Shown: in pieces, positions 1-64,000 of the stretch
Layout: each line of letters opens with the position of its first letter
How positions within the stretch are numbered: position 1 is the first letter of the stretch
Assembly: GCA_009887095.1 (NCBI GenBank)
Contig: QXYC01000023.1
Location: forward strand, 1-64,000
Length of the DNA: 64,000 nt
Origin: Candidatus Poseidoniales archaeon
GTDB lineage: Archaea > Thermoplasmatota > Poseidoniia > Poseidoniales > Poseidoniaceae
Reading direction: 5' to 3'
The notes under the pieces: generated by a model
Databases searched by the model: none
Seen by the model: the letters and a program-made list of their open reading frames with translations, nothing else
Told to the model about the DNA's origin: nothing
Position numbers and translations under genes: made by a program

Positions 1-98
1 TGTTTACCTGGTCTCATTCCGAACCCAGAAGTCAAGCCTGCCTGCGTCTCTCCCATTACTGTGGTACGAGAGTCCACGGGAAAGGTAGTCACTGTGCC
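1..98 (+). rRNA. rrf: 5S ribosomal RNA, 3' portion (cut by window start)
   Basis: The first ~98 bases match the second half of an archaeal 5S rRNA. The loop B/C stretch CATTCCGAACCCAGAAG at about 15-31 is followed by AAGCCTGC, then the loop E/helix IV-V part with GGTACGAGAGTCC, and the closing GGTAGT...TGTGCC. The 5' half lies outside the window, so only the 3' part is present. A strong hairpin with a T-run follows about 50 bases later. No 16S, 23S or tRNA is seen next to it on the downstream side; the next gene is the initiation factor aIF6. The 3' end is estimated and may be off by a few bases. Confidence 0.88.
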
Positions 99-149
99 CC
101 TCTTCTTTCACCTTCGGGTCATCCTCAAATCTCACTTCGGTGGGCGCTT

Positions 150-184
150 GGCCGGTCGCTCCTTTTGGAGTGCCGGCCTTTTTT
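150..184 (+). terminator. hairpin plus T-run terminator after 5S rRNA
   Basis: GGCCGG (150-155) pairs with CCGGCC (173-178). An inner CTCC (159-162) / GGAG (167-170) stem closes a TTTT loop. Six T residues (179-184) follow directly. This looks like a factor-independent terminator for the 5S transcript and separates it from the aIF6 gene, whose start codon is 56 bases downstream. Confidence 0.75.
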
Positions 185-239
185 GCGTTCAATAGACTGA
201 TAACACATACCCGACAGCACCCCAAAAGAGGACACCTGT

Positions 240-902
240 ATGCCAATTGACACAGCGGACATTTTCGGTAGTGATCAAGTGGGTATTCACCTTGCTGCGG
301 TCGGAAATGTTGTCCTCCATCCTGCAGAACTCCCAGTTCATGTTCTTGAGAAAATTGAAACATGCCTGGAACTCGAAATGCATCCAATCTCCATTGGCGG
401 CTCGAATCTCATCGGCGCTCTCGTGGCTGGAAACAGCCGGGGAATGGCCGTTGCAGATATCGCCACGGAAACCGATATTGATGCTCTGACTGCCTTCGGA
501 GACGTCGTCGTGATGGAAGGTGGTGTCAACACCGCTGGTAACCTCCTGCTTGTCAACGAACAAGGCGTCATCGCTTCTCCGAGTATTCCAACCGATGGTT
601 TGGAAATCATGTCAGAAGTGATGGGCGTTCAAGTTGCTGCTACAACCATTGCCGGTCAAGATGTCGTCGGAAGCTTGGGTGTTACCAACGATCAAGGTGT
701 GCTGCTCCATCCTGACGTGACGCCCGAGGAAGTTCTTCTCATCGAAGAAGTTCTTGGCGTTCCACCTATGGTTGGTACCGTTGCTTTCGGTTCGCCATAC
801 GTCGGTGCTGGTTCATGCGCTTCGAATAACGGCGTTATCGCCGGTACGGAGACCACAGGCCCTGAATTGAACCGAATGGAAGACGCTCTTGGCCTCATTT
901 GA
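240..902 (+). CDS. eif6: translation initiation factor 6 (aIF6)
   Basis: This 220-residue protein has the usual length of archaeal aIF6, which binds the large ribosomal subunit and prevents premature joining with the small subunit. The fivefold pseudo-repeat of the family is visible as recurring segments such as GNSRGMAV, GNLLLVNEQGVIASP, GSLGVTNDQGVLLHP and GSCASNNGVIAG. The ATG at 240 follows AAGAGGACACCTGT, which contains a weak GAGG ribosome-binding site. It lies just downstream of 5S rRNA and its terminator and is followed by purC. In many archaea aIF6 sits with L31e/L39e and prefoldin genes; that context is absent here. The assignment is firm. Confidence 0.95.
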   Translation: MPIDTADIFGSDQVGIHLAAVGNVVLHPAELPVHVLEKIETCLELEMHPISIGGSNLIGALVAGNSRGMAVADIATETDIDALTAFGDVVVMEGGVNTAGNLLLVNEQGVIASPSIPTDGLEIMSEVMGVQVAATTIAGQDVVGSLGVTNDQGVLLHPDVTPEEVLLIEEVLGVPPMVGTVAFGSPYVGAGSCASNNGVIAGTETTGPELNRMEDALGLI

Positions 903-916
903 TCAGTGGACACTGA
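903..916. promoter_or_regulatory. short perfect inverted repeat between eif6 and purC
   Basis: TCAGTG (903-908) and CACTGA (911-916) are exact inverted arms separated by two bases. The repeat directly follows the eif6 stop codon and lies about 40 bases before the purC start. The two-base centre is too tight for an RNA hairpin, so a dimeric protein-binding site is the more natural reading. It could equally be chance. Confidence 0.25.
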
Positions 917-954
917 GTGAAATGTTCAAAGGCCTTATTTCATGGTCATGAGTC

Positions 955-1860
955 ATGGCAGAGATGCTCTATCAAGGCAAAGTGAAGCAAGTATGGTCGA
1001 CCGACGATCCGGATATCCTCGAATTCCGATTCACCAACCAAATTTCTGTGTTCGACCAAATTATTCCATCGTTGATTCCACGCAAGGGTGAATCCCTCAA
1101 TCGGACCACAGCACATTGGTTCAAACTCATCGAGGAAGAAGGCATTTGTGGGACTCACCTTGTTGAGGTCAACGCCGCAGAACGATGCTTGGTTCGAAAG
1201 GTCGAGATCATCAAGGAACCTGGAATGATTCCTCGTGATATGGAGTGGGTCTTTGTTCCCCTCGAAATCATTTGTCGACATTACCTCTCAGGATCTGCTT
1301 GGCGCAGGTTCCAACGTGGTGAACTCACGCCAGAGCAACTTGGTGTTGCAGCAGACTGCGAGTATGGTGCAAAATTGGAAAAACCATTCCTTGAAGTAAC
1401 GACCAAGTTCGAAGCATTTGATCGGAACATCACAAACGAGGAGGCCCTTGAGATATCCAACATTACGGAAGATGAGCTGAACGCTATCTTCGATGCAGTG
1501 CTTCGAATCGATCAGATGATTGAACGAGAGGCTGCGAAGAATGGTCTTATCCACGTCGATGGGAAGAAAGAATTCGCATTGGGACCAAACCGCAAGGTCG
1601 TACTCGTCGATACCTTTGGTACGCTTGATGAGGATCGTTGGTGGGACGCTGAGGCATACGCAAATGGTGAATGCATCGAATTGTCCAAAGAATCAGTTCG
1701 CACACATTACATCGAGACAGGCCATCAAGCCAACTTGAAAGCAGCCCGTGATGGCGGCGCAGAAGATCCCCCAATTCCGGCACTCCCTCAAGAGGTCATC
1801 GACAGCACTGCTGCTCTCTATGCATCAATGTACGAGCGACTTACATCTTCACCATTCTAA
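955..1860 (+). CDS. purC: phosphoribosylaminoimidazole-succinocarboxamide synthase (SAICAR synthetase)
   Basis: PurC joins CAIR and aspartate with ATP to form SAICAR in purine synthesis. The 301-residue protein has the N-terminal YQGKVKQVW glycine/lysine ATP-binding strand, FDQIIPSLIPRKGESLN, the RCLVRKVEIIKEP strand, YLSGSAWRRFQRG and the metal-side VLVDTFGTLDEDRWW. The length fits the larger PurC form. The ATG at 955 lies about 20 bases after a CTTATTT tract that could serve as a TATA element; no clear SD site is seen, so the transcript may be nearly leaderless. No other purine gene is adjacent. It ends at the convergent gene on the other strand. Confidence 0.94.
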   Translation: MAEMLYQGKVKQVWSTDDPDILEFRFTNQISVFDQIIPSLIPRKGESLNRTTAHWFKLIEEEGICGTHLVEVNAAERCLVRKVEIIKEPGMIPRDMEWVFVPLEIICRHYLSGSAWRRFQRGELTPEQLGVAADCEYGAKLEKPFLEVTTKFEAFDRNITNEEALEISNITEDELNAIFDAVLRIDQMIEREAAKNGLIHVDGKKEFALGPNRKVVLVDTFGTLDEDRWWDAEAYANGECIELSKESVRTHYIETGHQANLKAARDGGAEDPPIPALPQEVIDSTAALYASMYERLTSSPF

Positions 1861-2601
1861 TTAGGAATGGGTACGCAAAAACACGCCAACATCGCGACGT
1901 TCTGCCGCTCGTAGGACTGCGATGAGGTTCTTGCTTGCATCTCGCATGCCACCGTCAAGTGGCTCATCAGCGGTAACACTCCAACCACGTCCAGCGAGGC
2001 CGAGTCGCAAGGTTCGAACTTCTTCAGCGGAAAGATAGCCTCGGATGTCCATTCCCGCTTTTCCTTCATTGTACCTGTGATGGCCAATGTGTTGGTCGCT
2101 TAGGCCATGGTTCAACTTGTTGAGGAGAGTTAAAATTTCCTCCATGCCAATTCGCTGCGTTAAGGCGGCTCGTTGATGGTTTGGTCGCATGTATTCAATC
2201 ATGTAACTGATGGGTGAGCCGTCACCAAATGGGAACCTGCCAATTCGCTCCCGTGCCTTACCATCGCCTAACGGGAGTGCTCGACCTTCACTTGTAAGCA
2301 CGATTGCTGCCGTGAACAGGAGCGTGGGGTCGTCCCATGCAATGCTTGATCGGTCATTCGGATTTTCAATACCTTGGCCTTTGAGGCGCTCGGCAACAGA
2401 TGGATTCTCATCCATCATTGTGGACCAATGTGTATTGTTTCCGGCTGCTGCTTCTTCAAGCGCAGAAACCAGGCGTGTGACGAGCGTACCATCACAAGCA
2501 TCGAGTGTGATGAACGGACTCGTGCCGCCATCCAATCCATCAAGGTCCATGTTGCCGGCTTCGGCCGATGCATGATAAGGGCTTGCACCTGTATTGCTCA
2601 C
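1861..2601 (-). CDS. conserved hypothetical protein, coupled to giant surface protein
   Basis: I do not recognise this 246-residue protein. It looks soluble, with no signal peptide or membrane segment. It is Asp/Gly-rich at the N-terminus and mixed alpha-helical later (residues ~130-246), including KLNHGLSDQHIGHHRYNEG and a C-terminal RDASKNLIAVLRAAERRDVG. Its GTG start overlaps the TGA stop of the upstream 1906-residue surface protein (GTGA), a sign of translational coupling, so the two probably act together, perhaps with that protein's cytoplasmic tail. An ATG inside (position 2550) is an alternative start. The coding region is well supported; function is unknown. Confidence 0.72.
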   Translation of the reverse strand: MSNTGASPYHASAEAGNMDLDGLDGGTSPFITLDACDGTLVTRLVSALEEAAAGNNTHWSTMMDENPSVAERLKGQGIENPNDRSSIAWDDPTLLFTAAIVLTSEGRALPLGDGKARERIGRFPFGDGSPISYMIEYMRPNHQRAALTQRIGMEEILTLLNKLNHGLSDQHIGHHRYNEGKAGMDIRGYLSAEEVRTLRLGLAGRGWSVTADEPLDGGMRDASKNLIAVLRAAERRDVGVFLRTHS

Positions 2602-5600
2602 TGGTCACCGAAGAACCGGCGCATTCTGTCTTCTCTTCCCTCTGCAGAGGGTTGGTTGTCTGACATTTCATCCCGCAATGATGCCAAACGCCCGGATGGT
2701 GTAACATCTTCTTCATCTGGAAGGTCGATGATCTCCACCGTGTCAACTTGTTGTGGCTCTTCCGCGACGATGCTTTCTGTAACTTGTTCCTCTGTCAGTT
2801 CGAATGAGAATTCATCCTCTTCCTCGTCGACTTCTTCCACTGGGCTCGGTTCTGACTTTGGTTGTGCAGTGGTGGTTGGAAGCGGTTTCACCTTAGGCTT
2901 CGAATCTGTTTTCGGTTTGGTGCCCATCAGCCCGGCTAAGTACGCAACGACCAACAAGAGGCTTGCTACAACGAGTGAAATGACGATTTCACTGCTTTCC
3001 ACAATTGGTTGTTGTGCTTTGGTGTAAAGGGCGGTCGCTTCATTGTCGCTTTGATCATCATCGACGTCATACGGTGTATCGCAGCCCAGCGTGGCTCTCA
3101 ATTGTTTATTGTCTGCAAGGTCGGAAGGTGCTGGGATAATCACAACGGGCGGGAAATCACCTTCTGCGATATCGATCACTCGAACAAGCGGCTCATCCAG
3201 ACTGTTGTCGACCGTGTTGATCTCCACCCGGCAGTTGACACCCTCGAGCACGTCATACGATGTTCTTAGAATACTGACTTTGAGTTCTTCATCCGCCGTG
3301 AACGAGAAAATGCCAACATTCCAACCTGATTTTCGAGCCACTACTTCAACGGTGTCTTCATTCAAAATTCGACCATGAGAGTCGACCACCATCACAGTGA
3401 CGCTCATCTTGGCAGCCTCAGGTGTCCACGAACTGACATTCAAGTCATATGTTCCGTTTTCTCCACTGCCCAGTGAAATTCCTGATGATCGCAACGGCAC
3501 CGTGTCGCCTTGGTCGGAAATGAGCAGGATGGTGGCTTTCACCGGTGCTTGGTCCGATGCTGTGATTTGACATTCACCGACACTTCCGGTGAGAACAATT
3601 CTTCCAAGGTTGCTGAACGCTTGTTCGTCAAGGTCACAATCAACATCAACGCTGGGGAGCGAGTACCCTGATGTGAAGATGGACATTCTGTTGGTGCTGT
3701 CGGTGGATGATTCGAGAAGCAGTTCATTTTCCTCACTTCCCATTGTGAACGAAATTGACTGTCCCCCAAATTCAACTGTGTCGCTGCTTGTGAGGCCGCT
3801 GTCCACTGGTTGTCCGAATTGAATGGTAATTGGAGTCCCTTCTTTTGCCAAATGGACCGGGGTCGTATGGAAGGTGTGAGACCCGTACTCGATCTCCAAA
3901 TCGTGTGCTATCTCACCCAATGATGGATGGTTCACTTTGATGGTCACGAGGAATCGTTGGAGGTTCCAAGTTGCATCTGGTGTGAGCATCAGAGGAAGTC
4001 CGAGAAGTTGGCCCGGGGCAATGACCACTTGGTTCGAACCATTGAGCAACCATCCAGTTGGTAATCCCTCAATAGAAATCTGCACAACTGCGACATCATT
4101 GCCGTTGTTCTCGAGCCACGCAGTTGGCATACCACCGTCTTCGTTGACCTTCCACGTACCGCGATGTTCAACGCTGATGTTCGCCTCTTGTCCAACACGG
4201 ACCGGAATTTCTTGCACGATTTGCCCGGCTCCATTGGCGTCTGAAATACGAATGCGCAGCACACCGACTTCGCCTGCCAATGCGTCTTCAGGGGGGGTGA
4301 CAAACACCGTCATTGTTGTCGATTCACCAGGGTTGACTGTCTCGCCATTCTCTGGGAGATCAATCGGCCATCCTTGCCCGGCTTTTGTGAACCAGGGTGC
4401 CTCAGGGTGGTTTCCAAGCTGATCGACTTTCAGAGTGAGATTTTCCCCCCCTGGGGCGATCGTGAGCGAGGTGTCCGAAAGGTTGAATCGCCAAGCAGAT
4501 GCATGAACTACGGAAAAATCAACAGTCTCATTGCTGACGTAGACATTGCCTGAGTACAAGTCCATCGAAAGCGTCACTTCGGTCATGAACCAAGCATTGT
4601 GTGGGACGGTGAATCCGATGCTCATCGATTGTGTTCCATTGACATCAATTTGCTCACTGCTGTTGCTTGAAGCGCTCCAAGTGGATGTGTCGTTCCCAGC
4701 ATGGGCCACTGTAAACGACGGGTTGACTGTGAGCGTGTCGGGCGTGTTTCCTATGTTTTTCACTTTGAAATCAATGGTCACTTCGTCGCCTGGTGCCACC
4801 TCCGTGGCCTCGATATCGATCTCGTCAATTTCCCAACGGTAATCCGGCTCTGCCTGCACGGTCAACGCTGTCGCAGATGCTATGTTGCCCTCGCCCTGCG
4901 ATGTCCATGTGAATTGTAACTGGAACGGGTTGAGAGCAGGTGTGTCTTCGTCAAGAATCACATCAACTGTTGCGATGGTGGTCGCAAGAGGGCCGAGGGT
5001 TCGCTCTGGATTGTAAATTGTGAATTCGACTTCTGGTTGTGGCGTCATGTTTGGATCAGCAACAACGGAGCCCGTGAGAATGAACGTGTCCTCGCCGTTG
5101 CCTGGGTTTTCCAGTCGCAGAAGAACAGACTGTGTCTCACCTACCTTGAGATCGACGGGATCGCCAAGAATAAGCGGGGTTGGTTCGAGAACGGTCGCTG
5201 CTGAACGGAACACTTGCAATACATGCAATGTGATGTTCAGTTCATAGTGGGGTTCTGTTGACTCGGCGGTTGCAAAAACATGACGCTGAGGTACTGCGTT
5301 CACAGGCAACGTCAGTTGGAGAACTGCTGATGCTGTTTCACCAGGTGTACCAACTATTTCCAGCGTTGTCCCATTGACCGAAGCATCGCCAGTTGCCGAC
5401 CATACCCAGCCAGTATGAATCATTTGAGCTTGGGCCATGTTCCATTCGAGATGACCGTCCGAAGGCAGGGTGGCTTCCAATGTCCACTCGAGTGTTGAGT
5501 CGGGAAGGGTGCGTATGTGTGAGGGTGATGCTGCAAGTTCGCTTGCGTGGAAATTGACATCTAAGTCCTGGCAAAGGGTGTCTTCGCCACTGCCGATGCA

Positions 5601-8318
5601 AACGGTGAGCATGCTGCTTGTTGAGGTGCCAAGGGTCGTACCCACCGGGACGCCAAGGGTAGCGAACAACTCGACATCTTCATTGGGCGCAAGCGTGAGT
5701 GAGAACACTTCAGTGCCATCAGCTGTGTACAGCGCAGGTGTACCGCCCCACGATGGAGCAGTCCAATCGATTGATGTCGTGCTCTCTTGGGCGTTTCCTA
5801 GGTTTTCGACGACAAGCCATGCTTTTGCATCGTGATTCGGGCGTCCAATCCCGTCCGACTCGCTCAGCCCCGCAGGTCCAACGACTGAAAGGCCACGGGT
5901 CCGTAGCACTTCGATGGGGAGGCGCAGTGTTGAGGTGACTTCCTCATCATCGTCGAGGGTCAGCAACAAGTCGACATAGGAGTTTTCGTCGCCCAAGGCT
6001 GTTGGAGGGATGCTTACGCTAAAGTCAATGCTCATCGGAGTGCTTGGGGCAAGGTTGGGGTTGAGGTCCGCACCGGCAACTGGTGCAAAGGACCATCCGG
6101 AAGGAAGGGCTGTATCGTCGACAGACATGGTCCAATCAGCAGTGCGTGAACCCGTGGCCGTGAGGGCGATTTGAATCGTCTCTGAATTGCCAGGTGCGAT
6201 TCGAATTGGGTCAAGCGGCGGATCGATGCGTGCAACATAGGGGTCAACAATCGTCAAGGTAACCGATTGGTTGTTGTTGTCCTTTCTCGACTCAGTCAAG
6301 TTATTATTCACATCGAGGACAAGCGTGAATTCATGTTCGCCTAATGCTGCAGTGAAGGTTGCGCTGAATGTCAGTGGACCACCTTCGCCACTCGGCGAGA
6401 CTGGCTCAACATCTGCAAAGCGCTCACGAGTCAACTCATTCCCGTTCATGCGCAACACAACGTCCACATTGTCTTCGTTGTCCAGCGTTCCAACGTTCGA
6501 AAAGGACCCTGTCACGGTGACAGTCTCTCCCGGATCGGGACTTGCTGGATTGAAACTAATGCCCCGGCCATCTGCAAGCGGGGCCAAGTCGGTAGCAAGG
6601 TGAGACACCAACGTATCACCAATGAGGATGTCAATGGTACCGTCTCCGTCCATATCGGCTGCTGCAGGGCTCGCCCACACTCGATGTGGCATGGCGAGTG
6701 GCGAAGACCATGCGTCGTTGATGTCAGCAGATGCACCGGTCTCTCCATCAAAGCCGTAGAGACGCATGCCGAAAGGAACAATCAATTCGGGTGCTCCATT
6801 CCCATCGATATCTAGCCATAGTGGCGAAGCGACTGCGATCTCGTCGTTGTCGTTTCCAGCGCCCCGTTGGAGGTCCCTTGACCATTCTTTGAGCGGTGTC
6901 TCGTCGCTGATGTCATGACAACCTGTCAAGCCTTGACGGTTGAACGAGAACTGTGATTCAGAGTACCATGTCACCCAACACAAACGGTCATGCAATCCGT
7001 CACCGGTGGTGTCGACCACCAAGGGTTCAGCATCGGCGTACCCATTTGGTGCTCGGAAATTGAAAATTTCAGTCGTCGATGTCATCTCCATTCCTATGAA
7101 CCGTGCTCCGAGGCCTGATGTTCGCCCGTTGGCATCGGTTGGAACAGTGAGGATCATTTCAGGGGCATCATCATTGTCTAACTGTGCAATGACAGGGCCA
7201 GGGAGGCGGAGACGTGGTGCATCCGAATCAGAATCAGTGCCTTGAACTGCCACACGTTCCCAATCCAGCGAACCTGAGGCACCATCAATTCTCCAAATCC
7301 ACATCGATCCACCGTTTGAATCAATGGTTGTCAGGACAATTGCTGTGGTGCTTGAATCTAATGCCGCCCATGCAGGGGATGAAGGGTGGGTGCCTCGGTC
7401 GAGGGTCACTTCCCAGTTTGAATCACTCGGTACGCTTGATGATAATCCAAATGAGAGGACTGTCGGGTCGTTCGATGTTTCATCCACGACGGCTAGGACC
7501 AATTCGGGTGTACCATCGAGGGCGAGATCTGCAACGAGGGGTTGCGTAATCGAGAGGTGATTACTCTGCGATGTTGGTGCGTGTGGGCTTTGGATGCCAA
7601 TTCGGTAGTCTACGTCGGAATAACTCCAATATTGCTCATTTTCATGGCCTGATTTCTGCCAACCTGATTCGCTGCATTCGAGTTCAGGTGACCATACTTC
7701 GATGTTGAGGGCGTTGGCTGTGTCGTACACGAGCACGATTTCCTGCCTTCCGTCTTGGTCGACATCAACGATGGCGGGCGTGGAACGTACGTCGTTGGTT
7801 TCCCCAATGTTCACTTCCCATGCTAATTTGGCATCATCCCCTGAAACCAGGCTTAGGTAGGTGTTTGTCCCATCGTTGTGAACGAGAACTGCGAAAAGAT
7901 CATCTTCTGCGCAGCGTTCTTTGGCTGCCTCTGGAGCAGTGATGCTCGCTGAAAAGTCTGCAATGATGGAGCCGTACAAGTCGCTTCCATCATCGAGCGC
8001 CTCCCAGTTGACCCCCGGGTTTTCGATGGTCCCTAAGACGGTGACATCATCGACGGAGCCGTCCGCAGGCCCGCCTTCAGGACCGTGAGCAGGCATGCTG
8101 CCATTGTGAGTGGGGGTGTGGCCAAACTGACCCCATGGTTGTTCAAGTCCAGTCCATGCTCCACCTGTTCCAGTTTGCATGCTCGTGTGTTCCTCATCGA
8201 GATTCAGGTCTGAATTTGGAGCAACAACAAGGGGTGATAGGGATGCTAGAATGAACATCAACACAGGCACCAGCGCCGAGGCGAATTTCCGCCCGCTGTC
8301 CTGCGTTTCGCTGGTCAT
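2598..8318 (-). CDS. giant secreted, C-terminally anchored surface protein (FG-GAP and CARDB-like domains)
   Basis: The 1906-residue protein begins with a signal peptide (hydrophobic run at residues ~13-32). The N-terminal ~550 residues carry FG-GAP/VCBS-type propeller repeats seen as VDVDQDGRQEIVLVYD, DLALDGTPELVLAV, QLDNDDAPEMILTV, DIDGNGAPELIV and DMDGDGTIDILIG. A CARDB-like Ig domain follows at about 590-690, then many Ig-like beta domains with 'PGNSETI'-style strands. One membrane helix (about 1776-1798) is followed by a ~108-residue tail rich in Lys/Pro, then Glu/Asp, presumed cytoplasmic. Many N-x-S/T sequons suggest glycosylation. A role in adhesion or substrate binding is inference. 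It leads a two-gene unit with the gene at 1861-2601. Confidence 0.88.
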   Translation of the reverse strand: MTSETQDSGRKFASALVPVLMFILASLSPLVVAPNSDLNLDEEHTSMQTGTGGAWTGLEQPWGQFGHTPTHNGSMPAHGPEGGPADGSVDDVTVLGTIENPGVNWEALDDGSDLYGSIIADFSASITAPEAAKERCAEDDLFAVLVHNDGTNTYLSLVSGDDAKLAWEVNIGETNDVRSTPAIVDVDQDGRQEIVLVYDTANALNIEVWSPELECSESGWQKSGHENEQYWSYSDVDYRIGIQSPHAPTSQSNHLSITQPLVADLALDGTPELVLAVVDETSNDPTVLSFGLSSSVPSDSNWEVTLDRGTHPSSPAWAALDSSTTAIVLTTIDSNGGSMWIWRIDGASGSLDWERVAVQGTDSDSDAPRLRLPGPVIAQLDNDDAPEMILTVPTDANGRTSGLGARFIGMEMTSTTEIFNFRAPNGYADAEPLVVDTTGDGLHDRLCWVTWYSESQFSFNRQGLTGCHDISDETPLKEWSRDLQRGAGNDNDEIAVASPLWLDIDGNGAPELIVPFGMRLYGFDGETGASADINDAWSSPLAMPHRVWASPAAADMDGDGTIDILIGDTLVSHLATDLAPLADGRGISFNPASPDPGETVTVTGSFSNVGTLDNEDNVDVVLRMNGNELTRERFADVEPVSPSGEGGPLTFSATFTAALGEHEFTLVLDVNNNLTESRKDNNNQSVTLTIVDPYVARIDPPLDPIRIAPGNSETIQIALTATGSRTADWTMSVDDTALPSGWSFAPVAGADLNPNLAPSTPMSIDFSVSIPPTALGDENSYVDLLLTLDDDEEVTSTLRLPIEVLRTRGLSVVGPAGLSESDGIGRPNHDAKAWLVVENLGNAQESTTSIDWTAPSWGGTPALYTADGTEVFSLTLAPNEDVELFATLGVPVGTTLGTSTSSMLTVCIGSGEDTLCQDLDVNFHASELAASPSHIRTLPDSTLEWTLEATLPSDGHLEWNMAQAQMIHTGWVWSATGDASVNGTTLEIVGTPGETASAVLQLTLPVNAVPQRHVFATAESTEPHYELNITLHVLQVFRSAATVLEPTPLILGDPVDLKVGETQSVLLRLENPGNGEDTFILTGSVVADPNMTPQPEVEFTIYNPERTLGPLATTIATVDVILDEDTPALNPFQLQFTWTSQGEGNIASATALTVQAEPDYRWEIDEIDIEATEVAPGDEVTIDFKVKNIGNTPDTLTVNPSFTVAHAGNDTSTWSASSNSSEQIDVNGTQSMSIGFTVPHNAWFMTEVTLSMDLYSGNVYVSNETVDFSVVHASAWRFNLSDTSLTIAPGGENLTLKVDQLGNHPEAPWFTKAGQGWPIDLPENGETVNPGESTTMTVFVTPPEDALAGEVGVLRIRISDANGAGQIVQEIPVRVGQEANISVEHRGTWKVNEDGGMPTAWLENNGNDVAVVQISIEGLPTGWLLNGSNQVVIAPGQLLGLPLMLTPDATWNLQRFLVTIKVNHPSLGEIAHDLEIEYGSHTFHTTPVHLAKEGTPITIQFGQPVDSGLTSSDTVEFGGQSISFTMGSEENELLLESSTDSTNRMSIFTSGYSLPSVDVDCDLDEQAFSNLGRIVLTGSVGECQITASDQAPVKATILLISDQGDTVPLRSSGISLGSGENGTYDLNVSSWTPEAAKMSVTVMVVDSHGRILNEDTVEVVARKSGWNVGIFSFTADEELKVSILRTSYDVLEGVNCRVEINTVDNSLDEPLVRVIDIAEGDFPPVVIIPAPSDLADNKQLRATLGCDTPYDVDDDQSDNEATALYTKAQQPIVESSEIVISLVVASLLLVVAYLAGLMGTKPKTDSKPKVKPLPTTTAQPKSEPSPVEEVDEEEDEFSFELTEEQVTESIVAEEPQQVDTVEIIDLPDEEDVTPSGRLASLRDEMSDNQPSAEGREDRMRRFFGDQ

Positions 8319-8463
8319 GAATGCACAGCAGGTTCCGGGGGTTGTTATGGGTTATGGCGCTCTGCCTCCAAAAGGAGTGATTCTTCTGGGGTCGAAGGTA
8401 TCCCAAAACAGGTTGATGTGGCGTGGTTTTATCCATCCTCTCGCCGCATTGTTATGCGAGTGG

Positions 8464-8471
8464 ATTAAATA
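8464..8471 (+). promoter_or_regulatory. candidate TATA box for rpo7 operon
   Basis: ATTAAATA lies in the 282-base gap between the divergent surface-protein gene and rpo7. If used, it would give a 5' leader of roughly 105 bases before the rpo7 ATG at 8601, long for an archaeal mRNA. That leader contains the complementary pieces TCTCC/GGCGAG but no convincing stable fold. No other clear signal is seen in the gap. Confidence 0.35.
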
Positions 8472-8600
8472 GAGGTCGTTGGTGGCAAAACTGACTACGG
8501 TCGACTTCTCTCCAGAGGCGAGTGCCGGTGAAGGACGGAATGGGTTCCCCACTCCTCTTCACATCTTGCCTCCGAGCGGTCTTCCGCAGAGGTGAACACA

Positions 8601-9152
8601 ATGTACAAAATCGTATCAAGGGAAGACACAATCCGCATTCCTGCCGAATACATGCGCAAGGGTGCATCCTTGAACGACCACATCGATCGTCTCTCGATGA
8701 CAGCGTTCGAAGGCCGATTTGATGAAGAGAACCGTTTCATTCTCCTCACCACCAACCACGAACCCTTGGGCCGTGGTCGAATCATCCACGGAGACGGGGC
8801 AATTTACCAGCGGGTTCGTTTCGATGCAGTTCTTTTCTGCATGGAAGATTACGAAGTCGTCGAAGGCGCAGTTTCCGAAGTAAACGAATTCGGTGCGTTC
8901 GTCCGAATTGGCCCAATGGAAGCTCTTCTCCACAAATCCCAAATCATGGATGACATGGTCGACGCAAATGTTGGCATGGGATGGATTGAAGGCCGCCAAA
9001 CCGGTCGCAGAATTGGTGTTGGTAACTCCGTGCGTGCCCGCATTGTATCACTTTCCCCGGATACTTCCGATCCTCGCCGCTCCAAGATTGGTTTGACAAG
9101 CAAGCAACCTGGACTCGGCTGCCACAGCTGGCTCGATGAGGACAACGAATGA
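8601..9152 (+). CDS. rpo7: DNA-directed RNA polymerase subunit Rpo7 (RpoE')
   Basis: Rpo7 forms the stalk of archaeal RNA polymerase with Rpo4 and binds nascent RNA; it is the homologue of eukaryotic RPB7. The protein starts MYKIVSREDTIRIP, the conserved beginning of the family. Its N-terminal RNP-like half is followed by an S1/OB domain (VVEGAVSEVNEFGAFVRIGP at about residues 80-100, ending SKIGLTSKQPGLG). I chose ATG 8601 over an in-frame GTG nine bases upstream because that GTG forms part of the GAGGTGA ribosome-binding site. Length is 183 residues. It leads the co-directional cluster spt4-rps24e-rps27ae with gaps of 11, 13 and -1 bases. Confidence 0.94.
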   Translation: MYKIVSREDTIRIPAEYMRKGASLNDHIDRLSMTAFEGRFDEENRFILLTTNHEPLGRGRIIHGDGAIYQRVRFDAVLFCMEDYEVVEGAVSEVNEFGAFVRIGPMEALLHKSQIMDDMVDANVGMGWIEGRQTGRRIGVGNSVRARIVSLSPDTSDPRRSKIGLTSKQPGLGCHSWLDEDNE

Positions 9153-9163
9153 GGTGATGATGC

Positions 9164-9367
9164 ATGGCTAAGAATCCGTTTGCATGTGCAGAATGCCACC
9201 TCGTCTTGGAGGACGGTGTTGACCAATGCCCTCGTCACCCATCCGCCCAAGTCTCGACCGATCACCAAGGATACGTGATCATCGTGAATCCAAACCGCTC
9301 AGAAATCGCCAAGCGTTTGGAAGTTGAACTACCTGGCAAATATGCTCTCAAAGTAAGCAACCGATAA
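9164..9367 (+). CDS. spt4: transcription elongation factor Spt4 (RpoE'')
   Basis: This is a 67-residue zinc protein with an N-terminal CAEC pair (residues 8-11, in ACAECHLV). A second Cys and a His at CPRHP replace the usual CxxC, so the second metal pair appears altered. The C-terminal IIVNPNRSEIAKRLEVELPGKYALKV is the typical Spt4 part. Spt4 pairs with the NGN domain of Spt5 to keep RNA polymerase processive. The ATG follows GAGGTGATGATGC. The gene lies between rpo7 and rps24e, the standard archaeal order. Confidence 0.9.
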   Translation: MAKNPFACAECHLVLEDGVDQCPRHPSAQVSTDHQGYVIIVNPNRSEIAKRLEVELPGKYALKVSNR

Positions 9368-9380
9368 GGAGATGAACAGT

Positions 9381-9707
9381 ATGGAAATCATAAACAGAAT
9401 CGAAAACAAACTACTCAACCGTGTGGAAATCAGTTTCCGCTGGCAACACCTCGGAATGGCCACTCCTTCCCGCAAGGAAGTCATGGACCTTGTACGCACC
9501 CTTGAACCTGGGTCGAACCCAGACTGCATCGTTGTCAAGGACTGCAACACGCGCTTTGGCCAGCCATTGACCACAGGTATGGCATACATCTACAACAATC
9601 AAGAAGCCATGAGCGTTGAACCAGAATATATCCACAAGCGACACGAGCAATTCTGGACTCCAAAGGCACCAGAAGCTGAAGAATCCTCCGAAGGGGGTGA
9701 CGAGTGA
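9381..9707 (+). CDS. rps24e: ribosomal protein S24e
   Basis: This small-subunit protein is 108 residues from the chosen start. The family core is visible: N-terminal [19 protein letters not shown], then the [12 protein letters not shown] helix, [21 protein letters not shown] and the acidic tail [11 protein letters not shown]. The in-frame ATG at 9372 overlaps the AAGGAG ribosome-binding site (9366-9371). ATG 9381 sits 9 bases after it and matches the usual start of the family. The stop codon overlaps the start of rps27ae by one base (TGATG), so the two are translationally coupled. Confidence 0.93.
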
Positions 9708-9880
9708 TGGGCGACGGTCCTAAAGCTGGCGCAAAGTGGTCGAAGTACACCGTTGGTGAAGACGGCACCTTGACTCGCAACGCAGAGTTCTGTCCACAAT
9801 GTGGCCCAGGCGTGTTCTTGGCCGTTCACAAAGATCGCAAATCCTGCGGCCGCTGTGGATACACTGTGACCATTGAGTGA
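9707..9880 (+). CDS. rps27ae: ribosomal protein S27ae
   Basis: This is a 57-residue zinc-ribbon ribosomal protein. It reads [17 protein letters not shown]...[19 protein letters not shown]...[11 protein letters not shown]; the two pairs CPQC (residues 29-32) and CGRC (47-50) bind zinc. Its ATG overlaps the TGA stop of rps24e. This completes the rpo7-spt4-rps24e-rps27ae cluster. In many euryarchaea the Kae1 gene follows; here a convergent unrelated gene follows instead. The T-rich TTTTCC just after the stop may help termination. Confidence 0.92.
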
Positions 9881-9962
9881 TTTTCCTCTGGAAGATCCCC
9901 TGCTCTTTACGAAGACGTTGAGCGCAAGCGTTGAATTGGGAACGATGCCCGTGTATGAGTGC

Positions 9963-10889
9963 TTACAAGGCTGAGTCAATCCACTCGCCGTTGTTCAGCA
10001 ACATCATCACTCGCCGATCGACTGAGAGAATGTGAACAGGAATCTCAGGCATTGAAGTGCGCTCTACACCCTCGGCGGACAATCGTAGTTCCTCTCGCCA
10101 ACCCGCAACACGCCACGCTCGCTCTTCCTCGTTCCAAAAGGCATGTTGAACGGGGCCGGCCAGTTTTCCTTCAACTAATGTGACGCCTCCATCCAGCCAC
10201 ACAACGGCTCCGTCATCGTAGACCAATAGTTCATGGGTGGCATCGGCGTAAACTTGTTGGAGAACTCCATCATAGTGGAAGACATGTGTCGAAAGCAAAT
10301 CTCCTGAGTTCGCATCGTACGATTGAGTCCCACCGCCTCGTGACCAGACCTTCAACTGGTCATTTGAGTGGGTAATCGTAACAATGTCGTTTGCCCGTGG
10401 TAGTTTCTTCAATTCTGCCCATGTTGGGAGTTCCACTCGCCAGTGTTCTCCAGCGTCTCTCCCCATTGCATAGATACCTTTGCTGTACAAAACGAACGCA
10501 AATCCGGTGGGGTGACCACACAACGCTAACGGTTCTGCATCGAGGACATGGGACCACGCTGAGCCCGCAGGGTGTAGCGCCGTATCGATGCTTGTTCGGA
10601 TGCGCAAATCACCTCGCTCAACACCATCTTTGAGCGGCGTATCGAATTTGAAGGCTGCCATTCTAGCCATCAAAAGTTCATGATCCACCCACGTTGCGAC
10701 GACGACATCGTTTGTGATGCAGGTGTGCCGGACGCCCATTGGAAATGGCTTGCGCACTTCACCGGTGGGGGATAACGCTGCATCGAGGTATTGAAATTCG
10801 CCATCAATGCCCACAGCGAGGTGACCGGTTTTGTGTGGAATCACAGTCAAGGCGTGGAAGGGTACCTTTGGTGGAAGTTCCCCCGTCAT
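9963..10889 (-). CDS. hypothetical protein, beta-propeller-like
   Basis: I do not recognise this 308-residue protein by family. It appears soluble and beta-rich, with recurring short strands of the type 'hhhDDGAVVWLDGG', 'GEHWRVELP', 'NDQLKVWSRGGG' and 'ERAWRVAGW' spaced 35-50 residues apart. These look like blades of a WD/PQQ-like propeller without a strict motif. No signal peptide or membrane helix is present. It converges on rps27ae and diverges from dtdA, 75 bases away. The start ATG at 10889 leaves little room for a promoter; the reading frame itself is convincing. Confidence 0.65.
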   Translation of the reverse strand: MTGELPPKVPFHALTVIPHKTGHLAVGIDGEFQYLDAALSPTGEVRKPFPMGVRHTCITNDVVVATWVDHELLMARMAAFKFDTPLKDGVERGDLRIRTSIDTALHPAGSAWSHVLDAEPLALCGHPTGFAFVLYSKGIYAMGRDAGEHWRVELPTWAELKKLPRANDIVTITHSNDQLKVWSRGGGTQSYDANSGDLLSTHVFHYDGVLQQVYADATHELLVYDDGAVVWLDGGVTLVEGKLAGPVQHAFWNEEERAWRVAGWREELRLSAEGVERTSMPEIPVHILSVDRRVMMLLNNGEWIDSAL

Positions 10890-10964
10890 AGGTCATGGTT
10901 GTCGGGGTGGTTTGTCAATCCTCCCACACAACAGAGTGAAAAGACAGGCCACAGTGGTAAACTC

Positions 10965-11927
10965 ATGGGTGCGGACAATGTTGTGCTCATCGCAGTGAGT
11001 GGAGGCGACATCGCATCTACGAACCAAGCTGACTTTATCCGAAAAATTGGGGCATGGAAGGCCTTGACGGCTGTGGAGGGTTACCCCGCTTACGGAAGTC
11101 AACATGTCCGAATGTGGGTCTTTCCCGAAGGTGTCTTGCGTGAAGACAACATCGACCAACGTTGGTTCGAGTCAACAGGCGAAACGGTTCGTGAAGTCAT
11201 CTTTCCATCACGCCACGTCGCAGAAAGTGGGCGGGCATGTTTGACAGTTCACCCAATCGGTGTGATGCAACTTGATCCTCACAGTCACCCTCCATACGGT
11301 GGGAAAGCAGGGGACGCACCGCCGCCTTCAACACGCCTCGCCTCTTGGTGGCGATGTCTTCTCGAACGCACGCCGAATGTCGACTTAGGCGAAGCGTTCG
11401 ATGTTTCCCTTGAAGTAACCCATCATGGCCCTTGGCTCAATGTTCCATGTTTGTTCATCGAGGTTGGTTCCACATCGGCAACATGGGGTCACGCCGGCGC
11501 AGCGGCATTGCTCGGTCAACTCATTCACGATGGCTTGGGTTTGGATGGAGGTCCAGGCTTTGGTTCATGGGATGAAGAAGTGAACAAGGGCGAACCGGTT
11601 CTCATCACGTTGGGTGGCGGGCACTATGCGCCCCGAGGAAACATCATCGCTTCAACAGAAGGCGTTTGGTTGGGTCACATGCTCGCCACCTATGCGTTGC
11701 CATTTGAGGACGAACCAGAAGAGGGGCAACTTGCCTCTGGCTTGTGGCGGCAATCCATTGATGCAGCCCTTGCTTCGACTCAACGAGCCTTCCCCGGTGG
11801 AAACATTGTGTTCTCGATGGATCGAAAGGCGTTCAAGGGGTGGCAACGACAAGCCATTCGGAAGCATTTGTCTGACTTAGGAATTCCACTTTTGAAGCGA
11901 AAAGGCGTGCTTGGTTTAGTTGAATGA
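10965..11927 (+). CDS. dtdA: D-aminoacyl-tRNA deacylase (DtdA/GEK1 type)
   Basis: DtdA removes D-amino acids wrongly attached to tRNA and occurs in archaea and plants. The 320-residue protein holds the family signatures FDVSLEVTHHGPWLNVPCLF (about residues 145-164), EVGSTSATW, and LGGGHYAPRGN with the zinc-binding GHYAPR. The frame is open 174 bases further upstream, but that part overlaps the divergent gene's start and does not resemble the family. MGADNVVLIAVSGGDIAS at 10965 is the natural start. It precedes a proline dehydrogenase gene by 72 bases on the same strand, possibly co-transcribed. Confidence 0.88.
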   Translation: MGADNVVLIAVSGGDIASTNQADFIRKIGAWKALTAVEGYPAYGSQHVRMWVFPEGVLREDNIDQRWFESTGETVREVIFPSRHVAESGRACLTVHPIGVMQLDPHSHPPYGGKAGDAPPPSTRLASWWRCLLERTPNVDLGEAFDVSLEVTHHGPWLNVPCLFIEVGSTSATWGHAGAAALLGQLIHDGLGLDGGPGFGSWDEEVNKGEPVLITLGGGHYAPRGNIIASTEGVWLGHMLATYALPFEDEPEEGQLASGLWRQSIDAALASTQRAFPGGNIVFSMDRKAFKGWQRQAIRKHLSDLGIPLLKRKGVLGLVE

Positions 11928-11999
11928 TGTCAAACCCTTCAACCATAAGAGCAACAAGCCTCAAGAATCTCCTGCACTGACAATGAAACAGGTGAAGCC

Positions 12000-12977
12000 A
12001 TGGTCGGTCTCTTTTCTCGAACGGTCGTGGCCGCTACCGTTCGTATGCCAAAATGGTTCGTCGGTTGGGTTTCACGGCGTTATGTGGCTGGTTCAACGCT
12101 TGATGATGCGCTCCGAATCATGAAACGTCTGAGCAGTGAAGGAGCATGCTTCACGGTCGATGTTTTGGGGGAAGAAATCTCTAACATGGACGAAGCGCAA
12201 TTTTTCCTCGATGAATACGTTCGAGTTCTCCAAGCCATTCGCTCTTCAAATTTAGATGCGAATTTATCGATCAAGCCGACAGCGTTTGGCTTGCTTATCG
12301 ACAAAGAAAAAGGCATGGCAAACATCGAGAAACTTGTTCGGATGGCTAATGAGCAGAATATGTTTGTTCGCCTCGACATGGAAGACCATCGCGTCACAAC
12401 AGATACGATTCAGGCCGTCATCGACCTCCACAAACAAGGGCTCACCAATGTTGGTACCGTCCTTCAGGGTCGCCTCTTCAGAACGCTTGACGACATCAAT
12501 TACCTTGAAACTGAACTCGGCCCAGCAGCTGACTACAGAATCTGCAAGGGAATCTATCTCGAACCAGAAGAAATAGCCTACACAGGTTACCAGGATATTG
12601 TTGACGCAACAAATGCCTCCATCGATCGAATGCTTGCGGCTGGTGCGTACTGCTCGATAGCAAGCCATGACCTTCCAGTTATCAACCACGCAACATCTGC
12701 ATTGGAATCGTTCGGAATGGGTCCCGGGATCGAAGACCCTCGAACAAATTCAGGGGATGCCCGGGATTTCAAAGGGCCCGGCTATGAATTTCAAATGCTC
12801 CTTGGTGTTCGTGGACCCCTTCGTAGAAAATTAGCCGCTGCGGGTCACCGCACCCGGGTGTACATACCGTACGGCGAAAAGTGGTATGAGTACAGCATAC
12901 GCCGTTTGAAAGAAAACCCAACTGTGGGCGCTCAAGTTGCCAAGGCATTCTTGATGCCCTGGACAAATCGTCCATAA
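12000..12977 (+). CDS. proline dehydrogenase (PRODH), monofunctional
   Basis: The enzyme oxidises proline to pyrroline-5-carboxylate with FAD, feeding electrons to quinone. The 325-residue TIM-barrel protein has LSIKPTAFGL, FVRLDMEDHRVTTDT, GTVLQGRLFRT, RICKGIYLEP, the CSIASHDLPVI strand, the VYIPYGEKWYEYSIRRLKEN signature near residues 290-310 and a C-terminal helix. It is the single-domain form without the P5C dehydrogenase half. The ATG follows AGGTGAAGCC, a good ribosome-binding site. Its stop touches the stop of the convergent zinc-finger gene. Together with an Xaa-Pro aminopeptidase elsewhere in the window it suggests use of proline-rich peptides. A bacterial origin is likely but not tested. 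Confidence 0.9.
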   Translation: MVGLFSRTVVAATVRMPKWFVGWVSRRYVAGSTLDDALRIMKRLSSEGACFTVDVLGEEISNMDEAQFFLDEYVRVLQAIRSSNLDANLSIKPTAFGLLIDKEKGMANIEKLVRMANEQNMFVRLDMEDHRVTTDTIQAVIDLHKQGLTNVGTVLQGRLFRTLDDINYLETELGPAADYRICKGIYLEPEEIAYTGYQDIVDATNASIDRMLAAGAYCSIASHDLPVINHATSALESFGMGPGIEDPRTNSGDARDFKGPGYEFQMLLGVRGPLRRKLAAAGHRTRVYIPYGEKWYEYSIRRLKENPTVGAQVAKAFLMPWTNRP

Positions 12978-13754
12978 TCAGCGTCTTGGCTGCTTTCTAC
13001 GACGGTTGTTTGGATTGACACCCTTCTTCGTAATTTCTTTGGGAAGCACTGGATTTGGATTGAATCCGAGTCGGCCCTCTTTCCATGCTTGGCGTCGTTC
13101 CCTCGGAGTGCGGGGTTCAAAGTGCTCAGGATTTGGTGGTTCATGCAAATACATTCGCTTGATATCTGGTGCATCGACCGTACCACGGAGAGTTCGACCT
13201 CTTCCCGTATGGATGGCTCGGATTCGCCATGTTTTTCCTTCGAGGTCAATGAGGTGTCCTGCAGTATATTTCGTCTCCTCAGGAACAACCAACACGTCAG
13301 CTTCAGATTCTTCCCCGCGCGTCATGGTGAGTTTCACACGCACCATGTCAGAGCGAAGGGCTGAGGCACGAGCGATGAGGCTCGCTTCGGCTCGCTTTGC
13401 TTTCTTTCCATTGTGGAGTTCAATCTGATTGATTCGCCAAAGTTTCTCACCGTCCTTGAAAACGTCCTCGAGTTCGATCATTTCATCGGCGTCTATTTCC
13501 AATCGAGAGGTGCTTGATTGGGGGCCTTCAGTGAGGATGAATGGGATTTCGACAACTGGTGGAGGCCGAATATGTACTGTGTGTACCTTGCTGCAATCAA
13601 TGCATTTTAGCAAGTAATCTGCACCTGTTCCTTTGGGTTTCTCATTGAGTATTTCATGACCAGTCAAATCATCGCAAATCGGGCAGTGAACTGCATTTTC
13701 GAGAAAGACTTCCTCTTCTTCGAAAAAATCGTCCATCGATTTGTCGTCTTCCAT
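12978..13754 (-). CDS. HVO_0476-like zinc-finger protein
   Basis: This is an archaeal protein of about 258 residues. An acidic N-terminus (EDDKSMDDFFEEEEVF) is followed by a zinc finger with CPIC near residue 21 and CIDC near 47, then a beta-rich region and a basic C-terminus ending NNRRRKQPRR. It resembles the HVO_0476 family of small archaeal zinc-finger proteins, whose role is not established; nucleic-acid binding is a guess from the basic tail. The frame is open to 13853, but that begins with TTG 3 bases from a divergent gene. ATGs at 13766, 13754 or 13736 are realistic starts, and 13754 is chosen tentatively. Confidence 0.75.
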   Translation of the reverse strand: MEDDKSMDDFFEEEEVFLENAVHCPICDDLTGHEILNEKPKGTGADYLLKCIDCSKVHTVHIRPPPVVEIPFILTEGPQSSTSRLEIDADEMIELEDVFKDGEKLWRINQIELHNGKKAKRAEASLIARASALRSDMVRVKLTMTRGEESEADVLVVPEETKYTAGHLIDLEGKTWRIRAIHTGRGRTLRGTVDAPDIKRMYLHEPPNPEHFEPRTPRERRQAWKEGRLGFNPNPVLPKEITKKGVNPNNRRRKQPRR

Positions 13755-13856
13755 GCAGTTCCCCATGCTCTGCGCGCAATCCCTCTCGTTTGAAGTCACC
13801 GGCGCATGATGTGGTCGGATGCGAGGCTTCAAGGGGGTGCCACATGAGGCCAATTC

Positions 13857-14600
13857 ATGTCAAGTGAAGCGGGGGCCGATGCGACGCTCGACAAAACTGA
13901 TGCGCTCGCTCAGTTGCTGAGTGCCGACCCATTGCGAAGCCGAGACGAGCCCGAAATCGCTGCAAATATTGGGTCACAACTTCAGCACATGGGCCTTTCT
14001 ACATGGTCAATTTCTGTTCACCGACGCCTGCGGGATGCACTGGCCCGTCTCAAGCCCCAACGAATGATCGAGGTTGGCGGTGGCATCGGCCACCGCTCGG
14101 CTTGGGTGTATGACCTCTTCACCTCGGATGGGTTCACTCCCGAACGGTATGACATCATCGAAAATGGCGCTAAATTTGCCGTCATCTTACATCGACTCAT
14201 GACCCGTTACGAAGGGGAATCCTACACCAAAATTGTTGTTGGCGTTCTCGATGCATTGGTGGGGGAAACCCTTGCATGGAAGGCAGCATCATCCACAGGA
14301 CTTGAAGTGGGCGACGCACCAATCCAACCGGAAGCCGATGCCATCATTGTCGATGGGACAAACGCTCAACGGGCAAAGAATGTAGAACTGATGCTACCAT
14401 TTTTGGCTCCGGGTGGCGTTCTTTTTACGCTCGAACCTGACATGCCAGTTGGCGATGTTGAACCCGAAGATGCGGACGGTATGGAACTCGTGAACGGGTT
14501 CAATGAATGGATTGAATTGATTCAATCGTGCAATGAAACACATCATATTGGATTCATGCCGCTCTTCGGTGGTACGTTGGTTGCGATGGTACGAAAATAA
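13857..14600 (+). CDS. SAM-dependent methyltransferase-like protein
   Basis: The 247-residue protein has a Rossmann methyltransferase-like core. Motif I RMIEVGGGIGHRSAW lies near residues 69-83, an acidic/helix part YDIIENGAKFAVILHRLM follows, then the strand ADAIIVDGTNAQRAKNVELMLPFL and LAPGGVLFTLEPDMP. This order (motif I, post I, D-rich strand, 'PGG' turn) is that of O-methyltransferase-like enzymes, but the substrate cannot be told. The ATG follows GAGGCCAATTC. It is divergent from the zinc-finger gene and convergent with the subtilase gene, with its stop touching the latter's end. Confidence 0.65.
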   Translation: MSSEAGADATLDKTDALAQLLSADPLRSRDEPEIAANIGSQLQHMGLSTWSISVHRRLRDALARLKPQRMIEVGGGIGHRSAWVYDLFTSDGFTPERYDIIENGAKFAVILHRLMTRYEGESYTKIVVGVLDALVGETLAWKAASSTGLEVGDAPIQPEADAIIVDGTNAQRAKNVELMLPFLAPGGVLFTLEPDMPVGDVEPEDADGMELVNGFNEWIELIQSCNETHHIGFMPLFGGTLVAMVRK

Positions 14601-15845
14601 TCATTCATCGGAATTTGCAGCATCGATGAGCGCCTTGATCTGTAACAGGCCGTAGCCGTAATTGTCGTCATGACCGGTTTGGGAGGGGCGTGGCATCGAT
14701 GATTGCTGAATCCATTCCTTCACCTGATTGATGTTTGCGATGTCGTCTTGGGTTCCATTCGCTGCGAGTTCTGGGTTGTTTTGGAGCAACATGGCAATCG
14801 CTCCAGTGACGTACACTGTTGCAGCGCTAGTGCCATCACTTAATGACCAAGTTCCTTCCTTGTTGATGACGGCGACCGACTTTGCTGGCGCCACAATCTC
14901 TGGTTTCTTGTGAGGGTCCGATCGAGGCGTAATGATTGGCAGCGGCCAAATGCGGCCATTGTTATCTCCAACGGACGAACCTTCCCAATGGGTGCCTGAT
15001 TGCGTTGCGCCACCTACGCAAATAACGGCTGTTTCACTGCAAGGGGTAGCGACGTCTCCATCGTCATCGTCCCCACCATCGTTCCCTGCTGCTGCGATGA
15101 CAAAGATTCCAGATTCAACAGCTTCTTCTGCTGCTTGGGCAGATGAACGACCATTTCCAAAATTAAACGGGAGAATACCTGGCGCTCCACCGAGGGATAG
15201 CGAAATGATGTGTGCACCATTTTCAGCACACCAGTCGATGGCATCGGCCACGACTGTGTCATCGCCGGAGCCGTTTTCAGCGAGTGCTTTAGCGACCAGC
15301 AGGTTGACTTTTGGCGCCACTCCTTTCATCCATCCATCGGCGACTAAAATTCCTGCCATGCTCGTGCCGTGCCCGTGGTCATCGTAGGGGTTGTTCGCTC
15401 CGCCAACAAAATCCTTCCATTTGGTCACTTTTAGACCATCGAGGTCCTGATGGTCTGGATTCAGTCCTGAATCGACAATGCAAACTGTTACGCCTGCCCC
15501 GTTCAAGTTGACTTGATCAGCCTGAATCAAATCACTGTACACACGCTGGGAGTCAAGGGCTGCATCACCCGGGCGATAGCCTGTGAGTGCATCACCGTCA
15601 AACAGCACAAAACCAGCGTACGCAAGACTCACAATCATAATTAACGTGATTGAGAAACTGACGATTTTTTTTGCGGTCTGAATGTCCTCATCGAGTTGTG
15701 GTTGGCGTGTTTGTGGTGGGTGCAGGATTGCCTTTTGGCTATCCCAGACACTTGGCTGCGAGATCTGAGGCAATGGTTGCAGGGGCGGCATCACGACCCG
15801 GTTGTGCTCGTTCTGAACACCCTCATCACTAATTTGCTCTTCCAT
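14601..15845 (-). CDS. membrane-anchored subtilisin-like serine protease (S8)
   Basis: The 414-residue protein has a ~60-residue Pro/Gln-rich N-terminus, one membrane helix (about 61-82), a short linker and an S8 protease domain outside the cell. The catalytic triad is visible: Asp125 in VCIVDSGLNPDHQ, His159 in DDHGHGTSMAG and Ser in SDGTSAATVYVTG near residue 346; the oxyanion Asn is in AAAGNDGG. It lacks the long propeptide of classical subtilases. ATG 15845 is preferred over a TTG at 15854; it lies 5 bases after the stop of the upstream sufS gene, so the two are likely co-transcribed. The substrate is unknown; shedding of surface proteins or peptide feeding are options. Confidence 0.88.
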   Translation of the reverse strand: MEEQISDEGVQNEHNRVVMPPLQPLPQISQPSVWDSQKAILHPPQTRQPQLDEDIQTAKKIVSFSITLIMIVSLAYAGFVLFDGDALTGYRPGDAALDSQRVYSDLIQADQVNLNGAGVTVCIVDSGLNPDHQDLDGLKVTKWKDFVGGANNPYDDHGHGTSMAGILVADGWMKGVAPKVNLLVAKALAENGSGDDTVVADAIDWCAENGAHIISLSLGGAPGILPFNFGNGRSSAQAAEEAVESGIFVIAAAGNDGGDDDDGDVATPCSETAVICVGGATQSGTHWEGSSVGDNNGRIWPLPIITPRSDPHKKPEIVAPAKSVAVINKEGTWSLSDGTSAATVYVTGAIAMLLQNNPELAANGTQDDIANINQVKEWIQQSSMPRPSQTGHDDNYGYGLLQIKALIDAANSDE

Positions 15846-15850
15846 TTGAA

Positions 15851-17068
15851 TCAACTGAACGCTTGGACGGCCTCTTCGAAGGTGTCAGCAAACAATTTCA
15901 CTTCTTCTTCGGTGTTGTAAAAATATGCGGATGCCCTGAGGGACCCATTTGCATGTCCTCGGGCGTTAAACCATGAGTGGACACAGTGCTGACCACTGCG
16001 AACCATCACGCCTGCTGCTTCGTCGAGCAACAGTGCGATGTCATGTGCAGGAAGATCATGCATCAAAATAGAGCAGATACCGCCTCGTTCCGCAGGGTCT
16101 TTTGGGCCGATGATGTCCACACCAGCCAAACCACTCACTGTGTCGCTCATAATTCTGTTCAACTTGATTTCATGCTGCTTTACGGCGCTCATGTCAAGTG
16201 CAGCGAGGTAATCAATTGCCGCTCCTGTTCCAATCATGCCGGAAAAATGGCCAAGTCCACCTTCAAACCGTGCCGGTGGTGCAGCCCATTCGATTGAATC
16301 GTAGGTCGAGGTTTGAACCGTTTGTCCTCCAGCTTGGATGGTGCGTAAATTCTCCAGTAGGTCGTACCGCCCCCACAAGCCACCCATCCCGGAGGGACCA
16401 CACATTTTGTGGATTGAGAAGGCGAGGAAATCGATGTCCAAATCTTGGACGTCGACGTTCATATGAGGTGTAGATTGCGCCCCGTCGACACAAATCAATG
16501 CGCCATGGTCATGTGTGATTTTTGCTATTTCTTTAATCGGGAGGGTGACTCCGTCGAGGTTGCCAACATGGCTCATGGATACGAGTTTCAGTTTTGATCC
16601 TGCTTCTGCACATGCTGCCTCAAAGCCTTCGATGTCGAATGAATTGTCTGGATTCGATGCTACGATTCGGTGGTCGACGCCTTGCTCACGTCCGAGTTGA
16701 AGCCATGGGACGAGGTTGGAGTTGTGCTCTCGGTCGGTTGTTAGCACGACGTCGCCTTTGTCCCACTTCATTCCATGTGCGACTTGATTCAAGGATTGAG
16801 TTGCGTTTCTTGTGAACACCATTTCGTTCTTGCTGTTTGCATTGATGAAGGCCGCCAACTTTGTGCGAGCTGTCGCTGTTTGTCGGGAAACTTTCGTTCC
16901 ATACCTGTGAACCGAACGACCACCACATCCTGGACTTGTCGTGTAGTATTCATGAATGGCATCGACAACAGAATCCGGTTTCAGTGTCACGCATGCATTA
17001 TCGAGGTATGCGAGGTTTGGATCTGCTCTAAGCGTCGGGAAATCTTCTCTAAGTTGCTTGAAATTCAT
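15851..17068 (-). CDS. sufS: cysteine desulfurase, SufS/CsdA type
   Basis: This PLP enzyme moves sulfur from cysteine for iron-sulfur and thio-cofactor assembly. In the 405-residue protein the PLP lysine is in FSIHKMCGPSGMGGLWGR (about residue 225). The persulfide cysteine is in VMVRSGQHCVHSW, near residue 365. ICVDGAQSTPH holds the PLP-contacting Asp and Gln. ATG 17068 overlaps the TGA of the upstream membrane-protein gene by one base (TGATG); two in-frame GTGs just upstream are less likely. No sufBCD genes are adjacent. Placement between a zinc-ribbon membrane protein and a protease is unusual for sufS. Confidence 0.9.
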   Translation of the reverse strand: MNFKQLREDFPTLRADPNLAYLDNACVTLKPDSVVDAIHEYYTTSPGCGGRSVHRYGTKVSRQTATARTKLAAFINANSKNEMVFTRNATQSLNQVAHGMKWDKGDVVLTTDREHNSNLVPWLQLGREQGVDHRIVASNPDNSFDIEGFEAACAEAGSKLKLVSMSHVGNLDGVTLPIKEIAKITHDHGALICVDGAQSTPHMNVDVQDLDIDFLAFSIHKMCGPSGMGGLWGRYDLLENLRTIQAGGQTVQTSTYDSIEWAAPPARFEGGLGHFSGMIGTGAAIDYLAALDMSAVKQHEIKLNRIMSDTVSGLAGVDIIGPKDPAERGGICSILMHDLPAHDIALLLDEAAGVMVRSGQHCVHSWFNARGHANGSLRASAYFYNTEEEVKLFADTFEEAVQAFS

Positions 17069-18234
17069 CACCACACCTCCACATCAGACAGGAAATCGAG
17101 GACGGGTGCATTAATTCCACATGACGGACAATCATATCGAGTTGGTGTCGTTGATTTGCACTTTGGACACGCTTTGCCGACAGCCGATCGTCCAGTGCAC
17201 CCTTCTGTTACGCACGGTACCATGATTTCACCCTTCTTGTTTCGAGATATGCTCACCTCTTCGTTACATTCCGGGCAGACCGATTTACCGTGGTTTGCAA
17301 CGGAGGTGGTTCCGCTTTGAATCAGGAGTTCAGCATCTGCTGCTATGGCTGCTTTGGTGCGTACCACTGTGTCTTGGCCAAGCATCCGTTGTGGGTACCA
17401 AACAACCATCATCAGCACAGGAAGAGAAAGCAGTCCGAACACGATGTGCACGAGCAGTGTGCCGATTGTGCCAACGCTTTGATCGGCAATGTAATGCGCC
17501 CCAGCCCATGATGAGAGCGTTGTAGTTCCCGTCCATGTAAGCAACATGAGGCCCCAACCACTCAGCGAATGCTCTGCCATTTCCATTTCCATCAATCGAA
17601 CGTCTTCGTGAAGGTGGTATTCCTCGATGTGCAAGTCTCGTGTTTCAGACACGGCTTTCCAAAAGAAGTAAATGAAGAAGAGAACGACGAGGATCACCAA
17701 TGTTCCCATCATCATTTGGGATGCGCTCACTCCGATTGGGAACGATGGGTTTTCGTTGTGGTACAACAATTGTGCTACGATGAATAGATTCCAGAACGCG
17801 AGCAAAGATATTGCGTGGGTTCGCATGATTGGAAAGAGCGACCAGATCTGAACCGCAAACCAAACCCAAAGAATGACTGAGAGAATCATTTGGAGGAAGA
17901 CAGCACTGGATACGGATTGAATCCCTTCGGCACCGATGAGCATAGGGTCGCCCCCACTCATCACCTCAGGAGAAAGTGAACCCAGCAAGAATGCCACTGC
18001 TCCAAGCGCCATTGTGATCCAATGCTTTCGCTCCCATTCGAAAATAGCCAGCTTTGTTTGAAATTGCACTTCACACTGGAGCCTGTCAAGAGGTGCTGCG
18101 AGTTCATGGAGGCTGGATACAGAAACGAGTGGTGAAAAATCACGAAGGCGGAATGGCATGCCTCCATGGTCGGTTCCTGCGGCTACATCCCCCTCTGAGA
18201 GTGCCACAGAGTCAGGACCATGTTCCTCGCTCAT
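17068..18234 (-). CDS. polytopic membrane protein with C-terminal zinc ribbons
   Basis: The protein is about 388 residues. After a ~70-residue soluble N-terminus there are about six membrane helices, for example ITMALGAVAFLLGSL, MILSVILWVWFAVQIW, LLAFWNLFIVAQLL, LVILVVLFFIYFFW, LMLLTWTGTTTLSSW and VHIVFGLLSLPVLMMVV. The cytoplasmic C-terminus has a CPEC...C zinc ribbon followed by CPKC...CPSC (last ~75 residues). I do not know the family. The frame is open to a GTG at 18279, with a possible TATA (AAATATCA) at about 18292-18299. ATG 18234 is taken as start. It is translationally coupled to sufS. Confidence 0.72.
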   Translation of the reverse strand: MSEEHGPDSVALSEGDVAAGTDHGGMPFRLRDFSPLVSVSSLHELAAPLDRLQCEVQFQTKLAIFEWERKHWITMALGAVAFLLGSLSPEVMSGGDPMLIGAEGIQSVSSAVFLQMILSVILWVWFAVQIWSLFPIMRTHAISLLAFWNLFIVAQLLYHNENPSFPIGVSASQMMMGTLVILVVLFFIYFFWKAVSETRDLHIEEYHLHEDVRLMEMEMAEHSLSGWGLMLLTWTGTTTLSSWAGAHYIADQSVGTIGTLLVHIVFGLLSLPVLMMVVWYPQRMLGQDTVVRTKAAIAADAELLIQSGTTSVANHGKSVCPECNEEVSISRNKKGEIMVPCVTEGCTGRSAVGKACPKCKSTTPTRYDCPSCGINAPVLDFLSDVEVW

Positions 18235-18310
18235 GCACTGGCTAAGAGGTCTCCCTATGAGTTCTTTTGCTCGGGCCACTACATTTTCTCATTGATATTT
18301 TTCCGTGAGC

Positions 18311-18318
18311 ATTAAACG
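18311..18318 (+). promoter_or_regulatory. candidate TATA box for tRNA-Ser
   Basis: ATTAAACG (within GCATTAAACGGGG) lies about 26-33 bases before the first base of the mature tRNA-Ser at 18344, the expected spacing for an archaeal TATA box. The match is modest. Confidence 0.4.
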
Positions 18319-18343
18319 GGGAAGGCAAGTGGCCGAGTTACAA

Positions 18344-18426
18344 GCCGAGATCGCATAGCCTGGTATTGCGCGCGACTGGAAATCGTGTTTCCTTTGGATT
18401 CGGGAGTTCAAATCTCTCTCTCGGCG
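18344..18426 (+). tRNA. trnS: tRNA-Ser (anticodon GGA)
   Basis: The 83-base gene folds as a class II tRNA. The acceptor stem is GCCGAGA with TCTCGGC. The D stem is GCA/TGC, and the anticodon stem CGCGA/TCGTG holds loop CTGGAAA, giving anticodon GGA. A long variable arm carries TCC/GGA. The T arm is GGGAG-TTCAAAT-CTCTC and the discriminator is G73, as expected for serine. CCA is not encoded. A run of six T (18428-18433) just downstream probably ends the transcript. No intron is seen. Confidence 0.92.
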
Positions 18427-18468
18427 CTTTTTTGAGAGACTGCGTACGCTCCACCTGTGCGCATGGTG

Positions 18469-18666
18469 TCACACAAATGGCACGAAACTGCTGATGGTTC
18501 GAGTGTTTCGATAGAAGTTTCCACGTGAGGTGGTCCAAGTTTTTATTTTTGTGCGTTCCACAGGTAGCTCAATCAAGCACATGACGATTGTTTCATCTTT
18601 TGCTGTTTCGAACACTGAGTGCGTACCACAACGAATTGTTACGGCATCGATAAAGGTAAGGGCCAT
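18469..18666 (-). CDS. small hypothetical protein with strong promoter
   Basis: The 65-residue reading frame starts with ATG at 18666. The ATG lies 21 bases beyond a textbook archaeal BRE/TATA element on the same strand (18687-18694), which predicts a leaderless mRNA. The protein (MALTFIDAVTIRCG...SSFVPFV) looks beta-rich, with no membrane helix or zinc motif, and I recognise no family. It sits in the 381-base gap between tRNA-Ser and the sodium channel gene, which otherwise holds only the channel promoter. It could instead mark a non-coding RNA from the same promoter. Confidence 0.42.
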   Translation of the reverse strand: MALTFIDAVTIRCGTHSVFETAKDETIVMCLIELPVERTKIKTWTTSRGNFYRNTRTISSFVPFV

Positions 18667-18686
18667 GTTTGGAAACTCACCGTTGA

Positions 18687-18694
18687 GATATAAA
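18687..18694 (-). promoter_or_regulatory. BRE/TATA promoter for small gene
   Basis: On the minus strand the sequence reads GAAATTTATATC: purine-rich BRE (GAAA) followed by TTTATATC. Its centre is about 24 bases before the ATG at 18666, the standard TATA-to-start distance, so the transcript would start at or next to the ATG. It is the best-formed TATA box I noticed in the window. Confidence 0.65.
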
Positions 18695-18779
18695 TTTCAT
18701 TCCGGTTTTGGCCCTTTCAACGACCGCGATTCATGAGGGGAGGAATCATTTCAAGGAGACGACTCGACCGGGGTAAGAA

Positions 18780-18787
18780 TTTAAACA
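18780..18787 (+). promoter_or_regulatory. TATA box for sodium channel gene
   Basis: TTTAAACA, preceded by purine-rich AAGAA, lies 21-28 bases before the ATG at 18808. This spacing predicts a leaderless transcript, and no SD site is present before the ATG. A second A/T-rich stretch (AATTAATTATAA, 18793-18804) lies too close to the start to act as TATA. Confidence 0.6.
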
Positions 18788-18807
18788 AGCGAAATTAATT
18801 ATAACGC

Positions 18808-19611
18808 ATGAAGTACAGTGCCAAGTGCTATGATTTGTCAGAGAGTTCTCGCTTTCAAAATGCGATCCTTGCTCTTATTGTCATTAACGCGGTGACCATC
18901 GGACTCGAAACATTTCCTTTCCCGCATTCGATTCTTTCAGTGCTGGATGGGCTTGACTCGCTTATTCTATGGATCTTCATCCTTGAATTGACCATTCGAC
19001 TGGTTGGGAACGGCCCGCGATTTTTTCGTGATTCGTGGAACAATTTTGACTTCCTGATTGTTCTGTTTTCGATTGCTCCAGCGTCAGGTCCACTTAGCAT
19101 ACTCCGTGTGTTCCGTGTGTTTCGGGCACTTCGTTTGGTATCGAGTATGCCAGAGATGCAACGCATGGTTGAAGCCATGGTCAGGTCATTACGGGGCATT
19201 ATGGCCATCAGTTGGCTGCTAGTCATCGTCATGTATGTCTTCTCTGTCATGGGTACGATGCTGTTTGCTGAGGGAGGGGATGCAGGTGAGATGTACTTCG
19301 GTAATCTTGGTCTTTCCCTCTTCTCACTTTTCCAAATCATGACCCTCGAATCTTGGTCAAATGGCATCGCACGAGCGATTGTGGAGGAACAGGGCTGGTG
19401 GGCAGCGAGTTTCTTCATGGCGTACATCATCAGCACTTCGTTCACATTCCTCAACATGTTCATTGCAGTGTTCACAAACACAATGGCGGCCATCGACATC
19501 GAAGACGAGGACGACCAAGGTTTTTCCAAAATCCTTCATGACATGAAGGCCGAAATGGAAGATCTAAAAATGCACATTATGGCACTTACCCCGCTTGATT
19601 CGGAAGAGTGA
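18808..19611 (+). CDS. voltage-gated sodium channel, single-domain NaChBac type
   Basis: This 267-residue ion-transport protein has six membrane helices: S1 ~15-35, S2 ~44-66, S3 ~78-92, S4 ~98-112, S5 ~131-153 and S6 ~200-228. The voltage sensor S4 has Arg100, 103, 106 and 109 in ILRVFRVFRALRLV. The pore loop carries TLESWS (179-184), which is the sodium-selectivity filter of bacterial NaChBac/NavAb channels; four subunits would place a ring of Glu181. The acidic linker IEDEDDQ is followed by a C-terminal coiled coil (~238-262) such as bacterial channels use for tetramer assembly. It has its own TATA box and is monocistronic. An inward sodium current for signalling or motility control is inferred. 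Confidence 0.92.
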   Translation: MKYSAKCYDLSESSRFQNAILALIVINAVTIGLETFPFPHSILSVLDGLDSLILWIFILELTIRLVGNGPRFFRDSWNNFDFLIVLFSIAPASGPLSILRVFRVFRALRLVSSMPEMQRMVEAMVRSLRGIMAISWLLVIVMYVFSVMGTMLFAEGGDAGEMYFGNLGLSLFSLFQIMTLESWSNGIARAIVEEQGWWAASFFMAYIISTSFTFLNMFIAVFTNTMAAIDIEDEDDQGFSKILHDMKAEMEDLKMHIMALTPLDSEE

Positions 19612-19656
19612 ATGCTTCGGTTCAACCGTTCCATCTCGTTTGAAGAGTGAGAATGG

Positions 19657-19728
19657 AGCCACCGGCGAGAATTGAACTCGCGACCTCCTCATTACCAATG
19701 AGGTGCTATACCGCTAAGCCACGGTGGC
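19657..19728 (-). tRNA. trnT: tRNA-Thr (anticodon GGT)
   Basis: The minus-strand gene of 72 bases has acceptor GCCACCG/CGGTGGC and D arm GCTTAGCGGTATAGC. Anticodon arm CCTCA-TTGGTAA-TGAGG gives anticodon GGT. The variable loop is AGGTC, the T arm GCGAG-TTCAATT-CTCGC, and the discriminator U73, as expected for archaeal threonine. CCA is not encoded and no intron is seen. It stands alone downstream of the channel gene on the opposite strand. Confidence 0.93.
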
Positions 19729-19752
19729 AGTAGTCGTGGCGACTTACCGGAC

Positions 19753-19760
19753 CAATATAA
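19753..19760 (-). promoter_or_regulatory. TATA box for tRNA-Thr
   Basis: TTATATTG on the minus strand, within GGTTATATTGG, lies 25-32 bases before the first base of tRNA-Thr. Both the sequence and the spacing are canonical for an archaeal tRNA promoter. Confidence 0.7.
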
Positions 19761-19823
19761 CCGCTTCGCGTCGAACTGAACCTATCGAAATGCGAGGGGG
19801 AGGCGAAGTGTTGCCCTCAAAGG

Positions 19824-19830
19824 CTATAAG
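19824..19830 (+). promoter_or_regulatory. candidate TATA box for small coiled-coil gene
   Basis: CTATAAG lies about 60 bases before the ATG at 19886 and would give a leader of about 34 bases. That leader contains GGAGAAGG and GGGATGAGA, either of which could be a ribosome-binding site. Confidence 0.4.
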
Positions 19831-19885
19831 GTGATTTTAACAAATGTTTTCTTGGAGAAGGCAACTTCTCCGGATGGGATGAGAA

Positions 19886-20071
19886 ATGGAGCGAGAGCTT
19901 GAAACAAAAACGGAGATGCGCCAAAGGGTGCGAGATCTTCAGAGCCAAGTAGATGAACTGAAAGACCTCGTGAACACGTTGCTAAGCGTGATTTGCGAAG
20001 AGCCAGATGGGGTGCACAGCGGAGCAGCACCAACCATTCCTGGCCAACCAGCAAACAACTACTGCATGTAA
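19886..20071 (+). CDS. small coiled-coil protein
   Basis: The 61-residue frame encodes a charged helix, ERELETKTEMRQRVRDLQSQ followed by VDELKDLVNTLLSVICEE, with heptad spacing of Leu/Val. A short flexible end rich in Gly/Pro follows (TIPGQPANNYCM). It has a plausible TATA box and a leader with SD-like purines. The stop lies three bases from the end of the convergent rtcB gene. I recognise no family. The coherent heptads and the promoter make a real gene more likely than not. Confidence 0.55.
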   Translation: MERELETKTEMRQRVRDLQSQVDELKDLVNTLLSVICEEPDGVHSGAAPTIPGQPANNYCM

Positions 20072-20074
20072 GGT

Positions 20075-21502
20075 TCAACCTTTGATGACGGCGAGAGGGT
20101 TCAATCGGACCACAGGCCGGGCGAGGTCAGCACGATCAGTGAGGGCGATGACTTCATCAACGTCTTTGTAAGCATCCGGTGCTTCTTCTGCCAAGACGTT
20201 TGGTGTTGATGCATGGATGCGAATGCCTTTCGCTTCCAATTCGAGTTTGAGGGCTTTTCCATCGATGGTTTTCTTTGCTTTTGTTCTCGAGAGGGCTCGA
20301 CCCGCACCGTGGCAGGACGATCCAAATGCTCGGTTCGTGCCTTGCTTCGGACCGGCTAAAAGCCACGAGCCAGTTCCCATGTCGCCCGGAACCAGCACCG
20401 GTTGTCCGCTCTGTGCAAAGCCACCGGAAAGGTCACTGTGATCGCCACCAAAGGCACGTGTTGCTCCTTTTCTGTGCACACAGACCTTGCATTCCACACC
20501 ATCGATGTGATGATGCTCTACTTTCGCAATGTTATGGGCGACATCATAGAGGAGACGAGCTTCACCATCAGTGCCAAGTTCAAGTCGGAGGACTTCGCGA
20601 AGGCGATGGGCAAGTGCACTGCGGTTGGCAAATGCGAAATTAGCCGCAGCGTTCATTGCGTCAAAATAAGACTGGCCTTCCTTGCTGTGGAAGGGGGCTG
20701 CAGCGAGTTGCCGATCTGGTAGGGAATAACCCCATGATTCCTCGACCCACATGCCGTTGCTTGAAGTGTACCTCGATTCTAGGGCCCGAACATGGTCGCT
20801 GCAAACCTGGTGTCCAAGACCACGAGACCCTGAGTGAATCATGGCCACGAGTTGGCCTTCATACAATCCCCATTCTTCCGCTGTCTCAGCATCCACTGTT
20901 TTCCCAACTGTTTGAAGTTCAAGGAAATGGTTTCCACTCCCGAGGGTGCCGAGGGCACGTAAACCACGTTCTCGTGCTCTTGTTGAGATGGCAGCCTCTT
21001 CTGTATGGAGCATTCCGTTGGATTCAATCTGGGCAAGGTCTTCGTCAAATCCAAAGCCAAAATCGACAGCGGCATGTGCACCCCGTTGAATTAAATCATC
21101 CAATTGCTGGCTGTTGATATCGAGTCCACCCTTCCCAGAGGCGCCCGCTGGGATGCGACCCGCAAGACGCCCAGCCAGTTTTTTCAGGTTGGGAATATCA
21201 GATTCTGTTGCATCTAATGCCAACATTCGTACGCCACAATTGATGTCAAAACCAACACCACCCGGTGAAATGGCCCCCCCGAGTTCACCAGCTTCAGTGT
21301 CTGTGGCAATCACGCCACCAATCGGCAGACCGTAGCCAAAGTGCCAATCAGCCATTGCCCATGCTTCTCCAACAATTCCCGGAAGGGCAGCGGCGTTGAC
21401 AAGTTGTTCAGGGCCACGATCATCTGCATGGTTCAGGAGATGCTGTTGGTCCGTCACCAGCCTCGCATCGACCTTCATATTCCCATGGGCCTTGATTCGC
21501 AT
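20075..21502 (-). CDS. rtcB: tRNA-splicing/RNA ligase RtcB
   Basis: RtcB joins 2',3'-cyclic phosphate (or 3'-phosphate) and 5'-OH RNA ends with GTP and manganese, sealing tRNA exons after intron removal. The 475-residue protein has FDINCGVRML with the metal-binding Cys, GTLGSGNHFLELQ, IHSGSRGLGHQV, VPGDMGTGSWLLAGP and near the end SSCHGAGRALSRTKA with the His that is guanylylated. The frame opens at ATG 21550, but ATG 21502 (MRIKAHGNMKVDARLV) follows GAGGGTGAT at good spacing and matches the family's usual start. It is divergent from alaS. Confidence 0.95.
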   Translation of the reverse strand: MRIKAHGNMKVDARLVTDQQHLLNHADDRGPEQLVNAAALPGIVGEAWAMADWHFGYGLPIGGVIATDTEAGELGGAISPGGVGFDINCGVRMLALDATESDIPNLKKLAGRLAGRIPAGASGKGGLDINSQQLDDLIQRGAHAAVDFGFGFDEDLAQIESNGMLHTEEAAISTRARERGLRALGTLGSGNHFLELQTVGKTVDAETAEEWGLYEGQLVAMIHSGSRGLGHQVCSDHVRALESRYTSSNGMWVEESWGYSLPDRQLAAAPFHSKEGQSYFDAMNAAANFAFANRSALAHRLREVLRLELGTDGEARLLYDVAHNIAKVEHHHIDGVECKVCVHRKGATRAFGGDHSDLSGGFAQSGQPVLVPGDMGTGSWLLAGPKQGTNRAFGSSCHGAGRALSRTKAKKTIDGKALKLELEAKGIRIHASTPNVLAEEAPDAYKDVDEVIALTDRADLARPVVRLNPLAVIKG

Positions 21503-21668
21503 GGTTCCATCACCCTCGTCGGAGAGGTGATTGCGCCAATCTTCGCCCATGGGTGGGCGTTGGGTGAATCACCTTTGAGCATTGTTCAAGTCAATTGGAT
21601 GATTCCACGGCACAGGTTTCAAGGAGGAGGCGTCGCTCGCAGAAGCGTTCCTCCGTGGGTGTGTTGCT

Positions 21669-24524
21669 ATGAGTTTGCCACCAATCGATTTAGCCGTGTT
21701 CCACGAAAACGGTTTTGTTCGCAAACAATGCACTATCACATCGTTGTGGTTTTGGACCACCGACGATGATCGAGTCACATGCGGCGACACAACAGAAGAT
21801 GAGTATTCTTTCATCGGTGCCCCCCTCATTCAGGGCTATCCGATGCGTGGAAAAGCATTGAAAGATGCCATGAGGGAGACATTTCTAAATTTCTTCGAAG
21901 AACGTGAGCACACTCGCGTCAATCCATACCCTGTTTTGGCACGATGGCGAGATGATATACACCTGACCATCGCATCCATTGCAGATTTCCAGCCCCATGT
22001 TACATCTGGCGAGGTGGAACCACCTGCGAATCCGCTTACGATTTCCCAACCGTGCATTCGTCTCACTGATGTTGACGCAGTCGGTCGTTCGGGCCGGCAC
22101 CTGACAACATTCGAAATGATGGCTCACCATGTGTTTAACCGCCCTGATGAAGGACGCATGTTTTACTGGATGGAGGAATGTGTTCGATTCTGCCATGACC
22201 TCCTCACTGATGCACTCGGGATCGATGCCAACGAAATCACCTATGTTGAGAATCCATGGTGCGGTGGGGGCAACGCTGGTGCGGCCGTTGAAGTCATCGT
22301 AGGTGGGCTTGAACTCGCCACACTTGTCTTCATGAACATGGAAGAGCACCCTGAAGGCGATGTTGAACTCAAAGGCGATCGTTACAGAGAAATGCCCTTG
22401 CAAATTATCGATACCGGCTACGGTCTCGAACGATTTTGTTGGGCGGCTGCTGGAACGCCAACCATTTACGAATCCATTTATCCTGAATCCACAGCCTGGC
22501 TCAAAGATCTCGCTCAATTCTCAACGATTACCGCCCAATGGCCCGATTTGGATTTGGATGCCCTTCTTGGTGAGATGAGTCGACTCAACGGTATCATGAA
22601 CATTGAACCAGGCGTCGATGCTGAACAACTTCGCTCGACATTCCTTCGTCGTTTGGCTGAGCGGGGTGTCGAAGTTACCGGGGAACAATTCTCTGCCGTT
22701 ACAGAACCATTGGCGAAGATTTACGCAATTCCAGACCACCTTCACGCTTTGTGCAACATGTTGGGCGACGGTCTTGTTCCATCGAATGCGAAAGCCGGTT
22801 ACCTTGCTCGCATGTTGGCACGCCGAACGCTCCGATTGAGGGATGAACTGAACCTGACAGTTTCTTTGGCCGATCTTGCCCAGCACCATATCGAAGTTAA
22901 TCTTGGAGGAGCAACCATGAAGCAAACCCACGCCGGGTTGTTGGGGATCCTTGAACTTGAGGAAGCACGGTACGGCGAGATGTTAAGGAAAGGTGGCAAT
23001 GTCATCAATACTCAATTGAAACAATTGCCTAAAGACGCTGAACGCATTCCTGATGAAACATTGTTCAACATGAACGATTCGCACGGATTGGCTCCGGAAA
23101 TGGCCGTGAATTTGGCAAGAAACGCAGGCTGGACTTCAGTTTCAGTCCGCACCGGGTTTGCAGCAGAGATGGCAGAACGACACGCAAAGATGGCGAAGAA
23201 AGCAGCGCAGTCAGTCGAAGCAAAACCATTCGTTGGAGAAATCCCTTCGCTGCCAGCAACCCAACTTCTGTTTTATGATGATGTTCAGCAACAGGAATTT
23301 GATGGTTCAGTCCTTGCCTGTTTACCATTGATTGGAGAGGATATGCCAGAAGGTGCCACCCATGCCATCATTTTGGACAAAACCTGTTTCTATCCCGAGG
23401 GTGGTGGCCAGGAAGCTGACTATGGCGCCCTTAAGACCGCTGCAACGCAATGCAAAGTTCTTGACACGCGCAAGATTGGCGATCATGTTCTACATTTGGT
23501 CGATGGTTCGTTCGATACGGGGGACCTCGTCCACGGCAGCATTGATTGGAAGCGACGCAAGCAACTCATGGACCATCACACTGCGGTCCACATTGTAGGC
23601 GGTGCCGCACGTCAGGTGCTTGGCCCTCACATCTATCAGGCCGGTGCGAACAAATCGGCTGAGATGGCACGCTTGGACATCACGCACTTCAGCCGCCTCA
23701 ACAGGGCAGACCTCGATGCAATTGAGGCGTTGGCCAATGAGGTGCTCGTCCAAGTCCAACGGACTGAAAAAACTGAGCTTAACAGAAAAGATGCCGACAA
23801 AAAATACGGTTTTGATTTGTATCAAGGCGGCGCTCCAAAGGGGAGCTCGATTCGAATTCTGCGCATCGCAGACCACGATATCCAAGCGTGTGGCGGTACA
23901 CACCACGATGAACCTGGGCAAATCGGTTCGATCCGTATCGTACGCTCCGCAGCCGTACAAGATGGTGTGGAACGGTTGCATATTGTAGCGGGCCAAGCAG
24001 CGCTTGATTATGCGCACGAACAAGATCAGATTCTTCGACAAATCAGTGAGTTGTACGGCGTGCCGAATGGTGATTTGGCTCGCACCTCTGAACGGTTCTA
24101 TACCGAGTGGAAGGAACAACGCAAGCGAATCGAAACCTTGGAGGCAGAAATCGTACGCTTGCGAACGTCCGGAGGTGGTTCCGATTCTCAAGAGCTTGAT
24201 GGTGTTCGAATCGTCATCATGGAGGCACATGGCAACCTCAAGAAAATGACAAAAATGCTCAAAGAATTGACCCTTGACGCTGCGAAACCAACCCTCGCGG
24301 TGTTGGGCTCAAAAGAGGGTGGCGGAAAAATCATGATCGCTGTAACAGAAAATACGATCGCATCAGAACGGTACAATGCAGTTGACCTCCTGAAAGAAAT
24401 CGCACCTCACATTCGCGGTGGTGGGGGTGGCCGACCAACCCTTGCACAGGGCGGCGGATCACACGCAGAGGGGCTGGATGATGCGCTGAACGCTGCGCGT
24501 TCTTCCGTTGGAATTTCCGACTAA
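21669..24524 (+). CDS. alaS: alanyl-tRNA synthetase, archaeal type
   Basis: The 951-residue class II synthetase begins with the archaeal N-terminus (FHENGFVRKQC...FWTTDDD...CGD). Catalytic core parts are FFEEREHTRVNPYPVLARWRD (motif 1/2 region) and YGLERFCWAAAG. The editing domain has the zinc-binding HTAVH, in the segment near residues 635-640, and CGGTHHDE. A C-terminal coiled coil and the DHHA1 domain with its glycine-rich end (RGGGGGRPTLAQGGG) follow. It charges tRNA-Ala and clears mischarged serine/glycine. The ATG has no clear SD site. Its TAA overlaps the TAG of the convergent NUDIX gene (CTAA). Confidence 0.95.
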   Translation: MSLPPIDLAVFHENGFVRKQCTITSLWFWTTDDDRVTCGDTTEDEYSFIGAPLIQGYPMRGKALKDAMRETFLNFFEEREHTRVNPYPVLARWRDDIHLTIASIADFQPHVTSGEVEPPANPLTISQPCIRLTDVDAVGRSGRHLTTFEMMAHHVFNRPDEGRMFYWMEECVRFCHDLLTDALGIDANEITYVENPWCGGGNAGAAVEVIVGGLELATLVFMNMEEHPEGDVELKGDRYREMPLQIIDTGYGLERFCWAAAGTPTIYESIYPESTAWLKDLAQFSTITAQWPDLDLDALLGEMSRLNGIMNIEPGVDAEQLRSTFLRRLAERGVEVTGEQFSAVTEPLAKIYAIPDHLHALCNMLGDGLVPSNAKAGYLARMLARRTLRLRDELNLTVSLADLAQHHIEVNLGGATMKQTHAGLLGILELEEARYGEMLRKGGNVINTQLKQLPKDAERIPDETLFNMNDSHGLAPEMAVNLARNAGWTSVSVRTGFAAEMAERHAKMAKKAAQSVEAKPFVGEIPSLPATQLLFYDDVQQQEFDGSVLACLPLIGEDMPEGATHAIILDKTCFYPEGGGQEADYGALKTAATQCKVLDTRKIGDHVLHLVDGSFDTGDLVHGSIDWKRRKQLMDHHTAVHIVGGAARQVLGPHIYQAGANKSAEMARLDITHFSRLNRADLDAIEALANEVLVQVQRTEKTELNRKDADKKYGFDLYQGGAPKGSSIRILRIADHDIQACGGTHHDEPGQIGSIRIVRSAAVQDGVERLHIVAGQAALDYAHEQDQILRQISELYGVPNGDLARTSERFYTEWKEQRKRIETLEAEIVRLRTSGGGSDSQELDGVRIVIMEAHGNLKKMTKMLKELTLDAAKPTLAVLGSKEGGGKIMIAVTENTIASERYNAVDLLKEIAPHIRGGGGGRPTLAQGGGSHAEGLDDALNAARSSVGISD

Positions 24525-25261
24525 AGCGACCGCAACGCTTCACGGTCGAAGTGAGAAACAGCAATACGTCGTGCTTCTTCAATGCCAAACCATTGGACCT
24601 CAGCAATTTCTTCTGTTTGCACATCCAACGTAGTTGGGTCTCCGTTCCAGCGGGCTTGGTAGGTGAATGAAACAAAGGATATGCCTTCATCAGAAAATAT
24701 GTTTTGAGTCACAACTGGTTCGTTGTTTTCCAAAACGATGTCCAGTCCGAGTTCTTCCTTGGTTTCTCGTACACAGCCAACTGCGGGATGCTCATCGTGA
24801 TCCATGTAACCCCCGGGCAGCGTCCAAAACCCTCGGAAGTGTCCACGCTCGACCTTTCCGAGGAGCACTTGACTTTGATCGTTGCATATCATGACTTTGG
24901 AGACCAAACGATGGATGGACCGATACATCGCTTCACGCGCAATTGGGTGGACTGAATTATCGCTGATTAAATCGTCTTTCAGGGCCCAGTGGCTCGGCCA
25001 ATCGATTTTCGGGTATCCTTTGATGACCATGCATACTTGGTCGCCGAAACGAACCCGAGTTGGTCGAAACTCCAACCAAGGAATATCCATTGCATCCACT
25101 TCGTTTCGCGTTGGGAGTCGAAGCATCGCATCGGTTGACATTCGTCCTGTCACTGGCAGGCATGGCCCCTTCCCGGCCGCATCGACAAGGAGCACCCGTC
25201 CATCGTGCTCAAGGTGAACAACTTCGTGTGGGTGCATGTCGAACGCTCGGCACCATGCCAC
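24521..25261 (-). CDS. NUDIX hydrolase
   Basis: This is a 246-residue protein. An N-terminal domain of ~110 residues with no known motif is followed by a NUDIX fold. The NUDIX box GGYMDHDEHPAVGCVRETKEELGL (about residues 160-183) fits the G-x5-E-x7-REuxEExGu pattern and provides the metal-binding glutamates. These enzymes cleave nucleoside diphosphates linked to another group; the substrate here is unknown, although NADH-type or coenzyme substrates are common for two-domain forms. The start used is GTG at 25261; ATG 25237 is an alternative. The gene is convergent with alaS, with overlapping stop codons. Confidence 0.88.
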   Translation of the reverse strand: MAWCRAFDMHPHEVVHLEHDGRVLLVDAAGKGPCLPVTGRMSTDAMLRLPTRNEVDAMDIPWLEFRPTRVRFGDQVCMVIKGYPKIDWPSHWALKDDLISDNSVHPIAREAMYRSIHRLVSKVMICNDQSQVLLGKVERGHFRGFWTLPGGYMDHDEHPAVGCVRETKEELGLDIVLENNEPVVTQNIFSDEGISFVSFTYQARWNGDPTTLDVQTEEIAEVQWFGIEEARRIAVSHFDREALRSL

Positions 25262-25332
25262 ATCAATGCTCGTATGCGAATCATCTTCATGGTTGGCTTA
25301 TGGTTCAAGTACCCCGTTGTTTTGGAGGTGGC

Positions 25333-26043
25333 ATGGGCTTTGTTCAATTAAACACAACAGGCTGGGCAATGACCTACCTCGTTTGGGATGAATCAACCAA
25401 TCAAGCGGCTTTGATTGATCCTGTGTACGATTTCATTGACCTCTACGTAGAGGCATTGGAGACTCGTGGCCTCAAACTTACGCACGCTATGGCCACCCAC
25501 ACCCATGCCGACCACATCACTGGCTGTTTTGTGTTACGGGAGAAGTTTGGCTGTGAGTATCTCATGTGGCACGGAACTTCTTGCCTTGGTGTCTCGCAAT
25601 ATGTCGAGGACGGGGAGACCCTCACCATTGGTGAAACAGACTTCACTTTTCATCACGCACCGGGTCACACAAACGACAGCATGCTCATCGAAACCGTTGG
25701 TCATGTGATGACAGGTGATTTTCTTTTCACAGGCACTGGGGGCGCCGGCAGGGACGATTTGCCAAGCGGTCGCGTTGGTGTTCATTGGAATTCGCTTTCA
25801 GTTCTGGACCGCCTTGACGGCCATCTGCTTGTGTGCACAGGACACGACCCGCCTGGGACTGAAATGAAATCGCTGAACTGGAACCGTGAGCACAATCCAG
25901 TCCTAAAGATGACCAGTTTCGCCGAGTACGAAGCTTGGCAGGCCGAAGTGACGGCAGGACTTGGTTCAGTCTCAAAAATCAAGACAGCAGTCCCTGCAAA
26001 TTTGTTCGCAGAAATCCCAGAAACCATTCCATGGTTGGATTAA
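25333..26043 (+). CDS. metallo-beta-lactamase fold hydrolase, ETHE1/persulfide dioxygenase-like
   Basis: The 236-residue protein has the metal motif THTHADHITG (about residues 54-63). FHHAPGHTNDSM carries the next metal His, TGDFLFTGTGGAGRDDL the bridging Asp, and LLVCTGHDPPG the last His. HADH with the GxGRxDL pattern points to the ETHE1 branch of persulfide dioxygenases (or related thiol hydrolases) rather than ordinary glyoxalase II. GGAGGTG five bases before ATG 25333 fixes the start, although the frame is open much further upstream into the divergent gene. A possible link to sulfur handling is inference. Confidence 0.8.
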   Translation: MGFVQLNTTGWAMTYLVWDESTNQAALIDPVYDFIDLYVEALETRGLKLTHAMATHTHADHITGCFVLREKFGCEYLMWHGTSCLGVSQYVEDGETLTIGETDFTFHHAPGHTNDSMLIETVGHVMTGDFLFTGTGGAGRDDLPSGRVGVHWNSLSVLDRLDGHLLVCTGHDPPGTEMKSLNWNREHNPVLKMTSFAEYEAWQAEVTAGLGSVSKIKTAVPANLFAEIPETIPWLD

Positions 26044-26096
26044 ACGACAACACATCGCATGCGAATGCATTTGAAGGGCCACTGTGACCCAGTGTC

Positions 26097-28613
26097 ATGC
26101 GCTCCTCCTCTGCACGTGGCGTCCTCATCGTTCTCGCTCTCCAATTGCTCATGGTCGGGGCTTCTGCTGCCCCACTCATGTCGTCGTTAAATCCCGCAGG
26201 GGATTATGACCGAATGGACGCATCACTTGAGCAGGCGCTGGAAACTTCTGACTTCGACGCACCTCTTTCTGTCGTGTACCAACTCAACAGTGAAGTTACT
26301 CAACAAGACCGCAAATGGCTCGAGCAACACGGAGCTGAACTTTTGGGGGAAGCACCGCTCATTGATGGCGGTCTCTTTGAGGCCACTGCAAGTGATGTGC
26401 GCATCATCAGCGAATGGTCGAGAACCGAGTATCTCGAACTGAACCGTGAACTCGAATTTTTCTATCTCCCTTCCGAATGGGGCGGTGATCCAGTCCCTGG
26501 AGTCATGATGCATGAAACCACTCACGTTGTAAATGCAACCACTTCATGGCACCGAGCCATCATCAACACAGACGGTACGGTTGCTTTCGAAACCGACATG
26601 TCCTTCACAGAATGGGATGGGGACGGAACAGCCATTGTAGACCTTGACACAGGTGTTGACGCTGGCCACCCCGATTACGACTACCTCGGCCCATGGGCTG
26701 GTGACAAGACCCTCTACTCTGCAAAGTGGGACGGTGTTTGGACTGAAACTCGCAACTCGGACACCTCCTCAGGCCACGGCACGCACGTCGGCGGTACGAT
26801 TGCTGGGAATGGCGACGCAAGTGCAGGCCGTCGCGCTGGAGTGGCGAAAGGTGGGCAATTGGTCGCTCTTGGTACCGGTGATGGAGCCTCTATTTTTGCA
26901 GCCGAGCAGGGGCTTGAATGGACCTACCAACATAGCATTCCCGGACAAAATGAATACCACATCCGTGTTGTCTCCAACTCTTGGGGGACCGATGGAGACT
27001 ACGATCCGAACGGAGCCGTAGCCCAACTCACGGATCGACTCACGTACGAAAATGGGGTTGCGGTCATCTTTGCAGCATCGAATTCAGGAGGCAATGGTGG
27101 CGAATGTGCTGGTGGACTGAAAACCAATGTTTACGCCAACACTCCATCTGCGATTTCCGTCGCTGCTCTCACTCACGACGGAACTGCCGTCACCTCCTTT
27201 TCGAGTCGAGGGTGCATGAACCAAATGCACACATGGCCTGATGTTGGCGCACCAGGACGGGACATTTGGGCAACGGCTCCTCGAGGAACGGCCATTGATG
27301 CTTCTACCAAAACTCAGGGCGATTTGTACTATATGGCCATCTCGGGGACGAGCATGGCAACACCACACGTCGGTGGAATGGCTGGCTTGCTCCTAAACGC
27401 CGCTCCTTCGCTCACCGTGGCGGATTACCACCGTGAAGACCACGACGAAGGCGATTCGCTTGTTGGGGGTGATGGAACTGCTGCCTACGGACAATTTGAC
27501 GATTGGGACACGGCCAACTACTCCCGGGTCCACGAACTTGAACTCATCCTCGAACTTACGGCAACCTACGAAGGAATGGCCAATTCATGTGAGGCTGGCA
27601 ACGATGACGATGCTTGCAACGATGTTCCAGTTGAGTGTTACCGCTCAGCCACAGGGCGTTGCCATGATTGGCGGGTCGGTCACGGCCTTACCGATGTCGA
27701 CGCGGCCGTTGCGCTTGCTCGAACCCTTCAATTGATGCGTGATCAGAATGATGACGGTATTGTGGACCACCCAGAGTACAACGTATGGGATGCGTACGAG
27801 ATTTACGATGCGCTCCGCACAGAGGAGGCAATCTCAGTTGACACGGACCGTGTCCGTCATGCTTGGAAGGGCGATTGGAACAACTTCAACAACGGACAAG
27901 ATGGCTTGGTGTATTATACCGAGGATGCCCACTATGTATGGATTCCAAATGGTAGTTACAACATGCTTGTCCAATTCTCACCAACTGAAGTCGATGTTGA
28001 AACGGCTCAAGTCGGCAACTTGCAGATGGAGGTTGACCTCGGAGACGATGGTTCGAACGATGCACAGGGTCAGGGCACCCGTGTTTCGGACACATGGATT
28101 TACGATCTCGATGTGGATTCTTCACATTGGGGTACATGGGCTGCCTTCGATGTGACCGGTCAAGCCATGGCCTTCCTCGGATTGTTCGAAGATGCAGAAT
28201 TCTTCGAAGCAAGCATTCCTTACACCGTTGATGTTGTCCTTTCGTTAGACCTCTCAACACCAGTTGACATCTCCATCCCACAACGACCTGACTTCTATTC
28301 CGACCTCGACCCAACAACCCGCTCTGATAACTGGGATGACTCATATGAAGGCCAACTTACGTTCACACGACCAACGTACAACCAGTCCGCACTTATGCAG
28401 GTCATCTCACCTAAAGCAACGACTGAGGAAGGAGAACAGAATTTCTTTGGCGCCCTTGGCAGTGTGTTCGCAGAATACACAGGGGCCTCGATGGTGTTTG
28501 GATTGTTCGCACTGCTTTGTGCGCTCGGCGTAGGTTATGTTCTTCGTAACACACGAGAAGATCAACCACTCACGCTTTCAAATGAGCCTGTTGATGCAGA
28601 ATTAGAAGGATAA
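26097..28613 (+). CDS. secreted subtilisin-like serine protease with C-terminal membrane anchor
   Basis: The 838-residue protein has a signal peptide (residues ~1-25) and a propeptide-like region to ~170. The S8 domain has catalytic Asp184 (VDLDTGVDAGHPDY), His227 (SGHGTHVGG), oxyanion Asn329 (AASNSGGN) and Ser419 (ISGTSMATPHVGG). The remaining ~350 residues are beta-rich, with an acidic patch containing Asp/Cys (ANSCEAGNDDDACNDV). A membrane helix near residues 800-820 and a short charged tail anchor it. It is probably held at the cell surface, degrading extracellular protein. Its end lies one base from that of a convergent membrane-protein gene. Confidence 0.92.
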   Translation: MRSSSARGVLIVLALQLLMVGASAAPLMSSLNPAGDYDRMDASLEQALETSDFDAPLSVVYQLNSEVTQQDRKWLEQHGAELLGEAPLIDGGLFEATASDVRIISEWSRTEYLELNRELEFFYLPSEWGGDPVPGVMMHETTHVVNATTSWHRAIINTDGTVAFETDMSFTEWDGDGTAIVDLDTGVDAGHPDYDYLGPWAGDKTLYSAKWDGVWTETRNSDTSSGHGTHVGGTIAGNGDASAGRRAGVAKGGQLVALGTGDGASIFAAEQGLEWTYQHSIPGQNEYHIRVVSNSWGTDGDYDPNGAVAQLTDRLTYENGVAVIFAASNSGGNGGECAGGLKTNVYANTPSAISVAALTHDGTAVTSFSSRGCMNQMHTWPDVGAPGRDIWATAPRGTAIDASTKTQGDLYYMAISGTSMATPHVGGMAGLLLNAAPSLTVADYHREDHDEGDSLVGGDGTAAYGQFDDWDTANYSRVHELELILELTATYEGMANSCEAGNDDDACNDVPVECYRSATGRCHDWRVGHGLTDVDAAVALARTLQLMRDQNDDGIVDHPEYNVWDAYEIYDALRTEEAISVDTDRVRHAWKGDWNNFNNGQDGLVYYTEDAHYVWIPNGSYNMLVQFSPTEVDVETAQVGNLQMEVDLGDDGSNDAQGQGTRVSDTWIYDLDVDSSHWGTWAAFDVTGQAMAFLGLFEDAEFFEASIPYTVDVVLSLDLSTPVDISIPQRPDFYSDLDPTTRSDNWDDSYEGQLTFTRPTYNQSALMQVISPKATTEEGEQNFFGALGSVFAEYTGASMVFGLFALLCALGVGYVLRNTREDQPLTLSNEPVDAELEG

Positions 28614-28614
28614 C

Positions 28615-29760
28615 TCAAAGCGGGTTTTCCGGAATAGTTCCTTTGTTATCGGATGCAGGCAGTGCCTGTAAATCCGCAAATGTCAGTTGATCTGGTGGAG
28701 CTTCACTCAACGTCGTCAATCGCTCCTTCATTTCCATTCGCACATGGAAATCAATGCGACCTTTTGTTCGAGTCAAGTCGTAAGACAGCGGGTTGATTGC
28801 TTCGATGATTTGGGTTTCAAAGTCATCTTTGACTCGACTTCCACGCCATAGAGAGTAGCCCCATCGGAAGGCGATCCCAACAACAGCTGCGCCATACAGC
28901 AGCATGAGAATCGAAGTTGCAAACAGGACAGCGTTGCCTGAACGTGATTCATCAAGGAGGTTCCTTCCAATCAAGAACACCAACCCAATGCCAACCAGCG
29001 GTTTGAGGATGCTTTCAAGCCATTGGTCGACGGGAACCAATCGGCCTTTGGCCGGGTCAACGAACACCAAATCTGACTCAAAGGCAGTGTTCATCACACT
29101 CAAAGCCCCCAAGAGGACAATGTAGAGGCCTGTGGCGACGCCCAGTTCCATGACCCACGAATCAAGGTTGAAGGTCCAATGGACAATGAGCCATGCGAAG
29201 AGCCCCAAAAAAGCACCCTGTGGCACGTGGTTGAAGTGAGTGACGTGCTGAGAGAATTCATTCATCTTGGTTGCGTCTTGCGTGGTGCCTCTGTGAGGTT
29301 TAGGGATGTGGATGATTTGCCAGTGCATCAGTTTCTCAATCGCAGTCAAGCCTTTGACCAGCAACCTTCGGCGAATGAGAAGCATTTCAATCAAAATGAG
29401 CACTGGCAGGCCAAGAAGAATCACGGGCAACGCCATGACTGCTGCCAGGGGGAAGATGATGATGGTTGGCAACAATAGAAAATGCGAGAGTGTCAAAGGA
29501 TGGAAGAGGTCCGCTTCAATCAAACGCTGTTGGCTCGGTTGGATGTGAAGGCTCCGTGCCACATCGTCCAGCGTCGCACGGAACGGTGCGACTTGTCGCC
29601 CCGCATCGATGATTTGTAGCACAGTGTTCCGGTACTGCGACTCTTCATGACCTGTTCCAGTGAAAAGCCGCCATGCGATCCGCATTGGCAAGGCAAGCAA
29701 GAGTGGGATGGACAGCAATCCAAGGGCCCACAACAATGCATTGACATCGACATCTGCCAT
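28615..29760 (-). CDS. polytopic membrane protein of unknown function
   Basis: The 381-residue protein has about seven hydrophobic helices, including LLWALGLLSIPLLLALP at the N-terminus, FLLLPTIIIFPLAAVMALPV joined to VILLGLPVLILIEMLLI, FLGLFAWLIVHWTF, VATGLYIVLLGALSV, LVGIGLVFLIG and ATSILMLLYGAAVVGIAF. A loop with HQPHRG-like basic residues lies between helices 3 and 4. I see no transporter or enzyme motif. The ATG at 29760 follows GAGGGGTACC; a GTG at 29772 is part of that site and is rejected as start. The gene is divergent from the SerA-like gene. Confidence 0.7.
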   Translation of the reverse strand: MADVDVNALLWALGLLSIPLLLALPMRIAWRLFTGTGHEESQYRNTVLQIIDAGRQVAPFRATLDDVARSLHIQPSQQRLIEADLFHPLTLSHFLLLPTIIIFPLAAVMALPVILLGLPVLILIEMLLIRRRLLVKGLTAIEKLMHWQIIHIPKPHRGTTQDATKMNEFSQHVTHFNHVPQGAFLGLFAWLIVHWTFNLDSWVMELGVATGLYIVLLGALSVMNTAFESDLVFVDPAKGRLVPVDQWLESILKPLVGIGLVFLIGRNLLDESRSGNAVLFATSILMLLYGAAVVGIAFRWGYSLWRGSRVKDDFETQIIEAINPLSYDLTRTKGRIDFHVRMEMKERLTTLSEAPPDQLTFADLQALPASDNKGTIPENPL

Positions 29761-29822
29761 GGTACCCCTCACGCCAGCCTACGGCTGAGCCCGTTTCAAA
29801 CATTGGGCCTATGTTGGAACAT

Positions 29823-29839
29823 GGCCTAAGATTCATGAC
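29823..29839 (+). promoter_or_regulatory. 17-base shared upstream element (copy 1)
   Basis: GGCCTAAGATTCATGAC begins 39 bases before the ATG of the SerA-like gene. An identical 17-mer begins 39 bases before the ATG of the surface-protein gene at 51970. The same sequence at the same distance suggests a promoter or operator. The TAAGAT core lies about 30 bases before each start, where a TATA box would be. Confidence 0.5.
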
Positions 29840-29861
29840 CTTTCTCGGTTACACACGCCTC

Positions 29862-30848
29862 ATGGCAAGAATCGCTGTCACAGACGGTATGGCCAAAGAT
29901 GCTGTCACTTTGCTCGAGGAATCCGGTCATGAAGTGGTTTTAGGGACCATTGGTGCCGAAGATTTACTGAACGGAGCGTTGTCAGAATTTGATGCCATTA
30001 TTGTCCGAAGTGCCACGAAAATTCCTGCCGCTGTCATTGAGGCGACAAGCGACCGGGTGCGTGTCATTGGGCGTGCAGGTGTCGGTGTCGATAACATCGA
30101 CATTGAGGCTGCTGCGCAATCCGGTGTGCCAGTCGTTAATGCACCTCGTGCTTCGACCCAATCCGTTGTTGAACTCACCATTGGACATCTTTTGTCATCC
30201 TTGCGACACATCCCTCGTTCTGACCGTGGTCTGCGCAACGGTCAGTGGGAGAAAAAAGCCATGAAAGGCACTGAACTATCGGGGAAAAACCTCGGTTTGA
30301 TCGGGTTCGGGCGCATCGCACAAGGCGTTGGTACCGTCGCACAAGCCCTCGGCATGGACATCCATACCTACGATCCTTATCTCCCACCGAAAGTAGCTAA
30401 AGCACAAAACACAATTCTTCACAAAAATGTCGACACCCTCTTTGCCAATTGCACACACATTTCGATTCACTGTAATTTGAACGATGAGACTCACCACTTG
30501 GTGAACGCAAAACGCCTTGCCATGATGCCCGGCCGGTCGAACGACGGCATCGACTGTGGCAATCACATTGTGAACTGCGCCCGAGGCGGTATTATTGACG
30601 AAAGCGCCCTGCTTGAAGCGCTTGAGACCGGCGTTCTTGCTTCCGCCGCTCTTGACGTGTTTGAAATTGAGCCAGTTCCAGCCGATGCCCCGCTGCTTCA
30701 GCATGAAAACTTCCATGGAACACCTCACATTGGGGCCGCTACAATGGAAGCCCAAGCACGTGTTGGTCGTGACATCGCTCTCGCAGTCATGGCCGTCCTT
30801 GATGGGAAGAAGTGTGAGACGACGGTCAATGCTCACCTGCTCGACTGA
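29862..30848 (+). CDS. serA: D-3-phosphoglycerate dehydrogenase-like (D-2-hydroxyacid dehydrogenase), short form
   Basis: The 328-residue NAD-dependent dehydrogenase has VIGRAGVGVDNIDIEAA, the nucleotide-binding KNLGLIGFGRIAQGVG (about residues 144-159), NCARGGIIDESALLEAL and the catalytic His in GTPHIGAATMEAQ. It would oxidise 3-phosphoglycerate for serine synthesis, fitting with glyA elsewhere in the window. It lacks the C-terminal ACT or ASB regulatory domains of long SerA forms. A small insertion (RSNDGIDCGNH) precedes the NCARGG strand. ATG 29862 is chosen because the family starts with 'ARIAVTDG'. Other 2-hydroxyacid dehydrogenase substrates cannot be excluded. Confidence 0.85.
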   Translation: MARIAVTDGMAKDAVTLLEESGHEVVLGTIGAEDLLNGALSEFDAIIVRSATKIPAAVIEATSDRVRVIGRAGVGVDNIDIEAAAQSGVPVVNAPRASTQSVVELTIGHLLSSLRHIPRSDRGLRNGQWEKKAMKGTELSGKNLGLIGFGRIAQGVGTVAQALGMDIHTYDPYLPPKVAKAQNTILHKNVDTLFANCTHISIHCNLNDETHHLVNAKRLAMMPGRSNDGIDCGNHIVNCARGGIIDESALLEALETGVLASAALDVFEIEPVPADAPLLQHENFHGTPHIGAATMEAQARVGRDIALAVMAVLDGKKCETTVNAHLLD

Positions 30849-30914
30849 TTCACTTTCACTTGAATCCTCGAGGGTCATGCGAAAGATGGTGTTCTTCCAT
30901 CCGATGCTTAGAGC

Positions 30915-31202
30915 ATGGGTCGAACAGTACCAACATGGCGGATGCGCATCGAAGATGAACTGAAGGCATTGGAGCCATTCCGCCGAGCGCTCCCTTCGAC
31001 GGAAAAACGCCTGTTTGATGAATTGTTGACAGGGGTTCGGAATCGAAGAACTGCAGGTGGTATGTTGCCGTCACATGAAGTTTGGAAACCGATGCTGCTG
31101 TCCATGATCGTCGAAGTGATGGCCCACAATCAGCAATTACAACGGCGCATTGATGCCCTTGAACACAACGGATTGGGTGGGCATGAACGGAACGATTCTT
31201 GA
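30915..31202 (+). CDS. small helical protein overlapping the PolB gene
   Basis: The 95-residue protein is mostly helical: IEDELKALEPFRRALPSTEK, then RLFDELLTGVRNRR, a Gly turn, and WKPMLLSMIVEVMAHNQQ running into QLQRRIDALEH, which looks like a short coiled coil. Its last 20 bases overlap the start of the PolB gene in another frame, so both are probably made from one mRNA with coupled translation. I do not recognise the family. By position it may be a subunit or adaptor of the altered polymerase. An ATG at 30942 is an alternative start. Confidence 0.65.
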   Translation: MGRTVPTWRMRIEDELKALEPFRRALPSTEKRLFDELLTGVRNRRTAGGMLPSHEVWKPMLLSMIVEVMAHNQQLQRRIDALEHNGLGGHERNDS

Positions 31203-33606
31203 TGTCCAGCCCGCTCAGAATGGTACTTCACTGGACGTTTGGTTGGTCGATGATGCGAACGGATCGATGAAAATCAATGTCCCATGGTGCCCCTCGATCC
31301 ATGTTCATGCAACTCGGCAGCGATTGAAGCATCTCTGGGCGTGGTTGGAACAACCCGAAATCCGAGACAGATTTGGACTCGGCATGATGCGGATTCACCG
31401 CTCCCGTCTGTCGCTTGATGCGTCGGAGGTCGATGAAGTGCTCGAAATCGATGTACACAACAGTTGGAATTTGAGGAAAGCAGCAACGCACATCGAATCG
31501 AGAGGCCAGTACCAACATTTCACCCTGTATTCAGTGGATGCCCACTTGGCGCAGCGTTTTCTTGTTGAGCATCGTGTGGCTCCGTTTCAAAAAGTTGTAT
31601 GGACCGGTGGTGTGTTCCATCACGAAGGCACGGATGTCGACGCGAATCCAACGCTTCACATCCTTCACATGGCGTTCGTCTACAGCACAGCAAACGGTTT
31701 TCATACTGAGGATGCAGAACTTGAACGAATTGAATTTCGTACGTGTTCTTCAGATGGAACATGCGATGCTACCTCACTTCCAACAGTGAGCATCACGCGT
31801 GATCCGACCCGATGCGCATCTCATTTTCTCAATCAATTGGAGGCCACAATGGCGGAACTCGACCCCGATGTCGTCGTGACGCATGGCGGCGATGGACTCC
31901 ATTTTCCTGCGCTGATGCGATTGGCTCAGGCATCAGGGGCATCGCTCTCATTGAGCCGTGATGGTCGTCCACTCGCAGCACGAACCTCAGCACGGACCCT
32001 GCATTCCTACGGACAAACATTGCACAAAGATGGCTACATTCCGTTGTATGGCAGGTTGCACATTGACCGAGTGGGGAGTTTCATTGTTCGAGAGGGTGGA
32101 TTACAAGGCTTGTTCGAACTTGCGCGTCATTCCCAACAATCGCCTCAAGATATCTCCCGACTCTCCCCCGGTTCTGTCATCAGTGCAATTCAAATGCGCA
32201 CTGCGATGGAAGATGGGGTGTTGGTGCCTTGGAAAAAGAACCGCCCAGAAGACACGAAGACGGCATGGTCACTGCTTCACGCAGATCGTGGCGGGCTCTA
32301 TCTTGACAGCAAACCCGGTGTGTATTCACATGTGATTGAGCTGGATTTCGCAAGCCTCTTTCCGAGCATCATCGCCACGCGAAACATCTCCACTGAAACG
32401 CTCAACTGCCCCTGCTGCCAAACAGAGGGTGCTTCATCGTCTGCTGCGTTTGTTCCGCTTCATCCAGATGAAGCTGAACGTGTCTTCACTGAACGACATG
32501 CACGGCGTCATTTCGGTGCAGGCTTGTTTCCTGTTCGTTCGTCTAAAGCGCTCCCAGTACCAGGTCTACCATCGCACACTTGCGCACGCGTTCATGGTTT
32601 TCTTGGGCGCATCGTTGCACCCCTCATTGAGCGTCGAAGGTTCCTGAAAACGCTTGTACGCCAGAAAGGTGACACATTCGATCAGCAACAAAACGCCCTC
32701 AAATGGTTGCTCGTCACATGTTTTGGCTACACAGGTTACAAGAACGCTCGTTTCGGACGCATTGAGGCACATGAAGCGATTTGTGCATGGGCGAGGGACA
32801 TTCTGCTCGAGACCATCGACATGGCAGAGCAAGAGGGTTGGGAGGTTCTCCATGCCATCGTTGATTGTGTTTGGATTCAAGATCGCCGGCAACGAACACC
32901 TGAGGAACGTGTGCATGACGCACATGCGTTTGCCCAGCGAGTGACGGAGAAAGTGGGGATCCCTCTTGAATACGAAGATCAGTATCGTTTCATCGGCTTC
33001 GTACCAAGTCGAGTCCACGGTGCAGGTTCGCTGACGAAATATTGGGCCTTTGGGCAACATGGATTCAAACTGCGTGGTGTCGAAGCACGCCAACATTCCA
33101 CATGCCCATGGATTGCCAACATGCAACGTGCAGCGCTCCAACTTTTGGTTGAACATTCTGATGAGATTCACGGCCTTCCAACACCGGCCGGACAACGTGC
33201 TGTGGCCCAGTTGTTGCACAGTGAACTCGCATCACTTCGCACCAACAATGTGGCGTTGGAAGATCTTGTTGTCGCTCGTCGAATCAACCGTGAACTCGAG
33301 CAGTTTGACGTTGCGACGTTAGCTCATGCTGCCTTGCTCCGAGGAAGGCTTCACGGCGTCACGATTCCACCCGGTGGCAAGGTGAAGTTCGCTGTGATTG
33401 CTTCGAGAGGCACGGTCCAACATGAGCGTGTGATTCTTCTTGAAGAACTGTTGTCAAACAATCCTCGAGGTGAACGGGCAAATGTGGAGCACTATCAGGC
33501 CCTCGCAATCCGTGCCATATGGGCAATCTTGTCTCCTTTTGGCTGGGATGAAGAGGAAATTGCGACGGGCCACAAACGCATCACTCTGGAGTCGTTCACC
33601 GCCTGA
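31183..33606 (+). CDS. divergent, probably inactivated family B DNA polymerase (PolB2-like)
   Basis: The 807-residue protein has the family B layout. A degenerate exonuclease domain (about 150-300) lacks the DxE of Exo I and keeps only an Exo II-like THGGDGLHFPAL. Palm motif A is DFASLFPS (Asp388). Motif B is KWLLVTCFGYTG (507-518), with the usual Asn-Ser replaced by Val-Thr. Motif C is IVDCVWI: Asp561 is kept, but the second catalytic Asp is Val563. The thumb part TKYWAF and KLRGVEARQHS...CPW is conserved. CPCC (409-412) may bind metal. This matches the archaeal PolB2 group, known to have disrupted active sites. ATG 31183 follows GGGTGGGC. It sits with a RecA-like and a Y-family polymerase gene, suggesting a structural role in lesion bypass. 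Confidence 0.85.
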   Translation: MNGTILDVQPAQNGTSLDVWLVDDANGSMKINVPWCPSIHVHATRQRLKHLWAWLEQPEIRDRFGLGMMRIHRSRLSLDASEVDEVLEIDVHNSWNLRKAATHIESRGQYQHFTLYSVDAHLAQRFLVEHRVAPFQKVVWTGGVFHHEGTDVDANPTLHILHMAFVYSTANGFHTEDAELERIEFRTCSSDGTCDATSLPTVSITRDPTRCASHFLNQLEATMAELDPDVVVTHGGDGLHFPALMRLAQASGASLSLSRDGRPLAARTSARTLHSYGQTLHKDGYIPLYGRLHIDRVGSFIVREGGLQGLFELARHSQQSPQDISRLSPGSVISAIQMRTAMEDGVLVPWKKNRPEDTKTAWSLLHADRGGLYLDSKPGVYSHVIELDFASLFPSIIATRNISTETLNCPCCQTEGASSSAAFVPLHPDEAERVFTERHARRHFGAGLFPVRSSKALPVPGLPSHTCARVHGFLGRIVAPLIERRRFLKTLVRQKGDTFDQQQNALKWLLVTCFGYTGYKNARFGRIEAHEAICAWARDILLETIDMAEQEGWEVLHAIVDCVWIQDRRQRTPEERVHDAHAFAQRVTEKVGIPLEYEDQYRFIGFVPSRVHGAGSLTKYWAFGQHGFKLRGVEARQHSTCPWIANMQRAALQLLVEHSDEIHGLPTPAGQRAVAQLLHSELASLRTNNVALEDLVVARRINRELEQFDVATLAHAALLRGRLHGVTIPPGGKVKFAVIASRGTVQHERVILLEELLSNNPRGERANVEHYQALAIRAIWAILSPFGWDEEEIATGHKRITLESFTA

Positions 33607-33615
33607 CATATCCGG

Positions 33616-34338
33616 TCATTCAATCTGATGATCGGTTCGTTGATCAATATGAGCATCAAGTCCAGTGTACCGATTGAGGTTGATTCCGTGTTGAGGCCAT
33701 TGCCCGATGGCGCCACTTGGTTGATGGGAAAGCCAACGCCGTACGTTTCGCCCTCGACCATGGACATGTTCTAGCAACTGGTGAGTTGCTTGCCGCTCGA
33801 CCATTCTCAGCAATTGTTGATGGCGCTTTGATTCTGGCTCGTGCCGGGTGATTACGAGGACGGCTGTGTTGACACGTTGTGCCACGCACCGCAATTCCTC
33901 GATCAACTGTCGCATCAAGCATCGAGCCTCATGGTCGCTAACTTGCCGGTCAAGATGCATGGCAATGGGGGCGTCGATGACCACGAGGGGTGCTGCAGTG
34001 ATGGAGACTTCACGCCCGAGCCGTTCCACGAGTGTGGTCAGTTGGTGTACGGTAAACCCTCGACCTACATACAGTCGGTGCAAGTGTTCTCGAGCGGATG
34101 AATCCCGCACTGGGAAACGGTTGAGGATGCGTGCAGGGTTCATCCGGGAGGCACCATCAATCCAATGCACGCATTCACCTTGCATCAACGCCGCAACCGT
34201 CCAAGCCTCGGCATATTTCCGCATGCTGCGCCCCGCATGGCCATGACCGCGCAGGTGGTAGACATGCCCACGCAGCGGGGAAATCACATCAAGGTCGAGG
34301 GTCATTTCCCGCCGCTGAACTGGTGCATAGGTTGCCAT
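33616..34338 (-). CDS. RadA/RecA-like ATPase paralogue with altered Walker A
   Basis: The 240-residue protein follows the RadA core. The P-loop is GHGHAGRS (31-38), with Arg37 in place of the catalytic Lys. VHWIDGASRMNPARI corresponds to RadA's 'YIDTEGTFRPERI'. LYVGRGFTVHQLTTLVERL matches RadA's 'VYVARAFN..HQM'. Walker B is PLVVIDAP (Asp122), followed by VNTAVLVITRH. The N-terminal helix-hairpin domain of RadA is missing and the C-terminal part is short. Weak or no ATP hydrolysis is predicted. It converges on the PolB2-like gene (9-base gap) and diverges from the Y-family polymerase gene (119 bases). The pairing recalls bacterial ImuA/SulA-like RecA relatives in mutasomes. Confidence 0.75.
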   Translation of the reverse strand: MATYAPVQRREMTLDLDVISPLRGHVYHLRGHGHAGRSMRKYAEAWTVAALMQGECVHWIDGASRMNPARILNRFPVRDSSAREHLHRLYVGRGFTVHQLTTLVERLGREVSITAAPLVVIDAPIAMHLDRQVSDHEARCLMRQLIEELRCVAQRVNTAVLVITRHEPESKRHQQLLRMVERQATHQLLEHVHGRGRNVRRWLSHQPSGAIGQWPQHGINLNRYTGLDAHIDQRTDHQIE

Positions 34339-34355
34339 ACTTTGGAAGGTTGAGA

Positions 34356-34381
34356 GTGAGGCCGACTTTCCTTCGCCTCAC
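34356..34381. promoter_or_regulatory. inverted repeat in divergent RecA-like/dinB promoter region
   Basis: GTGAGGC (34356-34362) and GCCTCAC (34375-34381) are perfect 7-base inverted arms with a 12-base spacer. They lie inside the 119-base intergenic region between the divergent RecA-like and Y-family polymerase genes, 18 bases from the RecA-like ATG. They could bind a regulator controlling both genes or form a leader hairpin of the RecA-like mRNA. No clear TATA box is seen on either side. Confidence 0.4.
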
Positions 34382-34457
34382 CCGTCGGCTGAAAGTGAAT
34401 GTAATCATGCCTCGCCACGTCATCAACTTGAAACACCGTGGGCAATAGAGACGATGC

Positions 34458-35591
34458 ATGAGGGCGGATGATGTGCAGCCTTCCTCGAATGAAGAGAGGA
34501 TTCTTGTTCACTGTGACCTTGACGCCTTTTTTGCCTCAGTTGAAATTCTTCATCGCAACCTCGATCCAAACCGACCACTGATCATTGGCTCGGACCCCCA
34601 AGGTGGACGAGGGCGTGGCATAGTGTCCACATGTAACTACGCTGCGAGAACCTATGGTATTCGGTCCGCAATGCCGATTGGCGAGGCATGGCGGCGATGC
34701 CCAGGGGCCCCATTTGGGCCAGGCCATTACATCAATGGGACGCGTGGATTGTACAGCCGTGCTTCCCGCAAGGTGATGGCCATTTTACGAGAACCTGCCG
34801 AACATTTTGAAAAAGCTGGAATCGATGAGGCGTATCTTGACATCACTCAAACAGTGGATGGCGATTGGGATGCTGCATATGCGCTGTGCCGCGAGTTACA
34901 ATCATCGGTCGAGGAGCAACTGGGTTTGACCGCTTCATTTGGGATTGCTCCGACCAGAATCCTTGCCAAAATGTCGAGTGAAATCAACAAACCAAACGGT
35001 ATTTTTCGACTCCTACCGGACGAAACATTGGAATTTTTCACGGGCCGTTCGTTGAGGGATGTGCCGGGTATTGGTCCAAAACGCGCGACACAATTGGCAG
35101 AGTGGGGATTCAACAATGTTGACGAAGCATATGAGCTTGGTGAGTTGGCGCTTGGGCGAATCGCTGGCGAACGGTTTTCATCGTGGCTGATCAACGTCGT
35201 CGATGGCTCGACAAGTCGGGAAGTCAGTCCACTTAGGAGTCGGAAATCCATCGGCAAGGAGCACACCTTTGCCGCGGATCAAACTGATAAAGAGCATGTT
35301 CTCCAACACCTCCAATCACTTGTTCATCATGTGATGACGAAAGCAAAATCCATTGGGGTTGCAGGTCGCTTGTGCGAAGTGAAAATCCGATACACTGGCT
35401 TTGAAACGCACACACACGGGCGTTCAATTCCAGTTGCAATGGATGACGTTGATGTGTTCGCTCGCCTCGCAGAGCGATTGTTTGCATTGAATGTCGATCA
35501 CAAACGGTCCATCCGTTTGATCGGTTTCAGATTGGGTCAACTGGCGATGCCATCGACCCGACAGGCTAAACTTCTGCTCGAAGAAGAATGA
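34458..35591 (+). CDS. dinB: Y-family DNA polymerase IV (translesion)
   Basis: The 377-residue enzyme copies past damaged bases. Catalytic residues are intact: Asp20 in VHCDLDAFFASVE and Asp123-Glu124 in GIDEAYLD. STCNYAARTYGIRSAMPI forms the finger, SFGIAPTRILAKMSSEINKPNG the palm, and VPGIGPKRATQL the helix-hairpin-helix of the thumb. The little-finger domain follows (SIGKEHTFAAD to FRLGQLAM). The end, RQAKLLLEEE, shows no clear PCNA-binding motif, which is unusual for Dpo4-like enzymes; binding through a partner is possible. It is divergent from the RecA-like gene. Its stop is one base from the end of convergent valS. Confidence 0.94.
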   Translation: MRADDVQPSSNEERILVHCDLDAFFASVEILHRNLDPNRPLIIGSDPQGGRGRGIVSTCNYAARTYGIRSAMPIGEAWRRCPGAPFGPGHYINGTRGLYSRASRKVMAILREPAEHFEKAGIDEAYLDITQTVDGDWDAAYALCRELQSSVEEQLGLTASFGIAPTRILAKMSSEINKPNGIFRLLPDETLEFFTGRSLRDVPGIGPKRATQLAEWGFNNVDEAYELGELALGRIAGERFSSWLINVVDGSTSREVSPLRSRKSIGKEHTFAADQTDKEHVLQHLQSLVHHVMTKAKSIGVAGRLCEVKIRYTGFETHTHGRSIPVAMDDVDVFARLAERLFALNVDHKRSIRLIGFRLGQLAMPSTRQAKLLLEEE

Positions 35592-35592
35592 A

Positions 35593-38085
35593 TCACTCAA
35601 GCGAATGCATTCGGGTGAGGATGGCCGTGAACGCTTCAAGTGATTCAGGGATTTCGACACCACTCACTGGCTGATTAAGTGAGATTCCTTGTTCTTTCTT
35701 GTAGCCCCATGTGTCACCGTTGAATGTTTGAAGCGTTGAAGACAACGCTCGGAGTGCGTCACCCTTCTCAGTCCCCATTGCAACCTCTGGGTAGGCCTGC
35801 TCTGGAAAAGCATCGACATCAACCGCAGATGCATCGTAAATGGTGGAAGACACATGGTGGGTAAAGAACGGGCACACTGGGGTGAACGCAGACATGAAGT
35901 CACGAACCACGCGATGGAGCGTCCATGCTGCGTTTGTATCCTCATCGTAAAGTCGTGATTTGACCATTTCGAGGTAATGGCTTGGCAATACACCAGTTCC
36001 AAATGTCTTGAGGGCTTGTGTCGCTGTGTAAATGTCAAGGTTTTGCCACGCTTTTTGGACCGTTTCCATGGTTGCTTGGAACTCTGCCAAAATCCATTCA
36101 TCTTCAACCGCGAGGCCATCGGGGCATGTGTCGAGGTCTTCTGGTACATCAAACTGGGACGCAAAGCGAGCCACGTTGAACAACTTGGTCAATACGCCGA
36201 AGTATTTCTTTTCAATTTCTTCTGGGTTGATGTGGAAATCATCGCCAACTTGAGCGTCGCAGGCTTTCCATAAACGGAAACATTCGCTCCCGATTTTGTT
36301 TGCTCGCAGGCTCACCGTCTTGTCTGGGCCCTTGACCTTCCAAGATCCAGTTCGGCCGCCTGCTCCACACTCCAATACGGAGTCGGCATCGATTCCGTTG
36401 CCAAGGGATTTGCTCATCTTTCGACCCCACGGGTCCATGCCCAAACCATCAATCCAAACATGTTTGAAACCAGGCTGGTCGAGCAAAAGGGTGGATTTCA
36501 GTAAGGTGTAGTAAAGCCATGTGCGAACGATTTCCTTCCCTTGTGGTCTCAAAGCGGTCGGGAATGCTTTTTCGAACACGTCAGGGTGGTTGAGGTAGCC
36601 ACTTACGAAAAGGTTGGAGTTGGAAGAATCCATCCATGTGTCGAACACTTTTTCTTCGCCCACGATGCTGCCAAGGTCCTTTTCCATCTCCGCAAAGGTT
36701 CCAAGAACGTCTCGCGATGAGCGATCAAGAACTTGACTTCCCTCCGGTGGTGACTGGCACCAAGGTTGGACATACATTCCGGTTGGAGGAACAATGATTT
36801 TGTCGGCATCATCGCAATACCAAATTGGAATCTCCGTGTGGTACCAGCGTCGCCTCGAGATTGGCCAATCAATACTGATATTGTCCATCCAATCGAGGAG
36901 GAATTGTTTGTTTCTTGGTGGATGGAACTCCATCTCATCTGCATGTTCTTTGATACGATCTTGTGTGTGGGTTTGACGTACATACCACTCTTTCAACAAA
37001 ATAATCTCGACTGGATTCTTGCCTCGCTCCGAAACTGGAATCTCTTGCTCGCGTTCGACGACATTGACCAACCTTCCTTCGCTTTCGAGGTGTTCAATAG
37101 CTGCGGCTCGTGCTTCGAGGACTGTCTGGCCGGCAAACGGCCCTGCGAGTTCGGTCATTCGCCCTTCGAGGTTGATGGCTTGGAACGGTGTAAGGCCGAG
37201 TTCACGAAACACGGCCACGTCGTTTTGATCACCAAATGAGCAGACCATTAGGACGCCGCTCCCAAAGTCTGATTTTACCGATGGGTGAGTTTTGATTTCG
37301 ACGCTTGTTTCGCGACCATGAACGGGCATTGGCAATTGGATGCGTTTTCCGACCAAGTGACTGTACCGTTCGTCATCTGGGTGAACAACAACCACGCCAC
37401 AGGCGCAAATTAATTCTGGTCGTGTCGTCGAAATCACAATTTCAGTTCCATCATCGCACGTCCATTGAACATCGATGAGTTTTGTTCGACGTGGCAATCG
37501 TTCTACTTCAGCATCAGCAATGGTGGTTCCTTCCACAGGGTCGTAGATGTTCGGGCGCAAATCTTCAATGATGGCTCCTTTCTTGAACAATTCAATGAAG
37601 ATTGACTGAGTGACGGTTCGGTATTCTGGTGAGTCGGTGAGGTACTCTCTGTCATAGTCGCATGAAAGGCCAACTCGGCGGGCGGTTTTCCTCATGGCTT
37701 GAGTGAATTCTTCGATGGTTGTTTTGCACATTTCTAAGAATTCAGCACGATCGTATGTCTTCATCTTTCGCTTCGTGTTCTTCTCAACGGTGAATTCGAT
37801 GTTGATTCCGTTTCGGTCGACCCCCCAAGGGAAGTAGACTTCCTTTCCGAGCAAACGTTGCGAACGGGCAATGACGTCGATCATTGAATATTGAGCCACT
37901 GCGCCGATGTGCCATGTGCCTGATGGGTATGGTGGAGGCGTATCAATGACGAAGATTTCCTTGTTGCTTTCAGGGTTGAATGCATACCTGCGTGCATAGA
38001 CCTGTGGGTCTTCTGTATGCGCTTCTTGGATTCGCTTTTCAAGGTCAATCGACCATCGTTTATCGCTTAGTGTCGGGGCTGGCAT
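35593..38085 (-). CDS. valS: valyl-tRNA synthetase
   Basis: This is an 830-residue class I synthetase. The first signature is PSGTWHIGA (His59 area), where the last His of HIGH is Ala. Editing-domain ISTTRPELICACGVVVVHPDDERY is typical of ValS. GRKMSKSLGN is at about 554-563. Just after KMSKS there is an extra segment of about 27 residues (ECGAGGRTGSWKVKGPDKTV and on) before the usual 'FRLW' helix. No C-terminal coiled-coil arm is present. ATG 38085 follows AGGTGAGG; a GTG at 38094 belongs to that site. A hairpin lies just upstream. Assignment to valine rests on the editing and core motifs; confusion with IleS is unlikely. Confidence 0.9.
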   Translation of the reverse strand: MPAPTLSDKRWSIDLEKRIQEAHTEDPQVYARRYAFNPESNKEIFVIDTPPPYPSGTWHIGAVAQYSMIDVIARSQRLLGKEVYFPWGVDRNGINIEFTVEKNTKRKMKTYDRAEFLEMCKTTIEEFTQAMRKTARRVGLSCDYDREYLTDSPEYRTVTQSIFIELFKKGAIIEDLRPNIYDPVEGTTIADAEVERLPRRTKLIDVQWTCDDGTEIVISTTRPELICACGVVVVHPDDERYSHLVGKRIQLPMPVHGRETSVEIKTHPSVKSDFGSGVLMVCSFGDQNDVAVFRELGLTPFQAINLEGRMTELAGPFAGQTVLEARAAAIEHLESEGRLVNVVEREQEIPVSERGKNPVEIILLKEWYVRQTHTQDRIKEHADEMEFHPPRNKQFLLDWMDNISIDWPISRRRWYHTEIPIWYCDDADKIIVPPTGMYVQPWCQSPPEGSQVLDRSSRDVLGTFAEMEKDLGSIVGEEKVFDTWMDSSNSNLFVSGYLNHPDVFEKAFPTALRPQGKEIVRTWLYYTLLKSTLLLDQPGFKHVWIDGLGMDPWGRKMSKSLGNGIDADSVLECGAGGRTGSWKVKGPDKTVSLRANKIGSECFRLWKACDAQVGDDFHINPEEIEKKYFGVLTKLFNVARFASQFDVPEDLDTCPDGLAVEDEWILAEFQATMETVQKAWQNLDIYTATQALKTFGTGVLPSHYLEMVKSRLYDEDTNAAWTLHRVVRDFMSAFTPVCPFFTHHVSSTIYDASAVDVDAFPEQAYPEVAMGTEKGDALRALSSTLQTFNGDTWGYKKEQGISLNQPVSGVEIPESLEAFTAILTRMHSLE

Positions 38086-38099
38086 GTGCCTCACCTGGC

Positions 38100-38122
38100 C
38101 CCGCTCGCATCAATGGAGCGGG
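38100..38122 (-). promoter_or_regulatory. hairpin in the valS leader
   Basis: CCCGCTC (38100-38106) and GAGCGGG (38116-38122) form a perfect 7-base, GC-rich stem with a 9-base loop. It ends 14 bases before the valS ATG, directly in front of the ribosome-binding site. It could influence valS translation or transcription. The flanking GGGGC/GCCCC offer an alternative pairing. The rest of the 187-base valS/RND gap shows no clear promoter. Confidence 0.35.
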
Positions 38123-38272
38123 TCCATTTGGGGCTGACACGACTCACCTTTCAAACCAGCGGGTTGCTCGAATGAACCCGTCGTTCTCAGTTTCTAATTT
38201 CAAATTGAGTGGACAATTCGTAGGTAGGGCTTTGAAGTGGTTGTGCCCACAGTGATGTGAAGGGGGTTCACC

Positions 38273-41200
38273 ATGCCGAGCGACGGAGCATCAAAGTCAC
38301 CAGAATCGGGGGGTGACAGCGTTGCAGGTCGCGTATCCAACCTTGCAGAGTACAGCCGCCTCCGCCTCCAGTCAAGTGCTGTGGATTTGTCGGCTCGTGT
38401 GAAGGAATTCAAGCCAAAAGACGCTCTTGATGCTGTCTTGGAAGCACCCGACCGCTTCAAGCGGGAATGGCAGAAAAACGGAGCAACGGGTGCCATCACT
38501 CGTTTCCCACTTGTCACCGTTGTCATCTTCCTTATGATGACGGCCTTCTTTGTCACACAATCTGGTTTCCTCGACAACACACGATTCGATGATGATTTAG
38601 ACAATTCAGCACTGAATGTAAATGGAGACTTAGAGGTCTATCTCCCCGATGGTTCGGAGATTGCGAAGTTGCTCGGCAAAGTGGAAGAAGATTGGACCAC
38701 AAATGTCATGGTTGTCTACATCGAGAGTGACGATCGAAACATTACCGATCAGCGTATTCTCCAAGAAATCAGCTATGTTGAAAACAAACTCAATCCAGAT
38801 ATTTCGGACCCGGGTGACGATGTAATCTACATTCTTTCAATCTCGACCGTTCTCAAGGAAGTGAACTCAAGCGCCCCTCGTATTCGTAAGGCATTCATCG
38901 ACCAAATTGGGCAACTTGGGTGTGGTGTCCAACAGGGTGACGACTGCGCTTCCTCTGAGCTGACCGATGCACTCAACAGTATACTTGACGACACAACTGC
39001 AAACTTGGAAGGTGGCTATGAAATACCGTCGCAACAAACCATTGACTTAATCATCGCTGAGATGTATGAGGATGACGGAACGCCGACGCCAGGTTTGGAT
39101 AAGTTGGCACGGGACATCAGCGATGGCGCTGAGGATGTCCCAGATGGTAAACTCGACCGAGCGATCATGGCCATTGCTGTCACAGAAGAGAAACCAGCAA
39201 AGGAAATCATCGAAAACACACAGGAACTCCTCGATAACATCAGCAAGACTCAACGCCCCTGTGAATTCAATCCTGACGGAACCCCCGCAACAGCTGAGAT
39301 GTGCACATGGGATTCACTCGGTTTGTCAATGACGCTCACAGGGCCAGTGCCGATTACAAATGCCGTGACAGAGTTTTCCTTCGAGTTATTCTGGTCCATT
39401 TTCCCATTGGCTGTTGTGCTCGTGGCAATGGGTCTCTTTGTATTCCACTCCGATCTGTTACAAGCAGGCATCACGGGGATTCGTCCCATTCAAGGAATCA
39501 AGGTCGTGATCATTGCGGGTTTGCCGACACTGTGCGCTGTGTTCTGGACACTCGGAATCATCGGTTGGACTGGTTATGAAGTCACGATGACAGTGATTAT
39601 TGTTGGTCCAATTTTACTTGCACTCGGGGTATCGTATGGGTTGCACATCACCAATCGTTACGCCGAAGAAGGCGGAACGAAATCGGAAAAAATGAAAGCA
39701 TCGTTGTCATCGACTGGAAAGGCAGTATTCCTGTCTGCCGTCACAACGGTGATTGGTTTCATTTCCTTAGTGTTCACGCCAATGGCACCAATTCAGACGG
39801 TTGGTATTGCTTTGTCGGGAGGAATCGTGGTCGTGTATGTATTGACGATGTTCATGGTTCCAAACCTTACGTTGCTCCTTGATTTGAGAAAACCAAAGCA
39901 CCCACCACTCCGGGCGTTTGAGGTTCTTGTTGACATTCCTGTCAAAAGAAATGTCGGTGTTATTGGACTGTTCGTCATGCTGATTTTGTTTTCCGCAACC
40001 GTTGGCCAGGCAAATGTCGAAGAAAACATCGATTTGCTCGGCATGGCACCTGAGGAAGAGTTGCCAGTCATCAAGATGAAGCAATACAGCCGGGAATTTA
40101 GTTCAGGTCAAATTGGAATGGTCTTGATTGAATCGAACATCAGCGGGAACACAAATGACAATGATCAGTCAAATGACGACCCTGCTGCGAATTTACAGGC
40201 GATTGACGAACTTGAAGGTCTTCTCAACACTGTGGACGACACCACGGCTGTTTCGATTGTGTTTTTGATGAAATCGACGGGTATTGCGCCCACAGTTTCT
40301 GGTGCAGGGATCAATGAGATTGTTCAAGCAAATCCTTTCGTTCCACAAGACATCAAAGACACAGCAGCAGTCTTGTTAGACAATTCTGTCACGCAAGACG
40401 CCTCGTTCTGGGACTTGCTGATGGCTCCTGATGACTTTGGCCTTCCAGGTGGTCCAGAAAGCGAAATCTTCCTCCTCAACGTCTTCTATGCATCCATCAC
40501 CGATGAAACACGTGAAATCTTCATCAGCAAAGATTTCAGTCGAAACTTGATCTATGTCGATATGCCGTACCTTCCTGTCGCTGCAACGAGCGGAATGGTT
40601 GACGATGTCAATGAATTCGCACAAGGCTTCTCTACGCCCTACCAAGGTGACCAAGCGAACGATCTTGCCGGCGTTGCATCAACAGCGATCGAAGTCAACG
40701 AACTGATTGTTGCTTCACAATGGACATCGCTCGGCTTTGCTGTCGTTTTGACGCTGATCACCCTTGCCATCGTGTTCAGGGATGTGAAGTACTCAATGTG
40801 GACCACTTCTCCGGTTATTGCGACCGTTGCCATGCAATGGCTGGTAATGTGGCAATTGGATGTTCCGTTATCACTGGTCACGGTCATGATTGGTTCAATT
40901 CTCGTTGGTGTGGGTGTCGACTTTTCGATTCACATTGCGAACCGAATCAAGGAATTGGGTGGTGGCATCGATGCAATTCGTAGCGCTGCCATCGGCACCG
41001 GCATGTCCTTGTTCGAGGCGGCTGTTGTCACAACGCTTGGTATGCTCACGGCATACCAAATTCCGATTCCTGAAATCAAACCGTTCGTTACTGTTATCTT
41101 GATTCTGCTGTGGGTGGCTGCTGCAAGTGCACTGATCCTTCTTCCCGCAATCTTTGTCACACTCGAGAAAGCGGGACTGGGTGCGGTCGGTGGCAGAACC

Positions 41201-41296
41201 TCCATGGCCAAGCGGCTTGGACTGGGCAATTCGAAAACGGTTGATATTGATGTGCTCGACGCAGCATTGGTCGATGATGTCGTGGATGCTTGGTGA
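38273..41296 (+). CDS. RND superfamily exporter (MMPL/HpnN-like)
   Basis: The 1007-residue protein has a ~75-residue soluble N-terminus. TM1 lies near residue 80-100 (TRFPLVTVVIFLMMTAFFV), followed by a ~270-residue extracytoplasmic loop and then five helices including VVIIAGLPTLCAVFWTLGI and ILLALGVSYGLHITNRYAEEG. A second set has TM7, another large loop and the final helices (SILVGVGVDFSIHIANRIKE and others). The 'GVSYGLHITNR' and 'GVDFSIHIANR' elements in TM4 and TM10 carry the proton-relay region of this family. Such proteins export lipids or hydrophobic molecules, or assist the membrane; the substrate is unknown. AAGGGGGTTCACC precedes the ATG. No periplasmic adaptor gene is nearby, as expected for archaea. 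Confidence 0.88.
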   Translation: MPSDGASKSPESGGDSVAGRVSNLAEYSRLRLQSSAVDLSARVKEFKPKDALDAVLEAPDRFKREWQKNGATGAITRFPLVTVVIFLMMTAFFVTQSGFLDNTRFDDDLDNSALNVNGDLEVYLPDGSEIAKLLGKVEEDWTTNVMVVYIESDDRNITDQRILQEISYVENKLNPDISDPGDDVIYILSISTVLKEVNSSAPRIRKAFIDQIGQLGCGVQQGDDCASSELTDALNSILDDTTANLEGGYEIPSQQTIDLIIAEMYEDDGTPTPGLDKLARDISDGAEDVPDGKLDRAIMAIAVTEEKPAKEIIENTQELLDNISKTQRPCEFNPDGTPATAEMCTWDSLGLSMTLTGPVPITNAVTEFSFELFWSIFPLAVVLVAMGLFVFHSDLLQAGITGIRPIQGIKVVIIAGLPTLCAVFWTLGIIGWTGYEVTMTVIIVGPILLALGVSYGLHITNRYAEEGGTKSEKMKASLSSTGKAVFLSAVTTVIGFISLVFTPMAPIQTVGIALSGGIVVVYVLTMFMVPNLTLLLDLRKPKHPPLRAFEVLVDIPVKRNVGVIGLFVMLILFSATVGQANVEENIDLLGMAPEEELPVIKMKQYSREFSSGQIGMVLIESNISGNTNDNDQSNDDPAANLQAIDELEGLLNTVDDTTAVSIVFLMKSTGIAPTVSGAGINEIVQANPFVPQDIKDTAAVLLDNSVTQDASFWDLLMAPDDFGLPGGPESEIFLLNVFYASITDETREIFISKDFSRNLIYVDMPYLPVAATSGMVDDVNEFAQGFSTPYQGDQANDLAGVASTAIEVNELIVASQWTSLGFAVVLTLITLAIVFRDVKYSMWTTSPVIATVAMQWLVMWQLDVPLSLVTVMIGSILVGVGVDFSIHIANRIKELGGGIDAIRSAAIGTGMSLFEAAVVTTLGMLTAYQIPIPEIKPFVTVILILLWVAAASALILLPAIFVTLEKAGLGAVGGRTSMAKRLGLGNSKTVDIDVLDAALVDDVVDAW

Positions 41297-41332
41297 GGAA
41301 CAGTTCATAGAAGCCCGACTTTTGGGTCAATC

Positions 41333-41809
41333 ATGGTCAACTGTTGGTTGATGAAATCAGAACTTGATGTCTACCCGTACGCCCAGCTCGTGGCCGATGG
41401 CTCTACCCATTGGGATGGGGTTCGAAATTATCAGGCGCGAAACATGATGCGCGACGCAATGAAGGTTGGCGACTTCATCCTCTTCTATCATTCCAACTGC
41501 AAGCCACCTCACGTCGCGGGTGTTGCCCGGGTGTGCAAAGAGGGCTATCCAGACCATACATCGTGGGATGCATCGAGCAAGTATCACGATCCAAAATCAA
41601 CAGCAGACTCGCCACGATGGTTCATGGTGGACATTGAACCGGTGTTGGAACTGCCAGAACCTGTATCACTGCAATCGGTTCGAGACAACCCTGCGTGTGA
41701 AAACATGCTGTTGATTCGTCGAGGTCAGCGCTTATCGATACAACCTGTCGATGAAGGTGACTTCGACACCATCTTGACGATGGGCGGGGCTTCGAGGGAC
41801 GCCCTCTGA
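41333..41809 (+). CDS. EVE domain protein
   Basis: The 158-residue single-domain protein has the EVE/PUA-like fold features: start NCWLMKSELDVY, WDGVRNYQARNMMRD, VGDFILFYHSN and VAGVARVCKEGYPDHTSWD, with SPRWFMVDIEPV. EVE proteins bind modified bases (such as 5-methylcytosine or its oxidised forms) in DNA or RNA. They occur as stand-alone proteins (THYN1-like) in many bacteria and some archaea. It lies between the RND exporter and an aminotransferase on the same strand. The 36-base upstream gap suggests possible read-through from the exporter gene. What it reads here cannot be told. Confidence 0.88.
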   Translation: MVNCWLMKSELDVYPYAQLVADGSTHWDGVRNYQARNMMRDAMKVGDFILFYHSNCKPPHVAGVARVCKEGYPDHTSWDASSKYHDPKSTADSPRWFMVDIEPVLELPEPVSLQSVRDNPACENMLLIRRGQRLSIQPVDEGDFDTILTMGGASRDAL

Positions 41810-41854
41810 CTCAACCTTCAAGAATGGATTGCTAAAGCAAGGAATGGTGAGGCT

Positions 41855-43066
41855 ATGACAACGGAACAAATTCCCGTCGCACCACGTGCATCGAACATTG
41901 AATACGCCATCAGGGATGTCGTCGTACCAGCGACAAAACTGGAAGACCAAGGTCACACCATCCTCAAATTGAACATTGGTGATCCTATCGCCTACCCTGG
42001 CTTGCCGACGCCACAACACATGGTGGATGCCTACGCTGCAGCGTTGCATGATGGTCACAATGGATACTCGCCATCGTACGGTTTGCCTTCGCTTCGTGCT
42101 GCCATTGCTAAGGACGAACAACGAAAGGGGTGGCCAGCACAACCCGAAGACGTCTATGTGTGTCACGGTGTTACAGAGGCATTGCAAATTCTCTTTGCCT
42201 CTGTTCTTTGTGAGGGCGACAAAGTACTCGCACCTGGTCCACATTACCCACCATACATGGCCTATCCGCAGATGTACGGTGCGAGCACCGTTGAATACAT
42301 GCTCAAACCAAATGACGGTTGGCGCCTTGACCTCGATGACATTCGAGAAAAAATGGATGATTCAGTCCGTTTGCTGGTCCTCATCAACCCCAACAACCCA
42401 TGTGGGAGTGTCGCAAATGCAGACGAGATTGCAGGTGTTCTCGATATTGCTCGAAATTACCCTAACTGCATTGTTGTAGCCGACGAAATTTACGATGGTT
42501 TGGATTTCACAGGTGAACATGTGAGCGTTGCGAAATGTTCGGCGGATGTACCAGTTGTCAGCCTTAATGGCGTCTCTAAGGTCTACTATGCACCGGGTTG
42601 GCGAATCGGCTACATGGCGATTCATGACCCATCAAAGCGAATGCTGTTGGTTCGTGATGGTATTGAGCGGATGCTGCGTTCGCGTCTTTGTGCTTCAACG
42701 CCGGCCCAACTTGGCTATCTTGCTGGTTTGGAATCCGATCGTTCTTGGATGGAGGGCTATGCGGCAAAGGTCGTGGAGCAACGGGATGTGTGCGTGAATC
42801 GCATTCGGTCGATTGATGGTCTCGAAGTACAATCCTCGGGAGGTGCATTCTACATGTTCGTTAAACTCACCGATGAAAAGTGGGCACTCGATGATAAACA
42901 ATTTGTGTTGGATCTGCTCCATGAAGAGCATGTGCTTGTTGTGCATGGGAGCGGTTTTTCCCCAGAACTTGGGCGTGGACATTTCAGAATCGTCTACCTT
43001 CCTGAGGTGGATGTACTCAACGAGGCGTTCGACCGAATTGAGAGGTTCCTAATCCGTCATCGCTGA
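41855..43066 (+). CDS. class I/II aminotransferase (alanine/aspartate type)
   Basis: The 403-residue PLP aminotransferase has LKLNIGDPIAYPG, YSPSYGLPSLRAAIA, VTEALQILFASVL, LLVLINPNNPCGSV, VVADEIYDGLDF, and the PLP lysine in SLNGVSKVYYAPGWRIGYM. It resembles archaeal/bacterial AlaA-type alanine-pyruvate aminotransferases. The N-terminal IEYAIRDVVVPATKLEDQ is characteristic of that group. It probably exchanges alanine or aspartate/glutamate amino groups in central metabolism. AATGGTGAGGCT precedes the ATG. Exact substrate specificity is inferred. Confidence 0.87.
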   Translation: MTTEQIPVAPRASNIEYAIRDVVVPATKLEDQGHTILKLNIGDPIAYPGLPTPQHMVDAYAAALHDGHNGYSPSYGLPSLRAAIAKDEQRKGWPAQPEDVYVCHGVTEALQILFASVLCEGDKVLAPGPHYPPYMAYPQMYGASTVEYMLKPNDGWRLDLDDIREKMDDSVRLLVLINPNNPCGSVANADEIAGVLDIARNYPNCIVVADEIYDGLDFTGEHVSVAKCSADVPVVSLNGVSKVYYAPGWRIGYMAIHDPSKRMLLVRDGIERMLRSRLCASTPAQLGYLAGLESDRSWMEGYAAKVVEQRDVCVNRIRSIDGLEVQSSGGAFYMFVKLTDEKWALDDKQFVLDLLHEEHVLVVHGSGFSPELGRGHFRIVYLPEVDVLNEAFDRIERFLIRHR

Positions 43067-43113
43067 TATCACGTCGCCGATGTATTGATGTTTGATTGAT
43101 GTGAGGGGCGGTC

Positions 43114-46100
43114 ATGAATGGGAAGACCCGTAAGGTAAGGTTGGCCTTCCTTTCTTCTTTCTTCCTCATTCAACTGCTTCCGCAGGCAGCAGCGGCGAGT
43201 GTAACTGACGTGGACGATTTCCGTCTCGAGTACTTCTATCCAGCAATTGTTGCATTTGCCATTGCAATCCCCGTTTGGCGTTGGTTCATTCCCAATCAAT
43301 TGGCAAACCTTCAGGTCGCTTTCGAAATCGATGATGACCTGTATGAAGTGCACCGAATCACACGCGATGTCGATGACGCCCGTGCATTGTTGCAAGAGGG
43401 CGGTACTGCTTTCGGTGTCGGGCTCTATGTCATGGGCATGACTGGTGTTCTGCTTCTGATCACTGAATTGCTGTTCAACGCAGATGTTTATTTCTTGCCG
43501 AACCTCTTCTTAATCGGTGTTTTGGTTCTGATTCCGGTGTTCATCTCACCATGGGAAACCCTGAATGCACAGCTGGTTGGCACTCGAAAATCCTCGGGTA
43601 AATCAAAGGGTTACGTGAAATTCGTTCGACGTCTCACCACTCTTTTGATTCTCCTTGGTGCCACGTTTGCTGTTGTGTTGTATGGGAGTTCTCAATCCAC
43701 AGGTGCTGCCTCCATCCGTCCCATTTGGGTGGCAGCGGCCATGCTTACCTTCATGGCACCAACCATCTTTGCCTACGGTCGGATTATGGGTGCCTCATGG
43801 AACATGATTCTGATCAACAAGTGGCGAACTGCAAACGGTCGAGCAAATCCGATTGACCCAGATAAGCCAAAATTCCTCAATCGTTTGTTTTCTCTTCTGT
43901 TGGTTGTGTTCCTTCTTACCATGCCAATCACGGCCCTCAATGGCATCATCACGGTGTATCATATTCTCTTCAACGATGTTCCAGATCAACGGGCTTTCGA
44001 CATCCTCAACTATGGCGGTGTTCTTGGCTACATGGTCTTTGAGCGGGTGGACCTTATCGCTCAGATCCTCTTCGAGTGGCAATTCATCAAAGAATTACCT
44101 CAATTTCTTTCGCTTTACCTTACAATGAACATTGCCATTGTCGGACTGGCATTCATTTTCGAATTGACTCGGAACCTGGTTCTCGGTGGACAATCCTTCG
44201 GTGGTTTGTTTGGTGTGACGCTTGATACACCCCGAGAAATTCGCACCGAAGTTGAGGCTCAATCCAGACAACTGACCTTTGCATTCGCGGGTTTTTCAGG
44301 TTATACGGTCCTGCTGCTAATTCTGGTGTGTTACAAAGAATTCGGCTCACTTATGCCATTCACTGACCTCTTGGAGGCCGATCGCTTTGGCTTCGATGAG
44401 CGCGCTCGTCTTGAAGCAACATGGATGTTCATCGCACTCGGCCAAGCAGTGTTTTTGTTCACATGGGCCTTGTCCATCATTCGTTTCCGATCGCTTCGTG
44501 CGTTGCGGTTTGACTTGAACCCCGATGAACGAAGGGAAGGTGCGGTTACCTTTGCCCAAGGTGATTGGATGCGCACCCTCGTCGAGGAAGCTGCTATTGC
44601 GGAAGATCTCGATGCTCTCATTCAATTCCAAAGGCGCTCAATCGAGGGAGATCCATCGTTGATTCGCCATGAAAAGGCACGAGCCCACATGTGGGAAATG
44701 GCGATTCGTGGACTTTGGCCGAAGGCGATTGAAGAAGCGAAGAAGGTCCTCGCACAAGCTGGTGGCGACGATGACATCTGCCGAATGATCGTGGCTGTGG
44801 GTCACATGGCTTCGAGACGTTTGGACGCCGCTCGTGAGGCACTCCATGGGTTGCAACAACCTGAAGGGTATGATGAACCTGAATTACTCGCGTTCGTTTG
44901 TGAGTGGCTTGATCCATGGCAAGGCACCGTTGAAGAAGACGATTTCTGGGATTGGGAGAACAATTCCTGCATCGATCATCTACAGGTCTTAATGCGTATG
45001 CTCCGTGGTTGGCAACCCTCTCTGACTGACCAAACAATTCACAATGACCGTTTGACCCATGTTGCTCAACTTTCGATGGTGAGTTTGATGCGTGCGCAAC
45101 GCAGGCACGATGAGGCGCTGGAATTGTCACTTCAATTGGTTCGTGCAGAACCACTCGGTGTTCGACCGAGAATTGCTGCCTCCCTCTGCCTGATCGATAA
45201 AGGAGATTGGCACAGCGCTCGTTCTATTTTGTCGGAACTCAAAGTCAGCGATGGCCAAGACCCTCGCGTTCTTGCGCTGGCGGCTATTCTTGGTCAATCA
45301 GTTGACAGTGAAGAATTGGAGGTCGCCCTTGCAGTCGGCGGTGGCCGGAAAGTCCGTCAATTGATCAATGAGGCTCCAGTGAACCCAGTCGCTGGTCTTG
45401 TGGTGAAGGGTGGCATGGATGAAGCCATCAATGCGAACGTCCTGATCGCTGCTCATGAAGCAACCCGGCGTGGCATGCCGCCACGGTTCAGCTTTGGATG
45501 GTTGAATGTGATTTACAATTACTTCGTTCTAGGGCCCACTTGGATTGTGCTGGCGATTTTCGTTTACGGGCAACAAGGCCAACTTGCGGGGATCCTCGTA
45601 TTGGTGACCCTCCTGCTGCTTCACACGGCGTCCCGTCGCTTTGCACGCCAGCAACGGCGCGTTATCCGCCATCGTGATCAAAAAGCGATGGTTTCGTATG
45701 CCAAACGAATGAAGCGATTCAAGGTTAAACCCGAACGAGGCAACATTCCCGTCGGCACACACCTGCTGTTGTCGGGAATGCTTGTTACCGTCAACGGTGT
45801 TGTTCTCGACCTTGGTTTGCCTGCATGGCTCAGTGTTCGCCTACCAAAGGACAGCGATAAGGCAGTCAAGGCTCGCCTGAAGCGGCAATCAAAATCGATT
45901 CAAAAATCACGCCCACCGCGCCTTCAACCACTTGGTGACGGATGGTGGCTCAAACGTCCGAAGGAAGAAGGGGCAGAGATTCCTGCGCTTGAACGATTGA
46001 TTGGCCAACCTGCCTACCGTGGACGACAACAACAACGTTCGAGAAAGAATTCTCCATCCACCCCTTCGAAGGCCAAGGCCAAAACCGCTTCACCAAAGTC

Positions 46101-46272
46101 AGTGACTGATGTGAATCTCGGAAAGAGAGGCATACCCACCAATACCCGGGTCTCCGAGCGTGTTCAAAACCGGCCAAAACAAAGCAATGTGGTGGTAGGA
46201 AGCAAACAGACCGGGCCAAATGTACGCCCCGATGTGAAGTCGGATGATGACGATTCAATTGATTTCAGCTGA
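43114..46272 (+). CDS. large multipass membrane protein with cytoplasmic helical-repeat domain
   Basis: I do not recognise this 1052-residue protein. A signal-like N-terminus (KVRLAFLSSFFLIQLLPQAAAA) is followed by about ten membrane helices to ~residue 470. A soluble helical region (~500-770) has TPR-like pairs such as WPKAIEEAKKVLAQAG, MASRRLDAAREALHGL and RRHDEALELSLQLVRAEP. Two more helices follow (~785-835). The long basic tail is rich in Lys/Ser/Pro and ends in SDDDDSIDFS. The layout suggests a membrane scaffold or channel with a protein-binding cytosolic part; nothing identifies a substrate. TGAGGGGCGGTC precedes the ATG. The gene stands between an aminotransferase and glyA. Confidence 0.72.
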   Translation: MNGKTRKVRLAFLSSFFLIQLLPQAAAASVTDVDDFRLEYFYPAIVAFAIAIPVWRWFIPNQLANLQVAFEIDDDLYEVHRITRDVDDARALLQEGGTAFGVGLYVMGMTGVLLLITELLFNADVYFLPNLFLIGVLVLIPVFISPWETLNAQLVGTRKSSGKSKGYVKFVRRLTTLLILLGATFAVVLYGSSQSTGAASIRPIWVAAAMLTFMAPTIFAYGRIMGASWNMILINKWRTANGRANPIDPDKPKFLNRLFSLLLVVFLLTMPITALNGIITVYHILFNDVPDQRAFDILNYGGVLGYMVFERVDLIAQILFEWQFIKELPQFLSLYLTMNIAIVGLAFIFELTRNLVLGGQSFGGLFGVTLDTPREIRTEVEAQSRQLTFAFAGFSGYTVLLLILVCYKEFGSLMPFTDLLEADRFGFDERARLEATWMFIALGQAVFLFTWALSIIRFRSLRALRFDLNPDERREGAVTFAQGDWMRTLVEEAAIAEDLDALIQFQRRSIEGDPSLIRHEKARAHMWEMAIRGLWPKAIEEAKKVLAQAGGDDDICRMIVAVGHMASRRLDAAREALHGLQQPEGYDEPELLAFVCEWLDPWQGTVEEDDFWDWENNSCIDHLQVLMRMLRGWQPSLTDQTIHNDRLTHVAQLSMVSLMRAQRRHDEALELSLQLVRAEPLGVRPRIAASLCLIDKGDWHSARSILSELKVSDGQDPRVLALAAILGQSVDSEELEVALAVGGGRKVRQLINEAPVNPVAGLVVKGGMDEAINANVLIAAHEATRRGMPPRFSFGWLNVIYNYFVLGPTWIVLAIFVYGQQGQLAGILVLVTLLLLHTASRRFARQQRRVIRHRDQKAMVSYAKRMKRFKVKPERGNIPVGTHLLLSGMLVTVNGVVLDLGLPAWLSVRLPKDSDKAVKARLKRQSKSIQKSRPPRLQPLGDGWWLKRPKEEGAEIPALERLIGQPAYRGRQQQRSRKNSPSTPSKAKAKTASPKSVTDVNLGKRGIPTNTRVSERVQNRPKQSNVVVGSKQTGPNVRPDVKSDDDDSIDFS

Positions 46273-46331
46273 GACAACCGGCATCGTACCACATCAATGG
46301 GTTCAAAGACCGGCCAACAAGTGAGAAGAGC

Positions 46332-47645
46332 ATGAGCAGAACACGTGGTTCTTGGGCACCTGATGCGTCAACCATTGAGAAAGCGAATGCCGTCATGAAA
46401 GCCGCTGCTGACAGCGGTGATCTCTATCGAAATGGACTCGGAATGATTGCCTCTGAGAACATTGTATCTCCGATGGTTCAGAAAATCGTTGCAAGCGATC
46501 TACATGGTCGTTATGCTGAGGGGTTACCTGGGAAGCGATATTACCAGGGCTGCGATGATTTTGATACAATCGAAAGCATCGGTATTGACTTGGCAAAGTC
46601 CGTTTTCAATGCACCGTTCGCCAACATTCAGTCAACATCTGGAACCGTTTCTAACATTGGGGCATTCAAAGCACTTGCAAAACCGGGTGACAAAATTACC
46701 GCGGTCTCGACGGCCGATGGTGGTCACATCTCCCACGCTCGGATGGGTGCGGTAGGACTTCGTGACCTCAATCTCTCCACCTACCCGTGGAATGAAGATC
46801 GGATGGAACCAGATATCGATGGCGCATGTGCTCTGATTCGTGAGCTCGAACCAAAGGTTGCGTTGATTGGTCAGTCAGTGTTCCTGTTCCCAACACCGCT
46901 TCGAGAAATAGCAGATGCTGCACATGAAGTCGATGCCAAGGTCATGTACGACGGAGCCCACGTGCTCGGGCTCATCGCTGGTGGTGTCTTCCAAGACCCT
47001 CTACGAGAAGGGGCGGATGTGATGACAGGTTCGTCACACAAAACCTTCCCTGGGCCACAAGGTGGTTTTCTTCTATCCAGCAGTGAAGATTCTGCCTTCC
47101 AAAAGCGTCTCAATAATGCTATATTTCCTGGTGTTTGCTCTTCATACCATCTCCACCATGTAGCAGGTAAAGTCATCGCATTAGCCGAGTTCGAAGAATA
47201 CGGTGCTGCATACGCTGAAGATATTGTGGCGAATGCCAAGCATTTTGCTGCATCCCTTGCTGCAGAGGGCTTTGATGTGCTTGCGGAAAGTCGAGGTTAC
47301 ACGGCCTCCCATCAAGTGTTAACTCGCCACGGTTCCAAAGATTCTGGCGCTGGTGCAAAGGCCGCAAGGTTGCTCGAGGACGCAGGTATCATCACCAACA
47401 TGAACATGCTTCCTGGCGATACCAAAGCCATGACTCCATCGGGGCTTCGACTCGGTGTTCAAGAATTGACTCGAGTCGGCATGGGTCTGCGAGAAATGGA
47501 GGAAGTGGCAAAACTGTACGCTAGGGTGCTTGTTCAAGGCGAAGATCCAACCATGGTCAAGAAGGATGTGGCTGCGCTGAAGGCTGATTATCAAACGATT
47601 CGATATTGCTTTAACGAAGAAGAACAAACCGGTTATCCGTTCTGA
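46332..47645 (+). CDS. glyA: serine hydroxymethyltransferase
   Basis: The 437-residue PLP enzyme interconverts serine and glycine with a tetrahydropterin C1 carrier. Visible motifs are GMIASENIVSPMV, DLHGRYAEGLPGKRYYQGCD, the PLP lysine in MTGSSHKTFPGPQGGFLL (about residues 230-247) and FPGVCSSYHLHHV. The central region is more divergent than bacterial GlyA, as in archaeal forms that may use modified pterins. The C-terminus MNMLPGDTKAMTPSGLRLG is typical. Together with the SerA-like enzyme it gives part of a serine/glycine/C1 route. GTGAGAAGAGC lies before the ATG. The downstream gene starts nine bases after the stop. Confidence 0.94.
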   Translation: MSRTRGSWAPDASTIEKANAVMKAAADSGDLYRNGLGMIASENIVSPMVQKIVASDLHGRYAEGLPGKRYYQGCDDFDTIESIGIDLAKSVFNAPFANIQSTSGTVSNIGAFKALAKPGDKITAVSTADGGHISHARMGAVGLRDLNLSTYPWNEDRMEPDIDGACALIRELEPKVALIGQSVFLFPTPLREIADAAHEVDAKVMYDGAHVLGLIAGGVFQDPLREGADVMTGSSHKTFPGPQGGFLLSSSEDSAFQKRLNNAIFPGVCSSYHLHHVAGKVIALAEFEEYGAAYAEDIVANAKHFAASLAAEGFDVLAESRGYTASHQVLTRHGSKDSGAGAKAARLLEDAGIITNMNMLPGDTKAMTPSGLRLGVQELTRVGMGLREMEEVAKLYARVLVQGEDPTMVKKDVAALKADYQTIRYCFNEEEQTGYPF

Positions 47646-47654
47646 GTGAGGACC

Positions 47655-48713
47655 ATGGGTGACGTTCCCGAGGCGCAAGTCCAAGGCTACGTGGCCGCCT
47701 TGAATTCTGAATTCTCGTCGATTAATGGTCACATCATGGATTCGAATGGAAGGCCTTGGATTATTTGGAAAACAACAGATTTGTATGCGTGGTGGCATGC
47801 ATTTGAAGCAAATTCCAGCACGCCTCTCGGTCGAAAACTCATGAACGCCTGTGCCGACCAAGAAGAGCATCTTCTCATTCAAAATTCACTGCTGGATGTT
47901 GGTTGGTTTCGACGTTCAAAACGATTGCAAAACGCGATTGAACATCGCTGGAACATGCATGGATGGGGCTCATTCAATGTAGCCAAAGAGTCTGCTCAGA
48001 CCCTTCTTTTTGCACCGGTTGCTGCCGGTTTCGCCCTCGCCACCAAAGAGCAATTAGCACAACAACGATTCAAATCTGAGTGGCAACAATTGGGGCAAAA
48101 ATCCATCCAATTTGATTGGACGGCCGACAGTGCAAATATACCTGCTGCTCCTGAACCACCATCGCTCCCTTGGGGTCAATCCACTGCCCTGGCCATGGAT
48201 ACAGTTTCGATTCTGTCCGAGTTAGAATGGCTGAACGGTGGTTGGGCCCTCTCAGGAGAATCTGTTACTTTTCTTCCAATAGATGCTTTTACGCGGCTTT
48301 TTCACACCTGCCGTGCGTACCAACACACCCTCGATACTGAACACACGAATGCTTGGGTTACGCCCCAGTTAACAGACGGCGATCGCTCAGTTTTTCTTAT
48401 GATCGCTGCGTCAATGGCAGAACTTGTTCAGTCAAGCGAACGGCCGATTTACATCGAGGACGTCTCGAGTTGGTCCGCACTTTCAGGCCACTATCTCGCC
48501 CCCTTCGGTTGGGGGGTGCCGATGGATGTCGAATCATTGGAATCATCTCACGGTGTGCGCTTCAAGCTCATCGACTCGCCAATGATCCCGTTCCTTGTCG
48601 GCTGGCTGGTTGCAATGTGGGAACGCGGTCATGGGAGGAGTTCCAAATTCTCGTTCGAAAAGTCGGACACTTTTTGGCTGCTTGAGGTTGATTCGCGACT
48701 CGACTACAATTGA
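47655..48713 (+). CDS. conserved hypothetical protein
   Basis: I do not recognise this 352-residue protein. It appears soluble, Trp-rich and mixed alpha/beta, with IIWKTTDLYAWWHAF near residue 35-50, a basic helical segment (RRSKRLQNAIEHRWNMHG) and SVFLMIAASMAELVQSS later. No signal peptide, metal or nucleotide motif stands out. ATG 47655 follows GTGAGGACC, and the in-frame GTG in that site is not the start. It is nine bases downstream of glyA and very likely in the same operon, which may hint at a link with C1 or translation-related metabolism. Confidence 0.65.
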   Translation: MGDVPEAQVQGYVAALNSEFSSINGHIMDSNGRPWIIWKTTDLYAWWHAFEANSSTPLGRKLMNACADQEEHLLIQNSLLDVGWFRRSKRLQNAIEHRWNMHGWGSFNVAKESAQTLLFAPVAAGFALATKEQLAQQRFKSEWQQLGQKSIQFDWTADSANIPAAPEPPSLPWGQSTALAMDTVSILSELEWLNGGWALSGESVTFLPIDAFTRLFHTCRAYQHTLDTEHTNAWVTPQLTDGDRSVFLMIAASMAELVQSSERPIYIEDVSSWSALSGHYLAPFGWGVPMDVESLESSHGVRFKLIDSPMIPFLVGWLVAMWERGHGRSSKFSFEKSDTFWLLEVDSRLDYN

Positions 48714-48774
48714 GCATTAGTGGTACGAATGAATGATGTTTCATTCCACAAATCTGCCCATCTATGGTTAAGGA

Positions 48775-48782
48775 CTATAACC
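48775..48782 (+). promoter_or_regulatory. TATA box for DxDxDG-repeat protein gene
   Basis: CTATAACC (in GGACTATAACC) lies 47-54 bases before ATG 48829 and 29-36 bases before the in-frame ATG 48811. It predicts transcription from about 48803-48808, so either ATG could be used, 48811 as an almost leaderless start. Confidence 0.5.
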
Positions 48783-48828
48783 ACTACATGGTGTCGGGAA
48801 ACTTGCACAGATGTGCGTGGTGTTCTTT

Positions 48829-51800
48829 ATGTCGCTAAATCACAACCAAATGGCCTATGCCGCTATTGTTTCTACGCTCATATTTGGGTCCATCTTTGTC
48901 GGTCTATCCGGGTACTTCCAAACCAGTGAAGGCCTTGGAGGCTACGAAAGCGCCGCTGAAGACGATTTGATTGGAAGCGGTACCTCGTTGGGAATCGCAA
49001 CCGATACTGACGGCGATGGGCTTTCTGACGTGTTGGAAAACACACAATACGGTACAGATCCCGAGGATCCAGATACCGATAAAGATGGAATGAGCGATGG
49101 TTGGGAAGTCGATCATGGGCTCAATCCACTTGATAACGGTGAATCTGAAGATTTGCTTCAGGACCCCGGCGAAGCCGATACGGATGACGCCAACATTGCA
49201 AACGAAACCGACTCATGGCCTGACCCAAGTCAGGGGCCAAACGGTGACCCTGACCGAGACGGCCTGATCAACAAGATTGAGGAAGAACTCGGAACGGACC
49301 CACAACGAAGTGACACCGACAATGACGGGCTCAACGACCGATGGGAATCTCTCTACACCATGACGGTGCAAACCCCTGGTGGCGATGTTACATTGTTTGA
49401 CCCACTCAACGGGAACTGGGATTGCCTCCTGCTCGACCAAGCAATGGAAGACACCCTCTCCACTCGATTCAACGGTGAAGGCGATGCAGCAGATTGGGAT
49501 GACCTAGCAAATTCAATCGGTGCTCACTCTTGCGACATGGTCCTCGATACTGACGATGACGGACTCGCAAATTTCGAAGAGGAAGCGTTTGGCACAAACC
49601 CAACCGCCCGTGACTCCGATATGGATCTCATCGACGACATCGTGGAAGTCTCCAACATGTCGGTGAACCTCTTTGTCGGCGTTGGAGAAAACTGCAACAT
49701 TCCACTCCTTGAATCAATCAACCGTGCTGCTCCGTTCCAAGACCAAGAGCGTTCTTGGTTCATGATGGACATGGATGGTGATGGATTGCTCAACGGACCA
49801 TCGGACTGGGACACAGACGGTGACGGCATGCCCGACGGTTTCGAATTCTGCTATTCGAACGTACTCGATGAGCCAGATAACAACGCACTCGAAACCCTCA
49901 ACCCATCAAACGCATCCGATGGATACGGCGACTGGGATGAAGATGGCATGAACAACTACGAAGAGTACCAAGTTGCGAACCTCTTCGGACCAACCAACTT
50001 CACTTCGCCATGGCGCATGGACACCGATCTTGACGGAATGCCTGATGGTTGGGAGTCCTCGAACGGCCTCCATCCTCGTGATGGTGCAAACGGTGACCTT
50101 GACCCTGACCATGACGGATGGGACGCTGATGGTGACGGTGGTGTTCGATATGAGACCCTCGAATACGCAGCAGTCGTGATTGGCATCGATGTCATAGAAG
50201 ATCAATGGGTGGAAGCAAACAGCACAGTTGCACGAGCACAAATCACCCTTGCAGGTGGTAACAAGCAAACCATTCCTATGATTGCCCCAGTATCTGGCTA
50301 CGTGTATGAAATCCACGTGTCCCTTGGAATGGCTGTCGAATCCCGTTTGTTCACTTGGATGGAAATTGTCGAACCTGAAGAACAATTCACCAACTTGATG
50401 GAATACAATGCTCGAGATCGTGACGGTGACGGAATCATCGATGGACGCTCGACTGATCCTCTCAATCCAGACACCGATGGTGATGGTTTGATTGACGGCA
50501 TTGAAGTCATGGGCTGGGAAATTCTCGTTGTTAACAATGGAGTCATTCGCACATGGGTCACATCTGACCCTGGTCTCTTCGACACGGATGAAGACGGATT
50601 GTCTGACTACAACGAGTTTGCCACCGTCTGCACAGGTGGATCGAATGCTTCCAACCCTGATACCGACGGCGATGGACTTGGCGACCAAACTGAAGCCCTC
50701 GCTGGCTTCTCTTGGGAAGGTGTTGCGTACTTCACCAGCCCTTGTATGTTCGACACTGACAATGATGGACTCGAAGATGGTGAAGAAGTGATTGCAGGCA
50801 AGGATAACTTCCTTACTCACGCTAACAACTCTGACACAGACAACGACAGCCTCATTGACGGCAATGAAGTTCTCTTTGTTCCACGACCCTTCCAAAACCC
50901 CACCAACCCTCTGATCAACGACACCGATGCAGACGGAATGCTCGATGGATGGGAGATGCAGGTGAAATCCACTGAAGAAAACACCAATTCTCACAGCCTC
51001 TGGGTGGCCACCTCGTCGTGGGAACGCCCTGGCTGCGTGCCATCCCAAAATAATGAATGCACAATGGAAGCAGGCGGCTATGTCTGGCAAAACAACCTTG
51101 GTGGATTCGTTATTGAACCAATGTTCCAAGTCTCAGAGATGAACCTCACAGGTTTCGCCATGCCGGAGAATCCATTCTGTGAATGCAATGGCCGCTGGGC
51201 ACTGGATCCATCGCTTGACTCGCTCAAAGATGACACGTACGACATCGATAACGATTCCCTGGCAAACGGCGCAGAAGCACCTGACAAGTGGAACACAAAC
51301 CCAGTTGATGACGACACAGACGGTGATAAACTCCCTGATGGCTGGGAAGTCTACTACTCCGGGCTCGCACTGGAAGCTGGCATCGTGGACAATGCATCAA
51401 TCAACGCATACGGCGCTCGTGGTGTTCTTGATCCATCAATGCCCGACAGCGACCTCGACGGAATCGACGACGGATTGGAAGACCCTGACAACGATGGATT
51501 GAACCGTACCGGTTTGGTCAAGAAGTACTGCCCCGGTTACAATGATACAACGAACTCTGAATGTAACATTGACCCGGATTCACCAGACGGCAAGCGATTC
51601 TATGATAACCTCGAAAATTACACAAACTTCGAGGAATTCGAGAATGGCACCAACCCAATCTCAAACGACACAGATGGTGATGACTGGAACGATGGCCCCG
51701 AAGTTTACTACCAAGACCACGATCAAGACGGTATGGCCACTGGCTGGGAGTTCCACTTCAAGTTCGATCCGTTTGACGGTGCAGACCGTATGGTTGACCA

Positions 51801-51909
51801 AGACGGCGATGGGCACGTGAACTACTGTGAATACAAGTGGGACACAAACCCGAGAGATCCCACAAGTTTCCCAGGACAAGGTGAATTGTGCGATCCATTC
51901 GCCCAATGA
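48829..51909 (+). CDS. exported calcium-binding protein with ~24 DxDxDG (thrombospondin type 3-like) repeats
   Basis: The 1026-residue protein has one N-terminal hydrophobic segment (AAIVSTLIFGSIFVGLSGYF) that serves as signal peptide or anchor. The rest is dominated by about two dozen acidic repeats such as DTDGDGLSDVLE, DTDKDGMSDGWE, DTDNDGLNDRWE and DTDADGMLDGWE. Each is a likely calcium loop followed by a short helix, as in thrombospondin type 3/EF-hand-like surface proteins. Beta-rich spacers separate them (for example around residues 450-520). There is no C-terminal membrane helix. Its role is probably structural or adhesive at the cell surface. An ATG at 48811 could also be the start. 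It has its own TATA box; another surface-protein gene follows. Confidence 0.87.
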   Translation: MSLNHNQMAYAAIVSTLIFGSIFVGLSGYFQTSEGLGGYESAAEDDLIGSGTSLGIATDTDGDGLSDVLENTQYGTDPEDPDTDKDGMSDGWEVDHGLNPLDNGESEDLLQDPGEADTDDANIANETDSWPDPSQGPNGDPDRDGLINKIEEELGTDPQRSDTDNDGLNDRWESLYTMTVQTPGGDVTLFDPLNGNWDCLLLDQAMEDTLSTRFNGEGDAADWDDLANSIGAHSCDMVLDTDDDGLANFEEEAFGTNPTARDSDMDLIDDIVEVSNMSVNLFVGVGENCNIPLLESINRAAPFQDQERSWFMMDMDGDGLLNGPSDWDTDGDGMPDGFEFCYSNVLDEPDNNALETLNPSNASDGYGDWDEDGMNNYEEYQVANLFGPTNFTSPWRMDTDLDGMPDGWESSNGLHPRDGANGDLDPDHDGWDADGDGGVRYETLEYAAVVIGIDVIEDQWVEANSTVARAQITLAGGNKQTIPMIAPVSGYVYEIHVSLGMAVESRLFTWMEIVEPEEQFTNLMEYNARDRDGDGIIDGRSTDPLNPDTDGDGLIDGIEVMGWEILVVNNGVIRTWVTSDPGLFDTDEDGLSDYNEFATVCTGGSNASNPDTDGDGLGDQTEALAGFSWEGVAYFTSPCMFDTDNDGLEDGEEVIAGKDNFLTHANNSDTDNDSLIDGNEVLFVPRPFQNPTNPLINDTDADGMLDGWEMQVKSTEENTNSHSLWVATSSWERPGCVPSQNNECTMEAGGYVWQNNLGGFVIEPMFQVSEMNLTGFAMPENPFCECNGRWALDPSLDSLKDDTYDIDNDSLANGAEAPDKWNTNPVDDDTDGDKLPDGWEVYYSGLALEAGIVDNASINAYGARGVLDPSMPDSDLDGIDDGLEDPDNDGLNRTGLVKKYCPGYNDTTNSECNIDPDSPDGKRFYDNLENYTNFEEFENGTNPISNDTDGDDWNDGPEVYYQDHDQDGMATGWEFHFKFDPFDGADRMVDQDGDGHVNYCEYKWDTNPRDPTSFPGQGELCDPFAQ

Positions 51910-51930
51910 GCATGAACAGGCGAGCAAATC

Positions 51931-51947
51931 GGCCTAAGATTCATGAC
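51931..51947 (+). promoter_or_regulatory. 17-base shared upstream element (copy 2)
   Basis: GGCCTAAGATTCATGAC is identical to positions 29823-29839 and begins 39 bases before the ATG at 51970, the same distance as in the SerA-like gene. The match makes a shared promoter or regulator site likely. It also supports ATG 51970 rather than 51943, since 51943 lies inside the element. Confidence 0.5.
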
Positions 51948-51969
51948 TAACGGGGTCCGAGAGGTCAAT

Positions 51970-53493
51970 ATGAGGAAGCGTCATGCATCATGTGCATCGA
52001 TTGTTTCCGTCCTCATGCTGTTGCTCACAATGCCGTTTGCCTCCGCATCGGGTGCGTCAACTGATTCACAGGTGAATGGGTTTCAATTGGATTTTTTCCA
52101 AGTGGAGGGCCACCATTCCACTGATTTACTCAACCTGAATGGTACCGCAAACATGCCACTCCATGCCGCCCAATGGCGCTTATTTGACCAACAAGGTGAC
52201 GCTGATTCCCCTCCTCTTCTCACTGGCGATTACCTCTCAAGCGTGACGCCGTCTGGAGAGCAACGGTGGAGTTGGACCCTCGTGGTCGATGTATCGCACC
52301 TCAATTGCACGTGCGTTCTTACCATCACTCAGGACGATGAACTTCATTCAACTCGAGCACACATCAATCTGTACATTGGGGACACAAACCACCGCCCGGT
52401 TTTACAACAACCGATGCAGTCAACGTACCTCCTGGTGGGGGGCGATCTCGAAATCAGCATTGATGCTATAACGCCCTTTGACACGCTGGATGATTCAGTC
52501 ATCTCGTTTACTGTGTGCGAAGCGCCAAACGCTGTCTGCCTAAAGGAACCAGAGCCAATGAAGATGAACTCCACCTTGTCTGACAAACTTCACTTGCACC
52601 TCAACGCAACAACACTGACGTTGGACGATGGGATTTGGAAAATCACAGTGGTGCTTTCTGATCGGGCGCTGACAGCATCAAATCCTATTTCATACACGCT
52701 TCAATTGGATCGCAATGCACCTGTCGTTCTCCTGACGAGTTCGATTCAGCAACTACAACCATCGGTCGGCACGGCCGAGGATGGTTCAGTTGAGGCAGTG
52801 GTGTATGAAGGCGAGGAGATCTTTTTCACAGCCGAAGTTAGCGACGGTTACGAAGGCGAATCAGAGGTTCTCACGTGGTCAAAGGTATCTCCAAATGGAC
52901 AAGTTTCCGCCTTTTCTGATGCGTCTTTCATTCCTCCTGCCAGTGTAACCCTTCGACCCGATGTCGCAGGGGAATGGAGCGTCATTCTTCTCGTTAGGGA
53001 TTCAGCAGGCCATTTAGTGAAGACAACATCAACCTTTACCGTTGCTAATACTGCCCCAGTCGCTCAAGTGTTCCTTGATGGTTTACAGATCCAGCAAGCT
53101 GATGTCCTTGTAGCTCCCACTGGGGATTCATGGGTATTGAACGCAACCAAGACCACGGACACAGACAATGATTTGACATCCCTTCGCTACAAATGGTACG
53201 TCGATGGAGCATTGATTCAGACCCAAGGACCTGTCTTTGACTCAGCCAAGATTAACACGACAGGTAGTCATGAAATTGAACTTGTTGTCATCGACGATGA
53301 TGGGGCCGAAAGCAGGCTTGTGTTTTCTCTCGACATTCCCCAAGACCAAGTCTCGGGCTCCGAAGGAATGCTTGGAAGTAATTACTTCACACTTGGTCTT
53401 GTCTTCATCATAGGTCTCGCAGGGTTCCTTTTGGCACGAATGGGTTCCTCTGAACCTGAAACTTCCTTGCCGAAGTGGCAGAGGAAAAAGTGA
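51970..53493 (+). CDS. secreted membrane-anchored protein with Ig/PKD-like domains
   Basis: The 507-residue protein has a signal peptide (CASIVSVLMLLLTMPFASASG). Several beta-sandwich domains follow; the last (~360-470), with TTDTDNDLTSLRYKWYVDG and GSHEIELVVIDDDGAES, has the PKD-type pattern. A C-terminal membrane helix (TLGLVFIIGLAGFLLARMG) and a short basic tail anchor it to the cell. No catalytic motif is visible. ATG 51970 follows GAGAGGTCAAT. It lies downstream of the DxDxDG-repeat gene and could partner with that protein at the surface; that is inference. Domain names are by pattern only. Confidence 0.8.
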   Translation: MRKRHASCASIVSVLMLLLTMPFASASGASTDSQVNGFQLDFFQVEGHHSTDLLNLNGTANMPLHAAQWRLFDQQGDADSPPLLTGDYLSSVTPSGEQRWSWTLVVDVSHLNCTCVLTITQDDELHSTRAHINLYIGDTNHRPVLQQPMQSTYLLVGGDLEISIDAITPFDTLDDSVISFTVCEAPNAVCLKEPEPMKMNSTLSDKLHLHLNATTLTLDDGIWKITVVLSDRALTASNPISYTLQLDRNAPVVLLTSSIQQLQPSVGTAEDGSVEAVVYEGEEIFFTAEVSDGYEGESEVLTWSKVSPNGQVSAFSDASFIPPASVTLRPDVAGEWSVILLVRDSAGHLVKTTSTFTVANTAPVAQVFLDGLQIQQADVLVAPTGDSWVLNATKTTDTDNDLTSLRYKWYVDGALIQTQGPVFDSAKINTTGSHEIELVVIDDDGAESRLVFSLDIPQDQVSGSEGMLGSNYFTLGLVFIIGLAGFLLARMGSSEPETSLPKWQRKK

Positions 53494-53574
53494 CCATTCA
53501 TTTGAGGTGAAATCCCCTCCGAAGGTGCATGGACAAGGGCAACGGTTGAAGATGGTGGGCCGCCTCGGGGAATC

Positions 53575-54945
53575 ATGTACGATGCTGCGTTGAAGCTTGT
53601 CGGCTCACAGCCCGAGCCGATTTCAGTTGAAGAGTATGCACGTCGAGTGAACCGACTGACTGCTCAACTTCGCCCCGGTGACCTTCTTGTCATTCCTTCT
53701 TCCCCAAGCGCCGTTCACTCAAACGATGTTCATTATCCATACCGAACTCAAAGCGATATGCTCTATTTGGTTGGATGGGATGAACCCGAAGCAGTCCTTA
53801 CTGTCCATCACTCAGACGATGGTTGGATTCGAACGCTCTTTGTCCAGCCAAAGGACACACTCAAGGAAATTTGGGAAGGCCGACGACCGGGTGTCGAAGG
53901 TGCTCTCAAGGGTTGGTCCGTTGATGCGGCTCACTCATGTGATGACATGGAGGAAAAGATGAATGAATTGCTCTCCTCCTCGAAAAGGGTGCTCATGCGC
54001 ACAGGCATTCGCTCTGATTTGGACTCGCTTGTCATGCAATCACTGGAGCGACGTGACCGTGCACGCCAGCATTTTGGAACCGGGCCCACATCGATGGAAG
54101 ATCCAAGTGCAAGGATTGCTGAACTGCGTTTGCGTAAATCACCCGCAGAAATCGAACAAATGCGGTTTGCCTCAGATGTCAGTAGCATTGCTCATGTAGC
54201 AGCCATGCGCAACACAAAGCCAGGACGGATGGAGTACCAGCTTCAAGCCACCATCGAAGGCTTCTTCGCTTACGCTGGGACCTCTGGCTGGGCTTATCCA
54301 TCAATTGTTGGATGCGGCGACAATGCCACAGTTCTTCACTACCACCAAAACAACGATGTGTGTGAAGATGGAGAGGTTATCCTCATCGATGCCGGCGCAG
54401 AATACAGAGGCTATGCAGCGGATATCACACGTTCTTGGCCAATCAATGGTCGTTTTAGTGAGGCGCAGAAAGAAATCTACCAGTTAGTCCTCGATGCCCA
54501 GCTCGCAGCCATCGACAAATGCCGTCCAGGTTTACCATACAATGCCCCTCATGACGAGGCACGCCGGGTGCTGGCCGAAGGACTGATTGACCTCGGTGTC
54601 ATTGAGCAAACACTCGATGAGGCTTTGGACCTTGAGACGGGTGATTTGCGAAAGTGGTACATGCATAACACCGGCCATTGGATTGGGTTAGATGTTCATG
54701 ATGTTGGCACATACAAACCAAATGGAGAACCGAGGTTGCTCGAAGAAGGCATGGTGCTGACTGTAGAGCCAGGTCTTTATTTCGGCGCTTGGAGGCCTGA
54801 TGTGGATTGCCCTGAGCGATATGCAAACTTGGGAATACGAATCGAGGATGATGTCCTCGTCACAGCAAACAATCCTGATGTCTTGACGGCAGCCTGCCCA
54901 AAAACCGTCGAAGAAATTGAAAACATCACCGGCAAACCTTTCTGA
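53575..54945 (+). CDS. pepP: Xaa-Pro aminopeptidase (M24B)
   Basis: The 456-residue enzyme removes N-terminal residues before proline. The N-terminal aminopeptidase P domain (about 1-170) includes HSNDVHYPYRTQSDMLYLVG. The pita-bread catalytic domain has the five metal ligands: Asp and Asp in LIDAGAEYRGYAADITRSW, His in HNTGHWIGLDVHDVG, Glu in VLTVEPGLYFG and Glu in GIRIEDDVLVT. It acts in the cytoplasm on imported peptides. Products containing proline could feed the proline dehydrogenase in this window. Its stop lies nine bases before mqnC, so the two may share an mRNA despite unrelated functions. Confidence 0.93.
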   Translation: MYDAALKLVGSQPEPISVEEYARRVNRLTAQLRPGDLLVIPSSPSAVHSNDVHYPYRTQSDMLYLVGWDEPEAVLTVHHSDDGWIRTLFVQPKDTLKEIWEGRRPGVEGALKGWSVDAAHSCDDMEEKMNELLSSSKRVLMRTGIRSDLDSLVMQSLERRDRARQHFGTGPTSMEDPSARIAELRLRKSPAEIEQMRFASDVSSIAHVAAMRNTKPGRMEYQLQATIEGFFAYAGTSGWAYPSIVGCGDNATVLHYHQNNDVCEDGEVILIDAGAEYRGYAADITRSWPINGRFSEAQKEIYQLVLDAQLAAIDKCRPGLPYNAPHDEARRVLAEGLIDLGVIEQTLDEALDLETGDLRKWYMHNTGHWIGLDVHDVGTYKPNGEPRLLEEGMVLTVEPGLYFGAWRPDVDCPERYANLGIRIEDDVLVTANNPDVLTAACPKTVEEIENITGKPF

Positions 54946-54954
54946 GGCGAGCGT

Positions 54955-56139
54955 ATGAATTGGGAATCGATTTTGCATCAACAGGCCGGCTGGACCACTG
55001 AAACGGCTCAAGAACTCCGTCTTTCACCAGAAGATGCATTGACATTGTACAATGATGCGCCACTTCACCAATTGATGTCGGCTGCCCACAATCGGCGCAT
55101 CGCTATGCACGGTCCATCGAAGGTCACCTATCTCGTGGATCGAAACATCAATTACACCAATGTCTGTACCATTAACTGTCAATTCTGTTCATTCTACCGA
55201 CCACCTGGCCATGATGAGACATACACGCAATCGCTGGAAGAGATTTCCGGACGAATCTCGGCGCTGGAAGAGATTGGAGGCGTCCGCATTCTCATGCAGG
55301 GCGGTGTCAATCCCGAACTCCCCTTCGAATGGTACGAAACATTGCTTTCTCACATTCGGACCAACCATCCAAGCATCGCAATCGATTGTTTTAGCCCGAT
55401 TGAAATTGAAGGCATTGCTGAAGTGAGCGAACTCACGACCCTTGAAGTTCTCACTCGTCTCAAAGCTTCTGGAATGCATGGCCTTCCTGGTGGTGGGGCA
55501 GAGATGCTTGTTGATGATGTGCGAAAGGACGTTTCTCCGAAAAAAGGTCTCCCTGCGAATTGGCTACGTGTGATGGAAGAGGCACAAAGTTTGCAGCTCA
55601 CAACAAGTGCAACAAATGTCATCGGGTTTGGCGAAACAAATGAACAGCGTATCGAACATATGCGGAGGCTCCGATCTTTGCAAGATGCGTCGCTTGAAGA
55701 TCATGGAATCGGTTTCACATCGTTCATTGCTTGGCCAGTGCAACTCGAGACCAACAGCTTTGGCCGTAGAAACCGAGGCAAAAACAAGGTGCTTCTTGGG
55801 GCCGGTTCTTCAGAATACCTACGCCATGTGGCTGTTTCTCGCCTGTTCCTTGACTCGATTCCAAACATCCAATCCTCGTGGCCAACAATGGGCATTAAGA
55901 CAGCGCAGATGGCGCTCTTTGGTGGAGCAAATGATGTCGGTTCCACCATGATGGAAGAAAATGTTGTGTCTGCATCTGGAACGACCAAATTTAGTGCCAG
56001 CGAGGTTGAACTTCAGCATGTCATACACAGAGCGGGCTTCGTACCACAGCGCCGAGACAGTGATTATGTCTTCCTCGAAACGCCGATTATTGATGCGAAC
56101 CACGCCGATCTCCCTGCTCCGGTGCCGGCACAATCGTGA
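54955..56139 (+). CDS. mqnC: cyclic dehypoxanthinyl futalosine synthase (radical SAM, MqnC)
   Basis: The 394-residue radical SAM enzyme closes the ring of dehypoxanthine futalosine in the futalosine route to menaquinone. The cluster-binding CTINCQFC (Cys71, 75, 78) lies in the family signature NINYTNV...FYRPPGHDETY. LMQGGVNPELPFEWYE, MHGLPGGGAEMLVDDVRKDVSP, SFIAWPVQLETNS, and FGGANDVGSTMMEENVVSASG near residue 325 are also typical of MqnC. The related CofH and MqnE are less likely because of the RPPGH motif. No other mqn gene is in the window. GAGGCGAGCGT lies before the ATG. Menaquinone would be the acceptor for the proline dehydrogenase. Confidence 0.88.
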   Translation: MNWESILHQQAGWTTETAQELRLSPEDALTLYNDAPLHQLMSAAHNRRIAMHGPSKVTYLVDRNINYTNVCTINCQFCSFYRPPGHDETYTQSLEEISGRISALEEIGGVRILMQGGVNPELPFEWYETLLSHIRTNHPSIAIDCFSPIEIEGIAEVSELTTLEVLTRLKASGMHGLPGGGAEMLVDDVRKDVSPKKGLPANWLRVMEEAQSLQLTTSATNVIGFGETNEQRIEHMRRLRSLQDASLEDHGIGFTSFIAWPVQLETNSFGRRNRGKNKVLLGAGSSEYLRHVAVSRLFLDSIPNIQSSWPTMGIKTAQMALFGGANDVGSTMMEENVVSASGTTKFSASEVELQHVIHRAGFVPQRRDSDYVFLETPIIDANHADLPAPVPAQS

Positions 56140-56145
56140 ACACAA

Positions 56146-59100
56146 TCAGGCCGTCGTGTTGTAGAACACAACCCAAATTTCAGCGTGAATGTTTCGTTGC
56201 CCGTTTCCAATTCCGTCAGATGGTACGTATTCTTGACCATTGAACAGACCTTGGTAGGTGAGGTGATTGTTTCCACCAGTGGAGTCTGTCCATGAAGTGA
56301 TGTCGTAGGTCCATTGCTTGACATCTTGACCAGCGCACCAACCGGCACGTCCGTATGGCCACGAACCGAATTGGTTGGCGACGACTCCATTGGAGACTTC
56401 ATTTTCACATCCTTCATTCGAGTACACAATTGGGTGCCACTCGTATGTCGAGAATCCATTCATTTCGTAGTGGTGTTCATGGTCACAAAATTCTGCACAA
56501 TTGGCATTGTCTTTCCCAAAACCATGCCCCGTGATGGTTGCAACAATCTCTACTTTGGAAGCCCAAGATGGTACAGTGAAATTGAGATGACGGTTGTATC
56601 TTGACTCATTGTTGTACGTTCCATCAAATTGCCCGCCAGTAAATGCAAAGACCGCTTCTTCAGCGTGTTCACCAGAACCCCAATCGCTCAACAAGAGGGT
56701 GATCGTCAAATCACCTTTGTTTGCACCTCGATACTTGAAGGTGCGATTGTCTTCATCCTCCAGCATGAAAAGGTAGGGCGAAATGTCAGTTAGCCACTTT
56801 CCTTCCCTGCCATAGGTCGTAATCCAACGCATGAACTCTGTGCCACACGAAGAGTCATTGTCTCGGTCACAGATTCGTAGGTTTGCTTCGTAATCCCATT
56901 CATGGCAACCACCGTACGATCCATCTGACTTTTGGAATCGGTTGGCACGATCCTCGCAGGCATGTTCATGGTAGACCTCGAGGGTATCGTATTGAGTCAT
57001 ATTTGATGGGAACTCAGCACTTTGGGTTGAGGTGAAACCACCGCCCCATCCCCCTGCGTGACGCTCAAAATCCCATAGAGAGACTTCGTGTACCGCCTCA
57101 TCACTTCGACGGATCTCTACAGGGAATTCTGCGTTCCACTGGTGAGGCTCATGGATGAGGTGCATCGCATCGTTGGACTGTGAGGTCCAAGCATACAATG
57201 AGCCAGTTTCTCTGGCTTGTTGGAATCGATCAATACCCATGTAACGTGGGTTGTTGAAACTTGAGACCATATCACCGATGCCGCCTGATAGCGTGCCGGC
57301 TCGTTGGTCGATGTAGTGAATGCGATCTGCCCATCGAGTCTCTTCATTCGGGTTGAGTGCGTTCTCCACTGCAGATTTCCTTTCGAGGACATCGTTGTGA
57401 TATGTGCTGTCAAATGAACCATAGAACAAATGCACATTCTCCGGCAACGCTCTGATGAAAGGCCCAGGACTTTGGCCCCATGTTCCTGCATTGGAGTTCC
57501 CTGAGCTGTCTGTGTACTTGAAGACAAAGAAATAGATGTCGAAGCCAGTCCATTCTTGTTGGAAGTAAAACGTTCCACCAAGCGTTGGCATCGAGAAATG
57601 CGGGACTGTTTGCATGGGACCGTTCAGGCTGGAAGCACTCTTCCACGGTACGGGCGATTGAACGACGGCGCATCCTTCTGAATCGATGGTCCATTTCACA
57701 GGCGAATCTGGACAAAGGTCGTTATTGGCTGACACCCCATCTGAATCAATGTCAGCACAGCCGACCTCGTTGACTGCAAGTCCTACGGGCGTTCCCTCAC
57801 ACACATCCACGGCGTCGTTAACGCCATCTTGGTCACCGTCGCGCTGTTCTGCAGCGCAGCCAAATTGGTCAATGTCAGTACCATTTGCTGGTGTTTGTGG
57901 ACAGCGATCGAGTGCGTCGCCTGTAGCGTTTACATCGTTGACTCCATCATTGTCATCATCCTCATCTTCGGTAGCATCAGCGCACCCATCATCATCGAAA
58001 TCAGACTGAGTGGTCCGAATCCAGGAGGTGAACCCCTTTGGGCAAAGGTCATCAGCATCGAGGGCCCCGTCATTGTCATCGTCATCGTCCTCATCCAAAT
58101 CTAAACAACCATCGCCGTCCCAGTCAGTGTAGAGTGTTGATCCCCAACCGACCCTTCCGTAGGGGCAATCATCGTCAATGTCGAGGACATCATCGTTGTC
58201 ATCATCTTCGTCGCTATCTGTATCGTGGCAACCATCTGAGTCGAAATCAGCATCTGGCGTAGAAATCCATCCTAAGGAATCGGGGCAGCGGTCATGCAAG
58301 TCAAGCACCCCATCGTTGTCATCGTCGTCATCCTCGTCGTTATCTCGACAGCCGTCATCATCTTTGTCGCTGTTTGCGTTGGATTTCCAACCCTCCGCCT
58401 CACCGATCCCATTTGGGCATCGATCCTTTGAATCTTGTATGCTGTCTCCATCTGCATCTGCGCCGCCTCCTTCCAGAATAACCAATGTCCCTGTGGTATC
58501 AGAAAGGGGTTCAAATTGTCCACATGTTGCCGATGTCGTGATGGTCATCGTGCTTTCAATTTCGGTAAAATCAAGGAGAACCTTCCAAGTTCCGTCAGAT
58601 TTTACAACAATACTACCGGATGAGCCATCTGAAATGGAGTACTCCATGGTGCATGTTTCGATGCCTTCGTGCGATAAGGTTCCCTCAAACCAAAGGAGGT
58701 TAGGTTCCTCCAGAACCTCACGAACAGGTGCAGTAAGCACAGGTGCCAATTCTTCTGGCGGTAGTACTTCGATTGTATGGGTGATCGTTGCCACTGTCGG
58801 TGCGATTGAATCTGCGTCAGTCGGTTCGATGGCGACATTCACAGTGTAATTTCCAAGCATTGCTGGTAGGAATTCAAGCGCATATCCGGTCGTGGTTATT
58901 GACCACCCATAGGCGTTGACTTGCTTGAATTCTGGTGTGGTGATCGAAGGAGTGAGTGCCCAGCCTTCGCCTTGATAGGCCACTTGCAGCACGATTGGTG
59001 TTCCATCGAGGCGAATGGTTTCGACCGGCGATTGCCAATCAAACGTGGGTGTTTCGAGCGATACAGGCTCTCCAATTTCATTTTCCACTTCTGGCTCAAC

Positions 59101-59169
59101 CGCGCCTAAGCACCCTGCAAAACCAAGCAACGCGACGAGAAGGATGGCTGGAAACACACCTTGTTTCAT
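56146..59169 (-). CDS. lipoprotein with calcium-binding repeats and PNGase F-like domain
   Basis: The 1007-residue protein has a lipoprotein signal with lipobox LLGFAGC (Cys20). A beta region (~40-230) comes next, then about eight acidic thrombospondin type 3-like repeats (~236-500, such as DDDDDNDGVLDLHDRCP). The C-terminal ~500 residues resemble peptide-N-glycosidase F. The first lobe has GGCHEWDYEANL (residues 753-764) and ITTYGREGKWLTDISPYL. The second lobe has ITGHGFG (879-885), CAEFC (891-895) and NQFGSWPYGRAGWCAG (932-947), the family's glycanase C-terminal pattern. Asp759 and Glu893 sit where catalytic acids would be expected. Predicted role: removing N-glycans from extracellular glycoproteins while tethered to the cell. 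It converges on mqnC. Confidence 0.82.
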   Translation of the reverse strand: MKQGVFPAILLVALLGFAGCLGAVEPEVENEIGEPVSLETPTFDWQSPVETIRLDGTPIVLQVAYQGEGWALTPSITTPEFKQVNAYGWSITTTGYALEFLPAMLGNYTVNVAIEPTDADSIAPTVATITHTIEVLPPEELAPVLTAPVREVLEEPNLLWFEGTLSHEGIETCTMEYSISDGSSGSIVVKSDGTWKVLLDFTEIESTMTITTSATCGQFEPLSDTTGTLVILEGGGADADGDSIQDSKDRCPNGIGEAEGWKSNANSDKDDDGCRDNDEDDDDDNDGVLDLHDRCPDSLGWISTPDADFDSDGCHDTDSDEDDDNDDVLDIDDDCPYGRVGWGSTLYTDWDGDGCLDLDEDDDDDNDGALDADDLCPKGFTSWIRTTQSDFDDDGCADATEDEDDDNDGVNDVNATGDALDRCPQTPANGTDIDQFGCAAEQRDGDQDGVNDAVDVCEGTPVGLAVNEVGCADIDSDGVSANNDLCPDSPVKWTIDSEGCAVVQSPVPWKSASSLNGPMQTVPHFSMPTLGGTFYFQQEWTGFDIYFFVFKYTDSSGNSNAGTWGQSPGPFIRALPENVHLFYGSFDSTYHNDVLERKSAVENALNPNEETRWADRIHYIDQRAGTLSGGIGDMVSSFNNPRYMGIDRFQQARETGSLYAWTSQSNDAMHLIHEPHQWNAEFPVEIRRSDEAVHEVSLWDFERHAGGWGGGFTSTQSAEFPSNMTQYDTLEVYHEHACEDRANRFQKSDGSYGGCHEWDYEANLRICDRDNDSSCGTEFMRWITTYGREGKWLTDISPYLFMLEDEDNRTFKYRGANKGDLTITLLLSDWGSGEHAEEAVFAFTGGQFDGTYNNESRYNRHLNFTVPSWASKVEIVATITGHGFGKDNANCAEFCDHEHHYEMNGFSTYEWHPIVYSNEGCENEVSNGVVANQFGSWPYGRAGWCAGQDVKQWTYDITSWTDSTGGNNHLTYQGLFNGQEYVPSDGIGNGQRNIHAEIWVVFYNTTA

Positions 59170-59208
59170 GGCTGTCCTTAGTCGTGGCCGTCTTTCAATG
59201 TGTCGTGT

Positions 59209-60357
59209 TCAGAGTTGATTTGATTCAGTCCGACCATCGTTTGTCGGCAATGCGAAAATCTTTGCTGGTTCGGTCGGATGGGCCACCGTTACAGGTTGAA
59301 CGTACATGAGCGAACCGCCCTTTTTCCGCTCGATTCTGATAATAATTTCCCAGTGAATGCGAATGAGGGAGGTGGAAACCGTGCCCGGCCATTGATTTGG
59401 AGGGGATTCCAATTCCATCGTTTCGGTTACCCAAGGCTTGCGGCCGCCAAAATCCATGACCCGCATTGGTCGCAAAAAGAGGCCACCCTTCACCTCATGA
59501 TGTTCCATCGGTGATTCTTCACCACCTCCTGTCCCATCATCCAGCCCGATTTCCCAATGGTGAGGAAGGGAGGTGGTGAGGCCTGGTGGGGGCTGTGATG
59601 CTGTCGATCGTCCCAAGGCAGCGAAGACTTCTTCTCTGGCAGGAGATAATATGCCGACACGCCACATCACCTCGATAGCCTTCCAGTTTTCTGGACGTTC
59701 TTTGATGTCTACATTTACTTGAAGAGGTTGTCCTGCAGTTGGCACCCCTTCAAAATAAATGACCGGGTCTGTGGGAGCTGAATTGAGAAATTTTCGTTGC
59801 GATACCAAATCTACAAAATTTGCCGCCACGCGAAAGAGGAGTGGTGCAAAAAGCAGCGGAACTACGACAATGGCAAGGGTCGGGTAATCGAGCAACCCAA
59901 TTCGAACGGTGCCTGTTCCGACGCTAGGTACCCCCATCGAACTCAAAACGGGTTCGATGAACAAATAGGCCAAGGATAGTAAGAGCACGACGACTGAAAA
60001 CGACATAAATTGACGAACCGCTTTGTGGACAGGATTTGGTGTCAAGTACCAACCTTGCCGGTGACGCTTGACAATTCTTGGAATTTCCCTGTCCTCAACG
60101 TATTCGTTCGTTCGCTTAATGTTCGAGTCATCAAAGACCTCATTCTCGAAGATGTAGCGTTGTTCAACCAACCAGTTGTTTTCCGTTCCGAGTTGGAAAC
60201 TCGGTGGTTGTTTGGAAAGATAGTCCACGACATCCGACGGCTCCACATTTGCGGCGATTTCAGTAATAGATGTGGCAATTGGCAGGGTTTCAGGGGCGAA
60301 CCTACCGGGCTCAAACGGAGGGTATCGCACACGTTGCTCGAGTTTGATTTGTCCCAT
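59209..60357 (-). CDS. membrane protein of unknown function
   Basis: The 382-residue protein has a soluble N-terminal ~115 residues. Two membrane helices follow (FMSFSVVVLLLSLAYLFI and TLAIVVVPLLFAPLLFRV, about 120-180). A C-terminal beta-rich domain (~190-380) contains VIYFEGVPTAGQPLQVNVDI, much like an arrestin or Ig-type fold. I do not recognise it. ATG 60357 follows AGAGGGTTGCTG; an upstream TTG is not needed. It lies 10 bases after the geranylgeranyl reductase stop and is likely the last gene of the topB-GGR unit. Confidence 0.7.
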   Translation of the reverse strand: MGQIKLEQRVRYPPFEPGRFAPETLPIATSITEIAANVEPSDVVDYLSKQPPSFQLGTENNWLVEQRYIFENEVFDDSNIKRTNEYVEDREIPRIVKRHRQGWYLTPNPVHKAVRQFMSFSVVVLLLSLAYLFIEPVLSSMGVPSVGTGTVRIGLLDYPTLAIVVVPLLFAPLLFRVAANFVDLVSQRKFLNSAPTDPVIYFEGVPTAGQPLQVNVDIKERPENWKAIEVMWRVGILSPAREEVFAALGRSTASQPPPGLTTSLPHHWEIGLDDGTGGGEESPMEHHEVKGGLFLRPMRVMDFGGRKPWVTETMELESPPNQWPGTVSTSLIRIHWEIIIRIERKKGGSLMYVQPVTVAHPTEPAKIFALPTNDGRTESNQL

Positions 60358-60367
60358 CAGCAACCCT

Positions 60368-61582
60368 CTAACGGAACATCAATTTGGTACCTGCCCGAAG
60401 CGCAAGTCGTCTAAATGCTGGTACTTTTTTGATGAGGGCTAGTCCGAGGGGCACTGGTTTTTCGATGTCCCCTATTTCGTTGATGAGATCAAGCACATCT
60501 TCCCGAGCAAAGTTAGTGAAATGCTTGTTGAGTTCTTTGTCAGTCGTGTCTGATACGAGTAAGTTTCTCAACGTTCGTGCTTTATCCTGATCTTTTTTCA
60601 TCGCTGTGAAATGCTTGTTGGTGATTTTATGGAGTTGCTTCTCATTCAATTGGTCGGAATTAATCGCTTCTGAAAGCGGCTTGAGAATACCTTTGATTTG
60701 TCGGAATCCCGGTCCGATGCCTCCACCTGTGGTTGGTTTGGCCATTCCTGCTGCATCACCCAGAAGCATGACTCGATTGGCGACAGTCTTCTTGACCATG
60801 CCACTCGGAATTGGTCCACAATACCTTGCAGTTTCGGTTATTTTTGAGAATCGTTCGCTCCACATTTCGTGATTCAACAGATCTTCATAGCATTGCTCCA
60901 CGCTTTTTCCGCCGAGTCTGTCTGGCGTGGACCAAACCCCAATTCGATGACTTCCAAACCCTGAGGGAATCACCCAAGCGAAGAATCCCGGTGCGATGGC
61001 AGAGCCGCTGTACATTTCCAGCCATCGCTCTTTCCCTTCATAGCCTTGAACTTCCGTTTGAAAACCAATCATCATCTCATTTGGACGCCCCATCTTGAAG
61101 TGGCGTCTTGTCCAACTGTGGGCTCCGTCACATCCGATGAGCAACTTGGTACGCATGTTGACAATTTCACCACCGATGCTGACCTCAACATCCACGCCAG
61201 CGTCAGTTGCCACCGCGTTAACTGGAGTTGACTGGAGCGAGAGGGTTGCACCAGCTTGCATGGCTTGCTGAACCACGCCTTGGTCGAATTGTTTCCTGCA
61301 GACAACATATGTTCGCAATTTACCATCGGTACCAACTGGCACTAATGTGCCGTCTGGCCCATGAATACGTGCGCCATCAATTTCTTGCAAGACCGAGTCG
61401 TAAAGCGACACTTCATGCATTGCTTTTGGTGTCACGAGGCCGGCGCACTGGAATGGACGACCGATTTCACTGTGCTCTTCGAGCATTAAGACTGAATGCC
61501 CAAGGGAGGCAAGATGGGTCGCAGTTCGACCGCCTGTTGGGCCTGCGCCAACGATGATGACGTCCCATGAAGGTTCGAGCAT
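60368..61582 (-). CDS. geranylgeranyl reductase family flavoprotein
   Basis: The 404-residue FAD enzyme saturates the isoprenoid chains of archaeal lipids (digeranylgeranylglycerophospholipid reductase role). FAD-binding GAGPTGGRTATHLASLGHSV lies at residues 12-31 with acidic LEE after it. FQCAGLVTPKAM matches the family's 'CAGLVS' region, IGCDGAHSWTR the NAD(P)/FAD middle motif, and LLGDAAGMAKPTTGGGIGPGF the second FAD site. A menaquinone-reductase-like substrate is also possible for this family, and mqnC is in the window, but archaeal membranes make lipid reduction the simplest reading. It lies between topB and a membrane protein on the minus strand. Confidence 0.87.
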   Translation of the reverse strand: MLEPSWDVIIVGAGPTGGRTATHLASLGHSVLMLEEHSEIGRPFQCAGLVTPKAMHEVSLYDSVLQEIDGARIHGPDGTLVPVGTDGKLRTYVVCRKQFDQGVVQQAMQAGATLSLQSTPVNAVATDAGVDVEVSIGGEIVNMRTKLLIGCDGAHSWTRRHFKMGRPNEMMIGFQTEVQGYEGKERWLEMYSGSAIAPGFFAWVIPSGFGSHRIGVWSTPDRLGGKSVEQCYEDLLNHEMWSERFSKITETARYCGPIPSGMVKKTVANRVMLLGDAAGMAKPTTGGGIGPGFRQIKGILKPLSEAINSDQLNEKQLHKITNKHFTAMKKDQDKARTLRNLLVSDTTDKELNKHFTNFAREDVLDLINEIGDIEKPVPLGLALIKKVPAFRRLALRAGTKLMFR

Positions 61583-61653
61583 GTTTGGAACAATGGAGCG
61601 ACACCCATGAATCTTCGCTCATGAACTGCTGCAATTGCGGCTGTTTTCGACGT

Positions 61654-64000
61654 TCAGCGCTTGGCGAATTTGTAACCAATGCTCTCGTTCTTCTTGATGT
61701 AGAGGGAAGAGGAGAAGTCTTTGTTTGTTTTCTTTGACTTGAAGTTGTCAAAGGGACCGAGTGTCTTCTTTTCAATGAGTTCTTTGGCTTCCTCGCGTGT
61801 GATTTCTCGCTTGGAAATCTCCCTCGCAATCTGCAATTTGCACCCGACAGCACCTTCCTCCGGTTGGTAATGGGTTTCTGTTTCAACAATGTTCACCTTG
61901 TGAGTGGGGCAAATGGCCACCACACCTCCGACAACGGGGAAACGGGTGGCATCTGCTGCAGCCTCACGTGGAGGGAAATCAAATTTCACGCGTGTGTTCT
62001 CGATCACTAGGAAGGCCTTGAAGGGTCGTCCTCGCTTTGATGTGAAATCTTCGAGGAGGTCGGATTTTCCTTTCGTCATGATGGCTTTTGCTTCTTCAGG
62101 TGTGATGAAACGCTTGCACATTTCCTTCGATAGTCCTCTAAATTTACAGTCATCATAATCGCAAGCGTACATGGTTTGACCAATTCGTATGGTCCCATGG
62201 TCACACGATGGGCAAGGGCACAGTTCCTCATCGTTCTCGTCGGTGGATGATTGTCCTCCGCCAACAAATTCGACGCGACCTTCGTCGGTGAGCTTGACGG
62301 TTGCCACATAGCCTTCGCCAGAGCGACTGAAGAATCCGTGCAAGTCAGCGAGTTCACGCTCTTGTAGGAGGCGCTTGGCAGTCACACGATCGAACCATCG
62401 GCCGCTCGTGTCCTTCCAGAATACGAAGGAGCACCCCTTGTCCCGCCCCTCGTTTTTCTCACACTGGTAGGAAAGGGTGGTTTCACGGATTGGTGCTGAA
62501 CATGCCGGGCAGTCGCCAATTGATTCATCTTGTAGGTACAACTCTGCTCGGTCGTGATTCTTGATCCGCTCCACAAGCGAGGTTGTCTGGTTCACGATGG
62601 TTTGCATGTACGTCGATTTTGGATCATCACCTCGCTGAACACGAAGAAGCGATGCTTCCATTTCTCCGGTTAGTTCAGGTGATGTAATCCATTCGACAGG
62701 AATTCTACGGAGCACGTCGATGATTCGAATGCCGTGAGCGGCTGCACTGATGCTGCCTCCTCTTGCACGCAAAATGTAGCCCCGATCAACCAACTTTTCG
62801 ATCGTGTCAGCACGGGTGGCAGGTGTGCCAAGTCCCTTTTCTTTGAGGGCAGCAGCCAAGTCCTCGTCTTCGATATGCTTTCCTGCGTGTTCCATCAAAC
62901 GGAGAAGTCCTGCTTCCTTGAGTCGTCCCTTTGGCTTCGATTTCTCTTCTTTGAATTCAAACCCACTGATGTCGGCTTTACAGGGGTTTCCAGGTAGCGA
63001 GTTCCAGCCTTCCGGCAAGTCCTGCTTCTTGGGCCGAACAGCGCGCCATCCTGCAGTCTTGATGGTGCGGACTTCCTTCAGGAAACGCTCATTTTCGATG
63101 GTTGCAATGCGTTTTTGGACATCCCAGACAGCGTGTGGGTACCATGACGCAAGGAATGTTCGTACGATGAGGTCATACAACTTCTTGTGGTCTGTGCTTG
63201 TGAACCCGTCAGGAATTTTACCGGTTGGAATGATGGCGAAGTGATCGCTGACTTTCGCATCATCAAAATTTCGTCCCGTGTTTTGCAATCCATCTGAGAT
63301 TAATGTAGAACTGTGGTTGTTGTAATCGTCTTGAGCACCCAGTTGACGGACGATTTTGGAAATTTCTTCCTTCATGTCGGTTGGCAAGTGGCGTGAATCA
63401 GTACGTGGGTAGGTTGTGAGTTTCAGGTCGGCATACAAATTCTGAGCGATGCCGAGCGTTCGCTTTGCAGACCACGACCAGAGGTTGTTGGCTTCACGTT
63501 GGAGGCTGGTTAAGTCAAAGTTTAGTGGAGGCTTTTCCTTTGCATCCCTTCGTGTTTCCTCGACATCAGCCTTGGCGCCTGACTCGACGATCGCCTTGAG
63601 TCGGTCATGCTCGGCTTGCTCGACGATTCGGTGTGGTTTGTAGTCGGGTTCATCTGGATTGTCAACGTGGTTCGCTCGTTCCCACCGTGCGTTCCATGAA
63701 GCATCACCGGCCTTGAAATCAGCATTGAGTTGCCAAAACGGCAAAGGCTTGTGAGCAAGGACTTCAAGTTCATGGTCGACGACCATTGCGAGTGTGGCTG
63801 TTTGGACTCGGCCAAGAGAAATTGCAGCACGCTCATTTCGCTTGCGAGGAAGGAAGGAATTTGCGATTCGGGATCCATTCATTCCAATGATCCAATCCGC
63901 TTCAGAACGTGCGTATGCTGCATCTTTCAGTGCATTGTACTCTGCACCATCCCTGCGCCCCTCGTACGCCGTTGTGATGGCATCTTTGGTCATCGATTGA
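61654..64000 (-). CDS. topB: DNA topoisomerase IA, topoisomerase III type (5' end outside window)
   Basis: About 781 residues are visible, and the frame stays open through the window edge, so the N-terminal TOPRIM part (~150 residues) is missing. The visible start SMTKDAITTAYEG corresponds to the segment after TOPRIM. NSRIANSF-like and ISLGRVQTATLAMVV follow. The active-site Tyr is in LTTYPRTDSRHLP. Two zinc fingers (CPAC...C and CPCPSC...C) lie at about 505-625. C-terminal short repeats such as FTSKRGRPFKAFLV and FDNFKSKKTNKDFSSSLYI are typical of bacterial TopB. It relaxes or decatenates DNA through single-strand passage. The bacterial-type tail suggests gene transfer or shared ancestry. 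The ATG at 63993 is internal. Confidence 0.9.
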   Translation of the reverse strand, partial: QSMTKDAITTAYEGRRDGAEYNALKDAAYARSEADWIIGMNGSRIANSFLPRKRNERAAISLGRVQTATLAMVVDHELEVLAHKPLPFWQLNADFKAGDASWNARWERANHVDNPDEPDYKPHRIVEQAEHDRLKAIVESGAKADVEETRRDAKEKPPLNFDLTSLQREANNLWSWSAKRTLGIAQNLYADLKLTTYPRTDSRHLPTDMKEEISKIVRQLGAQDDYNNHSSTLISDGLQNTGRNFDDAKVSDHFAIIPTGKIPDGFTSTDHKKLYDLIVRTFLASWYPHAVWDVQKRIATIENERFLKEVRTIKTAGWRAVRPKKQDLPEGWNSLPGNPCKADISGFEFKEEKSKPKGRLKEAGLLRLMEHAGKHIEDEDLAAALKEKGLGTPATRADTIEKLVDRGYILRARGGSISAAAHGIRIIDVLRRIPVEWITSPELTGEMEASLLRVQRGDDPKSTYMQTIVNQTTSLVERIKNHDRAELYLQDESIGDCPACSAPIRETTLSYQCEKNEGRDKGCSFVFWKDTSGRWFDRVTAKRLLQERELADLHGFFSRSGEGYVATVKLTDEGRVEFVGGGQSSTDENDEELCPCPSCDHGTIRIGQTMYACDYDDCKFRGLSKEMCKRFITPEEAKAIMTKGKSDLLEDFTSKRGRPFKAFLVIENTRVKFDFPPREAAADATRFPVVGGVVAICPTHKVNIVETETHYQPEEGAVGCKLQIAREISKREITREEAKELIEKKTLGPFDNFKSKKTNKDFSSSLYIKKNESIGYKFAKR

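Follow-up and report, generated by a model that had tools for sequence, protein, structure and literature searches.

The locus analysed here raises the question of whether four neighbouring genes of a Poseidoniales archaeon, encoding a small protein, a family B polymerase, a RadA-like ATPase and a Y-family polymerase, belong to a single translesion machine, and under what control such a machine would stand. Marine group II archaea inhabit sunlit surface water, and no paper on damage response, translesion synthesis or PolB2 in marine group II or Poseidoniales was found in the open-licence literature. An ORF check of the window, which is the whole 64-kb stretch of DNA that was analysed, located all four genes in the following arrangement:

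29811–30848, plus strand: SerA-like 2-hydroxyacid dehydrogenase, serving only as marker of the site's left border
30849–30862, plus strand: UV box TTCACTTTCACTTG, 52 nt upstream of the PPB2 start codon, top PWM match
30915–31202, plus strand: PPB2, arCOG07300-like small helical protein of 95 aa, assigned from its MGR[TS] start, its adjacency to PolB2 and the description in PMC11791011
31150–33606, plus strand: PolB2, family B translesion polymerase, assigned from Pfam DNA_pol_B, motif C IVD and the motif A Asp
33616–34338, minus strand: iRadA, RadA/Rad51 relative with P-loop GHGHAGRS, assigned from a RadA profile match and Foldseek similarity to RadA/Rad51
34386–34405, minus strand: UV box of iRadA, where two PWM matches overlap (15.7 and 11.2 bits)
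34458–35591, plus strand: DinB/Pol IV-type Y-family polymerase with IMS/IMS_C, resident of the SerA-DinB-LeuRS block
35593–38094, minus strand: class I aminoacyl-tRNA synthetase, right border of the site, serving as marker only and called LeuRS here, which we take it to be

The locus very likely holds the marine group II PolB2 mutasome, split into two convergent transcripts under one UV box and predicted from sequence to be damage-inducible.

Members of the PolB2 mutasome

The PolB2 mutasome, composed of PolB2, PPB2 (arCOG07300) and iRadA, has already been described (PMC4104785, PMC11791011), and PPB2, PolB2 and iRadA of this locus are identified by sequence as its members. The sequence-only reading had proposed a translesion or mutasome module of four genes, which holds for these three, already known under that name, and fails for DinB as the fourth.

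The window PolB matches Pfam DNA_pol_B with an E value of 4.9e-25; its ORF opens at TTG 31150, and the conserved part, which overlaps PPB2, starts near ATG 31183, with the profile match beginning at 31186. Comparison with solved PolB structures confirmed the degradation of the exonuclease and motif C that had been noticed earlier, exonuclease motif II reading GGDGLHFP in place of NGDSFDFP and motif C reading HAIVDC in place of YIDTDG, with the first Asp replaced by Ile, the second Asp kept and the motif A Asp retained. It is very unlikely that PolB2 is catalytically dead and that the trio regulates replication or RadA filaments with no polymerase role: this reading has in its favour the motif C IVD, with Ile at the first Asp, in 89/89 PolB2 sequences and the inactivation of PolB2 predicted by earlier authors (PMC4104785), but Sulfolobus Dpo2, which bears the same motif C change, is an active mismatch extender required for damage-induced mutagenesis (PMC8764526, PMC11791011). 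Across the 89 sequences, moreover, motifs A and B, including the motif A Asp, are near-invariant, in contrast to a drifting exonuclease motif II. "Inactivated", the term first applied to PolB2, is therefore the wrong word, and the suggested reversal of roles between an active Y-family polymerase and a dead PolB is unsupported, since PolB2 enzymes with the same motif C extend mismatches. In part of the PolB2 mutasome members, PolB2 or iRadA carries a C-terminal clamp-binding motif; the strict form QxxLxxF was present in the last 30 aa of 40 of the 95 PolB2 proteins (shuffled mean 1.9, maximum 8), and the window PolB2 has only RITLESF.

PPB2 begins with MGRT and overlaps the polymerase ORF, as the first description of a small protein overlapping the polymerase start had it, and its homologues all carry an MGR[TS] start (90/90; MGRT in 66, MGRS in 24) and adjoin PolB2 in Poseidoniales loci.

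Single-sequence searches with the RadA-like protein were marginal (Rad51, E 0.05), and none of the PDB chains was matched in this way; a 13-row iRadA profile matches RadA at E 3.9e-10, and the predicted fold resembles RadA/Rad51 (Foldseek E about 1e-8), profile and predicted structure together indicating a RadA fold without the N-terminal domain. The identification of a RecA/RadA-like ATPase with a changed P-loop thus stands, Lys being replaced by Arg in the window GHGHAGRS. Among 94 Poseidoniales iRadA proteins the P-loop was GxxxxGK[ST] in 22, all from family f1, GxxxxGK in 16, GxxxxG followed by another residue in 21 and none of these in 35, and the label "inactive" is, judged by these sequences, not uniform across Poseidoniales. 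The Y-family gene encodes a protein of DinB/Pol IV type (IMS, E 3.6e-37) in which both HCDLDAFF and GIDEAYLD are present, in agreement with its earlier description as an active-looking polymerase.

Gene order and the position of DinB

In the window, iRadA is convergent with PolB2 across a 9-nt gap and divergent from DinB across a 119-nt gap; its minus-strand position was absent from the sequence-only reading. The inverted, convergent order is found in all 94 Poseidoniales loci holding both genes, with overlapping PolB2 and iRadA 3' ends in 86 of them. Elsewhere in Thermoplasmatota iRadA is co-directional in 32/32 loci with a detectable iRadA (40 loci fetched), and the Poseidoniales iRadA and PPB2 profiles retrieve the iRadA and PPB2 of these co-directional operons. 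The mutasome genes are reported to share orientation "in most cases" (PMC11791011), and the inverted two-transcript form in Poseidoniales appears to be new, although this gene order may be among the variants covered by that paper.

A four-component mutasome, with DinB inserting and PolB2 extending, their linkage selected and a divergent promoter shared, would fit the adjacency of trio and DinB in 44 loci including the window, which span genera g1, g2, g3 and g5 and PolB2 proteins 41–95% identical to that of the window, and the position of the iRadA box in the window, 47 nt before the iRadA start and 52 nt before the DinB start; Sulfolobus Dpo4 and Dpo2 also work sequentially (PMC8721586). Such a machine is nevertheless unlikely. 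DinB lies between SerA and LeuRS in 38 of 40 analyst-chosen Poseidoniales loci without an adjoining trio, and adjoins the trio only where the trio occupies the SerA-DinB-LeuRS block. Among the 122 genomes of family f2, PolB2 is present in 31, DinB in 9 and both in none, and no box of at least 10 bits precedes DinB in 39 of the 40 trio-less loci, the exception scoring 11.8 bits. The trio is off-site in 47 of the 89 rows of the PolB2 tree, which needs three site changes, at least two of them forced by well-supported branches; as only three are needed, the adjacency can be one old event followed by losses, and the tree decides neither for nor against several separate arrivals of the trio next to dinB, which would have spoken for selection on linkage. 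One of ten examined gaps, the SerA-DinB site of a g11 genome (L168), holds a PPB2 scrap (E 2.5e-6), which points to former presence of the trio and its subsequent loss there. The proposed conserved co-occurrence and adjacency of the four genes was accordingly abandoned, and the four-gene PolB2-DinB module was rejected on the trio-less block, the site changes and the f2 genomes. DinB seems to have been at the site for long and not to belong to the mutasome machine.

A UV box before PPB2 and iRadA

De novo motif searches of the PPB2 and iRadA upstream regions, run separately, returned one and the same box, TTCACTTTCACTTT, some 50 nt upstream of the start, with llr values of 204 and 144 against 37–46 in shuffles run with half as many starts. 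With a PWM built from part of the same upstream regions that were later scored, and a cut-off of 10 bits, the box was found at a nearly fixed position in 77/88 PPB2 and 49/91 iRadA regions, against 0–1 of 33–38 in controls, and a matrix-free count located TTTCANTTTCA in 23/88 PPB2 and 13/91 iRadA regions against 0/144 control regions. In the other 42 of 91 regions the iRadA box is missing or scores under 10 bits (present in 0/7 of g12, 0/6 of g21, 1/7 of g5 and 9/24 of g2), and the same holds for the PPB2 box in 5/6 of g5, so that shared control need not hold everywhere.

The PPB2 box is the top PWM match of the entire window (19.3 bits) and the only exact TTCACTTTCACTT both there and in the window's own genome. 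The exact 13-letter box occurs in 185 of 243 genomes, compared with 16 for the permuted word that served as control, the box being identical when reversed and a reversed-word control thus uninformative. It lies upstream of radA in 30/30 loci read, reversed at about −110 in 29 of them, and also precedes several uncharacterised small proteins; the marked proteins include one of 58–64 aa that in most copies has the C-terminus (H)(S/G)DMLS, a beta-propeller-like protein of 165–208 aa, an OB-like protein of about 130–138 aa and, in family f2, one of 100 aa. The fixed distance to the start, as seen with core promoter elements, would suit a general BRE-like promoter element of Poseidoniales, uninformative on damage. 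This is very unlikely given that the box lies upstream of SerA in 0/33, LeuRS in 1/38, an MMPL-like gene in 0/37, the gene at 28618 in 0/36 and trio-less DinB in 1/40, and that exact copies number only 0–5 per genome across the 243 genomes.

In other Thermoplasmatota operons the box was found at PPB2 in 0/30 and at iRadA in 2/29, both weak, and an ancestral place for it in the PolB2 operon was rejected on its absence there. The 12 haloarchaeal PolB2 operons counted leave out L344, L347, L356 and L359, which have no annotated trio, and include L352 and L355, whose first gene is uncertain. Plasmid operons among them carry a clear box at −66 in two (both Halobaculum) and a weak one at −60 in one (Halorubrum), and the box is absent or unconvincing in nine, the highest-scoring window of L355 reaching 8.7 bits at −152. 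Scans of L344 and L347 gave no box before polB2 itself.

An 11-bp motif, TTTCACTTTCA, marks the UV-B-induced Halobacterium genes radA1, top6B, vng17 and vng280 about 50 nt before their starts (PMC2556686). The window PPB2 box shares 10 of these 11 letters (ATTCACTTTCA), placing the haloarchaeal motif, one letter off, 52 nt before the PPB2 start, and the TTTCANTTTCA of the 23 PPB2 and 13 iRadA regions fits it with no mismatch. Since the box stands at both trio promoters, matches this motif and marks radA in the order, induction of the trio by DNA damage (UV), in concert with RadA, is predicted and gains indirect support.

The Sulfolobus DNA damage response element ANTTTC is bound by Orc1-2 (PMC9738581). 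In Poseidoniales, two Orc1/Cdc6 proteins are encoded per genome in 39/40 genomes. One canonical orc1 (L315), a locus picked up through its box, has an exact box 77 nt upstream; nine other canonical orc1 loci have no sense match of at least 10 bits, one (L343) having a reversed match of 11.2 bits, and Orc1/Cdc6 was rejected as binder of the box on this distribution at the canonical loci.

Proposed mechanism and relation to known systems

For the split PolB2 mutasome, the following course is proposed. When replication stalls at a lesion, PolB2, its exonuclease site decayed, would bind iRadA and a PPB2 trimer, forming a heteropentamer, and extend the mispaired or lesion-capped primer end, with iRadA acting mainly as a docking subunit; we infer complex formation and extension activity from published work on relatives. 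DinB may perform insertion where it is present, but the module would not depend on it. In Poseidoniales the co-directional operon has been broken, iRadA lying inverted on the far side of PolB2, so that the machine would be made from two convergent transcripts, mostly with overlapping antisense 3' ends; the box TTCACTTTCACTT, present at both promoters, can maintain their co-expression.

It is also rather probable that RadA, the PolB2 mutasome in its split form and several undescribed proteins belong to one Poseidoniales-wide damage regulon keyed by this box, with letters and spacing shared with haloarchaeal UV genes, which, if true, would amount to an SOS-like response in sunlit-ocean archaea. 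In such a regulon, dinB may have come under the inverted iRadA promoter where it adjoins the trio. A box that can be read from sequence and is shared with experimentally UV-induced haloarchaeal genes gives uncultured archaea a concrete regulon open to test, in which the main recombinase is linked with a probable extender polymerase and with new small proteins. The split locus is in addition a natural experiment, in which an operon was broken and the same box stands at both ends in many genomes.

The Poseidoniales system resembles the published PolB2 mutasome (PMC11791011, PMC4104785) in its three families, motif C change, PPB2 MGRT arm, RadA-like partner and tight linkage, and differs from it in the inverted, convergent iRadA (94/94), the antisense overlap (86) and the use of two promoters where the published operon has a single one. 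The ImuA-ImuB-DnaE2 and Pol V mutasomes of bacteria likewise pair a RecA-family partner with a damage-bypass polymerase, but the likeness is one of analogy only, as polymerase families and partners are different and there is no homologous subunit set; in place of a family C DnaE2 and an inactive Y-family ImuB, this locus has a family B polymerase and an intact-looking DinB. Of the regulatory elements, that of Sulfolobus (PMC9738581) fits the ACTTTC within the Poseidoniales box, a likeness limited to six letters, one of them free; dpo2 is damage-inducible in Sulfolobus (PMC8764526). The Halobacterium UV-B motif (PMC2556686) agrees in core letters, in the distance of about 50 nt at PPB2 and in marking radA. 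The Halobacterium site lies at about −50, unlike the Poseidoniales radA box, which in most loci is reversed and stands around −110, and Poseidoniales have the box at the two halves of the PolB2 mutasome and at several small genes as well.

Gene content and orientation at the PolB2 locus

The window comes from a marine group II genome, with Candidatus Poseidoniales/Poseidoniaceae as the closest named relatives. Its region 30915-35591 is made up of four open reading frames (ORFs):

30915-31202 (+), PPB2, a 95-aa protein starting MGRT, its 3' part overlapped by the polymerase ORF
31150-33606 (+), PolB2, a family B polymerase with motif C HAIVDC where the reference has YIDTDG, motif A Asp kept
33616-34338 (-), iRadA, 240 aa, P-loop GHGHAGRS
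34458-35591 (+), DinB, a Y-family polymerase of the DinB type

The sequence-only reading had described this grouping correctly. The small protein shares its end with the PolB2 ORF, and the polymerase has lost the Asp of exonuclease motif II as well as the usual motif C. Both a profile search (E 3.9e-10) and the predicted fold (Foldseek RadA/Rad51 at about 1e-8; mean pLDDT 69, core mostly 80-94, ends under 50) identify the minus-strand protein with the changed P-loop as a relative of RadA. The earlier proposal of a translesion module holds for the trio of PPB2, PolB2 and iRadA, which are three members of the already known PolB2 mutasome, and fails for the fourth gene, leaving a module smaller than proposed. 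A second family B polymerase is carried on another contig of the same genome (68% complete), in which DinB is the sole Y-family match.

Excerpts of published accounts describe PolB2 with the first motif C Asp replaced as active, PPB2 as bearing an MGRT arm, and iRadA as an inactive RadA (PMC11791011, PMC4104785). Across Poseidoniales, PPB2 starts MGR[TS] in 90/90 proteins and PolB2 motif C is IVD in 89/89. A canonical-looking GxxxxGK[ST] P-loop is kept in 22 of 94 iRadA, all in f1, one of the two Poseidoniales families (e.g. loci L119, L049, L048 and L031), and 29/30 iRadA of the other family, f2, lack all the GxxxxG loop types scored. Judged by these loops, the name 'inactive' fits unevenly and the family appears less uniform than its name, and the intact-looking loops slightly lowered our confidence in the overall reading. 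PolB2 is split into two pieces in different open frames in genomes G120, G127, G174 and G212, by decay or assembly error.

iRadA is convergent with PolB2 in all 94 Poseidoniales loci whose fetched stretch contains the two genes, a count that leaves aside four PolB2 loci whose stretch has no iRadA. The 3' ends overlap in 86 of these (f2 30/30, f1 56/64) by 4 to 219 nt, often equally within a genus, as in 7/7 loci of genus g12 (121 nt). The window is among the eight loci without overlap (gap 9 nt), as is genome G012, with two genes between PolB2 and iRadA. About 2.3 kb separates the pair at L006:9513-11458 (two genes), with the same gap in L012; tail-to-tail contact is rarely broken. Elsewhere in Thermoplasmatota, where 59 searched genomes had a PolB2 match and 40 of those loci were fetched, iRadA was detected in 32 and was co-directional with PolB2 in all 32, ahead of it in 31 and behind it in one; at L193 an additional weak minus-strand match (E 4e-3) lies across the same iRadA gene. 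Ten haloarchaeal plasmid loci have two unnamed genes, one of roughly 700-950 nt and one of roughly 260-340 nt, ahead of PolB2 on the same strand; the shorter starts MGR or VGR in 6/6 checked, and the longer is a candidate iRadA. Since iRadA is co-directional elsewhere, the inversion is confined to Poseidoniales within the loci sampled, and reversing it would be difficult where the 3' ends overlap.

The UV box and the genes that carry it

Two copies of a promoter motif, the UV box, flank the trio:

30849-30862 (+), box upstream of PPB2
34386-34405 (-), box upstream of iRadA

Expectation-maximisation motif discovery, run separately on PPB2 (34 sequences, at most three per genus) and iRadA (36) upstream regions, converged on a single motif, TTCACTTTCACTTT for PPB2 (llr 204 vs 37-44 in three shuffles) and TTCAttTTCACTTT for iRadA (llr 144 vs 39-46), the controls being simple base shuffles with 40 starts vs 80 for the real sets. 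Scored with a position weight matrix derived from part of the regions it then scored, the box reached at least 10 bits in 77/88 regions upstream of PPB2, where it sits at -68 relative to the start codon (quartiles -70 and -66). For iRadA the count was 49/91, with quartiles of -129 and -119 measured from the profile start, a point inside the protein. The same cut-off was reached upstream of SerA in 0/33, LeuRS 1/38, an MMPL-like gene 0/37, the gene at 28618 0/36 and DinB without the trio 1/40, and by 193/5000 random stretches; beside the trio, DinB had a forward box in 2/44 and a reversed one, the iRadA box, in 20/44. The matrix-free word TTTCANTTTCA occurred in 23/88 PPB2 and 13/91 iRadA vs 0/144 control regions. 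When both strands of the window were ranked, the PPB2 box was the best match and the iRadA box the third, and the exact 13-mer is present in 185/243 genomes (permuted 13-mer, 16/243).

Eighty exact-box loci were collected as a selection, not a census (30 from the genome search, 30 from chosen genomes, 20 chosen places). Recurring families follow 56 of them: beta-propeller-like 16, a 58-64-aa protein 15, RadA 8 (box reversed at five), an f2 100-aa protein 7, OB-like 4, PPB2 3, another small protein 2 and iRadA 1, the beta-propeller-like and OB-like labels resting on weak Pfam matches below cut-off. Three precede one-off genes, namely Orc1 and two that were identified by eye as CinA-like and Top6B-like. 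The other 21 have no gene assignment. Upstream of radA, the box reached 10 bits in 30/30 loci, the best 30 matches among 60 genomes searched (reversed in 29, forward in 11), vs 604/4000 random stretches on either strand, a rate inflated because these stretches contain radA boxes.

The 58-64-aa protein (one copy has 53 aa; L248, L251, L253, L284, L287, L288, L292, L314, L320, L327) reads WTPLAP..R, ends (H)(S/G)DMLS in most copies, matches no Pfam family and occurs in several Poseidoniaceae genera with the box about 50 nt upstream; it is a candidate damage-induced small protein. The beta-propeller-like protein (165-208 aa; L229-L233, L237, L239, L240, L242, L247, L285, L293, L308, L323, L326, L328) has the exact box about 50 nt upstream, and the OB-like protein of f2 (about 130-138 aa; L305-L307, L329) has it at 58-64 nt, with three of the four loci from g15, a genus with DinB and without PolB2. 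One canonical and one divergent Orc1/Cdc6 are found in 39/40 Poseidoniales genomes, the divergent one being a candidate regulator.

DinB as a neighbour

The four-gene module proposed by the sequence-only reading did not survive a survey of 243 Poseidoniales genomes, in which PolB2 was counted at E 1e-18 or better, thereby leaving out PolB3 matches. PolB2 and DinB occurred together in 63 f1 genomes (PolB2 only 4, DinB only 46, neither 8) and in no f2 genome (31, 9 and 82), in a tally that includes many incomplete genomes and that very distant Y-family genes could escape. Where trio genes adjoin DinB (44 loci), the stretches preserve the order SerA-trio-DinB-LeuRS-MMPL over the length they cover. 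Among 40 chosen DinB loci (38 genomes) with the trio absent or elsewhere, SerA-DinB-LeuRS is intact in 38, the exceptions being the rearranged L164 and L153, which lies at a contig end. A PolB2 tree built from 89 proteins (42 within this block, 47 off-site) shows three changes of the site label, and one off-site clade combines genera g1, g2, g4 and g7, which suggests transfer of the trio. The SerA-DinB gap of L168, from a g11 genome without a PolB2 match, holds a decayed PPB2 scrap (MGRTVPTWR...), so the trio was probably once present there and then lost. DinB thus appears to be a neighbour of the mutasome, not a member. Where the trio adjoins dinB, the iRadA box lies close to both starts (in the window 47 nt from iRadA, 52 nt from dinB), so dinB may be drawn into the response there, a matter that the spread of box distances over 20 loci (SD 18 nt to dinB vs 14 nt to iRadA) does not settle.

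Proposed working and comparison with known damage elements

Gene identity, order, orientation and the box are established here, and the Poseidoniales locus is very probably a PolB2 mutasome, inverted into two convergent transcripts under one UV box and predicted to be damage-inducible with RadA. DNA damage would activate a factor acting at the box. Levels of RadA and of the two mutasome transcripts would rise, and PolB2-iRadA-PPB2 would assemble and extend past lesions following insertion by DinB or another polymerase. According to excerpts of work on Sulfolobus, mispaired ends are extended by Dpo2 (PMC8764526), which at abasic sites follows Dpo4 (PMC8721586). The fixed iRadA inversion with antisense overlap and the UV box common to both promoters appear to be new, and the shared box points to a damage regulon in Poseidoniales. 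Searches of open-licence literature returned nothing joining PolB2 with Marine Group II or Poseidoniales with translesion, and for the box motif with 'archaea' only a 2008 study (PMC2556686) concerns archaea by title.

Among 12 haloarchaeal PolB2 operons scanned, the box lies at -66 in two Halobaculum and weakly at -60 in one Halorubrum, with no convincing box in the other nine. On Halobacterium salinarum plasmid PHS2 (L344:865-2272), an IS200/IS605 transposase just ahead of polB2 has TTTTACTTTCA 52-62 nt upstream of its start; the same placement is stated, in an excerpt, for UV-B-induced npa of Halobacterium (PMC2556686), and this transposase is a putative npa. The Sulfolobus damage element ANTTTC, as excerpted (PMC9738581), fits inside the Poseidoniales box, though six letters mean little. 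According to excerpts of Boubriak et al. 2008 (PMC2556686), the UV-B-induced Halobacterium genes radA1, top6B, vng17 and vng280 have TTTCACTTTCA in common, some 50 bases ahead of the start. This motif forms the core of the box in Poseidoniales, matching 10/11 letters at the window's PPB2, and the Poseidoniales PPB2 box stands at the same distance from the start.

What the first reader, a model, noticed from the sequence alone, without database searches (positions are those of the whole stretch)
56146..59169. PNGase F-like deglycosylase fused to calcium-binding repeats on an archaeal lipoprotein
The C-terminal half shows the glycanase patterns EWDY, GHGFG...CAEFC and NQFGSWPYGRAGWC. The N-terminal half is a lipobox plus about eight DxDxDG-type repeats that could hold the enzyme away from the membrane. 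This would let the cell strip N-glycans from dissolved or particle glycoprotein before proteolysis by the two surface subtilases in the same window.
Basis: partly seen in the sequence, partly recalled or inferred. Interest (0 to 1): 0.65.

Follow-up and report, generated by a model that had tools for sequence, protein, structure and literature searches.

The report
Surface glycan-stripping enzyme in marine archaea
Abundant surface-ocean archaea carry a membrane-anchored protein whose business end is a close relative of the enzymes (PNGase F, fish Ngly2) that cut sugar chains off proteins, held out on a calcium-binding stalk, which suggests that these cells strip sugars from seawater or particle glycoproteins.

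Summary
ORF 56146-59169 (minus strand, 1007 aa) of a Ca. [quoted passage not shown] PF09113 hits at 2.8e-19. The nearest solved structure is not PNGase F but zebrafish Ngly2, the fish acid PNGase (sequence E 2.5e-41; AF2/Foldseek E 1.8e-30 over Tx-like plus PNGase). D759 and E893, matching Ngly2's two mutationally proven catalytic residues, are invariant in all 104 sequences aligned. The gene occurs in 152/293 genomes of the order, at one syntenic site, under strong purifying selection (dN/dS about 0.03). In genomes without it the flanking genes face each other directly; one keeps a stalk-only remnant. Among about 65 bacterial relatives examined (mostly Myxococcota) the Tx-PNGase core is general, but none has the stalk; a PA domain was found only in Ngly2, Deinococcus and Chloroflexota. 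Best reading: a surface-tethered glycoamidase that de-N-glycosylates external protein before proteolysis. Activity, pH range, substrate and role are untested. New variant of a known kind; I found no archaeal member described.

The parts
56146..59169 (-). whole gene: 1007-aa surface lipoprotein, Ig-Ig-TSP3 stalk-Tx-like-PNGase
59110..59169 (-). lipoprotein signal peptide with lipobox FAG-C20
   Evidence: lipobox recurs in Poseidoniales homologues and in the Deinococcus homologue
58762..59043 (-). first Ig-like beta-sandwich (aa ~43-136)
   Evidence: AF2 model; Foldseek to titin Z1Z2
58474..58740 (-). second Ig-like beta-sandwich (aa ~144-232)
57670..58461 (-). TSP3 calcium-binding stalk, nine DxDx[DN]G motifs with conserved Cys (aa ~237-500)
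57202..57603 (-). thioredoxin-like domain without CXXC and without the PA insertion (aa ~523-656)
   Evidence: (Ngly2 and DsbE-type hits)
57109..57168 (-). linker helix between Tx-like and PNGase domains (aa 668-687)
   Evidence: AF2 model; Ngly2 has an equivalent helix (PMC12753239)
56155..57090 (-). PNGase domain, PNGase F fold (aa ~694-1005)
56893..56895 (-). catalytic Asp759 (Ngly2 D421; PNGase F D60)
   Evidence: invariant in 104 of 104 sequences
56491..56493 (-). catalytic Glu893 (Ngly2 E555; PNGase F E206)
   Evidence: invariant in 104 of 104 sequences
54955..56139 (+). convergent CofH-type radical SAM gene, fixed syntenic neighbour (not part of the enzyme)
59209..60363 (-). 384-aa protein with no Pfam match, fixed syntenic neighbour upstream on the same strand, 39 bp away (not part of the enzyme)

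Best explanation
It is a cell-surface peptide:N-glycosidase of the PNGase F / Ngly2 superfamily. The lipobox Cys anchors it in the membrane; two Ig-like domains and a calcium-stiffened TSP3 rod hold the catalytic part outward; the non-redox thioredoxin-like domain packs next to the PNGase domain and may dimerise it, as in Ngly2. Asp759 and Glu893 in the cleft hydrolyse the GlcNAc-Asn bond of N-glycoproteins, leaving Asp, so that peptide chains become open to the cell's own surface proteases and peptide importers. Shown here: homology, fold, invariant catalytic pair, architecture, lipobox, purifying selection, fixed locus. Inferred from relatives: glycoamidase chemistry. Inference only: seawater or particle substrate and nutritional role.
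For: PF09113 2.8e-19; Ngly2 2.5e-41 and PNGase F 1.8e-5 by sequence, 4e-73 and about 2e-15 by profile. AF2 model pLDDT 82, pTM 0.76 matches Ngly2 at E 1.8e-30, TM 0.75 by query, 652 columns, and PNGase F at E 8e-15. W758, D759, E893, W937, R941, W944 and five Cys are invariant in the 104 aligned sequences, save one unread residue. In Ngly2, D421A and E555A abolish activity (PMC12753239). dN/dS 0.03. Present in 152/293 genomes of the order at one syntenic place. Lipoboxes recur. Five genomes of the genus lack GH92, GH20 and GH38, which fits use of the peptide rather than the glycan; a proteolytic lifestyle is inferred for the order in PMC6461757.
Against: No activity data for any archaeal or Myxococcota member. 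Ngly2 is nearly inactive above pH 6 and its GHG histidine (H546) is kept here (H882), so activity at seawater pH is not assured; its other active-site histidine, H422, is Tyr760 here. Ngly2 W480, needed for near-normal activity, lies in a loop (aa 812-823) that carries no W/Y in 29 of 37 archaeal rows, although the loop also varies among bacteria. PNGase F E118, catalytic there by my own knowledge, has no counterpart here or in Ngly2. Not linked to a protease gene. The cell has its own oligosaccharyltransferase (STT3/AglB), so an indiscriminate enzyme might strip its own surface.
Confidence: 0.78

Rival explanations
1. A glycoamidase with a different target: it trims or recycles the archaeon's own N-glycoproteins (archaellins, surface proteins), or acts on prokaryotic rather than eukaryotic N-glycans.
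For: The genomes checked encode STT3/AglB and archaellins, so self substrates probably exist on the same surface. The loop holding Ngly2 W480, which contacts the second GlcNAc and the mannose, is remodelled in Poseidoniales.
Against: Archaellin presence does not track the enzyme in family f2: genera g14 and g21 have archaellins and no PNGase. The gene is cleanly absent in many relatives, so it is not needed for housekeeping of surface glycans.
Confidence: 0.12
2. A catalytically weak or dead PNGase-fold protein used as a glycan-binding adhesin on a TSP3 stalk for attachment to particles.
For: TSP3 proteins are plentiful in this genome and have been read as adhesion proteins in Poseidoniales (PMC6461757). 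A sugar-contact aromatic in the 812-823 loop is missing in most Poseidoniales rows.
Against: Both catalytic acids and the neighbouring cleft residues checked are invariant over sequences down to about 33-40% identity, which binding alone would not require; dN/dS 0.03.
Confidence: 0.08
3. An ordinary free-standing PNGase F taken up recently from bacteria such as Flavobacteriia.
For: The PNGase F fold and PF09113 are shared.
Against: PNGase F is a very distant branch (4.3 changes per column) and lacks the Tx-like domain; Poseidoniales sequences form one group (SH-aLRT 99) at one conserved locus, with GC3 like the neighbouring genes.
Confidence: 0.02

Closest known systems
Zebrafish Ngly2 (PDB 9lwg; Honda et al. 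2025, PMC12753239)
   Same: Non-redox Tx-like domain, linker helix and PNGase domain in the same order; catalytic Asp/Glu; the GHG histidine; most Cys of the PNGase domain; best sequence and fold match.
   Different: Ngly2 has a PA domain inserted in the Tx-like domain, is lysosomal and acid-active, has H422 (Tyr760 here) and W480 (loop remodelled here); no Ig domains or TSP3 stalk.
PNGase F of Elizabethkingia meningoseptica (PDB 1pnf, 1pgs)
   Same: PNGase F fold, Asp/Glu pair, EWD, CAE[FW]C and RAGWC motifs.
   Different: No Tx-like domain or stalk; neutral to alkaline enzyme; E118, R61 and the Trp in place of the GHG His are not conserved here; 17-18% identity over the structural alignment.
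Deinococcus radiodurans WP_010889584.1, PNGase F-related protein
   Same: Lipobox, N-terminal region ahead of a PNGase domain; 37% identity over the PNGase domain.
   Different: Has a PA domain (PF02225, 1.8e-12) and no TSP3 stalk; groups with Chloroflexota proteins.
Myxococcota / Deltaproteobacteria Tx-PNGase proteins (e.g. L079, L093)
   Same: Tx-like plus PNGase core without PA, same cleft residues.
   Different: No calcium-repeat stalk (0-1 DxDxDG motifs against 8 or more in full-length archaeal proteins).
TSP3 repeats of thrombospondin-2 and COMP
   Same: DxDxDG-type calcium repeats with conserved Cys.
   Different: Here they serve as the stalk of an enzyme on a lipoprotein.

Membership tests
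PNGase F superfamily (Pfam PF09112 + PF09113) | PF09113 over its curated cut-off | tested here: met
   69.7 bits against cut-off 25; 55 of 55 aligned homologues match
PNGase F superfamily (Pfam PF09112 + PF09113) | PF09112 over its curated cut-off | tested here: not met
   Not detected in the window protein; one of 55 homologues matches, and the Deinococcus protein does. The region nevertheless aligns to PNGase F by sequence and fold, so the model is probably too narrow
PNGase F superfamily (Pfam PF09112 + PF09113) | PNGase F double jelly-roll fold | tested here: met
   Foldseek to 1pgs, 1png, 3pms, 1pnf: E 8e-15 to 1.7e-13, TM 0.67-0.69 by target. Strand count per lobe was not measured
PNGase F superfamily (Pfam PF09112 + PF09113) | catalytic Asp and Glu (PNGase F D60, E206) | tested here: met
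   D759 and E893, invariant in 104 of 104
PNGase F superfamily (Pfam PF09112 + PF09113) | third acidic residue E118 (own knowledge of PNGase F) | tested here: not met
   No Glu in the loop of the window protein; also absent in the active enzyme Ngly2, so not a defining feature of the superfamily
PNGase F superfamily (Pfam PF09112 + PF09113) | glycoamidase activity | not testable with these tools
   needs an enzyme assay
Ngly2 (acid PNGase) family | Tx-like domain lacking CXXC fused before the PNGase domain | tested here: met
   Foldseek spans both domains of 9lwg; no CXXC in any of the Tx regions
Ngly2 (acid PNGase) family | PA domain over the active site | tested here: not met
   No PF02225 match and no room for the ~133-aa insertion in the model; the PA domain is found by the same search in Deinococcus and Chloroflexota relatives
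Ngly2 (acid PNGase) family | acid-range pH optimum | not testable with these tools
   One of the two Ngly2 active-site histidines is kept (H882), the other is Tyr760
Lipoproteins | signal peptide with lipobox Cys | tested here: met
   FAG-C20, repeated in homologues; lipidation itself not testable
TSP3 repeat proteins | TSP_3 / TSP3_bac profile match | tested here: inconclusive
   Window protein 14.4 bits, below cut-off; 14 of 22 homologues match with best E 5e-8; stalk profile hits COMP at 1.8e-5

The most novel reading that the evidence does not exclude
An archaeal, surface-displayed N-glycan-removing enzyme: a PA-less Ngly2-type glycoamidase put on a calcium-rod lipoprotein stalk, kept or lost as a one-gene cassette at a fixed chromosomal site across the commonest surface-ocean archaea, with a remodelled sugar-binding loop that suits it to marine glycoproteins at seawater pH.
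Probability: 0.45. Interest if true: 0.65.

Novelty: new variant of a known kind. Interest (0 to 1): 0.52.

Why it matters
PNGase F-type enzymes are described in bacteria and, since 2025, in fish and other aquatic animals; the searches made here found no report of one in archaea. If active, roughly half of the sampled Poseidoniales genomes, members of the most abundant planktonic archaea of surface water, can release N-glycans from glycoprotein at the cell surface. That would add a concrete step to how these proteolytic, uncultured cells open glycosylated organic nitrogen, and a source of free N-glycans in seawater. The family survey also suggests that the thioredoxin-like plus PNGase pair is the general architecture and that the PA domain of fish Ngly2 is a restricted addition, which makes the role of the PA domain directly testable.

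Tried and rejected
Viral or phage carriage: no relative in IMG/VR or phage records; plasmids gave Deinococcus only. Apparent frame break in the one-contig genome G002: it is a run of N, not a mutation. Link with archaella: no clean match by genus. Dedicated N-glycan catabolism: no GH92, GH20 or GH38 in five genomes of the genus. Operon with the subtilases: they lie far away. Loss of a specific aromatic as proof of changed specificity: the 812-823 loop also varies among bacteria and aligns poorly, so it stays a lead. Sister group of the archaeal clade: not resolved (SH-aLRT 69 for all archaea together).

Full report
What is there. The minus-strand ORF 56146-59169 encodes 1007 aa without interruption. 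Pfam finds N-glycanase_C (PF09113) at aa 852-972, E 2.8e-19, well over the curated cut-off. The best sequence match among solved structures is zebrafish Ngly2 (9lwg), E 2.5e-41 over aa 714-989, with PNGase F itself at 1.8e-5. A profile of 55 relatives raises these to 4e-73 and about 2e-15. An AlphaFold2 model of aa 505-1007 (pLDDT 82, pTM 0.76) matches Ngly2 over 652 alignment columns (E 1.8e-30, TM 0.75 by query) and PNGase F (E about 1e-14). The lowest-confidence part of the model is aa 926-947 (model residues 422-443), which includes the GSWPYGRAGWC motif.

Domain order. Lipobox FAG-C20; two Ig-like domains at aa ~43-136 and ~144-232 (model; Foldseek to titin Z1Z2 and other Ig-type folds); a TSP3 stalk at aa ~237-500 with nine DxDx[DN]G motifs, 32% Asp+Glu and regular Cys, whose profile hits COMP and thrombospondin-2; a thioredoxin-like domain at aa ~523-656 followed by a helix and the PNGase domain. 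Ngly2 has the same Tx-like, helix, PNGase order, with a PA domain inserted in the Tx-like part (PMC12753239). That insertion is absent here: there is no Pfam PA match and no room in the model.

Active site. Over 104 sequences (37 archaeal rows including the window, 65 bacterial, Ngly2, PNGase F) Trp758, Asp759, Glu893, Trp937, Arg941, Trp944 and Cys738, 755, 891, 895, 945 do not vary, apart from one unread (X) residue at Cys755 in one assembly. Asp759 and Glu893 correspond to Ngly2 D421 and E555, whose alanine mutants are dead (PMC12753239). The GHG histidine (Ngly2 H546, here H882) is shared by all but PNGase F; Ngly2 H422 is Tyr760 here. The loop with Ngly2 W480 reads YRGANKGD in the window and carries no W/Y in 29 of 37 archaeal rows, but it also varies in bacteria, so a changed glycan preference is only a lead. 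No Tx region carries CXXC.

Distribution and history. 152 of 293 genomes of the order have it, 20 of 35 among the good-quality ones, in 14 of 22 genera; a related 884-898-aa form with TSP3 repeats but apparently without the Ig domains occurs in one other family of the class. Named records place the organism in Ca. Poseidoniales. The gene order (CofH-type gene facing PNGase, then 384-aa protein, FAD reductase, topoisomerase) is kept in both families, with parts missing on short contigs and one rearranged f2 example (L068). In seven genomes without the enzyme, from families f1 and f2 and including the window's own genus, the CofH-type gene and the 384-aa gene still face each other at the same place; in six of them little or nothing lies between. 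In the seventh, G027, a 296-aa ORF sits there with lipobox, one Ig-like stretch and TSP3 motifs but no enzyme, which looks like a deletion footprint. Pairwise dN/dS of the catalytic half is 0.03. The tree holds all Poseidoniales rows together (SH-aLRT 99) and all archaea on one side of a branch only weakly (69).

Bacterial relatives. A scan of 84,980 species genomes gave 356 relatives, of which 80 loci were kept; the bacterial ones are mostly Myxococcota / Deltaproteobacteria, with Chloroflexota, Bdellovibrionota and Kapaibacterium. Nearly all carry the Tx-like domain by HMM, and none of those examined carries the calcium-repeat stalk. PA domains were found by Pfam in Deinococcus and two Chloroflexota proteins, not in two Myxococcota proteins tested. 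The Ngly2 paper mentions bacterial orthologues and does not mention archaea; searches for Poseidoniales or Marine Group II with PNGase or N-glycan terms found nothing. The library holds open-access papers only, so an earlier mention elsewhere cannot be excluded.

How it probably works. The enzyme is tethered outside the membrane and removes N-glycans, leaving Asp in the peptide. The cell has two membrane-bound subtilases in the same window, and Poseidoniales are inferred to live on protein (PMC6461757). No GH92, GH20 or GH38 enzymes for eating the freed glycans were found in five genomes of the genus (three of the five are at least 90% complete). This favours opening up the peptide over eating the sugar, but it is inference. 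The genomes have their own STT3/AglB, so the enzyme must spare its own surface or act on it; the second possibility is the main rival. Ngly2 is nearly inactive above pH 6, so activity at seawater pH is the most important unknown.

Verdict. Observation confirmed; interpretation supported with refinement: an Ngly2-type rather than free-standing PNGase F architecture, with a stalk seen only in the archaeal members. New variant of a known kind, interest about 0.5.

Noticed in passing
G000:C31:33301-38154 (L002-L008): A 1760-aa open frame in the same genome holds many more copies of the same TSP3 repeat (49-59% identical to the stalk); further TSP3 proteins lie on C3, C7, C10 and C12.
   Followed up: no
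48811-51909: 1032-aa protein with bacterial TSP3 repeats and resemblance to gliding motility lipoprotein CglD (NCBIfam 7e-31, below its cut-off); it stays near the PNGase locus in both families.
   Followed up: partly
59209-60363: 384-aa protein with no Pfam or NCBIfam match, kept next to the PNGase site in both families and also where the enzyme is absent.
   Followed up: partly
L066 (G096, family f1) against L068 (G007, family f2): PNGase sequences of two different families are nearly alike (end branches 0.03-0.04), which suggests transfer within the order or a misbinned short contig.
   Followed up: no
L134: A record titled Bifidobacterium breve carries a PNGase that groups with proteobacterial / myxococcal ones; probably a mislabelled or mixed metagenome bin.
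   Followed up: no
L076 (G000:C7:68042-68767): The STT3/AglB match lies in an open frame of 3188 aa, unusually long for an oligosaccharyltransferase (1603 aa in G002).
   Followed up: no
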